This document shows, piece after piece, positions 1-64,000 of a stretch of DNA of 64,000 nucleotides. Source of the stretch: Aphrocallistes beatrix (lineage: Eukaryota; Porifera; Hexactinellida; Sceptrulophora; Aphrocallistidae). The stretch is taken from NCBI GenBank assembly GCA_963281255.1, contig OY725503.1, positions 2,604,001 through 2,668,000 of the forward strand. Direction: 5' to 3'. Made by a program: the position numbers and the translations under genes. Under the pieces are notes generated by a model, which saw only the letters and a program-made list of their open reading frames with translations, was not told the DNA's origin and did not search any database. Positions within the stretch are counted from its first letter, which is position 1, and each line of letters begins with the position of its first letter.

Positions 1-270
1 CGGTCTTCAAAAATGGCAGCCCCCACTTGACGAACAGTGTCCCCATCAATGGCAGAATGGGGTCGACCAGGAATGGGGGGCCGTTTCCACAGATGTCTGA
101 CCACACTTGAACTGGCGATGCCAGTATTTAACAACTTCATATGATGAGGCATCCTCCCCATGAGTTGCTTTCATTTCCTTCGAAGGTTTCTTTCAGTGTG
201 CGACCTTTCAAATATAAAACCTGATCACTGCTCTGTACTCTACTGGCTCCAATGCCAGACTTTATTGAAA
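1..270 (-). pseudogene. mariner-family transposase, N-terminal fragment
   Basis: Read on the minus strand, this stretch gives pieces of the helix-turn-helix DNA-binding region of a mariner transposase, for example SYEVVKYWHRQFKCG followed, after a frameshift, by GRPHSAIDGDTVRQVG. The order and spacing fit the N-terminal part of mariner proteins, which bind the terminal inverted repeats. Stops and frame changes show that it is dead. The catalytic D,D region would lie before base 1, outside the window. Family assignment rests on motif recognition only. Confidence 0.6.
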
Positions 271-636
271 TTTAACACCTGTAAAAGAGAAAGCATTGTT
301 GGTTCAAAGCTCAAAATTACCACATGACTCATAGACATGTGTACATTCACAATCTCTACTCTGCGTGGTTACTGACTTTAGTCAGATCATGTATTTGTTC
401 AACCATCTCCTGCAGCAACCCTATTCCAAAATCCACAAGTTACTTTTTGGCTTTATATGTCGTAGCCCACGGATTAGCCAAATGTTTATCACGAACTAGT
501 GTATATATTAGAGTTAGCATCACGATCTTAGGTTTACTAGAATTAATTATTCTAAGAAAACATTACATGTATGTAGTTAACATTAACATCATATAACAGG
601 TGCTATAACATCATCATGAGTAATGAAAAGAGATAG

Positions 637-1735
637 AAGTGATCTGACTTGGTTAAACGATTGTTTATGGTCGAAATACTACACAATGACAATATATTTG
701 ATGTGTCTATCTCAAACTTAAATAACAGTTTCACCGGTTTATCATATCCAGATTATCCTGTGATGACGTCTTGATGAAAAATAAAAGAATATCCAAGTAA
801 TCTGACCTGGCCAAACGATTGTTTATGATCGATATACATCCTTACTATTCAAACTCGATTAATATATATATATATTATATATATATATATTAATCGAGTT
901 TGAATAGTAAGGACGTATAGTATATCGATCATAAACAAATATGTATATATGTAACGAATTGATTGAATGAACTGCCAGGCGGAGATTTTTTTGCATCTGA
1001 GTCTTTTGGCTATGGCTCCACTAAGTTCTGAGCTCAGATGAAATGTCAACTCATCATGGAATTATGACGTTTTAGTCACCTTTTTAGAATTAGAAATTTC
1101 AATTTTTCTCATTATTCAGCCATTTTAAGTGATACAAGGCTAAAATTTTAATAGAATGTGTGTATTAATATATCTCACATATGATACAACCATCATCAAA
1201 AAATGATGACACATCACCCTGTTATGATGTTGTCATTACGCATCAAAATTTTAAAAATTGGCAAATTTGGTGATTTTTCGTGCGATATCGATTATAGCAC
1301 TAGGAGAGACTTATTTAGAGATGTTATCTCCCTTATAACTAATCAGTATGATCCCAGACGCCCAAAGGGCGCCTCTGGCGGACACAAAGTTTCCGCCAGC
1401 CGCGCAGCGCAATCAAGTGAAACGCGCTTGTTGATAATATATTTAATGGGTCTATTACAATCTTAATTAACCGTTTCACCGAATTTACATCCGATTCGAA
1501 TGTGATCACATCATACTTGATCTGATTAGGTCAAACGATTATTTATGATCGGAATACTATACATTGGTAATATATTTTATTTGTTTACCTCTATCTTAAT
1601 TAACCGTTTCACCTATTTGACATCTGTTTCGGATGTGATGAGGTCATAATGAATGAATAAAAAGTGATTGACTTGAGCTGACTAGTTCAAAGGTTATTTA
1701 GGATGGATATTTTATACATTTATGATCATTCTCTA
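637..1735. repeat. Satellite-like tandem array, unit about 155-165 bp
   Basis: At least three diverged units are present, each running from about TCAAACGATT and TTTATGATCG through ACCGTTTCACC to GATGTGATGA and TCTGACTTGG. Unit 1 is about 652-816. Unit 2 is 817-838 plus 1431-1529, because a Helitron-like element occupies 839-1430. Unit 3 is about 1530-1684. The intact unit 3 serves as an empty-site control for that insertion. No coding potential was seen. Confidence 0.65.
839..1430 (+). mobile_element. Helitron-like non-autonomous element, copy H1
   Basis: The element starts TCCTTACTATTC and ends GCGCGCTTG. It lies between host A (838) and host T (1431) with no target duplication. Satellite unit 3 reads ATACATTGG uninterrupted at 1560-1567, giving the pre-insertion site. 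TC at the 5' end, a GC-rich subterminal palindrome (about 1364-1406) and A/T-dinucleotide insertion are Helitron traits. The 3' end CTTG differs slightly from the usual CTRR. Near its 5' end the element carries an inverted copy of its own terminus that includes flanking satellite bases (see findings). Confidence 0.65.
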
Positions 1736-2396
1736 TCTATACATCGATTATAAATAGCAATATTTATTGATTTTATATTTAGGCCCCTCTCTGTTGACGT
1801 AGAGTATGTAGTAAATTTTTGAATAGCTAATGGGGAAATTTTAGGAAGTGGCTGGAAAATTTAATATAGTGAAAAATGCTCTAAAACAACATATTTAATC
1901 ACTAAATTTAGGTTCACAAATATCCCTGAATGCTATCTCTTAGTTACGTTTTGACCTCAAGTGTTAGATTCAGTTGCATTTTTGAGACTAAAAATGCATT
2001 CAAATCAAATTGCTACCGCGACCTTTGAACTCTACAAATTTTGAACTACTGACATGATTAATTTTGAACCAATCGAGCATAAAATGATAAATTTATATTG
2101 GTCCGAAGTGTTTTTGTTTTGGGTTTTGTTGAGTAAATAATTTCAGAAACACTTAATGAAAGTCCAAAATTTTATTTCGGTGATGTCATAACTTTCTAAC
2201 GGCTCGACCAGCGATTTGAAACTCATATATTTATCGACTAGTTAAGGGCCTGCGTTTCGCCAACTATCAGGCAAATCGGTTAATGTTGATGAAATTATTG
2301 GATGAGTTGACCTGGAATTCCCCATGTACATTAATCAAGTTTTATAGTAAGGATAATTAAATATGGCTATAACTCGATTAAGGAATATATATATAT
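1736..2396. other. AT-rich spacer without a recognisable gene
   Basis: No coding signal was seen. Near 2330-2354 there is a stray inverted terminus of the Helitron-like family (a diverged AAGTTTTATAGTAAGGAT). The rest is unassigned. Confidence 0.4.
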
Positions 2397-3321
2397 ACTT
2401 CACTTGCTTGGGCTTCGCGGCTGGCGTACACAAAGTGTCCGCCGTTGGCGCCGTTTGAGCGCCTAGATTAACATTGATTAATCATAGGGTAGTGAATATC
2501 TTTACAAGTAAATGCATCTGTCTTACTGTTATAATCGATATCACTAGAAAATCAAATTTTGATCCGTAATGATGACGTCATCACAGAATAATGAGTCCTC
2601 ATTTTTTGTGATAAGATAGTGTATGATATTTGTAAAATATTAATATACACATACTTAATATTTCAGCCTCATATCATCTAAAATGTTATAGTGGAAAAAT
2701 GGAAATTTCTAATTGTAAAAAAAATATGATGAGTCGCTTTCTGTGCCTGACAGTTTCTTCAATCAATTCGTTACATATATAATATATATACACTCCCCGG
2801 ACATAAGTATTCGACCACCACGAAAACCTCTATACAAATAGTATTAAAGTAGGTCTATTCATAATGAAATATGTACTCAACTCGTCAACTGTAAGAAATT
2901 CTTTATTTTTTGTTTCAAATTCGTAATTTACACATTCTAATTACTCAGAATTGAGTACTTGAACTGAATTACTTACTCCCAAATTTTTAAAATTCTACTT
3001 TTGATACCGGATGCTACTTGCCCCTAGTCACGGGCATAAATATGGCGGCGATTATTGACACAAAGTGGCACAGGTTGATACTTTTCTACATGTTTATGAG
3101 GATTTGAGATGAAAGCAAAAAAATGAGTAATTCGGATGTGTAGTTTACGAATTTGAAATCAAAATTAAAATATTTACATTCTGAGTACATATTTTCATTT
3201 ATCATAGAGCAACTTTAATACTACTATTTGGATGGAGGTTTTCGTGGTGGTTGAATACTTTTGTTCAGGTATTGTATATATATATACTATATAAACATTA
3301 ATTGAATTTTAATAGTAAGGA
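2397..3321 (-). mobile_element. Helitron-like non-autonomous element, copy H2, interrupted
   Basis: On the minus strand it begins TCCTTACTATTAAAATTCAA at 3321, preceded by host A. It ends in the GC-rich palindromic tail near 2400-2465. A Tc1-like MITE (2791-3274) sits in its internal TA-repeat tract. The exact 3' end is eroded. Confidence 0.55.
2791..3274. mobile_element. Tc1/mariner-type MITE, 484 bp
   Basis: Long inverted termini start CACTCCCCGGACATAAGTAT at the left and, read inward from the right, CAATACCTGAACAAAAGTAT. TA dinucleotides flank both sides (2789-2790 and 3275-3276). There is no transposase. A second member of the family is at 57846-58322. It has landed in the TA microsatellite of copy H2. 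Confidence 0.65.
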
Positions 3322-3322
3322 T

Positions 3323-3645
3323 ATATAAGTATATAGTATCTGTAACGAATTAATTGAAGAAACTGGCACAGAAAGCTGATTTTTGGCATGTGGGAGTCTT
3401 TTGGCTATGGCTCCACTACGTTCTGATCTCAGAAAATATCGACTCATCATGTAATTATAATATACGTATTAATATATTTCACTTATGATGCAATTATCTT
3501 CAAAATATGATGACTCATCAATCTGTTATGACGTGATCGGGGATGTTATCTACTATATAATTAATCAGTGTGAGCCTAGACGCCCTAAGGGCACCTCTGG
3601 CGTACGCTTTGTGTTTGCCACCCGCGCTGTGCTAGCAAACGAATA
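3323..3645 (+). mobile_element. Helitron-like non-autonomous element, copy H3, partial
   Basis: Shares the internal block GTAACGAATTAATTGAAGAA and the GC-rich palindromic tail (about 3572-3640) with copy H1. It lacks a clean 5' end and its 3' end is diverged. It lies head to head with copy H2. Confidence 0.5.
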
Positions 3646-3842
3646 TAATAATCCCAAATCTTTTATGCGTATGTTTACTATTTAACTAAATTATTTGTAG
3701 AACTTTAACAAATATTTGCCGCAAGCGAATACGTAATTAGTGAATGACTATTGCTATTCCTAATAGGCATATTCTATTTCAATATAAGCGCATACCATTT
3801 GAATGTGTTTTGTCTTATTATTTCTGATTCCAAATTAGAATA

Positions 3843-4357
3843 TGCCTACCTTCAACAAACGTGGGTTCCAAACCCATGAAAGTGGCACAATAGCTGAGAG
3901 AGAGGAAAGTTTGAGACAAAACTTCTCAAGAGCGACTCCTTCGCAAGCAACATGACCGTGAACGGAATATGCTGTGTTTGAGTGTCCTGAACCCCAAGTC
4001 CAAATGGAGGCGTTTTCGACATCTGAGTCAGCGCCAGGTTTCCTGCTTAGACAGTTAGACGGAGGCTCGCCAAGCTCGTCTCCTTGAACAGCGGGAGCGA
4101 CAAGCCTGGAAGATAGCCTTCGAGACAAGAGCAAGCCAGCTCACGTCAGAAGTATCAGAATAAGTTGTATGCTAAGAGAGTTCAATCTCGCATTGTCCAT
4201 TATTTTGCTAGGTCAATTATTGCCACCGATGCTCCTGATAGTATTGTCGACGAGCATTTAAGTGGCAGTATGACAAACAGCTGTTCCTTATGTCATGCAA
4301 AATTCTGGGCGGGTGAGAAGCTTTCAGGTAGTACTAAATCCTGTTATAAGTTAACCT
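3843..4357 (+). pseudogene. Helitron protein, N-terminal part
   Basis: In broken frames this reads the Arg/Glu-rich repeat segment typical of animal Helitron N-termini (EARQARLLEQRERQAWKIA at about 4066-4122). A readable stretch at 4165-4357 follows, with NSCSLCHAKFWAGEKLSGST. Such Cys-x2-Cys segments precede the Rep domain in Helitrons. The frame stops being meaningful at about 4350, where the P-like element was inserted, and resumes at 10932. Confidence 0.6.
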
Positions 4358-4527
4358 CACAGCCTACGTAACTATAGCCTATTCACGGTATTTAACCATG
4401 GATTACTTCAAGTCTTATGTGCAAAATGCAAACTATATAGCATATCTATATTTTGCTGAAATTTAATGGAATGTAATGAAAATTGTCAAGGTTCTCTCTT
4501 ACTACAAACTAACATGTATACAAATAG

Positions 4528-5041
4528 ACGAGTGTTATCTTAGCGGCCGATTCAGCGGCGGATTCGCATGTCACGTTCAAATATGAATAACTCAGCAAGC
4601 ATATGTCGTAGATGAAATCTAATTGCACCATTGTGTAGAGGAGCATTGGCCCATTCATATTTGATATATGAAATTTTAATATCCCGCGTGATGAGTAAGC
4701 AGTGACACTTTTAGTCCATGTCACGTATCTGGTGGAACAAGTCAGTAAATATGAATGGTAGCAATTAGCCCTTTTAACCACATGAAGATGAGCTTTGGTG
4801 CACCCCTGAAATCCATTTTCAAGACTAAATTCGGAAAACTGGCTAAATGGCAGAGGGCCAAAGTTTGTATTTACTTGTTTGGTAATAGGCATAACTTCAT
4901 ACTGGTATCCAACTAGGATGTGATCTAGACAAACTTAGCTATTTATCCATAGTTATCTACGCTCTTGATGAATGTCACTGAATTTGTTTACACAATTGAT
5001 GCATAATTCCTGGTCAATTCATAATTAATTAAATATTCCTC
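4528..5041 (+). repeat. MULE left terminal inverted repeat (514 bp)
   Basis: Reverse complement of 9900-10413 with only a few substitutions. A reading frame present in both copies (4509-4892 minus and 10049-10333 plus) is a by-product of the repeat. The inner boundary at 5041 is where similarity stops. Confidence 0.85.
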
Positions 5042-5136
5042 CTTTTTTATATTTGATCCCAGCCTAATTAGTATATATAAATTTTTTTTTTTCGAACTAA
5101 CATTATTCAAACTTGACGTTTTCATACATTTTTTTT

Positions 5137-5228
5137 CGCATTTCGCATTTCGCATTTCGCATTTCGCATTTCGCATTTCGCATTTCGCATTTCGCATTTC
5201 GCATTTCGCATTTCGCATTTCGCATTTC
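5137..5228. repeat. Heptanucleotide microsatellite (CGCATTT)13
   Basis: About 13 perfect tandem copies of CGCATTT, followed to about 5258 by degenerate copies. It lies inside the MULE between its left terminal repeat and the ORF1 start at 5324, about 95 bp upstream, so it is in the promoter/5' UTR position. Confidence 0.9.
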
Positions 5229-5323
5229 CCATTTCGTAATTTGCATTCCGCATTTCCATTATCGTTCGCTTTTTTCTTCTCGATTTTTCCTCTGACTACT
5301 TCCATAATTCTAAGTCAGAAAAG

Positions 5324-6487
5324 ATGAATAATACGGAGAGTATTACTTTTTGTCAGGCCTTACTCCAATTGGGATACGATTCTTTTGAATCTTTAAATTC
5401 AGCATTAATTAAAGAAAACAGGAGAGCAAGCAATTCTCTTTGGGGAAAATTGTGCCTTTCGATGTACGGAGTCAACAGAGAGAGGAAACGCACGTTACTC
5501 TATACTAATTGGATGAAGAATCGCGGTCAGATAAAGGACGTAGTAGCTGCTGAGATGTCATCTAAGGGTGAGTTGAACAAGTCCGACGATAAGGTGGTAT
5601 ATCAAGGGAAGTCATATCTTGATAGGAGTGGTAAGATATCTAAGAGTGGAAATAATGATAGTTGTCTTGAGTCAACCCCCATGTTAGATATTCCACAATC
5701 TAATCAAGAACTGGAACTTGATTGCTTAAACGTTGTAATAACTAATACTAAAAGTGATCGAAATCTCAACGATGCGCTAAATCTCCCTAGTATTTCTAAT
5801 GGAGAATTTAATTTTACTTTGGGTGAATGGGAAAATATAGCGATGTTACAGGGCAACCGAGCTATCTTTTCGAGGGATTGGACCAATGTCTTTAATGCTA
5901 AGATCGAAGATAAATTTGTTTGTGTTATTTGCTTTAAATACAAAAAAATAGGTAAAATTAATAGTAGGAAAAGCAATACTTGTTTTTTCACTGCTCATGC
6001 AGAATGCAAGTTTTCTAATTGTCTTCGTTTTAAATTTACAATACAGAATGAACCTTTTACCTCTCGGCCTGTTAACATTACTGTCAATTATGAAGTAATG
6101 GGTACCTTATCCCCTGAGCATTCAAATGTGGACATTGCCTATTCAAGAAAATTGTCGAATAGTTTAAGATTGCAGGTAGCCTCTAATTTAACTGATAAAT
6201 CAGTTGGTAACTACTTTTATGAACAGTTTCCCCATCCCAATTGTGAGAGCTCTGCGTTATCTTTTGGTAACTTTAACAATGTAAGAAGTGCCTGCGTCTT
6301 GAGGAAGGCTAAGTTTGATTTGTCTTGTCTTCAAAGGTTTTCTAACGATAATTGGAGCGAACTTTCTGGTTTACAGGAATATTATAGAAATATTACAGTT
6401 AATAACATACTTCGAGGGTACATCCAGTCTTTAGGCCATGATCCATTCATAGTTCAATGTATTCTCAAGATCAAATTCAAGTTTTGA
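5324..6487 (+). CDS. MULE ORF1: zinc-binding N-terminal part of the transposase
   Basis: An uninterrupted 387-codon frame starting at ATG 5324, the first ATG after the heptamer repeat. Residues 200-233 hold a likely zinc-binding cluster (C200, C203, C220, H225, C228, C233) reminiscent of the WRKY/FLYWCH-type DNA-binding fingers that precede MULE catalytic domains. The acidic, Ser-rich middle (80-160) is low complexity. The C-terminus reads GHDPFIV and then ends in a frame that does not match what follows, while ORF2 begins in the -1 frame within the last 31 nt. This suggests that ORF1 and ORF2 were, or still are, one protein: either a single-base indel near 6450-6460 or a frameshift during translation. 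Binding to the terminal inverted repeats is inferred from the family. Confidence 0.7.
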   Translation: MNNTESITFCQALLQLGYDSFESLNSALIKENRRASNSLWGKLCLSMYGVNRERKRTLLYTNWMKNRGQIKDVVAAEMSSKGELNKSDDKVVYQGKSYLDRSGKISKSGNNDSCLESTPMLDIPQSNQELELDCLNVVITNTKSDRNLNDALNLPSISNGEFNFTLGEWENIAMLQGNRAIFSRDWTNVFNAKIEDKFVCVICFKYKKIGKINSRKSNTCFFTAHAECKFSNCLRFKFTIQNEPFTSRPVNITVNYEVMGTLSPEHSNVDIAYSRKLSNSLRLQVASNLTDKSVGNYFYEQFPHPNCESSALSFGNFNNVRSACVLRKAKFDLSCLQRFSNDNWSELSGLQEYYRNITVNNILRGYIQSLGHDPFIVQCILKIKFKF

Positions 6488-8553
6488 ATTATTTTAAGGG
6501 TAAGAAAGTAATTGTGCATTTAGATTCTACCGGGTCTATTATTAGAAAAATAAACTCGAGCCAAAAGCGTGTTTTTTATTATGCATTGACTATTCGTCAC
6601 CCTGAGGTCACAACCAGCCCTTTGCCATTAGCTGAAATGATTAGTTCAGCTCATTCTTCTGCAGAAATATCTTATTTCTTACATAAATGGTCTCTTGACT
6701 CAAAAAAGGTCTTAAGTAGAGAAATTAATATTGGCCATGTAGAGATTGATTATAGCTGGGCCCTTATTCATAGTGTTTGTAACGCTTTTATTAAATCTGA
6801 TATTTTCACATACTTGGAGAAATGTTGGAAGTTATTATTTAGTCAGGAGGAGGTTTGTATGCAATTCGGTGTTATTCTTCACTTGTGTTCCGCTCACCTA
6901 ATTAATGGAATAGCTTTTAATGTGAATAAAAAGTTTAAGTTATCTAAACCAGTTCGAAAATTGTTTCTTCATACTATAGGATATATGATAAATTGTACGC
7001 AAATGATAAATTTAGATAGTGTTTTTATGGATTTGTGTTATGTCTTTTTAAACCGAAATTTCAATAAGAATGTTGAGAAGCATATACAAAATTTAGAATC
7101 ATTTATTAGTTATAGTAAAAGTTGCGATGATGAATATGTTGAACCCGAGGATAGTAATAATTTGACATCTTTTGTGGAAAATGAGGGTAAAACCTATCGC
7201 GATAAATCCCCATTTGGTAAGCATTTTAACACAATTTATGAGAAGTGTAAATCCGAAATTTTACTTTTGAATGATGAGAAACCTTGTTTGGAAGCCAACC
7301 CTTGTTATAACCCCGAAATTATTGAATATCTACTTACCCATTATATGGCTATAATTCCACTATGGTCAGGCATTATTTTGGGGTTTGGTTCCAGTGAATC
7401 CGATGTTTACATGAGTCATTATAGTAATGCAATTGTAGAAAATTGGATGCGTATAGTAAAGATAGACATATTAAAGTCTCGTACTGGTTTAAGACCAGGG
7501 GATCTGATAAGGATTATGCATCCTAACATAATTAAAAGATTAGCAGCTTTTTGCTTTGCTTTTCATCCTAGAGCTAAGAAGGTATTTAAAAGTTATAAGC
7601 GTAAAAGAGATCCTTCTGAGGAGGAGAATTGTCAGGAGGAATGGCAGAGAAGGAGTAAGAAGAAATGTAATAGCTATTTAGTATCTAAATCTATCAGTTT
7701 TTCTCAAGTTAGGCCATTAGTAAATAATACAAATAAAAGAAAATTAGATGCAGGAAATGACATAAATGAAACTGAAAAAAAGAAATGTAAAATTAGTGTA
7801 GATAAAAATGAAAAAACAAAGCTAAAATTTGTACCTAGGTTGCGTCAGAGATTATCTGATTTGAAAAAACGTGACTTTTCTGTCTCACGAATCAGTGATA
7901 ATATCGACAGTGACGCTGTCGATATTATCACTGATTCAGATCTTGTAGAACAAGATATTTTACGTTTAAAGTTGCCTCCCTTCCGCCCGCCAAATAAAGA
8001 CTGGCAAAAAAGTATATGTAGTAAATGGAATATTTTGGTTTCTAATTATATTAATTATGAAATCGATCCTCAGTTGGATCAACAAGATCTTAGAGAATGT
8101 AAACCTTGTGTTGTTGAAAACATAGTGGGTGATGGAAATTGTTACTTTCGAGCTCTTTCGTTTATCCTTACCGGTAGTCAGGAAAATCATTTTAATTTAC
8201 GCACAATTATAGTTAATAACATGTTAGGTAGATTAAAAAATAGTTGTGACGCCTTTTTAAGGACTAAATATGTTTACCAGCAAAGTAACTACAGAAGTGT
8301 AAAGGATTGGGTTAATAAGACAGGGATGGATAAGAATGGGAAGTGGGCAACGGATTTGGAAGTATTTGCGACAGCGTTACTTTTTGAAACCGATATATGG
8401 GTATATTTAGGACCTAGAGGTACACGCTGGATTGGATTTTCTGGTAAAGGGAAAAAATTAAATGAATTTCTCGATTGTCCCTCTATATTTAGAATATATC
8501 TACAAAATACTGGCTGTCATTATGAACCTGTTTTGTCTGTTAATAATATGTAA
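6457..8553 (+). CDS. MULE ORF2: DDE transposase core fused to an OTU cysteine-protease domain
   Basis: An intact 698-codon frame. Residues 1-335 look like a MULE catalytic core: D23 in HLDSTG, D98 in VEIDYSW, a C-x2-H pair (C144, H147) and E328 in SNAIVENWMR, the usual position of the third catalytic residue. Residues about 385-500 are Lys/Arg-rich (KSYKRKRD), a probable nuclear-localisation and linker region. Residues about 550-698 form an OTU-type deubiquitinase-like domain, with GDGNC (D559, C562 as nucleophile) near its start and H688 in CHYEPV as the general base. The linker DNA contains a perfect 22-bp hairpin (7889-7937). All key residues are present, so the protein may be active if the frame break with ORF1 is tolerated. 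The role of OTU in transposition is unknown. Confidence 0.75.
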   Translation: MYSQDQIQVLNYFKGKKVIVHLDSTGSIIRKINSSQKRVFYYALTIRHPEVTTSPLPLAEMISSAHSSAEISYFLHKWSLDSKKVLSREINIGHVEIDYSWALIHSVCNAFIKSDIFTYLEKCWKLLFSQEEVCMQFGVILHLCSAHLINGIAFNVNKKFKLSKPVRKLFLHTIGYMINCTQMINLDSVFMDLCYVFLNRNFNKNVEKHIQNLESFISYSKSCDDEYVEPEDSNNLTSFVENEGKTYRDKSPFGKHFNTIYEKCKSEILLLNDEKPCLEANPCYNPEIIEYLLTHYMAIIPLWSGIILGFGSSESDVYMSHYSNAIVENWMRIVKIDILKSRTGLRPGDLIRIMHPNIIKRLAAFCFAFHPRAKKVFKSYKRKRDPSEEENCQEEWQRRSKKKCNSYLVSKSISFSQVRPLVNNTNKRKLDAGNDINETEKKKCKISVDKNEKTKLKFVPRLRQRLSDLKKRDFSVSRISDNIDSDAVDIITDSDLVEQDILRLKLPPFRPPNKDWQKSICSKWNILVSNYINYEIDPQLDQQDLRECKPCVVENIVGDGNCYFRALSFILTGSQENHFNLRTIIVNNMLGRLKNSCDAFLRTKYVYQQSNYRSVKDWVNKTGMDKNGKWATDLEVFATALLFETDIWVYLGPRGTRWIGFSGKGKKLNEFLDCPSIFRIYLQNTGCHYEPVLSVNNM
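7889..7937. other. Perfect 22-bp hairpin inside ORF2
   Basis: Arms 7889-7910 and 7916-7937 are exact reverse complements, separated by 5 nt (TGACG). The hairpin encodes part of the acidic linker between the DDE and OTU regions of ORF2. Confidence 0.95.
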
Positions 8554-9596
8554 TCCAATTCTTCAATTAAGCCAATTAAATATATTCAACTTCTATATAT
8601 GACTTTATTTTATTTTGTATCCGTGCTGTTGTTGTCATTGTTATTGTTTTTATTTTGTATTCATGTTGTTTTTGTTTTTTCTTTTTACCTCTTCATAGCA
8701 CTTAGTGATATTATTTATCAAATGCAATCAACTCATTCTCATTTGTTGTCATAACCTGGAAGTGTAGAGTGCGTCAAACACACATTTCTAAAGAATGTAC
8801 CACACAAGAAGTTTCTATTTTTCACAAATCAACATAGTCTATTTATATATCAAATATTTGACTTGCCCGAAATTTGGAACCAACAAACTTCTGGTGATTC
8901 AAAAGAAGCATTCCACGCATACGTAATTACACTTCAGCAGATTTCTAAAAAGGGAAATTAGACGATTTACTCGCTCAAAATGGAAGTGCATTACAAAAAC
9001 AACACTGGCAGGGTGCTATACTTGTTAATTTTAATTAGTCAATAGCTTAGTCCAGAACCTCAATTGAATTGACTTTATTAATCAGAGTTATTTTAAGCAT
9101 ATTAATAAGATGGTAAATTTACAATTACAATTATTATTCATTATTTATCAAAAAGACAAAGCCGTGTGGTAAATGCATGTTAAATTCATTATAGTGGAAC
9201 GAAATTACCTGATAGGTTTATTAGCAAGTATTTGTTTACTATTAATGCTCGTTATACAAAATTAAACTTCAAAAGTTTATAATATGTCCTAAAGCGAAAA
9301 TAAATATATTAAAATCCGGAGCGATTCCAATTTCTATTTTGACATAATGAGGCCTTTTTACGAAATTTCAATTTTTAGGTTGACTTGCATGAATTTTATG
9401 TCATCAGTGTATGATAAATAAGGCTGTCCAAACCCTATCTCCTCGGGCAGCCACATTCCATTATTGGGGTCGCGGGGCGAATATATATGTAGATTCAGAA
9501 GATAATATAAAATAATATGGCAATTATTTCTCAAATGATTAATAAAAATAACTTATTTTTTAAATATATCAGTCAGTGAACTGAAGACAAGACTAC
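8554..9596. other. MULE internal non-coding region
   Basis: AT-rich, with a T-rich tract at 8600-8690 just after the ORF2 stop. Near 9423-9482 there is a GC-richer patch resembling a MITE fragment. No gene seen. Confidence 0.5.
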
Positions 9597-9794
9597 CTAA
9601 TTATCTTCAACTCTAGGCACTTTGAGATCAATGGATTTTCTCGAGAATGTTTGCAATACCTGTCTCAGAAATCCATTCACCTGCACATTTTGTATTCCCC
9701 TCTCGTGAGCAGTTTGGTAGTGGCTACGGATATTATTACCTTGTATGCTGAGAATACCAGCACAAATCAAGCATTGGGGGTTTTCCATGATCAT
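9597..9794 (-). CDS. Small zinc-finger ORF inside the MULE, opposite strand
   Basis: About 65 codons from ATG 9794 to a stop at 9597, ending about 100 bp from the right terminal repeat. It reads CLICAGILS then SHYQTAHERG, a C-x2-C...H-x4-H arrangement like a BED or C2H2 finger, followed by a short basic tail. It is convergent with ORF2 and could be transcribed from the right terminal repeat, as accessory genes of some Mutator elements are. It could also be the last exon of a longer gene, or chance. No family was recognised. Confidence 0.4.
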   Translation of the reverse strand: MIMENPQCLICAGILSIQGNNIRSHYQTAHERGIQNVQVNGFLRQVLQTFSRKSIDLKVPRVEDN

Positions 9795-9899
9795 ATCTGA
9801 CAACCCTTTTAGAGCATTTCGCAGAATTTGAACAGGAAATCCTTAAATAATCATCTTAACAATTTTATCCGTGAATAATAAATTTTGGTCTGTTCTTAC

Positions 9900-10413
9900 G
9901 AGGAATATTTAATTAATTATGAATTGACCAGGAATTATGCATCAATTGTGTAAACAAATTCAGTGACATTCATCAAGAGCGTAGATAACTATGGATAAAT
10001 AGCTAAGTTTGTCTAGATCACATCCTAGTTGGATACCAGTATGAAGTTATGCCTATTACCAAACTAGTAAATACAAACTTTGGCCCTCTGCCATTTAGCC
10101 AGTTTTCCGAATTTAGTCTTGAAAATGGATTTCAGGGGTGCACCAAAGCTCATCTTCATGTGGTTAAAAGGGCTAATTGCTACCATTCATATTTACTGAC
10201 TTGTTCCACCAGATACGTGACATGGACTAAAAGTGTCACTGCTTACTCATCACGCAGGATATTAAAATTTCATATATCAAATATGAATGCACCAATGCTC
10301 CTCTACACAATGGTGCAATTAGATTTCATCTAGGACATATGCTTGCTGAGTTATTCATATTTGAACGTGACATGCGAATCCGCCGCTGAATCGGCCGCTA
10401 AGATAACACTCGT
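9900..10413 (-). repeat. MULE right terminal inverted repeat (514 bp)
   Basis: Partner of 4528-5041. Its outer end, CACTCGT, abuts the 9-bp duplication TACAAATAG at 10414-10422. Confidence 0.85.
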
Positions 10414-10435
10414 TACAAATAGTCCTCCATATTGA

Positions 10436-10723
10436 TCATGACTCAATCTTTTTTTGCATTTTCCGAAGACCAGATTTTCTGGAAACTTTCTTCACTGTAC
10501 CGTCACCTTGAGGAATATCGAGGTGAAGTAGTATATCCTCGTCACAGAAATGTCTCGCACAGATGAAGACTCCCGCCAATTTCCATGTATCATCTCTGTG
10601 GAGAGACCTTCGCCATTCATCTTGTATTTCCTTGGAACAATGATTCAACATTTCAAACACTGGAACGTAATTAGTGCCATCTTAATTGGAGCAGCAGTTG
10701 GCTACACTACACCTATTTGACAT
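10436..10723 (-). pseudogene. THAP-domain gene fragment of the P-like element
   Basis: From ATG at 10723 on the minus strand the frame reads SNRCSVANC, then a stop after CSN, then DGTNYVPVFEM, LHRDDTWKLAG, FICARHFCDEDIL and IPQGDGTVKK. This is the C2CH signature of THAP zinc fingers (C-x4-C, a later C-x2-H), which bind the ends of P-element transposons. It resembles the THAP domain at 46254. The frame is broken by the stop and is cut short by the MULE insertion just after 10423. Confidence 0.65.
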
Positions 10724-10931
10724 ACTGCTAAGAAAAATGTACGTGTGGATTAATAAATTGCGAATTGTATGGAATAGTATTGTAGGTAATACTATACAAT
10801 ATAAACTAACAACACATAGTTATCCTATATTATACACTGCATTTTATCGTAGTTAAATTTATTTCAAACATTATGGTTTGTTTATAGAATAGACTTGAAG
10901 TAATAGACTTGAGGTAAAATTGTAGGCTGTG

Positions 10932-13600
10932 AGTTCACCTTATGTTGTGGGTAGGGCAAGGTTGTTCACTTCTTGTGGCTCCACACCCTGAACTGTTGAT
11001 GCACCTGGTAACTGCTATAGCCCCAAGGGGAAGAGCATTTAGAGAACAGATCAGAGCATACAACAACGCTCTTGCATTCGCTTTGCTTGGAGCGAACCTC
11101 GATGGTATGGCTAATGCTAAGCGGGGGGTGTACTTATTTCGTATACACGGAGTGATGTACCATCGGACTGTTGATGCTTAACGAAGGCGAGGCACCAGCA
11201 TTCGCACAGATCTACTTTCATAACGGAACCGCTGATGCCGAAGTGGCGAACCGTCAGCGCCATCTTAGAGATGCTGCGCAGCCCTGAGCTAAAAGGGTTG
11301 CAGCATATGCTGCATGAGGTTAACCCTTATGTTGCATTTTGTAGACAGGGACTAGATCTGATGATAGAGCAGGGGGAATTGACGTGAGAACGGTGATGAA
11401 AGCACACGGATACCATGATTCTCGACGTTATAACGCTCCTACTGCTGAAGAAATAGCTTTCACTCTCCCGAATGACGGTTATGGAGAAGAGGTCGCCAGC
11501 AGGGATATAGTACTGTACCGCGGAAGTGAGGCCTTCAGCACATTACCGAGACTCAACGTGCGTACAATACACTGCAGTATGTCCTACTATTCCTTCTAGG
11601 TGAAGATGGCTGGAATCTCAACATTCCTCTCTCGAAAGGGAGAGGAAATGTCACCGCTATGGTGTATTATGCATTTTTTTTCGGATCTTATGAATAAACA
11701 ACTTGCTCATGTTTATACTATAGAATTCCAAAAGAGAGGTCTTCATCACCCACACATTATTATACTATCGGATCATGATAAGCCCAGGGAACCGTGTGAG
11801 TATGATCGAATTGTGTGTGTTAAACTCCCTGACCCGATTTTCCAACCTCAACTGCAAGATATTATTAAACGCTGCATGATACACGGTCCTGTGGTGTAAC
11901 TAATAAGAGTGCTCCCTGTTTAAAAGACGGGAAATGAGATTCCCGAAGGCATTTTTATCAGTTACGTCTGAAGATGGCTACTCATTGTATCGTCGTAGAA
12001 ACGACGACCGTGTTGTTAATGTAGGTGGAGCACGCTTGGATAATAGATGGGTGTACCATACAATCCATTTTATTGTTGAAGTTTAAAGCTCATATTAACA
12101 TAGAAATCTGTAGTACAGTGAGTGCAATTAAATATCTATACAAATACGTGTAGAAAGGACACGAGCTATTGTAGAATTTAAATCAGGTGGTGAGGAGGCA
12201 GAGGCTGCTGGAAAGAAAAAATGCGTCAATTAAATATCAACTTACTTAGATGCCCGGTATGTGTCTGCCACTGAAGCGTGTTATCGTATCTTAGCGTATG
12301 AGCTCCACGCGAATCTGTCACATGTGTTTTAGAGCGCTGCATCTTGAGAATCAGTAGCCAGTTTATTGAAGTTGAGAGTGAAGTGGCATGGCACCATGAT
12401 AGGTCGCATGTATGCAGCTCATCCCGGTGAAGGGGAGCGTTTATATCTAAGAATGCTCCTCAACCATGTCACAGAATGTACAAGTTTTCAGGACATCTGT
12501 ACTCTCGCTGATGGTACTGTCTGTGAAAGCTTTAAGGAGACGTGGATTGTTGAGATGTTGCAACTTGGATTGGCGGGAAATAGATCAGTGTTTGGCAGAA
12601 GCGGCTGTTTCTGCGATGCCCCCTCAGATGCGCTAGCTCTTTGTCACGATCCTTCTTTTAGTGTTCCAACTGATCCCGTAGCCGTTTGGGAACACCATCA
12701 GGCCTCTTTATCTGAGGACTTTTTGTGTCGTGCTAAGCGAGTAGTTCTTGATGTCTAATTGGATGAGAACATATTAAACCATGTATTGTTGGATATTGAG
12801 AATCGCTTACAGAAACATGGAAAGTCTTTAGAGGATTACCCAGGCATGTCTGTCCCTAAGCATATGCGTAATCTGTACGAAGAACCCAGAATCATACAGA
12901 ATGAACTTAACTATTATTTTAGTGATCTGTTTGAAATGGTGCATGTCAATGTGCCACTGCTCGATGAGACCAACTGATTGTCTTCAATACTGTGATGAAG
13001 GCTACTGATGATTCCGCGATCTATCCTAAGGTGTTATTTGTGGACGGACCTGGCGGTGCCGTTCTAGGAGAGAGATTGCCCTCGCAATGACTTCTTCAGG
13101 GAATGCGGCACTCCTCCTAAATGGTGGCAGGACTGTACATTCGAGAATGAAAGTTCCTCTCTCGACCAATACACATTCTGCCTGTAGCATACTAAGCAGA
13201 GTGTGCTTGGCCGTTTCATTCAACATGTAAGTTTATTGGTCTGGGATGAGGATCCACTGTAAACATGTTGCTGAATTCATGAATCGAAATCTGGGAGACC
13301 TGTACTTTTGCGATCTACCATTTGGCGGCAGGGTTATGGTATTTGGAGGTGATTTCCGTCAGATTCTGCCAGTAATTAGACGAGGAACCAGAGGTGATAT
13401 TGTTTCTGCATGTCTCAACAGATCTTCTCTCTGGCGTGTTTTAAATTGTTAAATTTGACTATTAATATGCGCCAACGAAAATTATCTTCTCAGGATTCAC
13501 TCGACGTGAGTGAGTTCTCCAACTTCTTATTGAGGGTTGGAGAGGGCAATGAATCGAAGATGAGGATCACATGATTCACATCGACTAAGTTTGTTGTCTC
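10932..13600 (+). pseudogene. Helitron Rep/helicase protein, decayed
   Basis: Consecutive fragments in changing frames follow Helitron order. First are GRAFREQIRAYNNALAFALL and GVYLFRIHGVMYHR (10942-11181). Next is the replication-initiator HUH region, with RGLHHPHI (about 11735-11758) and FQPQLQDIIKRCMIHGP (to 11899). Then comes RMYAAHPGEGERLYLRMLL (12366-12758). The PIF1-like helicase follows, with a damaged Walker A (FVDGPGG at about 13036-13056), LLVWDE (about 13230) and PFGGRVMVFGGDFRQILPV (about 13318-13374). Helitrons transpose by rolling-circle replication using these two activities. At least ten stops or frameshifts are present, so it is inactive. Confidence 0.75.
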
Positions 13601-13693
13601 GGGAAATGATATTTCTGATTTGGTTTCTTGTCTATGGTGATATTGTGAATAATTACCTTGATCAGGATTTCTTGAGTCTTAATGTCTTAGTAC

Positions 13694-13733
13694 CCCACTC
13701 ATTAGTACAGTGGGTGGGGTACTAATGAGTGGG
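13694..13733. other. 15-bp hairpin in the Helitron remnant
   Basis: Arms 13694-13708 (CCCACTCATTAGTAC) and 13719-13733 are exact reverse complements with a 10-nt loop. Its position within coding remnants argues against a Helitron 3' terminator hairpin. Confidence 0.7.
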
Positions 13734-14312
13734 ATACTAACACTGAATTGAATATGATAGGGGCTATGGATCGGATAGATGTAGTGTCAATTAATGCGAG
13801 CTCACTATTGGAATATCCAACCAGCTTATATTCATGAACAGCTGAGATTCCTTTAGAGTGTGATCTTATATATGATGGTCGTAAATTTGGTGTTTTATTT
13901 CACTGGATTCACCATCAGATAGTTATGGAACAAGTTGATTCAATCTCTAATAGTTAGCCCGATGATTCTACTGACTTTGTATCCTGCATTGAATATTGAA
14001 TTGGTTTAATTGTGTTGTGTACTATTCGTTAGTATGGTGAGTATATGGCAATCATTCCCGAGACTAGATGCTTCTATTACAGGAGAAAGTGCCCTTCTTA
14101 GTCGTTCAACATATTATTACACTTGTTTTATGTGAATTAAAACTGTATTTTTACTCAGTGTGCTGTTTTAATAACATGCGTTCTGATGTATATTAGAGTA
14201 GTATTCTCTCAGGTAAACCGATTCCTCTGCCTAAAGGATTTGCTACTTTGGAAGTAATTCGATAGGTACGAGTAGAAGTTCCCACAATGGAATAAATTAC
14301 ATTATCTTGAAT

Positions 14313-15472
14313 CATAGCCTGCTCAATATAAGGCCTGATATCAAATGTACCATGGATTAAGTAGAGGATGGGAATTTAAATTCTTAAAAATATTCTCATT
14401 AGCTTGCAAGCTATTTAATGTCCTTAAGACTTCCATTTCCTGATATTATTATCTACTCATAAATCTAACAATATAATTGTATTCAACTTTACAATTTTCA
14501 ATATCATTCAGAACAACTATATTTCATGTCATTTGTAACAAACTGTTAAAATAACAATAAAATCGATGTTCGTGATTGCTCGCTCTCATTTCTCTCGACA
14601 CTTTAGCTAGTATAGTACTCTCGATCTCTTAGTCTTCGTCAATATTCTGTTTCCAACCTTTCGTGGGTATAACGGCCTCAAACAATTTTGGGGAAAACTG
14701 AATTAATGACCACAGTGTCACACCAATTTCCTATAACTAGCATGAACCCACTCTGACCTTATTTTTAATTTGAGATCAGAGAACTGTGGCTTCGATCAAT
14801 TTGGATGAGTGAGTAGCTTACGTTCAAAACGTTACTTTCGAGTACAAAATTGACTTAATGAGTAGTCGGCTAATACTTTTCGCGTCCAAGCTGTGTGGAC
14901 TTCTTTTTCCGGAGATTATCGTGTTGCTGTGATGTCTTCACTCTTCCCACACAGTACTAGATAGAACTTTTTCTACAGTAGAGGAAGTCTTGTCAACTTT
15001 TCATCAAGAACTGAATTGAAAATCCCGAGTTTTCGATATGATTTCAGTAGAATGATTTATGAAACAGGGTAATGAATCTCTTATATATTCTCAGAATCAT
15101 CAATTTGTTAAAATATAAAATCTCGTCTGACTACTGGAACAGGTTCACAATTTACACGATCTGGGGAATAGTTTCTCTACATCCGGAAAGAGAACAGTGG
15201 ATATCGTGAAAATAGATTGTAAAGTAGCTAATGATAAATCAAATAATTAAGTCAAAAGGTGTCGAGAACTGCTTTCTAGTGGACTAGGCTAAAATATTTA
15301 TGAAGTAAATAATCAAATATTAAACAAAAGGTGGTAGAAAGTTTGTGGAGCTTATACTTACCATGCTAATTTCATACTAAATAGTTGTGGTTTGCTAATA
15401 ATTCCCATCCACTACTTCATCCCTAGTCCAAACTTTGAGGTTGATACCAGGCCTTATATTGAGTAGGCTATG
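14313..15472. mobile_element. P-like MITE, 1,160 bp
   Basis: Termini are CATAGCCTGCTCAATATAAG (left) and CATAGCCTACTCAATATAAG (right, inverted). Flanking 7-bp duplication is CTTGAAT (14306-14312) and CTTGAAC (15473-15479). The ends resemble those of the P-like element at 45907. Inner sequence near both ends is also inverted-repeated (GGATGGGAATT). No coding capacity. Confidence 0.65.
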
Positions 15473-15563
15473 CTTGAACCTATTCTACTGAGGTAGTATT
15501 TGTCGAAAGTGTTGCACTAATCCCTTCTATGGTAGTTGCAATTAGTTTGTTCGATGTTATGTA

Positions 15564-15731
15564 CAGTCAGTCCTCTCTATTGTCCACTTCTATAATTATC
15601 CAGGTTCTCTATTCATCCACTTGCCAGAATAGGAGTACTATGTCCACACACTCAAATTCTCTAATTGTCCAGGTTTTTCAAATTGTACACTTAGGATCCC
15701 ATTACCCAATGGTGGACAATTAGAGAGGACT
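15564..15731. mobile_element. pogo/Tigger-type MITE, about 168 bp
   Basis: Left end CAGTCAGTCCTCTCTATTGT. The right end, read inward, is AGTCCTCTCTAATTGTCCAC. TA lies on both sides (15562-15563 and 15732-15733). The right terminus lacks the first bases of the left one. Confidence 0.5.
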
Positions 15732-15795
15732 TAGTGTTTCTATTTTAGTAGTGCATATTATTAGCTTGCTTTTAGTGACCACTATAGTGCACATA

Positions 15796-16506
15796 CAGTC
15801 AGTGGTTGATCCAGGAATCTCTGGTGGGGGGGATATAACCCAGCTGGGGGTCTGGGGTGCGCTGTAAGCCCCTGGACACTAAACTAAATGCAATTTCATG
15901 TTTATTTTATTATATTCTCACATATTGAAGGTCTCTCCTATATTCCACTTGTATCCAGTTTAGATAACTACATTTAATCTATATCATCTAATAGCGTATG
16001 TATATAGAATCTGAACTATTTTGAACATTTGAACTGAAATTCCAATAAACATTTTCTTTCGGGATCCATAATCAAATTTGGAATATCTAGATTTACAAAA
16101 ATGAGAAAAAAGTCAAGGTACAAATAGCTATCAGGCCACACGCAAGCAAATTAAAAATGGTCAGGGAAAATTGAAAAGTGATTAAACCTGTCCAGAGTTA
16201 TACAAGCAAAGGCAAAAGGTGAAGGCAATTACCTGACCTGCTTCATCAGTTCCGCTTGACCTAGCTATATATCTGTACATTATACTAATTTCACAAGCGA
16301 GAGTTGCATTATACATTATACTAATTTCACAAGCGAGAGAAAGTTGAGAAGCAACAACTAATTGTAAAAAGGCTATAAATCAAAGACATGATCGAAAATA
16401 TAGTATGAAAAAGAAAAATAATAATCAGAATGAATTCGAAAGACTGGGAGGTCAAAAGTCTGGTGGGGGGATATATCCCCCTTATCCCCCCCTGGATTCG
16501 CCACTG
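15796..16506. mobile_element. hAT-type MITE, 711 bp
   Basis: Ends CAGTCAGTGGTTGATCCAGG (left, with a duplicated CAGT) and, inverted, CAGTGGCGAATCCAGG. The flanking 8-bp duplication is TGCACATA (15788-15795) and TGCACATG (16507-16514). Short G-rich tracts lie just inside both ends. An 8-bp duplication suggests the hAT superfamily. Confidence 0.6.
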
Positions 16507-16514
16507 TGCACATG

Positions 16515-17667
16515 TGATAGAAACTATAGAAATGATATTTCTATTAGCAAATATCTGAAGGTTTGATTTGATTGGCTCCCCTTTGCGAAAGCGAGCGAAT
16601 TATTGAGTTAACTAAAGTGTAGAAATCATTTCAACATGAATTCATCCGCCCGTGAATGGATTGATAAATTCGGGGAAAGGTACAGAGTGTGTCCCAAGTG
16701 CACTCCACGATTTATAACTATCATACAATCAATTGGAACTCAGTAAATTTACGAGAAAATATTGAATTGATAATTTTATTAATTTCTCAATTTCTTATAA
16801 TAACATTAGAATTAGAAATAAAAAAACAGGTGAGGAGGGGAAGGAAGAGGCTTGGCACTAATGCTAAAGCCTGGACATGTACTTCCAGGCTGATAGCAAT
16901 AGTCGAAAGAGTGGTAGATATTTACACGGATACCTATATAAACGGACGAGACACACTCATATCACGGTAAAATTCTAATAGGCCAAATTCGACCTGCCAT
17001 AACTTCTGTTTTACTTCGTTTTCTGCATAGTCATGGCGTCTAAAAGCATGGAAATTCAAAATTCGCCGATTTTTAGTCGATTGTGAACTTGTATATAACA
17101 TGTTTCTTGGATGCACAATTGAATATATTCACTTTTCCGGAGTTTCTAAGCATTGTAATTGTGAATCCGAGTCGTAGGAATCCTTAAAATAATCAAATCA
17201 TAGACTACTTAATACTATCGACTGTCGACTCTCCTACTCGGGTCTTTAAATACGGGTTCATTGTTATTATTGAATTCTCATAATCCACTCAAGTTAGACA
17301 TGGGAAATGTATTTTTGTTAAATAGGAAGTCATATTTTTGGAATCCATTGGTCATGTTGGCTGACCTCGACTATGTGTGGAATCTGAGTTATGTGGTTTT
17401 CACAACTGTTTTTTACATATTTAAGATACATTTTGGAGATATTCAAACATATAGTAGATTATCAGAAAGTCGCCGAAATTAAGGAGATTCTTTTTGAAAT
17501 TTCTCAAAAAAAAAAATTCTGACTCGATTCAAAATAAACGTCTAAAGTTCGAAAATGTACTGTGTTTTTTTATTATTGACATTAAAACTCATTATTATGG
17601 ATTTAAAGATTAATATCAATACTTTTGTTGAATATACAATGTAATTTTCGGTCAATATTAATAGGAA
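16515..17667. other. Unassigned AT-rich interval
   Basis: No reading frame with recognisable motifs was found. A frame at 16689-16970 is low complexity and shows no domain. A TATATAAA motif lies near 16934. It could be degraded transposon or untranslated sequence. Confidence 0.35.
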
Positions 17668-17968
17668 CAAGCGATTCGCTTGCTTGCGATGCGCGGTTGG
17701 GGGACACTTTGTGTAGGCCGGAGGCGCCCTTTGGGTGCCTGGGGTTACATTGATTAATTATAAGGGAGATAAAATCTCTAAATACGTCTGTGCTACAGTT
17801 GTGATCGGTATCGCACCAAAAATCGCCAAATTTGTCAATTTCAAAAATTTTGATGCGCCAAAGGCCTCCCACATTAAAAAATCAGCTTTCTGCGCCTGGC
17901 ATTTTCTTCAATCAATTCGTTACATATATATATATATATAAACATTAATCGAGTTTTAATAGTAAGGA
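17668..17968 (-). mobile_element. Helitron-like non-autonomous element, copy H4
   Basis: On the minus strand it starts TCCTTACTATTAAAACTCGA at 17968 (host A preceding) and ends in CTTG (rc of CAAG at 17668-17671), followed by host T. It contains an uninterrupted TA-repeat tract at about 17924-17940, the same site where other copies carry Tc1/mariner MITEs. It has the GC-rich palindromic tail at about 17672-17745. At 301 bp it is the most compact apparently full-length copy. Confidence 0.65.
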
Positions 17969-19868
17969 TAGTTCGCTATACTTTCTAAACTGCAGTCAAT
18001 GCTGCTCCTTTCGTAATCGCTATATAATATCCAGAGATATAGTACTTTCGCTTACAGTTTAGGGTTTATTTTTGTTATATAGGCAGCCCTCTCTGTTAAC
18101 GTATTTACCGCTTCCACGCTTTCTTCGGGTGTCATTAGCGTTATATAGTTATCTACAAAACTGCATTAGTGTCCAATATATATATCAAATTGATGGAAAT
18201 TTAGTGCTGAGCACGAATATATACATTAAAATGATGATCTGACATGGTTCAAAGAAGTTATGGATATGAGACATTTGGCTTCAAAAATGTGTCCTTTTTT
18301 GGGCGAGACCAGGTAGTACAAGTGGCGCTAAGTTGCGAAATATTAGCCTTGAAATTCTAAAAATCGAAATTAATTTTTAGAACCCCTTTAGGGATCTAAA
18401 AATAATTAACCATAACTTTTGGCAAATTTTAGATAAAAAACAAAATGCCCATAGGAAAGGCCAACCTTAAAGATTATAATAGATTATATATCTTCAATAG
18501 TTTTTACGATATGACATCGGCCTCTTTTGGGACCATAGAGAGATATTATCCCCGAACTTACCTATAATAAGCGATATCTCACGAACAAATGGTCGGATTC
18601 GAACAAATTGTTTTTTGAAACGATCAGAATTTCATTTCTGATCCAATGATCGCTAAATATCTGATATCAAACAGGCGATTTCCCGTGCTATTTTGATTGG
18701 ATTTTATTTGGCCTTTCTTCTAAATCTTTGTGTTATATGATCTACAATGGGGCCAAAACACTTTTGAGGTCCATATCTTTAAAAATATATCAACTAAGTA
18801 TGAAACTAATTGATGAATGCGTCAAAAACCTCAATAATTTTTCAATTTTTGTAGCGCTAAACTTTAGGTGGTTAACTCATCAAAATCAAAATAAACACCG
18901 CCCAACTAGTACTATCAGATGGTAGACCACACAACAATACAATGGAATTAACGATAAAAAAAATTTTTTTTTACGTTAGGCAAAGTTTTTGAGGCTGGTA
19001 TCCTTTATATGTCTACGACATGCCAATTCTTCAATCAATTCGGAGAAATACAAAAAAAATTCTAGCGTTTTAATATATAAGATAGGGATCTATTAAAAGT
19101 TGAAGAGGACTTGAAATGTGTTCATCCCAAAAACGTCCCGAGATTTGATAAGCCTGTAACTAGCAAACAACACCAAACATCACACTAATCTTTAGGTTTA
19201 TGACATTCAGTAATTTTCAAAATCACAATATTTTTGAAAGAAAAATGATAAAATATATTTTTACCACGTATGTATGGGAATTTTTCTGAGGCGTAAGCGG
19301 GAATATTTTTTTGCTAAGTGGTACATGGCCTGCAAAGGTTGGGAGCCTCTGATCTCGAGTTTGAAAGGTCTATGAAATTAATTTGTTTGTAATATTTTCT
19401 AAATTGAGTTTGGTGGACATGAAGTGTTGGTAAAAAAGCAAAGCTTACTTGTAGTGTGTTAAATTTAAAATTCCAAATGCAATTGATTCTTTATAATTGA
19501 GAACAAATTAAAATTATTTTCCTAAAGAAGACTGCTGAAGTGAAACGATCGTTTCATTTCAATAAAGCAATATTTAATCCTGAATAATTGTGAGATCCTG
19601 TGATTCCGAATTTACTCCTCAAAACAAATTGCAAGTAGTCTCTGGAAACGGAATGAAAAATAATTTATTATATTAACTATGCAGGCAATTAATTTTTAAA
19701 ACCACACCGATCAATAAGATTGTATGTTATGTAAAGATTATGTGAAGAACCCTTCGTACTACCAGGTCGACCACTAAAACAGAATTGGATAATCGAAGTT
19801 CACTGATGTAATGAGCATTGACGATGATATGATATCAATCCAAATCATCATGGTACACATTGGAGTCA
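17969..19868. repeat. Repeat-derived interval: palindromic family and TTAA-type family fragments
   Basis: About 18175-18490 matches the right half of the palindromic repeats at 28.7-29.3 kb and 31.7-32.5 kb (ends AAAGGCCAACCTTAA). About 18500-19005 matches the TTAA-flanked family, ending CTGGTATCC. From 19005 to 19868 nothing was recognised. Confidence 0.5.
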
Positions 19869-19885
19869 CCAATAATAATCGGATA

Positions 19886-19990
19886 CCGACATTTCGCTAC
19901 ACGACATTTCGCTACAGACAATTCGCTACACGACATTTCGCTCCACGACATTTCGCTACACGACAATTCGCTACACGACATTTCGCTACT
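19886..19990. repeat. 15-bp minisatellite within the left MULE terminus
   Basis: Units of ACGACATTTCGCTAC and close variants, about seven copies, some 14 bp and one reading CGCTCCACG. The right terminus has only two units, so the left end has expanded. Confidence 0.8.
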
Positions 19991-20341
19991 AATTTGATTG
20001 GCTAATTTTCATGGAGATAATTAAGTACATCATAAGATTAATTTAATTGTAGCATTAAATTTAAAAGTAAAAAAAAAGCACCAAAACACATGTTTGTTCG
20101 AATATAGTTTGCATAATCATGACAAATGAGCTCTCACAGTTTGAAATTAGAATTCTCATCCTGTCAAATACTTTCTAGAACTTCCATTGTAATGAAATAA
20201 TCAGCAGATACTTACAGGTTTCTCGTAAACAAGTTGTCAGCTGTTTGAATTCCAATGAAATAAATAGGAGCAAGTAGATAATCTAACCAATTTAACTCTT
20301 GACTCATATTGGCTGATTTTGTTTTTCGATTTGGACAGTGA

Positions 20342-21598
20342 ATGACAGAAGACCCTCCTGATCAGCCGTTTCGGCTGATCAGATCTTGTAGAGGAGGAGA
20401 AAAACTAGTAGAAGGAGGTTATCTATATGACAGACAGAGGAGAGTAGGAGATGTGAAGCACTGGCAATGCGTGAAGAGAGGAATTTGCAAAGCAAGGGTT
20501 CTTACGAAGGGTATGGAGATAGTCAGACGAACCAATGAGCATCTCCATGGACCAGATGAACAGGAGGTAAGTTGTCGTGAGGCTAAGATAGGTATTAAAA
20601 GGAAAGCAGAGGAAACCCGGGATAGTTCACACAGCATAGTAGGGGAAAGTCTCCTCACGGTATCTGAGGGTACTGCTGCTAAGCTGCCTAAGCTGGACAA
20701 TTTAAAGCGTACGATACAGCGTCAGAGGGAACGAGTGCTAGCTGTTCAAATACAACCAACTACCCTTGAGGAGCTCAACCTTCCTCCTGAGTACCAGCAG
20801 ACAGCGAAGGAAGAGCAATTCTTGCTCTACGACTCTGGTCCGGAGCCGCAGAGAATTCTCATCTTTGGTACACAGCGTAACCTGGATATGTTGCAAGCAT
20901 CCCAGTGCTGGCTTGCTGATGGTACCTTTAAGACAGCTCCTAACCTCTTTGCCCAAGTGTATGTGTTGCATGCACTCCGAGGAGGACCGGAGCCCCTAAA
21001 GGATGGCCATCTTTTACCTAGCCTGTTCATCCTCCTACCTAATAAAACCCAAGCTACCTACACACGGATGTGGCGACAGATCCAGTTACTCTGTCCTAAT
21101 GCTCAGCCATCTCGGATGCTTATGGACTTTGAGAAGGCTGCCATTAACAGTTTCCAGCAGGTGTGGCCTGGTACACAGGTGAAGTGCTGCTTCTTTCACC
21201 TCACACAGAATATCTGGCGCGAAGTACAAGCTGAAGGACTGCAAGCTGCTTACAACCAAGATGAGGAACTAGCCCTACGCTTACGCCTGTTGCCAGCACT
21301 CGCCTTTGCTTCACCCTTTGATGTACTCGAGGTGTTTGGTGATGTAGTACAGGAACTTCCAATGCCCCAAGCCACTGGTCTCGTTCTATACTTTGAGAAA
21401 ACCTATGTCGGGCGCAAACTCCCTGGTGGTACCTACCAGGATCCCTTGTTCCCAATTGAGATGTGGAACTATCACTACCACACGGCGTTTGGGTTACCTC
21501 GTACAACCAATGCAGTTTAAGCATGGCACCGCTCTTTCAATGCTACTGTTGGCTGTCACCATCCAAATATTTGGAAGTTTATCACTGCCTTGAAGCGT
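20342..21598 (+). pseudogene. FLYWCH zinc finger plus MULE transposase, stopped at the catalytic Glu
   Basis: An open frame runs from ATG 20342 through 392 codons. Residues about 12-72 form a FLYWCH-like zinc finger (CVKRGICKARV, ending in HLH). A coiled, charged segment follows (about 80-135). The MULE catalytic domain has D193 in LADGTF, D262 in LMDFEKA and a CCFFH motif at about 281-285. The frame stops at TAA 21518-21520 in the sequence NAV-stop-AWHRSFN, where the family has Glu. The reading continues in frame afterwards (WHRSFNATVGCHHPNIWKF) until the inverted duplication starts near 21599. One G-to-T change could therefore have created the stop. This domain pair is known from animal Phantom-type MULEs. 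Confidence 0.75.
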
Positions 21599-22199
21599 GG
21601 AGTGCATGCAACACATACACTTGGGCAAAGAGGTTAGGAGCTGTCTTAAAGGTACCATCAGCAAGCCAGCACTGGGATGCTTGCAACATATCCAGGTTAT
21701 GCTGTGTACCAAAGATGAGAATTCTCTGCGGCTTCGGACCAGAGTCGTAGAGCAAGAATTGCTCTTCCTTCGCTGTCTGCTGGTACTCAGGAGGAAGGTT
21801 GAGCTCCTCAAGAGTAGTTGGTTGTATTTGAACAGCTAGCACTCGTTCCCTCTGACGCTGTATCGTACGCTTTAAACTGTCCAGCTTAGGCAGCTTAGCA
21901 GCCGTACCCTCAGATACCGTGAGGAGACTTTCCCCTACTATGCTGTGTGAACTATCCCGGGTTTCCTCTGCTTTCCTTTTAATGCCTATCTTAGTCTCGC
22001 GACAACCAACCTCCTGTTCTACTGGTCCGTGGAGATGCTCATTGTTCGCCTTGATTATCTCCTTACCCTTTGTTTGTTCCCTTGTTTTGCAACTCCTCTC
22101 CGATCCATTGCCAGTGTGATCATCTCCTCTCTCCTCTCCCCTCTCCAATCCTCTCTCCTCCAGTATCGACGAAGGCCAGCTGGCATAGATGTGGTGCAT
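21599..22199 (-). pseudogene. Inverted partial copy of the FLYWCH-MULE transposase
   Basis: The minus strand reads the same protein as 20460-20976: EQEVGCRETKIGIKRKAEE, PTTLEELNLPPEYQQTAKEE and CWLADGTFKTAPNLFAQVY. It ends at the junction HALHA. It lacks the finger's first half, the second Asp and the rest of the domain. The inversion point lies in shared GGAGTGCATGCAAC at 21599-21612, suggesting a fold-back repair or template-switch event. Confidence 0.75.
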
Positions 22200-24348
22200 A
22201 TTTATTTCTATATTTTATTCTTATATTACGTATTTAATCATATTAATATTAGTGTTACTTAAACTTCAATATATTAAACATACTTAGTTATTAGTAAATG
22301 TATCTTCGAATTGTAACCAGGGCAATTATCCCGTCCCATTTTGTAACTCATCTATTGAGGTAATTTTAAGTGTCTCGTTTTTCCATGAAATTCCTCAATT
22401 ATGTCCCCTTTATGCACCTGATAATACTTTTCAAATGGGTCCCCCGATTTCCCACAAAATTCGACACTGGCCCCGTGTAACAACTCAGATTATACCCTCG
22501 TCCTCGAATATACCCGCATACTTGCCAACTGTCCCGTTTTTGGCTGGACGTCCCGCTTTTTTCACCCTTCTCTTGACCTGATTTTCTCGAGTGTCCCGCT
22601 TTTACATGAAATTTGCCCATTATGTCCCGATTTTTTTGACTCTATTTATAATACTTTTCTATTGCGTCCCGCTTTTATCATGAATCAGGTTGGCATGTAT
22701 GTACCCGGGTATATTCTGTCCTAGCCTAGATTATAACCCCGGATATGAAGCGGGCTAGCCCAGAATATTCTCCCTGTCTTCGTAATATCAAATGAATGTG
22801 GATCTTTTGGCATGGCCGTAGGAAGTGGTGCGGCTTGTAAGGCCATGGCCTTACCACTTTTTTTTATAAACTGTCTTAGTTCTATGGACGAAGATGTGGA
22901 TGACTCACGATGAGCCTTACCACATTTGATTAACACAGCAACGATGGCCTTACCACTTTTTCTGAGCTTCTGACGGCCCTGTTTGGGGTATCTATGTTAA
23001 CATTTTGTCGTAGGAGTCTTATAAATTGGAAAATTGCCTCAGAGAAGTAGAGTGATGGCATCTACTCCTAATATTATCATGACATTATAGATAGACAGCA
23101 GGGACGGACCCAGGGGTGGCATGATATCCAGGGTCTCCACCCTCCACTCAAAGAGAAAGTGCAATCGTCAAGTCTTAGCTAAGAATAAGCTTAATACCAC
23201 AGTTCGTCCTCTTTAATAAACCTTGATTTGCCCCTGGACATGACTCAACAAAATATTTCTGTTTCTCCAATTATATTTCACTATAATAACAAGTACAAGT
23301 GTAAAAATTAGCAATTCCGTATACGTAGCAGTACACCTTTGGTTATTAACAAACAGCATCAGTCTGCTACTTTAAAGATTTCTATTTGGAGAAGTGAAAT
23401 TGTTCGGCTAATCGAAGGCTTACTGTACTATGGTGATCCCATACTATGTGTATCCCAAATACCAACTCGTCCAAAGACACACAAAGAACCCCAAAGACTC
23501 CACTGGTCTCAAGGATTCCTCAAAACCCCCAAAACCCTCCTTATCAGGTTTTGAACACAGGACGAGTTGACCAAAAAAGGACGAGTTGACTGGTCCCTTA
23601 TCAGGGTTGGGGGCATAATCAGGACAGTTTATACCGGGTATATTCTGTCCTAGCCCAGAATGCACCCCATGGGGGTATATTCTGAGCTAGCCCACTTCAT
23701 ACCCAGGTATAATCTGGCCTAGCCCATAATGTGCCCAGGTATATTCTGGGCTGCTACACCTGTATTCGGAAGTGCACCGTATTATAATTAGCAGCACATA
23801 ATCCACATTCTCTCTTCGCATAAATCCTTGCTACGTAAACTCCTTTGGTGACATTATCGAAACGTAAGGTTCCTTGTCATATTAATTTTGACGTCCGAAA
23901 TCCCACCAGTAAACCTAAACTCAGATAAAAGTACCCAACTTGTTGGGATGAAGCCACTGACATCGAAATGATGATAACAAAATTTCATGAACTAACAGTG
24001 TAGAATGGAGGTGAAGTGTATTATATAAGAACATTGTTTATACTAAAATTATACGCCTGCACATAGAATTGATAAAAATGAATCTAGTGTAGCATAATAC
24101 AAGTATGTTACTTTAAAGTAGGGAGAAACCTAGTAAATTTCAGCAGATTTCCAAAATTACAAATCATGGTCATAAAGCGATCTTACAAGTATTTGAGAGA
24201 GATGAGAATTCACATTCCATTGTTCAGATACTATTAATTATACGTACTTCAAAACATCTAAATATGTCAAAACTGATGTTTTGATATCTTTTAATTATCG
24301 ACTTAGCACAAAAACGTTATATTTTCATAGTATATTAGATGTTAGAAA
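22200..24348. repeat. MULE interior filler with short MITEs
   Basis: No gene. About 22513-22698 is a hAT-like MITE with ends CATACTTGCCAAC and GTTGGCATGTA and near-duplicate flanks TATACCCG/TGTACCCG. About 22700-22780 and 23630-23760 contain inverted and direct copies of GGTATATTCTG and TAGCCCAGAAT. The rest is unassigned. Confidence 0.45.
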
Positions 24349-25123
24349 ATTAGCCAATCAAATTAGTAGCGAAATGTCGTGTAGCGAAATGTCGGACTTC
24401 CAATAATAATAGAAAGGTAAGCGAACATGAGGTATAATCATCTGGAACCAACCACAAACTTAGATATCGTATTTGGAAAAGTAATCATAAACACAATGAA
24501 GTCAAGGGGGGGTGTCACTTCCCTATGCAAGTAGCACAGGGAAATAACTCACCAGAATATGCATGGTCTATGTTCAAGGGGTCAGTTTCCTAAGGGCAGG
24601 GTTGGGTTCAATTATAATTGTAATTAATTCAATTACAATTAATTATGTTTTTGCATAATTGTAATTGTAATTGTGATCGAAAAACACGAATCCATATATA
24701 GGCAGTTCTAATTGAAATTGAAATTTATAAATGTGGTTTTACAAGTTGACCGAAAAATTGTCTATTATAGGTTTTCTTAGTGTTTGTTATTAATATAATA
24801 TTGTTAGACACTAGTACTAGCTTTGGCTTCCCCATTTACTAGACTTCTAGTAGAGTGTTGATTTTAGATGAACAAAATGTGCTTCTCTTTGTATCATGAG
24901 TGTATTGATATGAGTTTAGTAACCAAACATAGCCAAAAAACTTAACTAGTAGTTTAGCTCGTTCTAGCTAACTACATTTATATCCTATGATTTATTTGTT
25001 AGTTCTAATTCATTGATACATAGTCTACTAGTATCTTGTCTGAATAAGCTCTCGCCTTCGCTCAACAGTATATATACACATTGAGCATTCAGTACTAGGC
25101 CATCTTGTTATTCAATCCTGGAA

Positions 25124-25261
25124 ATGACCCCTCCGATAATCAAACACTTCGAAGAACCTGCTGGTAATATCACCGGTCATTTCAAAATTAATTGTAAGCA
25201 TTCAAAGAAATCAGTGTCCGGTTCCTATGCAGCAATATTCAACCTTAGTCTCTCTTTATAA
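25124..25261 (+). pseudogene. Possible BED-finger start of a hAT transposase
   Basis: A 45-codon frame reads IKHFEEPAGNITGHFKINCK then KSVSGSYAAIFNL. This resembles the beginning of hAT transposase BED zinc fingers, but the second Cys of the expected C-x2-C is Ser (CKHS) and the His pair is missing. A TATATA-rich stretch lies about 50 bp upstream. It could instead be chance. Confidence 0.4.
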
Positions 25262-25393
25262 TAAAAACTGGTACCCATGATAGTTTATAACTTGATTCAT
25301 TCTGATAAAAATACAGTATATTATCCAATAATCTATTATTACAATTATAGATTCTCAATCATAATTGTAATTGAAATTCTAAGGACACCATAA

Positions 25394-26334
25394 TCCTTAC
25401 TATTAAAACTCGATTAATGTGTATGTGTGTATATATATATGTACAGGGTGGCCTATAAGTTCTGTCCCAAGCTTCATTAGGTATAAAAATTTTTATACTC
25501 AAACAGTCTTAGTTATTATGGTCTTTAGAGATTGTAATTCGAATACTTTCAACGATTTAAAAAGATTTTTCGAGTCTGAGACCTAGAACTGTGTTTTGTA
25601 TGGTGAGTTTGGTGAATAAAAAATGTGTCCTGGTTCGCAGCGAAAATCGCAAATCAGGTCCCGCTGCTTCTGTATAAATTGTCTACAATCGATGTTCCAT
25701 GACGATTTAACACCAGATACCTTTCATTCACCATAGAAATATTTCACGAATCCACTGAATTCATTTTCAGACATAAGAAAAAGTTATTCATTCGCAGTTC
25801 AAATTAGGTAAATTTTGCAAAATTCCCTAAAATGGCACTTTTTTTCACATCACAAAAAAATCTGATCCAATTTGTCCTCAAAATGCACTGATCTTCACAT
25901 CGTATATTTCTACAAATTTAGAGTGTTTGAGGAAAATGTGAGAGCTATTTTTTCCGAGAATTTGAAGACTCTAGAAAGATAATTCGAAAAGCAGTAGCCT
26001 CTGATTCGCAATTTTCGCTACGAACCAGGACACATCTTATATTCACCAAACTCACCGTACAAAACACAGTTCTAGGTCTCAGACTCAAAAAATCTTTTTA
26101 AATCGTTGAAAGTATTCGAATTACAATCTCTAAAGACAATAATAACTAATATTGTTTGAGTATAAAAATTTTATACCAAATAAAACTTGGGACATAACTT
26201 ATGGGCCACCCTGTATGTTGATGATGATATCTCCCTTATAATTAACCAATGTCACTTCCTGGCGACCGAAGGGAGCCTCGGGCGGACACAAAGTGTCCGC
26301 CAGCCGCGCAGCGCAAGCAAGCGAAGCGCGCTTG
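25394..26334 (+). mobile_element. Helitron-like non-autonomous element, copy H5, interrupted
   Basis: Starts TCCTTACTATTAAAACTCGA after host A (25393). Ends AAGCGCGCTTG at 26334 before host T (26335). The mariner MITE at 25444-26213 splits it in the TA-repeat tract. The tail palindromes are intact (GGCGGACAC AAA GTGTCCGCC at 26281-26301). Confidence 0.65.
25444..26213. mobile_element. mariner-type MITE, 770 bp, with 225-bp inverted termini
   Basis: Ends are CAGGGTGGCCTATAAGTTCT and, inverted, CAGGGTGGCCCATAAGTTAT. TA duplications are at 25442-25443 and 26214-26215. The inverted arms extend to about 25668 and from about 25990. No coding capacity. Confidence 0.75.
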
Positions 26335-26386
26335 TAATTATAATTGGAATTGGAAAAATGTAATCAAACCCAACCCTGCCTACGGG

Positions 26387-26770
26387 GGGGGATATTTTCC
26401 TATGCACAGTTCCCCAAATTTTTGTTAGTTTTTGCGAGTTTCTATATAGCTTAGTTAGTGTGTCTACATGAACATTTCAGGTTTGAATTAAATCCAAAAT
26501 ATTGAAATTCAGTTTTCAAGTTAGTTATAAGGCTGGAAACCTCCTCTCTTTCCAACTTCCCTCTATAAAACATGGAAATTTTTTGATAATTTCATAAAAT
26601 TAAGTAATATAAAACTGGTCTCTACTTCTCTGCTCATAGAGGGAAATTTGTAATGTAAATGAGCTAAAAATGTCCACTTTGGCCCCATTTGTAACGATAA
26701 TACGTATAACAGTGATTATGGTGTTTAAATTTCATAAATAACATCTATTTGTATTTAAGGAAATGTTAAA
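26387..26770. other. 3' flank of NDUFS3
   Basis: AT-rich and without recognisable genes or repeats. It should contain the NDUFS3 3' UTR and polyadenylation signal. No poly(A) tract next to the stop was seen. Confidence 0.4.
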
Positions 26771-27526
26771 TTAGAATTCATTATCCTGGTGATCGCATTG
26801 CTTCGAGATTTTCTGTCTATTTATTGATGGAAATTGTTCCCACTTAGCGTCTAATTCAAATTTTCTAAACTCTTGACTCAATTCCAATGGTTCACAAACA
26901 ACTCGCTTTGATTCATCATCATATCTTACTTCTACATATCCAGACAAAGGAAAATCTTTTCTAAAGGGATGACCTTCAAATCCATAATCAGTAAGAATAC
27001 GTCTTAAATCAGGATGATCTTGGAAAAATATTCCAAACATGTCCCAAAGTTCCCTTTCAGCCCAATTAGCAGATGAAAAAACTGTAGATGCCGAATCTAT
27101 TGGAGTTAATTCATCGGTATATGTTTTAACAAGAACACGTGCATTAAATTGAATAGATAAGAGTATATAAATTATTTCAAATCTATAAGTTTTAGAAGGA
27201 ACATCATAAGCAGTTACATCAATTAGTTGACGAAATTGGGAATTTTGATTATCGCGTAAGAATGTAAGCACAGGTATAATACCATCTGGATGAATATGAA
27301 TTACAAGTTCGTTATTGGAATTTATATCAGTAAAAGATACAAATCTTGGCATCATTTCATTAATGCAAGAACCAAAAATAACTAGATCATCAATTTTCAA
27401 GACTCGTTTTTCAGATCTTGTTGAATTTTCATTCCGATTAAAAGAATTCCTTATTTGAAACTTTTGCATTGATGTTAAAGGAAAGCGTCGAACAATCATC
27501 CGCTGATAAAATAATCGACAAAACAT
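26771..27526 (-). CDS. NDUFS3: NADH-ubiquinone oxidoreductase 30 kDa subunit, mitochondrial
   Basis: A complete 251-codon frame on the minus strand without introns, from ATG 27526 to a stop at 26771. It is a core subunit of the hydrophilic arm of respiratory complex I, close to the NDUFS2/quinone site in the mitochondrial matrix. Residues 1-32 are Arg-rich without acidic residues ([13 protein letters not shown]), fitting a mitochondrial presequence. The 30 kDa domain spans about 78-200, with the family signature [16 protein letters not shown] (153-168) and [20 protein letters not shown] (171-190). The C-terminal tail ([17 protein letters not shown]) is also conserved. Length matches animal NDUFS3. 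It sits between a hAT element and repeats, the only evident host gene here. Being intronless it could be the native single-exon gene or a retrocopy. No poly(A) tail or flanking repeats were seen to prove the latter. Confidence 0.95.
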
Positions 27527-27816
27527 TCTAAATTATAAAAAAATGGTTAGAGTACAGATGAATTAACTGAAGACGCTGTTACAAAATGATATAAACCCTT
27601 TACAAACATAAGAGACATTATTCGGATAGGTTATAAATTATTAATAAATTAATCAAATATCAAAAGAGAATACTATCTAACTTAAGGGGGGGCGGATTAA
27701 GGGGGTGCAGATGGGGCGGTCGCCCGGTGCCTATACAAAGCTGTAATATTTGTATTGAGAAATTTTTGCATTATATTGTTTGAGTAGTGGCAATAACAAT
27801 GATAATGATTGCTTAA

Positions 27817-28059
27817 GGATACCACCCGCGAAAAATCATATGATTTGGCTACAGCAGATGATGAAAGTAGAGCTATAAGAGATGTTAAGCGTGGGCACAT
27901 AATTCCGTCTAGAAATACTTGCACATTCCAAACAGTTTTTGATTCTCATTTCTAGTAATCAAAAACCGTTGAGTTTTCGCACCTATGTTGAATTTACAAA
28001 AAGTAATCACCTTTATAATTGCTAAAAAAAAGTATCAGAAAATAGGATTTAAAAAATAT
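27817..28059 (+). repeat. TTAA-flanked repeat, terminus copy K1
   Basis: Starts GGATACCACCCGCGAAAAAT immediately after TTAA (27813-27816) and continues AAGAGATGTTAAGCGTGGGC, as at 41122. The other end was not found; it merges into the palindromic family. Confidence 0.5.
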
Positions 28060-29305
28060 TTATATAAGTCCCTCAATTTCCATTAGTTTTAACTGCTTTG
28101 GAATATGAAATGACATGCAAATATCTTATTCGACAACTTATAGCACAGGGTTGCCATCTCCTCAGTCATAAAAAAAAGGACACTCAGGGATAGATCGAAG
28201 ATTTAGAAAAACGATGTAAAGAGAGAGCGTAGCGAACGACAATAATGGCTGTCTGGGTGCTAGCACCCCAAGGAATTGTTTTGAATGTTTTTAGTGTGCT
28301 TCTATATCATTATATTGGATCTCTGATCCAATATAATGTTATAGTAGCACAGTTCTAAAATGAGTGCTGGTGTCCGGCCGTATGTGGTGTACAGACATGA
28401 GTTTAAGAGATATCGTTTTGAATTTATTTGTGAAGCTGCGGACATATATGTAAATTCTCAGCTAGGGTTTCGATTTCCAAAATATGCTAAATCATCATGG
28501 TAGCCATTCTAGTATATAATCTACAAGTAAAACGTAAAAGGACAAGAATGAGTTTATAAGAACAAAAAGGACAAAAAGCGAAGAAAAAGGACAAAAAGGA
28601 CAGCATATTTTAAAAAGGACAGGTAGCAAAAAAGAAGGACTGTCCTTTCTAAAAAAGGACGTATGGTAACCCTGTTATAGCAGTGCTTACCTTCAAAATA
28701 TGGTATATCAAAAATTTTCACCATCAAAAGTGTGAAAAACTGGTCATTGATGACTGGCCACCCAAAAATAACCACATTCGATAGTATCCGCCGGAATTCC
28801 AGATCAATAACTTCTTTGAAACATCTCAGATCATGATTTTAATGCTAAATTCGTGCTCAGCACTAAATTTCCACCAATTCGATATATATATTGACCATAT
28901 TTGGAGATTTTTTTGGATGTCCGTTCATAGCAACGACCAGGATTTTTTTTCACATTCCTGGCCGTTTCTAGGGACCCGCAGCCAAAGAATTTCTCCAAAT
29001 GTGTCCAATATATATATCAAATTGCTGGAAATTTGGAGCTGAGGACGAATTTAAGATTAAAATGATTATCTGACATGGTTCAAAGTAGTTATGGATATGA
29101 GACATTTCGCTTTAAAAATGTGTCATTTTTTGGGCGACACCAGGTGGTATGTGGCTCTAGGTTGCGAAATATTAGCATTGAAATTCTAAAAATCGAAATT
29201 AACGTTTAGAACCCCTTTAGGGATCTAAAAATTATTAGAAAGGCCTTTGGCAAATTTTTGATGAAAAACAAAATGCCCATAGGAAAGGCCAACCTTAATG
29301 GTAGA
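28060..29305. repeat. Long palindromic repeat, copy interrupted by a hAT MITE
   Basis: Left and right parts match 31745-32462. It contains TCGTGCTCAGCACTAAATTT and its inverted counterpart around a centre at about 28925-28985 (an inverted repeat built on CCTGGCCGTT), and ends AAAGGCCAACCTTAA. The hAT MITE at 28146-28674 interrupts it. Confidence 0.55.
28146..28674. mobile_element. hAT-type MITE, 529 bp
   Basis: Ends are CAGGGTTGCCATCT and, inverted, CAGGGTTACCATAC. A perfect 8-bp duplication TTATAGCA flanks it (28138-28145 and 28675-28682). The paralogous repeat at 31831-31850 reads AACTTATAGTAGTACTTAAC without an insertion, so it is an empty site. An internal 14-bp hairpin lies at 28308-28338. 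The right half has short AAAAGGACA repeats. Confidence 0.8.
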
Positions 29306-29321
29306 AATCCGACCACTCCAT

Positions 29322-29440
29322 CTGCTTGGGTGGTGCGGTGGTTATGGCGTTTGAATACCAAGACTTAGGTCGCGGGTTCTAACCTCGCTCTAGTCATTTG
29401 CATTTTACTCTTAATTACATTGCTTCGGTAATGTAATCTG
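29322..29440 (+). mobile_element. tRNA-derived SINE-like fragment
   Basis: TGGTGCGGTGGTTATGGC resembles an RNA polymerase III A box, and GGGTTCTAACCTCG a B box with a T-arm. Their spacing is tRNA-like. The acceptor stem does not pair, so this is not a functional tRNA. A hairpin with a C(TTCG)G tetraloop at 29414-29437 closes the fragment. Confidence 0.55.
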
Positions 29441-30168
29441 AGCCTATACTCTTGCAGAACCTTATTGAGCTGAAAGCACTAAGGATGTCATCTCGTTTAA
29501 AGGTAAAGTTAGGTCAGGTGCTATCTTTCTTGCCTACTGTTAGCCGAGTTTTTCTCTGTAACACGCCATCATATGCACACAGACATGCCATCATATGCAT
29601 ACAGACACGCCGCATGCACACGTTCAGCAACTATCAGTAGCTTTAGCACCTCACCCAGATTGTAAACCCCCTGAGAACATATTAGCATGGATTCGGGGGG
29701 GTATACAAATCTATAAACTTTAACACTGAACAACGTTTTTTCAAATTGGAATTTCTTCTTTGATGTATTCAAACTTTTATTAGCCAATTTCTTTTGCTGA
29801 TTTCAAATATGGCATTCATTTGTTAGCTACACGTTTAGATTTTTCAAAAATCAATTTTGAAAATTTACTTCAACCGCAAAATCAAGGATAAAAATACATT
29901 TTCCAAATTCTACCAAACATAAAGAACGATCCTAGAGTATATTATTCGAACCCATATAACAATAATAGTAGGTTTCACTAATCGTTAATATAGTATTTTA
30001 TAGTCGTTAAGACAATATTCTTGTCATTAATTCCTTTCTTATATCAATTTAGTATGAAGGATATTATAATCATGATTGAATTCATCAGACATTAGAATAT
30101 ATAGGTAAACAAACTATTCCTATATGGTTTGGATAATGTAAATGATAAATAAATAATATCTAACAGCT
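29441..30168. other. AT-rich interval without recognised gene
   Basis: Contains a short direct duplication of GCCATCATATGCA near 29565-29600. Nothing else was identified. Confidence 0.35.
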
Positions 30169-33034
30169 TTAGCAAGGAACATATGGAATGAAACGCTGTT
30201 TTCTTGGCATTCGATTGTGGACTGTGTTGCTGTCCCTTGTTAAACACCAGCAATAGTCTACCATCATATTTGAATTCCATCTACCTTGGTATCTTCTCTC
30301 CATTTCACAAATGTCCTGATGAAACCGCCCACCTTGTTCCTCACTTAGGGCACCAAGATTTTTTGGAAAATATTCTAAATGCGAATCTAGAAAGTGCATT
30401 TTTATGCTCATTCTACAGCCAAGAGATTTATAGTTAGCAAGCATAGTTTGAACAAGTTATTTGTAGTTTTCCGCTCTCCTGTTTCCTAAAAAGTTTTCTA
30501 CGCATTCTTAAAATATGTCCAGGCATTTCTCTCAACGATATTCTGTAATGCTTCAAACTTAGGATCCCGAAGTAATTGACGGATTTGAGGTCCCACAAAA
30601 TCCCTACTTTTAACTTGGCTTCACTTATTGCTGGAAATTTTTTAGTGAGATACCTATAAGCCTCACCTTCCCTATTTAGAGCTTTGACTAAATTCTTCAT
30701 TAGACCAGGTTTGATATGGAGTGGTGGCAATATGACCATATGGGGATCGATAAGAGGATTTTATCTCACATTATCCTTGCCAGGGATAAAATCAGTTCTA
30801 GTTGGCCATTCATGCCTTGAATAATGTTGAGAATCCGCTCGGCTATCCCATAAGCATAGAAGGATTTTTGTGCATCCTCCTTGTTGACCAAGTAGGAGAG
30901 TAATAACTTTTAGATCACCACAAATTAACCACTTAAGTTCTTCATACTTCAGTTTTTCTATGAGTAATTTCATGGTTACATAATTCTAATGAAGGAAAAC
31001 TGAATGGGCTACTGGGATTGAGGACACGGAGTTTCCGTTGTAAAGGAGCACCGCTTTGAGGCTCCTTTTAGATGAATCGATGAAGAGTCTCCACTCATTG
31101 GGATCATAGTTCATTCCCATCGTTAAGATTAGCCCTTTAATATCATTGCAATAAACCAAGTCGTTGTCTATTGAAAAGAACGGCTCAAATTCTTGCTCTC
31201 TACTCCTATACAAGTAAAATGTTGTGTTTGCTTCTAAAAGGTTTCTTTCTTTAAGGTTGGTGTTTCCTTCCAGAACTAACTCAAAAAGTTTTCATTATTT
31301 TCTCCTGAAATTTTTTGTGGAAACTGTTCTCGATGAGTTATCTGCAAAATACACTTTTCGGGAGCTCAAGAAGCAAGAAATTTTTTTTCAAAAATCACCT
31401 AATTTATAGAGGACACATTCAAGGAAACTTCGATGGCTTATGCCTCTTTTACTAAATTATTCTTGCATGAAATGGTTGAATAAAGAAAATAATAGGAATA
31501 GAATTTTCAATTTTAATTCAATTAATTTTTTCTTTGCAATTTCGTTAGTACAATATTTAGAAGCAGATCTTCGTAAGGAAAAATATTTTAACGTTTTTCT
31601 AAAGCAGAATATCGAAAATCTGTCTCTATCATTTTGTTCTACGTGACGAGATCTTTCCAAAACCTTTTTTTACTCTTCGAATTTTGTAACTAGAGATTAC
31701 TCCTTTGTAAAATTGATATTTTTTGAGTGCTAAAAACAGGCTACAAAGCAATTTTCTTCGGAAAAGCTTGATTTCCATCAGTTTTAACTACGTCGTAGTA
31801 TTAAATAACATCTAAACATCCTAAATCAACAACTTATAGTAGTACTTAACTTCAAAATATGGCATATTAAATATTTTCACATCATGACACCTTCAAAAGT
31901 GTGAAAAAGTTGTTAGTTATGACTGGGGACCCAAAAATGACCTTGTCCGATAGTATCCGCCGAATTCCCATATCTATAACTTTATTTGACTATGCTAGGT
32001 CGTCATTTTAATACTGAATTCGTGCTCAGCACTAAATTTCCAGCAATTTGATATATATATTGACCATATTTGGAGATTATTTTGGTTGCCTTTTCCTAGC
32101 AACGATCAGGAATGTGAAAAAATTCCTGGCCGTTGCTAGGCACGGTCGAACGAAAATGTTTCTAAATATGGTAAATATATATATCAAATTGCTGGAAATC
32201 TAGTGCTGAGCATGAATTCAGCATTAAAGATGATCTGGCACTGTTAGAAGTTATAGCTGTAGGAATTTCGCATTTAAAATGTGTCGTTTTTAGAGCGACA
32301 CCAGGTGATACAAGTGGCTCAAAGTGGCGAAATATTGGGGCTGAAGTTATAAAAATCGGAAATATTGTTTAGAACCCCTATAAGGATCTAAAAATGATAA
32401 AAACGCAATTTGGGCAAATTTTTAGAAAAAAACAAGTGTCCCATGGGAAACACCAACCTTAAGTCTTGAACCCAAAAACATAGCGGACTCCTTCGACAGG
32501 TCAAGATCCCTGACCAAATCATTCAAGTCCTCTTGTGAAAATAGCTTTGGGGCATCACTTTGTACCTCAAAATATGTATCCAACTGATCTTCAGGTTCAT
32601 TCTCAATAAATTCGTGGACTTCAGATGCGATAGGACATTTATGTACAGGGATTTCTAATTCATGTGCTACAGGGCGCAAAGCTGAAGGCAAATTTGGGTA
32701 TATAATCCTAGATTTTGTCTTTATTGAATGTCCTTTTACTTTTGTCAAACAAAAATAACAGTCATCTAAGTGGTTTCTTTGTTCCCTCCATACCATCGGG
32801 ACACCAAATGGCATGCTTTTAAGTTTCCCTTTGATCATTTGATTAGGTTATTACAACAGGTGTGACAAGCATAGTGAGGGGCCCATGGTTTGTCTTGGTC
32901 TCCGACTTTACAGCCGAAATACAGACAGTATGTTCCATAACTAAAGGAGTCATTGTCTTGAATCTACTACCCATTATGTAGATACCACATATATAACAAA
33001 AATTGTCAGGATCATTTTCACACTTGCGATGCAT
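30169..33034 (-). pseudogene. Decayed member of an uncharacterised multi-copy invertebrate gene family
   Basis: Minus-strand fragments in order. First are DPDNFCYICGIYIM (about 33010) and GVPMVWREQRNHLDDCYFC (about 32750). Then LNDLVRDLDLSKESAMFLGS (about 32480). After a 1.2 kb insertion come DLVYCNDIKGL and EWRLFIDSSKRSLKAVLLYN (31213-30986), WLICGDLKVITLLLG (30900), LPPLHIKPGLMKNLVKAL (30739), MHFLDSHLEYFPKNLG and RFHQDICEMERRYQG (30400-30270). I recognise this order from an abundant protein family in cnidarians, insects and other invertebrates that has no established function and behaves like a repeat. Frameshifts between every segment and the inserted palindromic repeat make this copy dead. 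Confidence 0.55.
31214..32462. repeat. Insertion in the decayed gene, including a long palindromic repeat
   Basis: About 31745-32462 is an uninterrupted copy of the palindromic family. Its central arms meet at about 32090-32140 (CCTAGCAACGATCAGGAAT and its near reverse complement), and the right end is AACACCAACCTTAAG. 31214-31744 is AT-rich and unassigned. The insertion separates two conserved blocks of the flanking minus-strand pseudogene. Confidence 0.5.
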
Positions 33035-34080
33035 TGATTGAAAAATGGTGGCTTTAAAGTCCTGTAAAATTAATCACAACAAAATAATAATAGTATCCAT
33101 GAAATATTAATGGTATCATTTCCATAGTAATGAAATGTATCAAAAATTATTCAAAACTGAAAATTCATGGCATATTTAGAATCAGCACATTTTTTTGGTC
33201 TAGAAAATGTCACCTTCATTCAAGAAGAAATTTAGTGGTTGACCAGTGTAATCTATCATATTTGTCACTTCATTGGACCGGAAGAAAGGTAAAATGACAG
33301 AAACTGTAAATTTTTATTGGTGTCTGAAAAACCCCGTTTTTTTTTGGTAAATCAGGAATAATTTTTAGTTATAAGATATCGAAAATAAAGTGGTCCTACG
33401 TTCATCGCCTAATGATATGGAACAACTCTTGAAATTTTCAAACCTCTATCTCAAACCAATTTTGACTTAACGCTAGTGACCTCGAAGTTCTATCACGTTA
33501 TATGACTACTTTCACAATCTTCGAGCATAGCTTTAATTATTAGTAGCCACTTTACTTTCAGTGTGAAAAAGGCAAATTATAAGAATATCTGCTTGCATTT
33601 TTAGAATCACTAAGGTAGTTATTTTTAATTGCATTTTTTCGCTTCCATCATTTATAATACAACCAAAATTATTTTTCACAATGACTCTATACAGTGCAAT
33701 CAATGTTTCTGCTTCTAATTTGTTTACGTAAAAGAAGTGCTAGAAAGGCAATGATCGAAGTATTTTAGCTCTCTTCTTACCAGATTTTGTATAATCGGTC
33801 ATTATGTATGCTGAACGCCGAATTTTCGTTTTTTTTACAATTTTCCCTCATAATTCACGCTAATTTTTGAAACAAAGTTTAATATAGAAAATCAGCTTCG
33901 TTAAACATTTAATTTACGACCAATTACGTGTTTCTGCAAAGTTTTAACCTTATATCTCAACCTGTTTCTTGCAGAATTTATTTTTTAGCTACTCATTATT
34001 ACTATTATGAAATATTCGAGAACTGATGTACAATTCAAATTCACTAATTCAGCAAGTAAATAATAAAAGATGCATGCCAA
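33035..34080. repeat. Repeat fragments, no gene
   Basis: About 33190-33475 matches the TTAA-family interior (TCTATCATATTTGTCACTTC and ATGATATGGAACAACTCTTG, as near 38090 and 41400-41610). The rest is unassigned AT-rich DNA. Confidence 0.4.
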
Positions 34081-35949
34081 TTACGATATATCTATATCAC
34101 AAGCAGCACAAAAATAGGGGTAATCGCCCAACGCTTCGACGTCTTTTATTCCAACACATCTCCCATGAAACCACTCGTCATATATATCGCAGCCCACCCA
34201 ATCATCTATCTTACGTTTCCGTCTGATCCGATGGGACAAGACCGATGCCAAAGCCATATTTCCCTCATTGAAGCTCGATACTGCTAGGGAGGTGCTTGCT
34301 TCGAGAGATTTTTGCCCCATGTATTTGGTCTTGGGAGAGTTATGCCAAATTATTGAGTGGAGGGACTCATTTGAATTTTGTGTCATTCCCATAGTAACAG
34401 CAGAGCACATGGAATCGGATGCAAAAGTTTGGAAAACTTCATGAGCGTGGGAAAATCTTTGGATCAGTAAGATATACGGTTGACGGATAAATGGGATGGG
34501 AATAGCATCATCTTCTTGGTTTTCAGCAAGTCCACGTTTGTAATAGCACCAAGAATGTTTTGAACGACAACTAGAGAATCGAGCTGTCCAATTCTCTCAG
34601 CTTTTGTGTATCCGATAGCTGGACATATTTTCGACTTTTTCGATGGGATCTCAGCCGCCTCCGAACATGACCCATACATTCCTCTTTCCTGACAAATTCT
34701 AGACTATTATATGGATTGTATTCGACGACCTTCTTGTAACAGGAAGAGTCTCCATCGCCAATATAAGTTGAGTAAACAAGCTTATTTTTTGAAACAGATC
34801 TATTCCAAATCTCCAGGGCTGCAGAACTTTCCATTCCTTGACTACTACCAGAGAAGTTTGCGGCACACTCTGATTTATGTGACTCCCAAAACTCAGAATA
34901 CTCCTCTGGGTTACAAGTTCTTCTTTCTTCAGGCCAAACCTAACATTTCTTACATATCCTTTGGTAAAGAACGTAGTCGAGGACTTTACCTGAGATAGAA
35001 TCAATGGCAGCTCCGAAGCCTTGATTAGAATAATGGCCCCTTCTATTCCAAGAGGCGTCATAGCTTACATCACACTTGATGGCCCTATGGATGTTGACTG
35101 CTGGGCTCCAATACTGTCTCTCACCTGGGCAGGAGAATGTGCCTTCGACCTATCTGAGACAACATTTGTGGCAGCGATCAGTTTCTCCAGAGAAAGTTTG
35201 CTAATGTTATGCCCGGGAACTGGAAGGTCCATAGTGGAGCAGAAAAGCAGGAAATCTTGCCAGCTCATAGATGTAGCGTGAACTGCTAACAAAGATCGCA
35301 TGTTGACTTCGCTTGTTCTACGCTTCATCATCTTTGGATTATTCACTGTATCTTCTGGTGTTTCTCCAATATGCACAGAATTAGAAAACTCCGCTACTAC
35401 AGAATGGCAGTCTAAGCAATGGAGATTGAAAAAGAGTGGAGGCCATCGAAATATTGAAACTTGCGAAGGCGAAGTCTACCACCGCAAGTAGATTGGGGGC
35501 ATCGTAATAGCGAAAATATCCAAATTCATTATCTCAGCTCCATGTGGAACCAACATGGATTTCAAGTGAAGTTTGGTTCCCTCTTTCAATGAGATGTTAT
35601 GTAGTAGAGGAGCTTCAGGAAATTCTACACCGTCCATAAATGTAGATGACCCTTTTGAAAGTGATAACCTCTTTGATTTGGTAGGCGTTTGGAAAATATT
35701 TCGCTTTGGTGCTGTTATCTTTCCCCATCTGTTAGGATACTTCATGTGGTAAACTCTCCTGGGTTTCGGTGTTGAAGTAGTGGAACTGGTTGGCCCAGGG
35801 CTATCTTCGACTTCAGCGAAAGTTAAAGAAGAAACAGAGGAAGTTAGCTCTGCAGTCGGTGTAGTTGGCATATCTGGAGTAGATGGTGATGAAAATATAT
35901 CATCCGAGTCAGAACTATCTTTATGGTTTGAACTCAGTCGGAATATCAA
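34081..35949 (-). pseudogene. Mutator-like transposase-domain protein with C-terminal PHD finger, decayed
   Basis: Read on the minus strand from 35949: a Ser/Thr-rich N-terminus, then MSWQDFLLFCSTMDLPVPGH and LSLEKLIAATNVVSD (35300-35170). After a frameshift come VSYDASWNRRGH and SGKVLDYVLYQRICKKC (about 35075-34950), YIGDGDSSCYKKVVEYNP (about 34770), NESLHSIIWHNSPKTKYMG (about 34370), and a PHD-like end WVGCDIYDEWFHGRCVGI then YFCAACD (34225-34085). The Asp residues in SYDASW and GDGDSS fit the Mutator-like transposase domain found in many invertebrate repeat genes. At least two frameshifts and an in-frame TAG after KKC inactivate it. No terminal repeats were found. Confidence 0.6.
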
Positions 35950-36894
35950 TTAGGGGTAGGTCTTGTGGTCTAAAATGAGAAATATCCTCTTTTTCTGATG
36001 ACATTTGCTAAGATATGGAAAATTATTTTGTTAGAAACGGCATTTTTTTCTAATTATGAATAAATATGTATATATGTTTTGAAACTAAAACATGAGCGAT
36101 CATGTCTTTCGGACTAGAATAACATCTTCGAAATTGTAAAAAATACGCAAAACATGAGTATTTAGAAGTAAATACTAAATGTTTAAGTAAAACCTAGGAC
36201 TATTACCGTATACAAGTTAATGCAAGGTTTATTTCGTAAAAGCATTGGAGAAAATTACTCCAAATTTGAGATATCAAGTGTCATGTTCAAAATATTTGCA
36301 GTATCTATGAAAGTATGATTTTTATTGGATCACTCTTGAGTCAAGAGTAAGGAATTCGATTATCATATAGACAAGAATTCTCATTCGAAATATTAGAAAT
36401 AATTTCACGTGCGTCATTTCAAAGTACAACTATAGTTTTGGACCAGAACCTTTATCATCCGATTTGGATAAAGGTGTGGTTCCAGCGTTATAGAACTCTT
36501 TGAGATATGAAGAATGAACTAAAGAGATTCAAAATCGGACAAAAATTGACTGAGTAACACTGATTTTTCTGTTATAAGTCAAAGTCTATGGGAAAATCAT
36601 GTTATACTAGTGAATGAAGCCAATTATTTTATAATCATTGAGTTATGCAATATCCTTGCTTATCCACATACTACGCTAACACGTTTTGTTTTGTTTTTAG
36701 GTTAAAATCATGATGCAACTACCACTCCCATCTAAATGTTGTTATTGCATGTTTTCATTGAAAATGTTGGGTACAATGTTTCAAATGCAATTTACATATT
36801 ATTCAACAAATTTGGGATATTTTGTTTACTTTACTAAGGGCAACCCATGGGTTCCAGGATTAGAGATACAAAAATTAATTAAGCAATAATTATA

Positions 36895-36985
36895 AAGGTA
36901 AAACTACATTAAATGTTCAAAATATTCCCCCTTATTCTGAATACAGAGTTCCAACCGCTCCAACCACTTATGAAAAGTTTAACTC
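36895..36985 (-). pseudogene. mariner-like transposase, C-terminal remnant
   Basis: The minus strand reads TFHKWLERLELCIQNKGEYF, which matches the W-x2-R...C...G-x-Y-F-E ending of mariner transposases. Only about 25 residues remain. Confidence 0.45.
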
Positions 36986-38363
36986 CTTAAATGTTTAGCG
37001 TTAATAAAAATTGAAAATTATTGGAGGTTTTTAACTCATTTACCAATTAGTTTTTAACTTATTTAATATTTTTTTAATAATATGGACCTTAACATTGTTT
37101 TGGCACCTTTGGAGATCATATAACACATAGATTTAAAAGAATGGGCAAATAAAATCCAAACAAAATAGCTCTATAAGGGAGTTATTTATATAATGCTCGG
37201 GAAATATATAGGTTCCTCGAACATTCCTTTGGCAAAAAATAAATAATTCTCGACTTATCATTGATTTAATTGTAATACAAATTCAATGGAGAACTTTGAA
37301 TCTATTAGAAAATGGCGAATCTGATCATTAAATATGTGTCTAAATTTAGCTATTCTGCTAAATAATGATTGCAAATGTCGTTAATAATGTGTACAGAAAA
37401 ATTGGAGAACTTTTGATAATTATTTTGAAAGTTCTGGCCTTTGATATCGCAGATTCGGTCAAAACCCCCCATTTAGGCTCCAAAAAGAGATATCTCCCTA
37501 TCTCTGTAAATATAAGTCCAAATTCTTAGTTCTCACTTCCTAATATACTTTTTATGAGTGTACATATATGATTCTTTGATAATAATTGCACTACACCCTA
37601 TGGAATGTTAAGTTTTAGATTTTTGTCATATGATGACGTAGCATTTTTCGAAAATCCTAACTTCGAAACTAAAAGTCGTAGACTTTCGCTCTAACTTCCT
37701 AATATACTTTTGGAAGCTTTTTATTCATTCTAAACTGATAGATTATACTTCGCAGTGCCAGGAATATGAATTACTATTTACAATTATCTTAAAATATTCG
37801 GAGTTAGGGGCCTCAAGGAAATTTGTGGATTTTCAGGGTACTTTTGCTATTTTTTGTAAATATTTGGTTCTAGTATACCTAAATCAGCAGTATGAATGCG
37901 AATAAATGTCTGTGAATGCTTTTGTTCATTATTATTAATTCATTTTACATTCTTCTTAAACACCTAAACTTAAAATCTCTATATCTCGGGACTTTAAAAT
38001 TTAAAAATTGACCGTCTTTACAGAATTATTTCTCAAATTTGGTTTGAGATAGAAGTTTGAAAATTTCAAGAGTTGTTCCATATCATTAGGCGATGAACGT
38101 AGAACCACCATTTTTTTGAGATATTCTAAATCGGTGATTTTATTCCTGATTTCTCCAAAAAAACTGACATTTTTGGCCCTTTTTTTTCGGATACCGATAA
38201 AATTTACAAATTTTATCATTTTAACTATCTTCTGGTCCTATGAAGTTGCAAATATGGTAGAGTATCTATGATTCGATTTGGAAGCATTTGATTCCTTGGT
38301 GTGTCCTAAACATTTCCTTGAATGCCCAAATTTCTACCATTAATAACCCGCGGTTGGCTAGGA

Positions 38364-38424
38364 ATGTTGAAAGTGAAAATGAAAGTACATTGAAAGTGAA
38401 CTGAAAGTGAAAATGAAAGTGGGG
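38364..38424. repeat. Short GAAAGTG repeat
   Basis: Interspersed copies of TGAAAGTGAAAATGAAAGT and TGAAAGTGAAC over about 60 bp. Confidence 0.6.
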
Positions 38425-38666
38425 TTTTCTCTATTTATACTTTTGAGACGTAGCCAGGCGAGGGTTAAGATGTGCTAGCGGAAAACGAAAAAAACAGACT
38501 TTGAGACACTGTATCTCAAAAACTAGAAATGAGAATTAGAAACGGTTTGGAATGTGCCAGTATTTCTTGATGGAGATACCTCCACACGCTTACCATCTCT
38601 TATTGCTCTACTTTCATCGTATGCTGTAAGCCAAATCATATGTTTTTTCGAGGGCGGTATCCTTAA

Positions 38667-39308
38667 TCACCAAGAATATCAAATTCAAACAAAAGGTCCC
38701 TCAGCTCGTAGGTAATGGTGGCATGACTAATTTCGTTTTAAGTGTAATATTACGAATAGGCCATGGGCCTGGCCACATTTTACATTTGTTCGGTCGACCT
38801 CGTTGCGAATATTCACTTTTTAATAATCTCATATGGCAATTACCATGATTGGATCTAAATTAACTAGAGATATAGGTTAATTATGTAAATGACTGATGCT
38901 GTAATCATAAAATGCCTTCCCCAACAACTGGGAGAACGACTTAACGAAGTTCCTTAATTTAGATAAACTAAAATTAGTGAGATTGTTAAACATTCTTATT
39001 CTTATGCATTTCATTCATATTTTAAAATATTTCTAGAATATTTGGGTAATTAAAGGGTTTGGTGAAATCATTGGTATGTACAATTGAGAGTAAAATTCTA
39101 TTGTAAAGATGTTTGGAATGCATATTCAAAGTGTATGCTTTTTATTGTACTCTTACGTATACGACCCTGAATATTCCTTATTAAGAATTAGATTTTATCT
39201 GTCTTAGTACCAACTATTATGAACTTGACAAGATGGCTCTTTCAATTTAATTTAGAATTCGTTATATGTACATATACTATACATATATACATATTTACAT
39301 ACAGCCCA
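38667..39308. other. AT-rich interval without recognised gene
   Basis: No domain-bearing frame or repeat terminus was recognised between the K2 repeat and Merlin copy A. Confidence 0.35.
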
Positions 39309-40129
39309 GGAAACTTTATAATTGATGACATAATATTACTCGCACATGACACTATTGAGAATATTATTGCTTGGATGAGAAGCCATGGGTTATTGGCACA
39401 TAGAATGAGGTGTAGATGTGGTGATGAGATGTATCAAACAAAGTCGACTCATTATCAAGAGGGCTATTAATGGAGATGTAGGTAGATGTTCGCCCAGACA
39501 AGGATCCTTCTTCACGCCATCACGTCTCACACTTCTATCGTTGTTGAAGTTTCTATACTACTGGAGTGAAGAGATACAGTCACACGATTTCATAGAGAAA
39601 CACTTGGGATGGAGTCCGAATACTGTTGTAGATTGGAAGAACTTTCTCAGGGACATTTGTGTGGAAGAGACTTGTTAATCCAGAGCCTATCGGCGGAGTA
39701 GGTACCATAGTTGAGATTGATGAATCCAAGTTTGGAAAACGCAAGTACAATAAAAGAAGACTATTAACTGGACAGTGGGTATTTGGTATGGTCGAGAGGG
39801 ATACAGATAAAATGGTGATGGTTACTGTACCGGATCGTTCAACTGCTACGCTACTACCTATTATCCAAACATTCGTTTTACCTGGGACAACTATATAGTC
39901 TGATGAATGGGCATCTTACAACATTTTAGCGCACACGGGTTATCATCTCTAGACAGTGAATCATTCAGAAAATTGGGGAGGAGCTAAACGAAAGCTGAGG
40001 AGATCACAGACCACTAACCCTGACCCACTTGAAACGTACATTGTAGAAGTATGCTGGAGGAGGAGACACAAGAAGGAAATTTTTGAAACCATAATTTCGG
40101 CTATCAGAAGGCTATACCCTGTTGTTTAA
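39309..40129 (+). pseudogene. Merlin (ISXO2/IS1016-like) transposase, copy A
   Basis: Reads NIIAWMRSHGLLAHRMRCRC (zinc-ribbon start), then after a frameshift LLSLLKFLYYWSEEIQSHDF, then after another VGTIVEIDESKFGKRKYNKR and TGQWVFGMVERDTDKMVMV. A stop (TAG) follows PGTTI, then [16 protein letters not shown] and [17 protein letters not shown], ending IISAIRRLYPVV-stop. Asp in EIDESKF and in SDEWASY are the first two catalytic acids. Compared with copy B about 50 bp are missing between NHSE and WGGAK, removing the segment KIEGSWGG that should hold the third. Inactive. Terminal repeats were not identified. Confidence 0.75.
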
Positions 40130-40396
40130 AAGGGAAACTTTATATATTTTCATAATCTAGAAAACTTTCATTTTATTTAACTTTTACAATAAAATGTGAG
40201 CCGTATGACGATACAGTACCATTCTCAGCAAATTTAAAAGGAAAAATAAACATATATCCTTTTCTCAAAAAGTTTTCTTACTTTAATTTAGGTGGGATTT
40301 CACTATTTCAGGTCTTTAAATTATATATAAACAGTTGCACTACATTATACTGAACAATTTCGCTATTCTTTATCAACAACATATATTTGCTGTTAA

Positions 40397-41117
40397 GGAT
40401 ACCGCCCTCGAAAAACATCGCCTGACATAAAAAAAAATGGTGAAATTTTTTATTGTTAATTCCATCGGATTAGTGAGTAGTCTACCATCTAATCGTACTT
40501 GTTGGACGGTATTTATTTTGATATTCTAGAAATGAGCACCTAAAACTCAGTAGTACTAAAAATCGGATAGTTATTCGTGGTTTTGCAGCGCAATCATCAA
40601 TTATTTTCCAGCTTATCTGATATTTTTTCAATTATATGAACCTCAAAATGGTTTTGGCCCATTTAAATATTATAAAACAGATGAATTTAGAAAAAGAGGC
40701 ACTTAAAATCCAATCAAAAATATCTTTATGAGGGACTTCATTTCAAAAATGCTCGGGAAATGTCCGTTGTGATATTAGCTATTGTGTATAGAAAAGAATT
40801 CTGAACATTTTAAAAAAAGATTTGTTCAGATCCGACCATTAGTTCGTAAGTTATAGTATATTGTAGGTAAAGTTCGGACATCAAACCTCTCTATGGCCCC
40901 GAAAGTGCTCGATGTCAATGCTTAAAAACTATTGATGATATGTAATCTATTATAATCTTAAATGAAAGGATATATATGATAATATATAGGTTCCTCAAAC
41001 ATCTCTTTATAAGTTTTATAAGTATATAATTATAAGTATATAAGGATTTTTCATATAATTATAAGTTTTATAAGTATATAATTATAAGTATATAAGGATT
41101 TTTCACGGGCGGTATCC
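40397..41117. mobile_element. TTAA-flanked element K3a, 721 bp
   Basis: Begins GGATACCGCCCTCGAAAAAC after TTAA (40393-40396). Ends CACGGGCGGTATCC before TTAA (41118-41121). Its first ~610 bp are the inverted counterpart of 42430-42966. A 52-bp tandem duplication lies at 41009-41104. TTAA targets suggest piggyBac or Kolobok mobilisation. No ORF. Confidence 0.6.
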
Positions 41118-41146
41118 TTAAGGATACCGCCCGTGAAAAATCCTTA
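41093..41146. other. Perfect 54-bp palindrome at a shared TTAA
   Basis: Two 27-bp halves are exact reverse complements with no spacer. The centre is TTAA (41118-41121), flanked by GGTATCC on the left and GGATACC on the right. Confidence 0.95.
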
Positions 41147-42966
41147 GGTTTGGCTTACAGCATATATCAAGAATAGAGATATATAAGATGTTAAGCGTGG
41201 GCAGGTAGTGCAATTAAAAAATATTGAGACATGCCAAACAGTTTTTGGTTCGCATTTCTAGTTTTTGAGTTACAGCGTCTCAAAGTCGGTTTTTTTCCGT
41301 TCTTCCCTAGCACATCTTAATGGTAAGCCCTCCTCCACTCTGTGATTTTTTTAAAGCACATGTTTGGATCAAATGCTTCGAAAATTTATTCATAGATAGT
41401 CTATCATATTTGTCACTTCATAGGACCAGAAGAAAGTTAAAATTAGAAAAATTGTAAATTTTATCGGTGTCCGAATAAAAAGGGCCAAAAAACGGCGAAA
41501 AAAGCCCGATTTTCTTTGGAAATCAGCAATAAAAACACAAATTTATAAGATATCGAAAATCGAGTGGTCCTACGCTCTTCACCTAATGATATTGAACAAC
41601 TGAAATTTTCTTACCTCTATCTCAATGCAATTTTGAGTTAAAACTTTTGAAAGACGGTCAATTTTGGAATTTTAAAGTCCCGAGATATAGGGATTTGAAG
41701 TTTTGATGTTAAGAACGATGTAAAATGAGCTATTAACGAAAAATAAAAGCATCAATGGACATTTAATCGCATGTATACTAATGAATTAGATGTATTCCAA
41801 CAGATTTTGGTGAAAATAGCAAAATTAAACTGAAAATTCACAAATTAACCTTGAGGCCTCTAACCCCGAATATTTTGAACCAATTAGGGAATATAACTCA
41901 TATTCTTAGCAGTACAAAGTATAATTCATCGGTTTAGAATGAATAAAGAGCTTCTAAAAAGTATATTAGGAAGTTAGAGCGAGAGTCTACGACTTTTAGT
42001 TTTCAAGTTAGGATTTTCGAAAAATGCTACGCCATCACGTGATAAAAATTTGAAACTTAGCATTCCATTCCATGTAGTACACTTATTATTTATAGAATCA
42101 GATAGATACCGTCTTGAAAAGTATATTAGGAATTGAGAGCTAAGAATTTGGGTTTATATTTCCCGAGATATGGAGGAATCTGTTTGTGGACCATAAATGG
42201 GGGGCTTTGACCGAATTTTGAGGATAAATGCTTTGAACTTCCAAAATAATCATGTTGAGTGCTTCAAAATTTCTGTACACATTGCTAGTGACTATTGCAT
42301 TGTTTTTGAGTATAATAGCTACTTTTTGGAAATAATTTCATCACAAGATTCGCCATTTTATAATATATTCAAAGTTCTCCATAGAATTTGTATTACAATA
42401 AAATCGATGATAAGTCGAGAAATATTTACTTTTTGACAAAGAGATGTTTGAGGAACCTATAAATGATCATATATATCCTTTCATTTAAGATTTTAATAGA
42501 TTATATATCATCAACAGTTTTTAAGCATTGACATCGAGCACTTTTGGGCCATAGAGAGGTTTGATGTCCGAACTTTTACCTACAATATACTATAACTTAC
42601 GAACTAATGGAACATTTTTGAAATGAAGTCCCTCATAAAGATATTTTTGATTGGATTTTAAGTGCCTCTTTTTCTAAATTCATCTGTTTTATAATATTTA
42701 AAGTGGCCAAAACAATTTTGAGGTTCATATAATTGAAAAAATATCAGATAAGTTAGAAAATAATTGATGAATGCGCCGCAAAACCACTAATAACTATCCG
42801 ATTTTTAGTACTACTGAGCTTTAGGTGCTCATTTCTAGAATATCAGAAAAATACCGTCCAACAAGTACGATTAGATGGTAGACTACTCAATAATCCAATG
42901 GAATTAACAAAAATAATTTCCACCAATTTTTTTATTGTCAGGCGATGTTTTTCGATGGCGGTATCC
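41122..42966. mobile_element. TTAA-flanked element K3b, 1,845 bp
   Basis: Starts GGATACCGCCCGTGAAAAAT, ends CGATGGCGGTATCC, with TTAA at 41118-41121 and 42967-42970. It is the most complete copy of the family and encodes no recognisable protein. It shares interior sequence with K2 and the copy at 54-55.8 kb. Confidence 0.6.
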
Positions 42967-43313
42967 TTAAGCGCACTAGTTTACATTAGCTTTTTACTTG
43001 TTGTTAACTTGTAACTATTGACCAAGGCTGGTAGCAGCTATACTGTTTAAGTTTTGGTTATATCGTTCGTTGATTCCGAATGTAAATGTTCTTTGCGTTT
43101 CCTCAAACCATCATATCTAGTGAATATTAAATGGAAGATAATTTAACTTATGTTGCATGTACTCATCATTTGGCAAATTTTGATGCATTAATTTCTATGT
43201 ACTTATATTTAAACTTTCTCTTTTTTAAAGGTCAGCTTAATGAAGTGTTTCTTCTTTCCTTCTTGCATCTCCTCCAACATACTTCTACAATGTGCGTTTC
43301 AAGTAGGTCAGGG

Positions 43314-43692
43314 CATAGCCTACTATATATAAGGCCTAAGAGTAACTTTACCAGGGATGCGGTAGAAGATGGATGAAGAAATACATGAGCAGCCTTAACA
43401 CATTCACTTCTTAGTTCTATGCGAAAAACTTTATAATAAAAACACTTAGAAGTGCCCTTAAACGACCTCTGAAAATCACTAAATTTGACAATCATTTGAT
43501 GACTAATCTAAATTTTCACAACGGATATGGGTGCTTTGACACCATATTTATATATGCTGGTAATACATTCCTAATCTATATTGGGCTTTGTTAATGATTT
43601 AAGGCAGCTCATGTATTTCTTCAACCATCTTCTACTGCATCCCTAGTGCCAAATTCGCAAGTTACTCTGAGGCCTTATTATAGTAGGCTATG
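43314..43692. mobile_element. P-like MITE, 379 bp, in Merlin copy B
   Basis: Ends are CATAGCCTACTATATATAAG and, inverted, CATAGCCTACTATAATAAGG. A perfect 7-bp duplication GTCAGGG flanks it (43307-43313 and 43693-43699). Merlin copy A at about 40015-40035 shows the uninterrupted target. Confidence 0.75.
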
Positions 43693-43869
43693 GTCAGGGT
43701 TAGTGGTCTGTGATCTCCTCAGCTTTCGTTTAGCTCCTCCCCAACTTCCTTCAATTTTCTGAGTATGCGCTCCAGTGGTTAGATCGACAAAACTTTCTGA
43801 ATGATTCACTGTCTCGTGATGATAACCCGTGTGCGCTAAAATGTTGTAAGATGCCCATTTATCAGAGTA

Positions 43870-44761
43870 CAGGTATCCCTCGCCGTTTGCGGGGGTTACG
43901 TTCCTGAGAATTGTCGCAAATGGCAAAATCGCGAACGGCAAAACGTTAGTTCAATGAGAATAGTGGGGTTATGTTCCTAGATTATAAAAACGACTCTAGA
44001 TACTGCTTGCTAAATACGTTATTGATTCAATAGTTGAGCTGTAATACTCATACAAACACTGGTACAAGTAAAACGGTAGTAATAAATGAAGTGATAAATG
44101 AAAGAAATAGATCCCCTAGTAGCAAACCTAAGTATCATACCTAAATAGTAAAGTCTAGCCTTTAGTACTAAACCTAGATTGTAGATACGAATATGGTTAT
44201 GGACTTATGGTAGCCCATGAAACTACTGAAGAGAGTAACGAAAACCGCAAATAGTCGAGGGAACGAGCCGCGAATAGCAAAACAAGAATCAAAAAACCCT
44301 CCACAGACGGGATGGAAGTGTGCTACCATTTTACATTTTGATGACGTCATCGTCACCTTAGGATCATATGTTGACTTCTATCTATTTTCTAACTCGAGTT
44401 ATCGAACTTTGAATATTTAATGAGATGATGACGAGATAAAATTTTGATCCGTCATTGTCACCTTGGATATCGGCCCGATCAATTGGAGACTTTGATACTA
44501 TCTAGTGGACTCCATTGCCTACCTTCGATATCAATATCAAGTTTATATTATTTATACTTTGGCTAATATAGGAGAAATGGTAAAAGTGACAAAATGCTGT
44601 GTCATCATGCTGATTCAGCATAAATCAAAAATCGTATACCGAGGTGCACATTTCCATATCACTTTGCACCTCCTGTAAAAATTTCAAGACGATATCTTTT
44701 AAATTTTCCGCGAATAGTCGAAACCGCGAATGGCAAACTCGCGAACGGCGAGGGTCGCCTG
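43870..44761. mobile_element. pogo/Tigger-type MITE, 892 bp, in Merlin copy B
   Basis: Ends are CAGGTATCCCTCGCCGTTTG and, inverted, CAGGCGACCCTCGCCGTTCG. TA lies at 43868-43869 and 44762-44763. Removing it and one TA restores an open Merlin frame (GTTI-YSDKW). No transposase inside. Confidence 0.75.
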
Positions 44762-45361
44762 TATATAGTTGTCCCAGGTAAAACGAATGTTTTGATAATA
44801 GGTAGCAGCGTAGCAGTTGAATGATCCGGTACAGTAACTATCACCATTTTATCTGTATCCCTCTCGACCATACCAAATACCCACTGTCCAGTTAATAGTC
44901 TTCTTTTATTGTACTTGCGTTTTCCAAACTTGGATTCATCAATCTCAACTATGGTGCCTACTCCGCCGATAGGCTCTGGATTAACAAGTAACTCTTCCAC
45001 ACAAATGTCCCTGAGAAAGTTCTTCCAATCTACAACAGTATTCGGACTCCATCCCAAGTGTTTCTCTATGAAATCGTGTGACTGTATCTCTTCACTCCAG
45101 TAGTATAGAAACTTCAGCAACGATGGAAATGTGAGATGTAATGGCGTGAAGAAGGATCTTTGTCTGAGCGAACATCTACCTCTGCAAGGTGTACATCTCC
45201 ATTAATAGCCCTCTTGATAATGAGTAGACTTTGTTTGATACATCTCTTCACCACATCTACACCTCATTCTATGTGTCAATAACCCATGGCTTCTCATCAA
45301 GCAATAATATTCTCAATAGTGTCATGTGCGAGTAATATTATGTCATCAATTATAAAGTTTC

Positions 45362-45906
45362 CTGGGATGGTGGCGAAGGTGACTGGGATTAATATTGGAT
45401 CATTGATAGGGCTGTAATATTGTATGTTTTGAACTATTATACTATAGTAAACATCAAGCCAACCTTAGATACATTAGCACAGTTTGATATGCAAATATAT
45501 TGTGTTTGTGGTTACGTGTATCAATATTTGCGCTAACTTTTTAATACATCGTGGTTTTGAAGTACTTTTATTTGTTCGAATAAAACACACAAGTGCACAC
45601 ATAATTAATTAACTTAATTGACTCTTAGTATAAACGTAATGATTAAATTCATTGAAACATTTTGGTTGCTTAGCATGATCAAAATTTGTTTTCAAATCAC
45701 TTAATACTTGAATTACAAGCGCACTTCGCTTGTTTGCGTTGCACTGCTTTCGGACACTGTGTGTTCGCAGAGTTACCCAGTTGGCGGTTGTGGATATTAG
45801 AGAAACAATACATCGCATTATTGTTCTCTACTAAGTATGCTGAATTGTCTTTTGTCTGCAGTTACTTGAATGAAATCAGAACTGTAGCAGAAAATTTAGG
45901 TTCGTG
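45362..45906. other. Spacer with a truncated Helitron-like end
   Basis: At 45716-45790 on the minus strand is the GC-rich 3' tail of the Helitron-like family (rc of CAAGCGCACTTCGC), followed by host T. Its hairpin carries changed pairs (GGACAC TGT GTGTTC). The remainder is unassigned. Confidence 0.5.
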
Positions 45907-47568
45907 CGTGACCTACGTTATATAAGGCCTATTTACCAACTAAATTTTTCTGAACCATGGATAAAAGGAAGTCCATTTTATTAGTTAACCATACCATTCA
46001 GAAATAATTTCTGTTTAACATTAAGAATCCACTTTATAATATGAATTAAATATTTTGACGATATATTTACAATATCTCCATGTTCCATATTATATATGAC
46101 GACTCGACATGTTCCTATTTATATCCGACGACTGCTCGTCGCATGACTACGTGACAATATAGTCACATAAATTCAATTGTGTTTCAATAGTTTTGATATT
46201 TGTATATATTACATACTCGTTTAATCATTGAAATTCTATCACATATGAGAAATAATGCCAAATAGATGTTCAGCACCAGGATGCAGGAGTAATTACTCTG
46301 GCGAGAGACCTACACCTGTATTCAAAATGCCAAAAGGACCACCTCAACTTGTTGCTCAATGGAAATCATTTCTTCATCGAGAAAACATTGAGGACCTTAA
46401 GAATATACATGTGTCTGAAATACTTCCACGATGAAGATGTGGCAACATACTTTTCTATTCCTCAACCCGATGGAACTAAGTTAGAAGTTAAGCATACCAT
46501 GCCTAGACTTCACCGAGATGCTGTTCCAAAGCTCCTACCAGGTTGTTCGAGTTATCTTTCTAATTTAACTAAGACACAAACTCGTTTGGATCTTTCTACA
46601 AAAGAACGTGATCAGTTGGATGTTGCGATAACTCTAAGCTTAAAACAGCAACAAATAGATGAAGAGAGGTTTAAAGTATCTACATTCTGTGAGTTAAATT
46701 CATAGGTGAATAATTTAACCCTCCTAGTGGAGTGGCTACTATGGTCTCATGGAATTCACACTGAACATTTTCTATCATATGTACAAGAATACTCGGCAAT
46801 TAAAGTTTCGACTTCAACTCTACAGGCACTTGTTTTATTGCTGGATATACAGTTTATGGTTACTTCAAGGATTCTACCCGTTGTCAAAATTGCTTATCTT
46901 TCCTTACAGAAAACAAAGAGATGGAAATAGAAGCATCACCTGAATCAATCTACAAGTTGTTACAAGTTATGGATCGTGGTGCATTGAAATGGTCATCTGG
47001 TATTGTAATTCATGTCATAGTTAGCTTGTGGAAAGTGTTTACCTCAATCGAACAACAGCCTCAACTTTTCCAAGAACTTATTGAAGGACCATCTAGACAA
47101 ATAATAGTTAACCTAACATTAAGAGTACTTGAAGATGAAGAAGATGAATACTGGAGGAATAAGTGCCCCAATTGTAATACGATTGGTTGGGATATATTAA
47201 ACAAGTTACTCACTACTGGTGCCAATTGTTTTCTCTCAAACAAAGTCAAGAACTTGAATCCTACATAAACTCGAGGTTGAGAATATTCGAAAATTGAAGA
47301 AGTTTAAAACCACTTGAAAGAATTTCATAGTTCTTTTTCAAGTACTATTAGTACTAGTTTCACTTCTTTATAATTCATATTTAATTTTACATAGTACTCT
47401 CTGTATTCCAATTACACTGTGTAAAGTACTTCTATCTTAATAAGCTTGAAAATAGTGAGACTATGTCAATTAGCTACATATAGTACATCAATTGAAACAA
47501 TGGACTTCCTTTTATCCATGGTTCAGAAAATTTAGTTGGTGAATAGGCCTTATATAACGTAGGTCACG
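45907..47568 (+). mobile_element. P-like (THAP) DNA element, internally deleted, 1,662 bp
   Basis: About 70-bp terminal inverted repeats begin CGTGACCTACGTTATATAAG (left 45907, right 47568). A 7-bp duplication GTTCGTG flanks it (45900-45906 and 47569-47575); reading it as 8 bp (GGTTCGTG) is also possible at the cost of one terminal base. It carries a THAP domain and the C-terminal end of a P transposase, but no catalytic core. Confidence 0.75.
46254..47268 (+). pseudogene. P-like transposase remnant: THAP finger plus C-terminus
   Basis: From ATG 46254 the frame reads PNRCSAPGCRSNYSGE and VAQWKSFLHRENIEDLKNI. After a one-base frameshift near 46410 comes CLKYFHDEDVATYFSIPQPD, together giving the C2CH THAP zinc finger. 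From about 46826 a different frame reads CFIAGYTVYGYFK, RCQNCLSFLTEN and ESIYKLLQVMDRGALKWSSG to a stop at 47268. This is the C-terminal block shared by P-element transposases and THAP9. The RNase H-like catalytic region that should lie between them is absent, with only about 0.3 kb in its place. It cannot transpose alone, but its THAP domain could act as a repressor if expressed. Confidence 0.7.
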
Positions 47569-47575
47569 GTTCGTG

Positions 47576-47894
47576 ATAAATATAATTTACTTCGTAAGTC
47601 AACTAATCCTGAATGTAAGGCCAATTTGAATCCACAAAGTTCACATTACTAAAGATTAGTATATTTGAATAATCATCCAAATTCAGTTCATGTCTTGAAC
47701 AACCATTAAAGTGTGTTATATGTAATGAATCAATCAATTCGATCATAAAATACCTATTAAGATTCAAATTATAGACTCAAAATAGCTGTATTCAATCATT
47801 TATATGAAATAGAATCGTGTGATCGTGAATAGCATTATACAAGTCTGATAATTGATTGGTTCTCACATGAACTAATGAATTTAAATCACAAATA
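47576..47894. other. Short spacer between P-like and Ginger1 elements
   Basis: AT-rich; nothing recognised. Confidence 0.4.
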
Positions 47895-47898
47895 GTCC

Positions 47899-50800
47899 TG
47901 TTGCGTGGTATTCTGAGGCACCGTGGTATTTTGAGGCACTAGTCAAATTAACCATGGATATTCATCTAGCGTGGTATTCTGAGGCAACACCAATCCTGTG
48001 ATCATGATGCGTCATTTACATAGTTCCAATTTAGACAATGACTTTCAATGTGAGTAGTGATACTTGTATGTTTTCCCTGCTCTAAATAGTGTATTGTGCT
48101 TCATGACCTGCAGGGGCCTGATTATTTACCAAACTACTCAAATTAAGTTTTTCTTAAACTACTAAGTCAAAATTGAGTTTAAACTACGTAACTTTGAAAC
48201 TAATTTGGTATTCACAAAGCAAAACTAACTTAGTTTTTTCATTTTTTACTAAAAAGTCAAGTGAACTTGGCTTAAATCGATATTTTTAAAATTTTACATT
48301 GATTTGATAATTGAAAGTAAATGAAATACGTACATATGTAACATCGAAAACCTAGATGATGAGTTGTGGTTACATTGATATTGTGTTCTGAATTCATCAC
48401 GATATGATTTGCTTATTTACGTAATATATAACACGATTAAGTTTGCATTTATTTGGTTGCATTTCTGGGCTTGACAATCTAAGTATGTAACAATTACAAT
48501 TATGAATCCTAAAGATATAATACATGTATAAAAGATAGTTATTTCGCGAATGACAAATTTTATAAATCAATATTAATATTTACATTTTGGTCCTTCAATC
48601 AACTTGAATATTGTACTTACAAGTAGTATGACAAAATTAAGTTTAATCTATCATGCGATCAGGATCGCTTATAATGAACAAACCCAATTTTGACCTCATA
48701 ATATTTGTATTGCACTATAAGGTCATTTAATTCTTCATGTTAATTGACTTTTTAATGACTGCTTTATTACGAACCATTTTTGCCGTTCGGATTCAATAAA
48801 AGCGAACTTGACTATTAGTCATTTTTCAAAATTGAAAATTAGCAAATATCCAGAATTTGCTGAATGGAGCCAAAGGAATATGAAGATATTCATAATTTCC
48901 TTTCTAACGGTGTATACCCTCCTGCGGTATCCTCTACATCCAAGACAAAATGGAATTTCCGAAGAAAGATATCACTGTATTCAGTTGAGGAATCAGATAA
49001 ACTATTCAAGGTAATTTTGTACAGTAAAATACTTTCATATGTAAGAAGTTTTATAATGTATAGTGTTGTACATACTTGTTTCAAACTTGCTTTTTAAAGA
49101 GGATCATTCTTAATGGGAAAGAGACGCAAGTTGAAGTGCCAACAGCTGGGGAAGTTCAGGGAATATTAAGGAAGCTGCATGACCAGGTTGGCCATCCTGG
49201 AATCAACACCACCTATTCTGCAATACTACAGCGATTCACTTGGAAAGGAATGTATCCCTGCGTCGAGGACTATGTAAGTATAAAATTATCAAACTTATTC
49301 AACTGCATCAATTTTCTCACACCTTAATCGGATTAGTGTATTTACTACAATGCAACTTTGAATTAGTGTAAATCAAGAGGGTTTTCATTAGCATTTCTTC
49401 AACTTATAATCTCAAACAAGTTTTACTTACTTAAAGTTTTCGCTTAAATTTTTTTAATTTATCATTTCATCATTTCAAAAAAGTCAAATCATGTGAGATA
49501 TGCCAATTGACAGCCTCATTGCCACCACAGCCACAAAGGAAACTACAGCCTATTCCACCCCCAGATCGACCATGGCTGCATATTGGGATGGATTTATTAT
49601 GCGATCTCCCAGTAACTCAAGACGGTTTTCGACACATCCTTGTCACTGTGTGTTATTTGAGTAAATTTGTAGTAGCTCGAGCACTAAAATCTAAAACATC
49701 TGAAGAGATTCTTGAGAATCTAAAAGATATATATCTTGATGTCGGATTACCGAATGTTATTCAGCACGACCAAGGAAAGGAGTTTACTAGCAAGGTGTGT
49801 TTAGAAACTCAATTTTATACGTTATGTTTATCATCAATATCGACTAATTAACTTATTATATATGTAGATATTTCAGGAATTTCACCAAAAGCTAGGAATC
49901 GACGATCGTAAGACCCGTGCCTATCACCCTATGGCTAATGGCTTAGTTGAAGCACATAACAAGATTCTCAAAACGTAATGTTTATATTTCTTGAACTACT
50001 TCTTAATTAAGGGAGAACAGTCTGTTAATTGGGCAGAATTTCAATTTTTTAAAATTATTCATTTTGTGTAAATAAGTTATTAAATTTAAAGGACCTTTTA
50101 AGAGTCTGTCATCACAATATTATAATTTTATTATACAAAGTTACTCATGGTAAATTATAATTCGATTAATTAGGAGGTTGAACAAGCTGAACCTCCAAAC
50201 TAAAAAGATTTGGTCAGAGCAACTAAAGTCTGCAGTTCTTTCTATGAACAGTACCCAAAAGAAATCCCACGGATATACTCCTTACATGGTAATGTTTGGA
50301 AGAGAGTCAAGGTATGAGGATCTTCTCTCAGCGATCAATGATACCATATCCACTCCACAAGAAGATTTGGAGTTAGAGGAAAACATATTCGCTGAATTCC
50401 AACATACAGAAGATGAACTTCGAGAACAAGGACTTGAAGAGATATCTTCCATTGACCATGAGCGAGCTAAAATATACAAATGTGCAGCAAATTCGATTCG
50501 ATCAGATCAATTAAGGCAGAAAAGGCAATTTGATAAGAAAGTTAATGATACCAGGTGTGTTTTATTTAATATTGGAAATTTGCGGATCTACATGGCAAGA
50601 GGTGGATTCAGGTTTTATATGCACTATTTTATCTAATTCATCTTATTTGGCTTAAATTAGCCTAGCATAGGCATATTTTTAAAAATTATAAACTTCTCCA
50701 ATGAAATATAGCTTAAATTTCAAGTGGTGAGTCCACCTTTAGGTAACGAGGATATGACTGATATATTTTCTATTCCATTTGTAGACCTCAAATTAAAACA

Positions 50801-53078
50801 GGTGATATGATATTATACACAAACATGCCTAAACTAAAGAAAATGCCTAATACTAAAAGACAGCAAAAATACATGGGGCCACAAACAGCAAACGGGTTAC
50901 TGACAGCCATGTAGTCATATCACAAGACCAGCTAGGGAAGCAGAGAGAAAAACGCATTCCTATTCACATTGCTCGTCCTTACTTTGAACGGGATGCTAAT
51001 TTGCCCAGGAAAGCAAATATTATAATTACAGCAGATTCTCATATTGATACTTTTGGCAAGAAACGGATTAAAGTCAGTGGTAAACTATACATTCGATGAT
51101 ATTCTTAAATACATTTATCCATTCCGTGGTATTATGTTAGTTGCTAAGCATTTAGCAAAATTTGAGAAATATTTTTTGTTTAGAGTGACCCCATTATTTT
51201 TGGGTTTCCTAGTGACTCAATAATTGCACATCTCAACACTCTCAAGGTTTGTATATTATTCAATCTATTTATGGTTTACAACATCCAATTTTAAATAATA
51301 AATATAAATACTAATTATTAACCAGTTAAGATTGACATTTACTTAACTTTTTTTCTTCTTTAAAATAATTGATCTGTTGTCCTAGATGCAGGTTTATCAT
51401 TCAAATTTTATTTTCAGGCTATCCTAACACAGAATATTCGGGATGGAACATTTATTACTCCATTGCATGAGCAACTGCACAATATGCTTAATAGATATCA
51501 CGAGTATGTTCCGAACACACTTCTTTTTACTTTTCTAAAAGATTCAACTGAAGATGATATGGTATGTATTCTGCCGTATTGCCAAGGACGATTTAACAAA
51601 ACTTGACATTATTTGTAACATTAAATAGACCACTCTAAAACAAAACTCAACGGTGCTTCTCTTCCAAAATTAAATATTGATATTACAAGTATTACTATAC
51701 AAATCTAATTTATAGAAAAAGGCGATTCGAGACAAATTATTAGGCTGGACAACAGATTTATATCCTATGTTCGGCGACGTGTTAGCTGGAAAATATACAG
51801 AAAAGGTCTTGTATGGAGTGGTAAGTTTGTAAGAGTGTCCTTAACATTAAAAATACTCAAGACAAGTAAATTTCAACGAAACCTATCTGATTTTATGTGG
51901 ACTGAACCCAGGGCTTCATCCAGCTTTCGTAGGATATGCGCCTAAAATATCCCTCTAGTTATTTTGATACACCTAGCGCTAGCCTATACACTAAATATTA
52001 CGATATCGGAGTTCAGGCAATTTTCGCGCGCCTAGACCAATATAAGATTAAATTGTAGGCGCACCGCATACGCCTGGATGAAACCATGAGTCTGACTCTT
52101 GTGTAGTGACAGGCACTTCTCATTCTGAACTTTCTCATTAGGCAATTCAATACTTAAACACAATGTTATGGGAAACATACCCTGATGATTGGCGAAACTG
52201 GATTCCCAATATGGCAGTTAAAAGTCCAACAATGACAGTTGTTGGCGAAGCATGGCAACGTGATAAGTGTGCGATGTTGGGTATTACATACCAGACTAAT
52301 TGCAGGCAACCAGATCACCTTATTGATGAGCCACTCTATAGATACCAACCCTGGGAGACGGAAGCTATTGTAGGTGATGGAAACTGTCTATTCAGGTGTC
52401 TATCAAAAATAATTACAGGAGAACAAGACAGCCACCAACAACTACGAAGAATCATTTCTAACTTCATTGCGAGCGAAGGCACTACCAAACTAGGGTGGTA
52501 TTTTAGAAAATTCCGTATTACACCTAGCGACTACTTCCTTAATGAAAAAATGCCACATCTTGATGGTGTTTGGGGTGGAGATATCGAGATCATGGCAGCT
52601 TCAGCAATTCTCCAAGTTGATATTTATATTGCTAACGACAACTACTTAAATACACTACAAGAAAGTAAATTTAGCCATCAGGTACGCTGGAGCCTACTCA
52701 AAGGTAGCAAGGACACAAAGTTAGCAATATATATCAAGAACTTTGCTAATCATTACGAACCAGTGATATCTATGATCAATTGTCCAACTCCCACTTTCGG
52801 AATAATTGAAGAACCCCTGAATTCTCAAACAATATTATAGTACTCACATATTTTTTTCTATTTGTATTGTATGTCTTGAATAATGAGACGAATAAACATA
52901 TCATTTAAGCATTCCAGGTCATGAAGCACAATACACTATTTAGAGCAGGGAAAACATATAAGTATCACTACTCAAATAGAAAGTCATTGTCTAAATTGGA
53001 ACTATGTAAATGACGCATCATGATCACAGGATTGGTGTTGCCTCAGAATACAACGGTGCCTCAGAATACCACGCAACA
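47899..53078 (+). mobile_element. Ginger1 DNA transposon, 5,180 bp
   Basis: Termini are TGTTGCGTGGTATTCTGAGG at the left and the same, inverted, at the right. The inverted similarity continues for about 160-210 bp. A 4-bp duplication GTCC flanks it (47895-47898 and 53079-53082). TGT...ACA ends, a 4-bp duplication and a gypsy-like integrase are the published hallmarks of Ginger1. The left end has three copies of GTGGTATTNTGAGGCA and the right end two. Confidence 0.85.
48864..52840 (+). CDS. Ginger1 transposase: H2C2 integrase, GPY/F-like region and OTU domain (ten inferred exons)
   Basis: Exons inferred from GT-AG signals and frame: 48864-49010, 49100-49277, 49484-49794, 49868-49974, 50174-50554, 50785-51072, 51184-51246, 51418-51561, 51716-51820, 52142-52840. 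Order of domains: an H2C2 zinc-binding region (LHDQVGHPGINTT, then SCEICQL) and the DDE integrase core, with Asp in HIGMDLL, Asp in IQHDQGKEF and Glu in NGLVEAHNK. A GPY/F-like segment follows (KYMGP...VTDSHVVISQDQLG). The C-terminal OTU domain has GDGNC at 52376-52387 and HYEPV near its end. The integrase resembles that of Ty3/gypsy retrotransposons. One lesion is evident: a single-base frameshift near 50885-50900 within the GPY/F-like region. Otherwise the protein seems intact. Exon 2's donor (GTATAA) is the least certain boundary. Confidence 0.7.
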
Positions 53079-53082
53079 GTCC

Positions 53083-53821
53083 TTTTGATTGTATACATAA
53101 GTCACTACTGTTTGATCCTAATATATTTGCATTTTCAAAGAAATTAATTTCATTGGTCAGCACAATTTGTCACCTATCATTGCGTTTTAATATATTTTTA
53201 ATTTTTTATGATATAAGATTACTTTATCAGTGGTATATTTCTATAGTTTATGAAATATGTCTATAACGACACCTAAGGGACTGGTCAGAAATGATTGTTG
53301 CAGTGAGGCAAACTTTGGAAACGGAAATTCATGAGAATTGATGCAAAAATCATTTTAACTCATCCTCCAATGCTTAACAGTGCCTTTTTAATTTAAATCA
53401 GTACAAAAATATTTGAATAAAACCCTTGCACTTGTATATATTAAGTTGCAATGGTTTTCAAACAAATGGATTCCGAATCTTATTTTCGAGGACTACGATT
53501 GATCATTTTAAAAATGTCATATCAGTATATCGACAATAATTTTTGTCAAAATTTTATGCCTTTAATTCGGATGTGATATAGCCATATAATTTGAAAATGA
53601 AAATTGTTCGATCTCGGTTTAAAATTTATGTACATTAGCTGATCCCTGCTCAAAATGTGCAGAAAACGTTTAATATTTTATTTCATTTTCCTTAAAATTC
53701 ACATTATTTTGTTGTATAACGTTTCTCTATGTCTCCTCCAGTCCTGAGTTTCATGATTTTAATTAACCCTAGATGAACGACATTATTTAAATAAGGAATC
53801 AGAATAGCAATCGACCGTTTC
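53083..53821. other. AT-rich interval without recognised gene
   Basis: No domain or repeat terminus recognised. Confidence 0.35.
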
Positions 53822-53907
53822 TTAAATATTCCCAGGCACCCGTAGGGCTACTCAGCGGACACACAGTGTTCGCAAACTGCGCAGCGCAAGCAAACGAAGC
53901 GCGCTTG
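53822..53907 (+). repeat. Truncated Helitron-like 3' end
   Basis: GC-rich tail ending CGAAGCGCGCTTG at 53907 before host T. Its hairpin has co-varying changes: GCGGACAC ACA GTGTTCGC. Confidence 0.6.
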
Positions 53908-53929
53908 TCTTACTTAAATTGCTAAAATA

Positions 53930-55830
53930 TATTTGTTTCAGAGTCAAATCCCTTCTATGCACACAAAAAATATTGCACTTGTATCTTAAAAGTAAAAATC
54001 GTCAACTTTCCAATGAAACCAGATCACCACATTTAGATGGGAGAGGTAGTTGCATCATGATTTTAACCTCAAAACAAAACAAACGTGTTAGCGTAGTATG
54101 CGGAAAGCAAGGATATTGCATAACTCAATGATTAGAAAATAATTGGCAACAATCACTTTACAAGATTTTCCCATAGATTTTGGCTTATAACAGAAAAATC
54201 AGTGTAACTCAGTCAATTTTTGTCAGATTTGAATCTCTTTGGTTCATTCTTCATATCTCAAAGAGCTCTATAACGCTGGAACCACACCTTTATCCAAATC
54301 TGATGATAAAGGTTCCGGTCCAAAACTATAGTTGTACCAATATATTTCTAATTTAAAAATTCAAAAATTGACAAAAAAAATTTTGGATGCAATTTTTTAA
54401 TTTTTCCCAAGGTTATTTTTTATTAAAGACGGTCAATTTTGAAATTTTAAAGTCCCAAGATATAGAGATTTTAAGTTTAGATGTTAAGAACAATGTAAAA
54501 TGAGAAATTAAAAATGAAAAAATCATTTACAGGCATTTATTCGCATTTATACTGATTATTTAGGTATATTCGAACCAAATATTTACATAAAATAGCAAAA
54601 GTACACAGAAATCCAGAAATTTCCTTGAGGCCCCTAATACCGAATATTTTAAGATAATTGTGAATAATAATTCATATTCCTAGCACTACGAAGTATAATC
54701 CATTAGTTTAGAATGAATAAAGAGCTTCCAAAAAGTATATTAGGAAGGTAGAGCGAAAGTCAACGACTTTTAGTTTCCAAGTTAGGATTTTTGAAAAATG
54801 CTACGTCATCATGTGACAAAAATCTAAAACTTATCATTCCATAGGATGTTGTGCAATTATTATTAATGAATCATATATGTACCCTCATATAAAGTATATT
54901 AGGAAGTGAGAACTAAGAATTTTGGTTTATATATACAGAGATAGACAGATATCTCTTTTTAGACCCCAAATGGGGTTTTTGACCGAATGTGGGTGGTCCA
55001 AGGCCAGAACTTTCAAAATATTCATCAAAGGTTCTCCAATTTTTCTGTATACATTATTAACGACAATTGTATTCATTATTTAGCATCATAGCCACATTTG
55101 GATACATATTTAATGATTAGATTCGCCATTTTCTAATATATTCAAAGTTCTCCATATAATTTGTACAAAATCAAGTCAATGATAAGTCGAGAAATATTTA
55201 TTTTTTGACAAAGAATTGTTTGAGGAACCTATATATTTTCGCATATATCCTTTCATTTAAGTTTATAATAGATTATATATCTTCACTAGTTTTTAAGATA
55301 TGACATCGGCCTCTTTCGGGACCATAGAGAGATATTATGCCCGAACTTTATCTATAATAAGCAATATTTCATGAACAAATGTTCGGATCTGGACAAACAT
55401 TTTTTGAAAAGATCAGAATTTTATTCCTAATCCAATCACCGCTGAATATCTCATATCAAACAGGCAATTTCCCGAGCATTATATAAATGAACTCTCTTAT
55501 AGAGCTATTTTGTTTGGATTTTATTTCTCCTTTCTTCTAAATCTTTGTGTTATATAATTTCCAAAGGGACCAAAACAATGGTAAGTTCCATATCATTAAA
55601 AAATATCAAATAAGTTAAAAACTAATTGGTGAATGAGTTAAAACCTCCAATAATTTAACTTTTAGTAACGCAAAATTTTAGGGGGTTAACTCATAAAAAT
55701 CAAAATAAATACCTTCCAACTAGTACTATCAGATGGTAGACTGCTCAGTAATACAATGTAATAAACAATAAAAAATTTCGCCTTTTTATTTTACGCCAGT
55801 CAAAGTTTTTCGAAGGTGGTATTGAGTTTG
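53930..55830 (+). repeat. TTAA-type repeat family, degraded copy K4
   Basis: Shares long stretches with K2 and K3b (for example GGTTCCGGTCCAAAACTATA near 54310 and AAAGTATATTAGGAAG near 54733). The right end is degraded to TCGAAGGTGGTATTGAG (about 55818) and TTAA is lost. No gene. Confidence 0.5.
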
Positions 55831-56024
55831 AACGGTGAAACAATAACAATGATAAACTTAATTAATTTTGAAGTGTGAAGCAATAACAATACTTACAATT
55901 AATAGACCAATTAGGGAACACTTTTGGGATTGTTGAAAAGTGTTCCTAATATGGAGGTGTTCCTTGATAAGAGGTCTGCCTAAAGGATAGGAGAAAATCG
56001 GACTTAAAAAAGGTGTTCCCTAAT

Positions 56025-56321
56025 TAGGGTTGCCAACCCTCCCGGATTGGCCTGAAGTCTCCCGGAATCTCAACCAGTCTCCCGGAAATTAGCAAATCCA
56101 ATCCGGGAGGTTTTATCGTAAATCTCAGCAGAAGTATACATTCAAGCAGCAGAAATAGAGAAGGAGCACTAGACCTTTTTTAGTTAGTTTGCTTTATTAC
56201 TGGATTATTAAACTTAGGCCTATAAATCGTTGTTCTCTGTTTCTAAGCAGCTCCCACGATTGCCCCCTCCCCTGAAAACAAATATCTCCCGGAATCAAAA
56301 TGAGTCGAGTTGGCAACCCTA
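56025..56321. mobile_element. hAT-type MITE, 297 bp
   Basis: Ends are TAGGGTTGCCAACCCTCCCG and, inverted, TAGGGTTGCCAACTCGACTC. A perfect 8-bp duplication TCCCTAAT flanks it (56017-56024 and 56322-56329). It sits in an older Tigger-like MITE (about 55903-56345) whose right end reads GGAGGTTTTACTGTA. Confidence 0.8.
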
Positions 56322-56329
56322 TCCCTAAT

Positions 56330-56958
56330 GGAGGTTTTACTGTATAATGTAACTCTAAGGATTATTTTCTTCTATAAGTAATACATGAATACGTAATTAC
56401 GTAATTAAAATAATTAAATAATAATCTACGTACAATAATTTATAGCACAATAGATTAATGGTAATGAATAATAATGCAATGATGATCACAAAGGACCCTG
56501 TAGGATTATATTCAAGGGGTGTCCCTAAAGAAACTCCTAAAGGCCCGTGGTTGATGTCCGCCTGGTACCCAATGTACCTACAATCCGTCTCTGATCTAAC
56601 TAATACAAGCGCTTCGATTGCTTGGGCTGCGCGGCAGGAAAACAATTCCACGGGTACTCATAGATATCCATGACTATTCGGACGCCTATGTTAATACAGT
56701 AATAATAGCAGCATAAATTAATAAGATAAAATGTCCGATTACTATAAGCAAGAAAAATTTAATAAAAGTAAGTAATGGATATTTGATAAAAATATCATAT
56801 CATAAATTTGCCTAATTTTTGGCCCCTAACCCCCTAAAAATATTAAATTGCTACCAAAACGTTAAACTACTTTAATTAAACAAAATGTTCAATTCACCTT
56901 TAGTATTCTTCGAAATAACCATATCGATATTTTGCTCTGCGTTTTAGTTATATATATA
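56330..56958. other. Spacer with a truncated Helitron-like tail
   Basis: About 56606-56645 resembles the family's tail (CAAGCGCTTCGATTGCTTGG). Two overlapping frames around it on opposite strands are by-products of the palindrome. Nothing else was seen. Confidence 0.4.
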
Positions 56959-56960
56959 TA

Positions 56961-57819
56961 CAGTAGAAACCCGCGTATCGGGGCACCCCTCTTATCGGGG
57001 CGGTAGGATGGGAATTTGTTTCTTTTCACTAAAAGTGAACCCCGCGTATTGGGGCGTCATTCGCTTATCGGGGCACTCCGCCAGAGATTTTTTTCCCTCA
57101 AGTAACATACCTTTTGTGCTTGAAAACTTAGTATTTCTCTATAATGGCCGCTATGCGTCACCCACTCCCGATAGAGACACGTGCTGAGGTCATTGAAGTG
57201 ATTCTGGTATCATCCAGACTGTAAAGCTTCTCTATCGGAAGCAGCTGCATAACTTCATTCTCAGCACTCTCACGCATGAAGGTGGGGAAAGAATGTACCC
57301 GTACAAGAAAATCAATATTTCAAGGGTGATTGTGTGTGGCTGAAGCTTCTCTTCAGGCAATTCCATCTATCGAGATCATTAAGCCAGAGGAAGATGTGGC
57401 AGAGATTCCAAACAACAAGCAGGTACTGCAGGCCATTCATACAATCGAGCTGTACGCTGCTGGTCGTGGAGACGACGAAGTGCTGGGAGGAAACTTCAAC
57501 CTAGCGTGGTATAAGCAAGTTGTCGAGGGTAGAGCGTATATGGAGGGGAGGCAAACCACCGTGGACAACTTTTTCAAGAAAACGAATTAGTAGATATTAT
57601 AACGTAATGACTCTCCTAGTGCACGTAGAATTATGTAAAATGTGAAGTGATAATGTGTAGTTTTGTGCATAATTATCAGTCTAAGTGTCTGGTTGTGTTG
57701 TGTAGGTTGTAACTTGATTATTTTCACAAAAGTACAAGTATATTATAATTTTCCCAGAATCCCGCTTATCGGGGCGCATTGTGCTTGGACGGAGGTGCCC
57801 CGATACGCGGGTTCTACTG
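56961..57819 (+). mobile_element. Tigger/pogo element, deletion derivative, 859 bp
   Basis: Ends are CAGTAGAAACCCGCGTATCG and, inverted, CAGTAGAACCCGCGTATCGG. TA lies on both sides (56959-56960 and 57820-57821). Repeats of TATCGGGGC follow both ends. It retains the two extremities of a pogo-type transposase. Confidence 0.8.
57148..57590 (+). pseudogene. Tigger/pogo transposase remnant (N- and C-terminal ends)
   Basis: ATG 57148 starts MAAMRHPLPIETRAEVIE, like the N-terminal helix-turn-helix region of pogo-type proteins, but breaks within 30 residues. A second open frame (57330-57590, 86 residues) reads QVLQAIHTIELYAAGRGDD and EGRQTTVDNFFKKTN-stop. The Tigger C-terminus often ends in a similar RQTTxxxFF tail. 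The DDE catalytic domain is absent. In the genome it could be mobilised in trans. Confidence 0.6.
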
Positions 57820-57845
57820 TATATAAATATATATATATATATATA

Positions 57846-58322
57846 CACTTCCTGGACAAAAGTATTCGTACACCCCATAATTCCCCATGCAAATAGTTGT
57901 AATACTGATTTATTTAGCGAGTCAAGGTATTTAATTGGTAAGAGACACACTTAATTTGACTTCAAATTCGAATTCTCCACATTCAAATTACACACTTTAT
58001 AAGTTTTCAACTTAATTACTCTTCTTCAAGATTAACTATTTTCAGCATTTGCTTTCCTATGCCACATATCGCGAGTGATCACCATTGTATATGATGGCAT
58101 TGGTGGTATGAGTTGGCACAGTTTGAAAAATTTTAACCTTGTGAGAGTGTAAACTAGTTAAAATATTAAAAAGTGAGTAACTCGAATATGGAGAATTCGA
58201 ATTTGAAGTTAAATTAAGCGTATCTCTTACCAATTAAATACCTTGACTCGCTAAATAAATCAGTATTATAACTATTTGTATGGGGAATTATGGGGTGTAG
58301 GAATACTTTTGTTCAGGCAGTG
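57846..58322. mobile_element. Tc1/mariner-type MITE, 477 bp
   Basis: Ends are CACTTCCTGGACAAAAGTAT and, inverted, CACTGCCTGAACAAAAGTAT. TA lies at 57844-57845 and 58323-58324. Inverted arms extend about 140 bp. Same family as 2791-3274. It sits in a TA tract next to the Tigger element. Confidence 0.75.
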
Positions 58323-58361
58323 TATATATATATATCAGACAACATAATAACGAAAAGCGCA

Positions 58362-58440
58362 CTTCACTTGCTTGCGCTTCGCAGCTTGCGGACACTTTGT
58401 GTTCGGAGAGTCGCAGTTTGGGCGCCTGTATTTACTCAAT
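58362..58440 (-). repeat. Truncated Helitron-like 3' end
   Basis: GC-rich tail of the family in minus orientation (AAGCGCACTTCACTTGC, then GCGGACACTTTGTGTTCG). The body is missing. Confidence 0.55.
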
Positions 58441-59406
58441 CTAGCCTATTTTGAGAATTTGTTTACTTTATATAAATAATGTAAACAAAAGTTATCAAAT
58501 GATTTCTCATATTGATTCCAAAATATGATATTCGAACTCTATAAAGTTTAGAAGCCGACACTCTTGAATTTGTGGCTTATCGGTACATTTTAGTGGCTAT
58601 CGCCACCAAACAACCACATTTGTCAACCACTACTTCTCAGTGTTTCAAATATAAACAAGTACGCTCCGCTCACCTGCGTAGCGAGTCAAGGGAACACTTC
58701 ATGTTTTTGTTGATACTTTTGCAGACATAAAAAATATCGCTTAAATCTTCGAATTTGATCTTAGATTCATCATTTGACACCTATATTTCTATTTTCATAT
58801 CTCTATGACTTGCCAATTATTCAATCAATTTCAGACAAAATAGAAAGAAACAAACAAAATTCTTAGTGTTTTAATATAAGCTTTATCACTTGGAACTGAG
58901 CTGTAAATCGGTTAATGCAAAAGATGTAATTATCCATGGAATGTTAGTACATTCCGAGGTTGTAATGAAGAGTTATTCCACTTACTATAGGATTCAGAAA
59001 AATTATGTTTAACTCCCTCAAATCCCATTAGTATTAACTAAATCGTAACATTCAATAGCTTGCAAACATCATTATTCAACAACATATAGCAGACTTCATA
59101 ATATGGTATTTCTAAAATTGTTACTCCTTCAAAAGTGCGAAAAACCTGTCAGCATGCCTGGTGCCCCAAAATACTACATCAGATAACATCCCCCGGAATC
59201 CCGTATCTATAATTTCTTTGAGGGATGTCAGATCACTATTTTAATACTGAATTCGTGTCAAGTATTTAAAATCCAGCGATTTGGTCAATATATTTACCAT
59301 ATTTGGAGAATACTTTTACTTCGTCTTCCTAACAACGGCCAGGAATGCAAAAGTTCTGGACCATTGCTAGGCACGGATAACCAAAGTATTCTCCAAATAT
59401 TGTTAA
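58441..59406. repeat. Spacer and left half of a palindromic repeat
   Basis: From about 59005 it matches the left half of the repeats at 28.06 and 31.75 kb, including AACAACATATAGCAGACTTC, another empty site for the 28.1 kb hAT MITE. 58441-59000 is unassigned. Confidence 0.45.
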
Positions 59407-59863
59407 CAAGCACGCTTCGCTTGCATTCGCAGTGCGGCTGGCTAACACTTTGTGTCCGCCAGAAGATCCGTAATTATAAAGTAGATCACATCTCTAAATA
59501 CGTCTGTCTTACATTTATAATCGATATCGCCTGAAAAATCACCAAATTTGTCACTTTTAAATGTTTGATGCACAATGATGACGTCATAACACAGTGATGA
59601 GTGAGCATTTTTTATGAGAATTGTATCATATGATACATTAATATCCACATTCTATTAAAATTTCAGCCTTCTATCACCTAAAATGGCTGAGTAAAAGTCG
59701 AAAAAATTTTCTAATTATATAAAATGGGACAATGACGTCATAATTCCACGATGAGTCGACATTTTCGTCTGAGGTAAGAACTTAGTAGATCCATAGCCAA
59801 TAGACTCTCACATGCCAAAAATCAGCTTTCTGTGTCTTGCATTTTTTCAATCAATTCGTTACA
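59407..59863 (-). mobile_element. Helitron-like non-autonomous element, copy H10, 5' end lost
   Basis: The minus-strand 3' end CTTG (rc of CAAG at 59407-59410) is followed by host T. The interior contains the shared TTGGCTATGG (minus strand, near 59793) and ends at CAATTCGTTACAG near 59863, where the TA tract and 5' end are missing. It lies inside the palindromic repeat. Confidence 0.55.
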
Positions 59864-59891
59864 GAGAATTCAGCATTAGAATGATGATCTG

Positions 59892-61328
59892 GGGCCTTAT
59901 TCACTAAGAAAACTTAAGATTTGCTTAACCATAGCCTACTCTAATAATGCCTCACAGTAGACTGAAAATCATGGACTAGGGATGAAGTAATAGCCGAATG
60001 GATTAATACACGATTAGCCTAAAATCGTTAACCGTGCAGAATAGGCATTAAGAAAGTATTACCAGCATATATAAACATGGCATCAAAGTACATATATCCG
60101 TTGGAAAAATTTCGATTAGTCATCATATCATTGCGCAACAGGTCATTCTAAGGACAATTTTAGCGATTTTCTAAGCTGTTTTAACCCTATTTCTAAATGC
60201 TATTAAGGTGTGATTTTTGTGTAGAACCAAGATTAGTACAAGGTGATTTGAAAAATTTAGAAAATTTCAATGGAATGTTATTACATTCCTACGTTGCTAT
60301 GGTCAAGCATTTTGGTCGGTTTGGGCCATTTCATGCAAACTGTAATGATTAGAGCTCCAAATTTGATCGTGTCTGATAGGCAATGGACTACTCCCTATTA
60401 GGTGATAATACAACTTTAACTTCTAAATTCAACGAGTTTTGAGTTATGGTTGATTTTAAGAATGTAACCAAAACACTATATTGTCGCATAACTCTGTAGT
60501 CTGTGAATTTATAAGTCAAATTTGTATTATTACCTAATAGGAAGTAGCCAATTGCCTATCAAATACAATCAAATTTGAAGACCTAGTTCTTACAGTTTGC
60601 GGGATATGGCTCAAACTGATCAAAGTGCTTTACCATAGCAACGCAGGAATTTAACAACATTCCATTGAAAAATTCTAAATTTTTCAGATCAACTCGTACT
60701 AATCTTAGTTCTAAACAAAAAATATACCTTAATGACATTTAGAAGTAGGCCTAAAACAGCTTTAAAAATTGCCAAAATCCTCCATATAATGACCTGTTGC
60801 GCAATGATATGATGACTAATCGAAATTTTGACAACGGATATATGTACTTTGATACCATGTTTATATATGCTCGTAATACATTCTTAATGCCTATCATACA
60901 TGATTAGCGATTTTAGGCTAATCGTGTATTAATCCATTCGGCTATTACCGCATCCTTGGTTATTCTACTGTGAGGCATTATTAGAGTAGACTATGGCTTA
61001 ACTATATATAACTTTACATAGTGGAAATTTTGAAGAGTTGCATTACGATTTGGGTAAATAGATGTTCAATGATACCAATATAAACTACCTAAATACTGGA
61101 AATATTCCAAGTCACTCTCGAAATATTCGTGATGTCATACTTAAGTATTATGACGTCATACTTAACTTAAAATATTACGTAACTTTCTGAAAAGTTTAAC
61201 AAATGAGTCAAAATTTGTCAAGCATTTCAATTGTACCACTTAAAATTAATAGAGTATGCAATCTATTTGAATTATTTAAAAATCTCTTCTAATTTTGAAG
61301 ATTCAAAAGTTCTTAGTGAATAAGCCCC
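59892..61328. mobile_element. PIF/Harbinger-like MITE, 1,437 bp, with nested P-like MITE
   Basis: Ends are GGGCCTTATTCACTAAGAA and, inverted, GGGGCTTATTCACTAAGAAC. A 3-bp duplication CTG flanks it (59889-59891 and 61329-61331). The paralogous repeat at 32220-32245 reads GATGATCTGGCA with one CTG, an empty site. A 3-bp duplication and GGGSC ends suggest PIF/Harbinger. No coding region. Confidence 0.6.
59930..60995. mobile_element. P-like MITE, 1,066 bp, nested
   Basis: Ends are CATAGCCTACTCTAATAATG and, inverted, CATAGTCTACTCTAATAATG. A perfect 7-bp duplication GCTTAAC flanks it (59923-59929 and 60996-61002). It is an imperfect palindrome along most of its length, with the centre near 60450. 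No ORF. Confidence 0.75.
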
Positions 61329-61331
61329 CTG

Positions 61332-61960
61332 GCTTGCCTAAAATTTATAGATATGGGAACTTTCGTTTAAAAGATGTGTCTGTTTTAGGGCGACACCAGG
61401 TGGTCCAATGGCTCTAAGTGGCAAAGTATTAGCATAAATATCGATATTAATGTTTAGAATCCTTAAAGGGATCTCAAAATGATAAAAACTCGTTTGGTAA
61501 ATTTCTGAAAAAAATTCCCCATAATAAATGCCGACCTTATTAAGTTTAGTAGTTAGAAATAACCAGCAATGTCGTTTTATATAAGAAGTGGACACATCTT
61601 ACATTTTTATCGTACTTTTAGATTGAATAATTGGTTTAAAACTAATTTCAAATTTGATTATTGATTACTATCTCCTTTAATCATTGATGAACTTTGTTAA
61701 TGAATTTGGAAGATAATTGCGACATCTAATATATTCAGGGGTAATACTGCTTAAAATGTATTAATCAATCACAATGGAATAGTTTCTTTTCCTTTATAGA
61801 ATATCTATTTTACAATCACCTCTCTTATCCGGAACTCAAATTTTGATAACCTCTAAGTTCCGGGCACTAGATATTGTTTAAACTCACCCATTATACAAAT
61901 TGACATTTCTTCCTGCTTGTTTATACCTACATTCTAAAAGTAATTTTCTCAGTATTGTTA
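61332..61960. repeat. Right half of a palindromic repeat and spacer
   Basis: About 61332-61545 matches the right half of the repeats at 29.1-29.3 and 32.2-32.46 kb (GCGACACCAGGTGGT). The remainder is unassigned. Confidence 0.45.
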
Positions 61961-62145
61961 CAGTCAGGGTCGCTTATTGTGATCCACCAGGGGACCAAAA
62001 AATGTGTTCATAATAGAGATACTTCATATTAAGCGAACTTGATTCAATACAAATCCTATCTAAAAAATGAAATTGAGACCAGGATGTTAGTTCATAATAA
62101 ACGAATGTTCATATTAAGCGGGTTCATAATAAGCAACCCTGACTG
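61961..62145. mobile_element. Tigger/pogo-type MITE, 185 bp
   Basis: Ends are CAGTCAGGGTCGCTTATTGT and, inverted, CAGTCAGGGTTGCTTATTAT. Inner repeats of TTCATAATA and ATATTAAGCG are visible. TA is present on the left only. Confidence 0.6.
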
Positions 62146-62924
62146 GATCAGTATTAATAAGGTTAAATCACGGTATAGAGGTCAAAACTACACAATCGAA
62201 AAATCTGGACACTGAGACTAGAAAGGAGTTAAAATTTGTAGTTTTGCAGCAAAGATCACACGAAGCAACCTTTGGATGCTTTTCTAAACTAAAATTTCCC
62301 ACTGGCATCAATAACTTTGAATTCAAATTTGACAAATTCTCAACCTCGATAGTAGCATAACTCAAAAGGAATTTATTCTGTAAAATATACTCACTCAAAA
62401 ATACACACCGTAGACTCCACTTCAAAATGAATTTAGTTTAAGAAAATGCCTTTTGCACAGGAAAAAGGTATAACACTTCAAAGTAAAAAGACAACAACAA
62501 AAAACGGGGGTCACGTTTGTTTTTAAAACGTTCTTACATTCTTAAATGACTTTTTTTCGAAAATTAAACGAGAAATTAAAAAAAAAATAGGGTAGACGAC
62601 GCTGCGTCCTTTTGAAGCAGGGATTTTTTATACAATTTGAATACCAACCAAGTTTTGCTACCACCAAAGATTCGAGGTTGATAATTTTGTCGAAGTTTAT
62701 ATATCCAATTGGGCATTTAGGTAAAAATCCACGCTTATTACAACCAAGGAACCTTTGAACATTGAAGAGGGGCAGTTAGAACGTGGTTCATTTTTAAACA
62801 ACACCCAATCCTCAGATTATACCTCGGAAACCTTCGTGCGATTATAATTTCTTTCCATTCTCTGATGAGAGCCTAGTATATTCTTCCAAAATTTCCTATC
62901 GCTCACATTCCTAGACTATTCAGC
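62146..62924. other. Interval without recognised gene
   Basis: A/T-rich; a frame on the minus strand at 62168-62425 shows no domain. It may include degraded retrotransposon sequence downstream of the integrase remnant. Confidence 0.35.
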
Positions 62925-63285
62925 ATGTTTACAATGGCTCTGAACATCAGAGAAATCGAACGCTCTACCAACAGGGAAATATACAGTCTGCTTTCGACTT
63001 TAAACGCGCTCCATGCATCACTTCATGTGGTGAATAGCCTGTGCTAGCGTTTATATACGAAATGTACGTAAATGGTACCTCTTGTACTAGGGCAGGCCAA
63101 TCAGTCTCAGAGGTTTGTCACTCTGCTAGCAAACAACGCATAGCTGCAAACGTTTTAATACTCCTCTCGGCCTGACCATGGCTCCTCAGGGCGATATGGC
63201 CAAGACCGAATATAAGTGTTACCTAACCTCTCAGTACCGTCCACGTTCTGACTTTGATCAGACCGTATTGCCAGGGGATTTATTT
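62925..63285 (-). pseudogene. Ty3/gypsy-type integrase fragment
   Basis: Minus strand, first an SDQSQN piece (about 63270), probably the second catalytic Asp. Then HGQAERSIKTFAAMRCLLAE (63180-63121, with the catalytic Glu), a stop, QTSETDWPALVQEVPFTYI, and NASTGYSPHEVMHGARLK (about 63045-62990). This is the integrase-core end and the TGYSP-x2-x-x2-G motif shared by gypsy-type retrotransposons and some Ginger elements. Stops and frame changes show decay. No long terminal repeat was found. Confidence 0.65.
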
Positions 63286-64000
63286 ATCATAGCCATACAG
63301 TAGAAATCATCCCTACTCCAAGCAGGGTTGGCTAATTTAACCCACCCCCCGAGTTAAACCCGGGCTGTGCAAAACCCCCTTTTGTCGGTTAAACTGGGTT
63401 AAAGTGGGTTTGATTCTAATGTACTTGTAAATCAAGTTAATTTTAGCGATATCAATTGTTTGGATTGAAAATTCTTATTCTGCAAGTATTATATTGAGAT
63501 TCCGTAATGATGTTTTTAATAAGACCTGATGTACGAACAATGGAGTTCTTAAGTTACAACAATCTGAGGTGCTTTAAGTAAACATTCAAAGGATACTACT
63601 ACTATATAGAGCAGTTTGTTCATCTTACCTACTCTAATCATAGCGGTTACTATATGGATAATGGCTAGTTTTGTTGGTGGCCCAGTGATTCTGTTCAAAG
63701 CTTTTTTCTAAAAGTAGAAGGTCCAAGGTGAGGCACATACATGCTTCAATTGAGCGGATATTTTCTAACTTTAGTTTATCCAGAACAAACTTCGGAATAG
63801 ATTAGACTTAGAGAACCAGCAAAATTGGTACCTGTTATCGCGAATTGAGAGGTTCAGTGGAGTTTGACTGGTGATTTGCTTTTCATTTGTTTTAGATTTT
63901 CATTAGTGTATTAGATTTTGATATGCACCCTTACAATAAGTACGCTTATATAATTAATTATATCGTTAAATTTGGAAACAAGGACAATAACTGGGAAAAT
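63286..64000. other. Unassigned end of the window
   Basis: About 63320-63410 has CAGGGTTGGCTAATTTAACC and several GGGTTAA motifs, resembling one end of a hAT MITE. Nothing else was recognised. Confidence 0.35.

Follow-up and report, generated by a model that had tools for sequence, protein, structure and literature searches.

The window (the whole 64,000-nucleotide stretch analysed) contains at 4528-10413 an element flanked by target-site duplications (TSD), ended by long terminal inverted repeats (TIR), and encoding a transposase that continues into an ovarian tumour (OTU) domain. Its features are as follows.

4519..4527, no strand: left TSD, TACAAATAG
4528..5041, plus strand: left TIR, 514 nt, which also ends other copies, several of them with an additional 315-bp module
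5134..5260, plus strand: TTTCGCA minisatellite, with a longest exact run here of 13 units
5324..6487, plus strand: ORF1, N-terminal part of the transposase, 387 aa, with a Cys-containing, possibly zinc-binding DNA-binding domain
6457..8553, plus strand: ORF2, remainder of the protein of ORF1, 698 aa, in another frame through a frameshift in the window copy
6523..7440, plus strand: DDE-type core, with D23 (6523-6525), D98 (6748-6750), C144-x2-H147 (6886-6897) and E328 (7438-7440) of ORF2
7970..8550, plus strand: OTU module, i.e., a WQ-containing preface of about 50 residues and the OTU domain (left edge approximate)
8140-8142 and 8518-8520, plus strand: OTU residues Cys 562 and His 688 of ORF2
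9900..10413, minus strand: right TIR, inverted repeat of 4528-5041
10414..10422, no strand: right TSD, TACAAATAG

Ends, copies and reading frame of the element

The first-pass annotation described clear boundaries, with 514-bp inverted repeats and a perfect 9-bp duplication, and we verified both. The two TIRs differ by five mismatches, and the TSD is identical on the two sides; chance alone would give a perfect 9-bp match with a probability of 4^-9, about 4e-6. Used as a DNA query against the element's own genome, the 514-bp TIR gave at least 56 matches (40 of 103 candidates scored). The TIR of several copies consists of query positions 1-341 followed by 27-514, i.e., it contains the 315-bp module in tandem, which resembles the organisation of foldback elements.

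Flanking sequence was inspected for 16 copies with both ends, of which two are short and presumably non-autonomous. Nine, including the window copy, have a perfect 9-bp TSD. The duplication is imperfect or decayed in four of the other seven, that of copy C12:2726981 spans 10 bp with a single mismatch, and no target duplication was found in the flanks of two of the 16 (C2:1904002 and C8:1613774). The two short relatives (G000:C7:4218276-4220845 and C4:2667023-2670009) share these TIRs; the one on C4 has a perfect 9-bp TSD and the one on C7 lacks it. The TTTCGCA array near the 5' TIR, which the first-pass annotation left unmentioned, is variable: among ten further loci with a run of at least two, the longest exact run ranges from 2 to 30 units. 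A perfect 22-nt hairpin with a 5-nt loop lies at 7889-7937, within the coding linker. Further loci of the window element's family also have it, with changes in four (L009, L013, L018 and L030).

ORF2 matched the element's own genome (100.5 Mb) at least 86 times (64 of 713 candidates scored). We aligned 15 own-family loci along the element, some of which cover one and the same element. The best match to the window element is 98.7-99.5% identical in 14 of them, so the spread was recent; the remaining locus (L009) is 97.1% identical. The element belongs to a recently active DNA transposon family of an invertebrate-like genome.

The window copy had been called complete, which does not extend to its coding part. 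There, ORF1 and ORF2 lie in two different frames with a 31-nt overlap; the same region is a single open frame of 1,102 codons in three other loci (L002, L003 and L004). We therefore regard the window copy as frameshifted. Intact copies have open frames of about 1,040-1,270 codons, and the protein of L003 counts 1,074 aa from its Met.

Other transposase frames occur in the window. The one at 20342-21517 (plus strand) is a MULE frame with a Pfam MULE match at 20909-21211 and, by eye, a FLYWCH-like start. A near-identical stretch of such a frame lies at 21585-22214 on the minus strand, so that the two copies face each other. The ORF at 44662-45201 (minus strand) resembles, by eye, an IS1595/ISXO2-type (Merlin) transposase.

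The transposase and its place among superfamilies

The N-terminal part of the protein gave little in profile searches. The only Pfam match of ORF1 was PHD-like (zf-HC5HC2H) and below the cut-off (E 0.047, and 0.014 for the corresponding piece of L003). None of five N-terminal pieces searched with Pfam matched a family of the WRKY-GCM1/FLYWCH type. Yet a C-x4-C...H pattern is present in the N-terminus of our 11-protein alignment (A1), and by eye it resembles a WRKY-GCM1/FLYWCH-type zinc finger.

The core motifs D, D, C-x2-H and E had been reported in Mutator order, and they are indeed found so at residues 23, 98, 144/147 and 328 of ORF2. No row of A1 (11) or of a second alignment, A2 (10), departs from them. 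The spacing between the first two Asp residues is 75, and that between the second Asp and the Glu is 221-233. A first spacing of 60-76 is reported for most arthropod MULE families, and 120-214 is reported for the second; the first fits and the second exceeds the reported range. Other traits are also of the MULE type, namely a TSD of 9 bp (8-11 expected, usually 9) and a TIR of 514 nt or longer.

Profile methods tell a different story. Residues 1-335 of ORF2, searched alone, gave no Pfam match with an E of 5 or lower. The Pfam MULE profile (PF10551) was absent from all 11 proteins of A1 and all 10 of A2, and a search of the own genome with this profile listed 121 places, none of them on these copies. 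Profile comparisons of the core with own-genome MULEs (hhalign, HMM) gave no match with what were shallow target sets, and a search of the PDB did not recognise the core. The single-sequence structure model had a mean pLDDT of 35.5. The earlier label "MULE" rests on motif order, first spacing and TSD, and none of the profile methods used supports it. Since the Pfam MULE model fails to detect this family, surveys built on it would miss the family altogether.

Taking these observations together, we think that the element probably represents a divergent Mutator-like family of cut-and-paste DNA transposons, with transposase and C-terminal OTU in one protein. Its placement in Mutator would rest on motif order, first spacing, TSD and long TIRs. 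The alternative that the core represents a separate DDE superfamily with 9-bp TSDs (Rehavkus, FB/NOF-type, or an undescribed one) is consistent with the silence of Pfam, hhalign, HMM and PDB searches on any link to MULE, and with the long second spacing. Rehavkus is listed with a 9-bp TSD, a PHD finger and a minisatellite, to be set beside the 9-bp TSD, the minisatellite and the below-cut-off PHD-like match of our element. We nevertheless find this alternative unlikely, if not strongly so: the order D, D, C-x2-H, E and the first spacing fit MULE, and Rehavkus itself is regarded as a close MULE outgroup.

The OTU domain: conservation, relatives and possible role

The continuation of one ORF from the core into an OTU domain with its Cys and His in place, as first annotated, was borne out by Pfam, which matched PF02338 at residues 558-689 of ORF2 (E 7e-8, with a score of 33.5 bits where the cut-off is 23.3), with the catalytic pair at Cys 562 and His 688. 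The Pfam OTU was detected in 10 of the 11 A1 proteins scanned, and DGNC and H[YF][EQ]P are present in all 10 OTU-bearing rows. In OTU cysteine proteases the residue two positions past the His is usually D or N, but another residue may serve; in A1 it is E or Q instead. The OTU of this family is a genuine OTU domain and a predicted cysteine protease.

We scanned 40 own-genome loci, several of which share one element, for core and OTU. The core was found in all 40 (in L030 as a 39-residue piece only) and a clear OTU match in 38. DGNC is present in all 38, motif and His lie in one open frame in 27, and the OTU is broken in 11. As for the two exceptions among the 40 core-bearing loci, L029 had no OTU match and the OTU of L064 is limited to its first 20 residues. 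Because their close relatives (L026 and L039) have the OTU, we read them as losing it or as cut before it. Hence, the fusion is not private to one damaged copy, and the refuting condition named with the first-pass annotation, OTU-less copies that share these ends, did not tell against it.

The fusion also extends across the diversity of the family. The 11 core rows form nine lineages at 33-63% mutual identity (two lineages being pairs of 98-99% identical rows), and every lineage has an OTU-bearing member. Of 14 pairs compared, the diverged ones had identities of 38-69% for the OTU, 44-63% for the core and 30-44% for the linker; by this measure, the OTU is conserved about as well as the core and better than the linker. 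Its dN/dS was 0.14, 0.20 and 0.24 in the three diverged pairs that allowed a dS to be calculated, values that are rough given a dS of 1.9-2.7, the dS of the remaining diverged pairs being beyond computing. Near-identical pairs, with very few changes, gave 0.78, 0.27 and, in one case, no value. The trees of core and OTU have the main split in common, and two loci (L038 and L066) are placed differently inside one half. Such a pattern would fit an ancient and single fusion. Conservation and retention indicate that the OTU is an old feature of the family rather than a stray capture.

A second transposon of the window carries a related OTU.

47895-47898 and 53079-53082: 4-bp duplication GTCC, read by eye
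47899..53078, plus strand: Ginger1-like transposon with a 141-nt inverted repeat
49435-49848: integrase-core ORF, with broken integrase frames
52142-52837: OTU ORF

Its integrase core matched the Gypsy-type integrase (rve) profile just below the cut-off (E 2e-7, 31.5 bits against 32.6), and its OTU matched Pfam with E 1.4e-9. We term it Ginger1-like because its duplication is GTCC, although its architecture fits Ginger1, for which duplications of CCGG or CCGT are described (PMC2836005).

PF02338 gave at least 149 matches in the own genome, where 150 of 263 candidates were scored; many of these matches lie in frames of about 220-245 codons. We took nine of these loci: L097, which belongs to the family, L089 and L090, which by eye look like host OTU genes, L096, and five short-frame OTUs. 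An HMM of the family's OTU and upstream segment scored 73.6-102.0 bits on the Ginger1-like OTU of the window and the five short-frame OTUs, 31.4 bits on L096, and 20.4 and 7.0 bits on the presumed host genes. In the five of these six transposon-type OTUs that include the upstream segment, the match begins about 50 residues before DGNC, across the WQ preface. In the OTU tree the family is recovered as a single, weakly supported clade (71/52); the host branches are very long. The OTU of L096 (G000:C2:4502450-4503200) lies within an open frame of 1,970 codons, and another such frame, of 1,947 codons, lies on C7; these long frames are perhaps another OTU-bearing element.

The OTU modules of this family and of the Ginger1-like elements therefore probably share a common transposon-borne origin and do not trace back to either of the other two OTU genes sampled. 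A bolder scenario, to which we give little credence, is that the core represents a DDE lineage in its own right, next to Mutator and always fused to an OTU, and that OTU and preface form a portable deubiquitinase cassette of transposons that, in animal genomes, has passed between transposase superfamilies unrelated to each other, two in number.

As to function, the putative zinc-binding N-terminus would bind the modular TIRs, and the DDE core, with its long stretch ahead of the last Glu, would cut and insert with a 9-bp stagger. The OTU, for which we predict deubiquitinase action, could work in cis and clear ubiquitin off the transposase, or off host proteins present at the transposition complex, and so prolong its life. 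It is possible, although short of an even chance, that the OTU acts instead in trans on host defence or DNA-repair proteins, e.g., by undoing ubiquitination at the break or during silencing, rather than by stabilising the transposase. A DNA-repair role has been suggested for the Ulp1 and OTU domains of Ginger1 (PMC2836005). Of two suggestions made for the protease domains of Helitrons, one, overcoming a limit on transposon inheritance, agrees with action in trans, whereas the other, protection from proteasomal degradation, argues against it (PMC9741609). The fusion of OTU to transposase suits action in cis at least equally well, and overall we hold stabilisation in cis and action in trans on repair or silencing to be about equally probable. 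It is very improbable that the OTU was captured from the host as a mere passenger and plays no part in transposition: Mutator elements do tend to pick up fragments of host genes (PMC6446971), and the OTU is missing from two of 40 loci and broken in 11 of 38, but it is in frame with the core, present in all nine core lineages of the tree, about as conserved as that core, and far closer in HMM score to transposon-type OTUs than to the presumed host genes.

These results indicate long conservation of a ubiquitin-type protease within a Mutator-like transposase, with a related module on a second type of transposon in the same genome. The older idea, drawn from Ginger1 and Helitrons, that transposons benefit from deubiquitination becomes testable with intact, near-identical copies (PMC2836005 and PMC9741609).

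Comparison with known systems

In the passages of mainly open-access papers that we searched, we found no described family with such long modular TIRs, a Pfam-silent core and a fixed OTU. The pairing of OTU and animal Mutator element, which the first-pass annotation did not know as described, is already in print and thus not new: Dupeyron et al. 2019 record 'Ovarian Tumour Gene' in their Table 1 for MuDR-6_HM, a cnidarian element of their group 14 (PMC6446971). Compared by description only, MuDR-6_HM likewise comes from an animal, is of the Mutator type and has a single ORF and an OTU motif. It differs by a TIR given as 'None' and by no TSD indicated in that table, where our element has 514-bp modular TIRs and 9-bp TSDs.

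The Mutator-foldback elements Phantom and Tm1 share with our element 9-bp TSDs and foldback-like composite TIRs. They differ by a core recognised by the Pfam MULE profile, a FLYWCH finger and a protein of 496 aa (PMC3169594), and 'OTU' is absent from the main text of that paper. Rehavkus has, by description, a 9-bp TSD and a minisatellite, together with a listed TIR of 26-400 bp and a PHD finger (PMC6446971). Its minisatellite lies ahead of the 3' TIR, whereas ours is near the 5' TIR, and no OTU is listed for it.

OTUs are carried by other types of transposons. Those of Helitrons and Helentrons belong to a rolling-circle Rep-helicase protein and not to a DDE transposase (PMC9741609, PMC6431247); a 2022 paper states that the activity of the Helitron OTU had not been assayed (PMC9741609). 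The source that describes Ginger1 as having a DDE transposase with a C-terminal OTU or Ulp1 also ascribes Ulp1 to Mutator elements from hydra, lancelet and plants (PMC2836005). Ginger1 differs from our element by its Gypsy-type integrase core, to which ours has no detected relation, and by a TSD of 4 bp instead of 9. What the two have in common is an OTU on a DDE transposase, and the OTU of the Ginger1-like element in the window is a close relative of that of our family.
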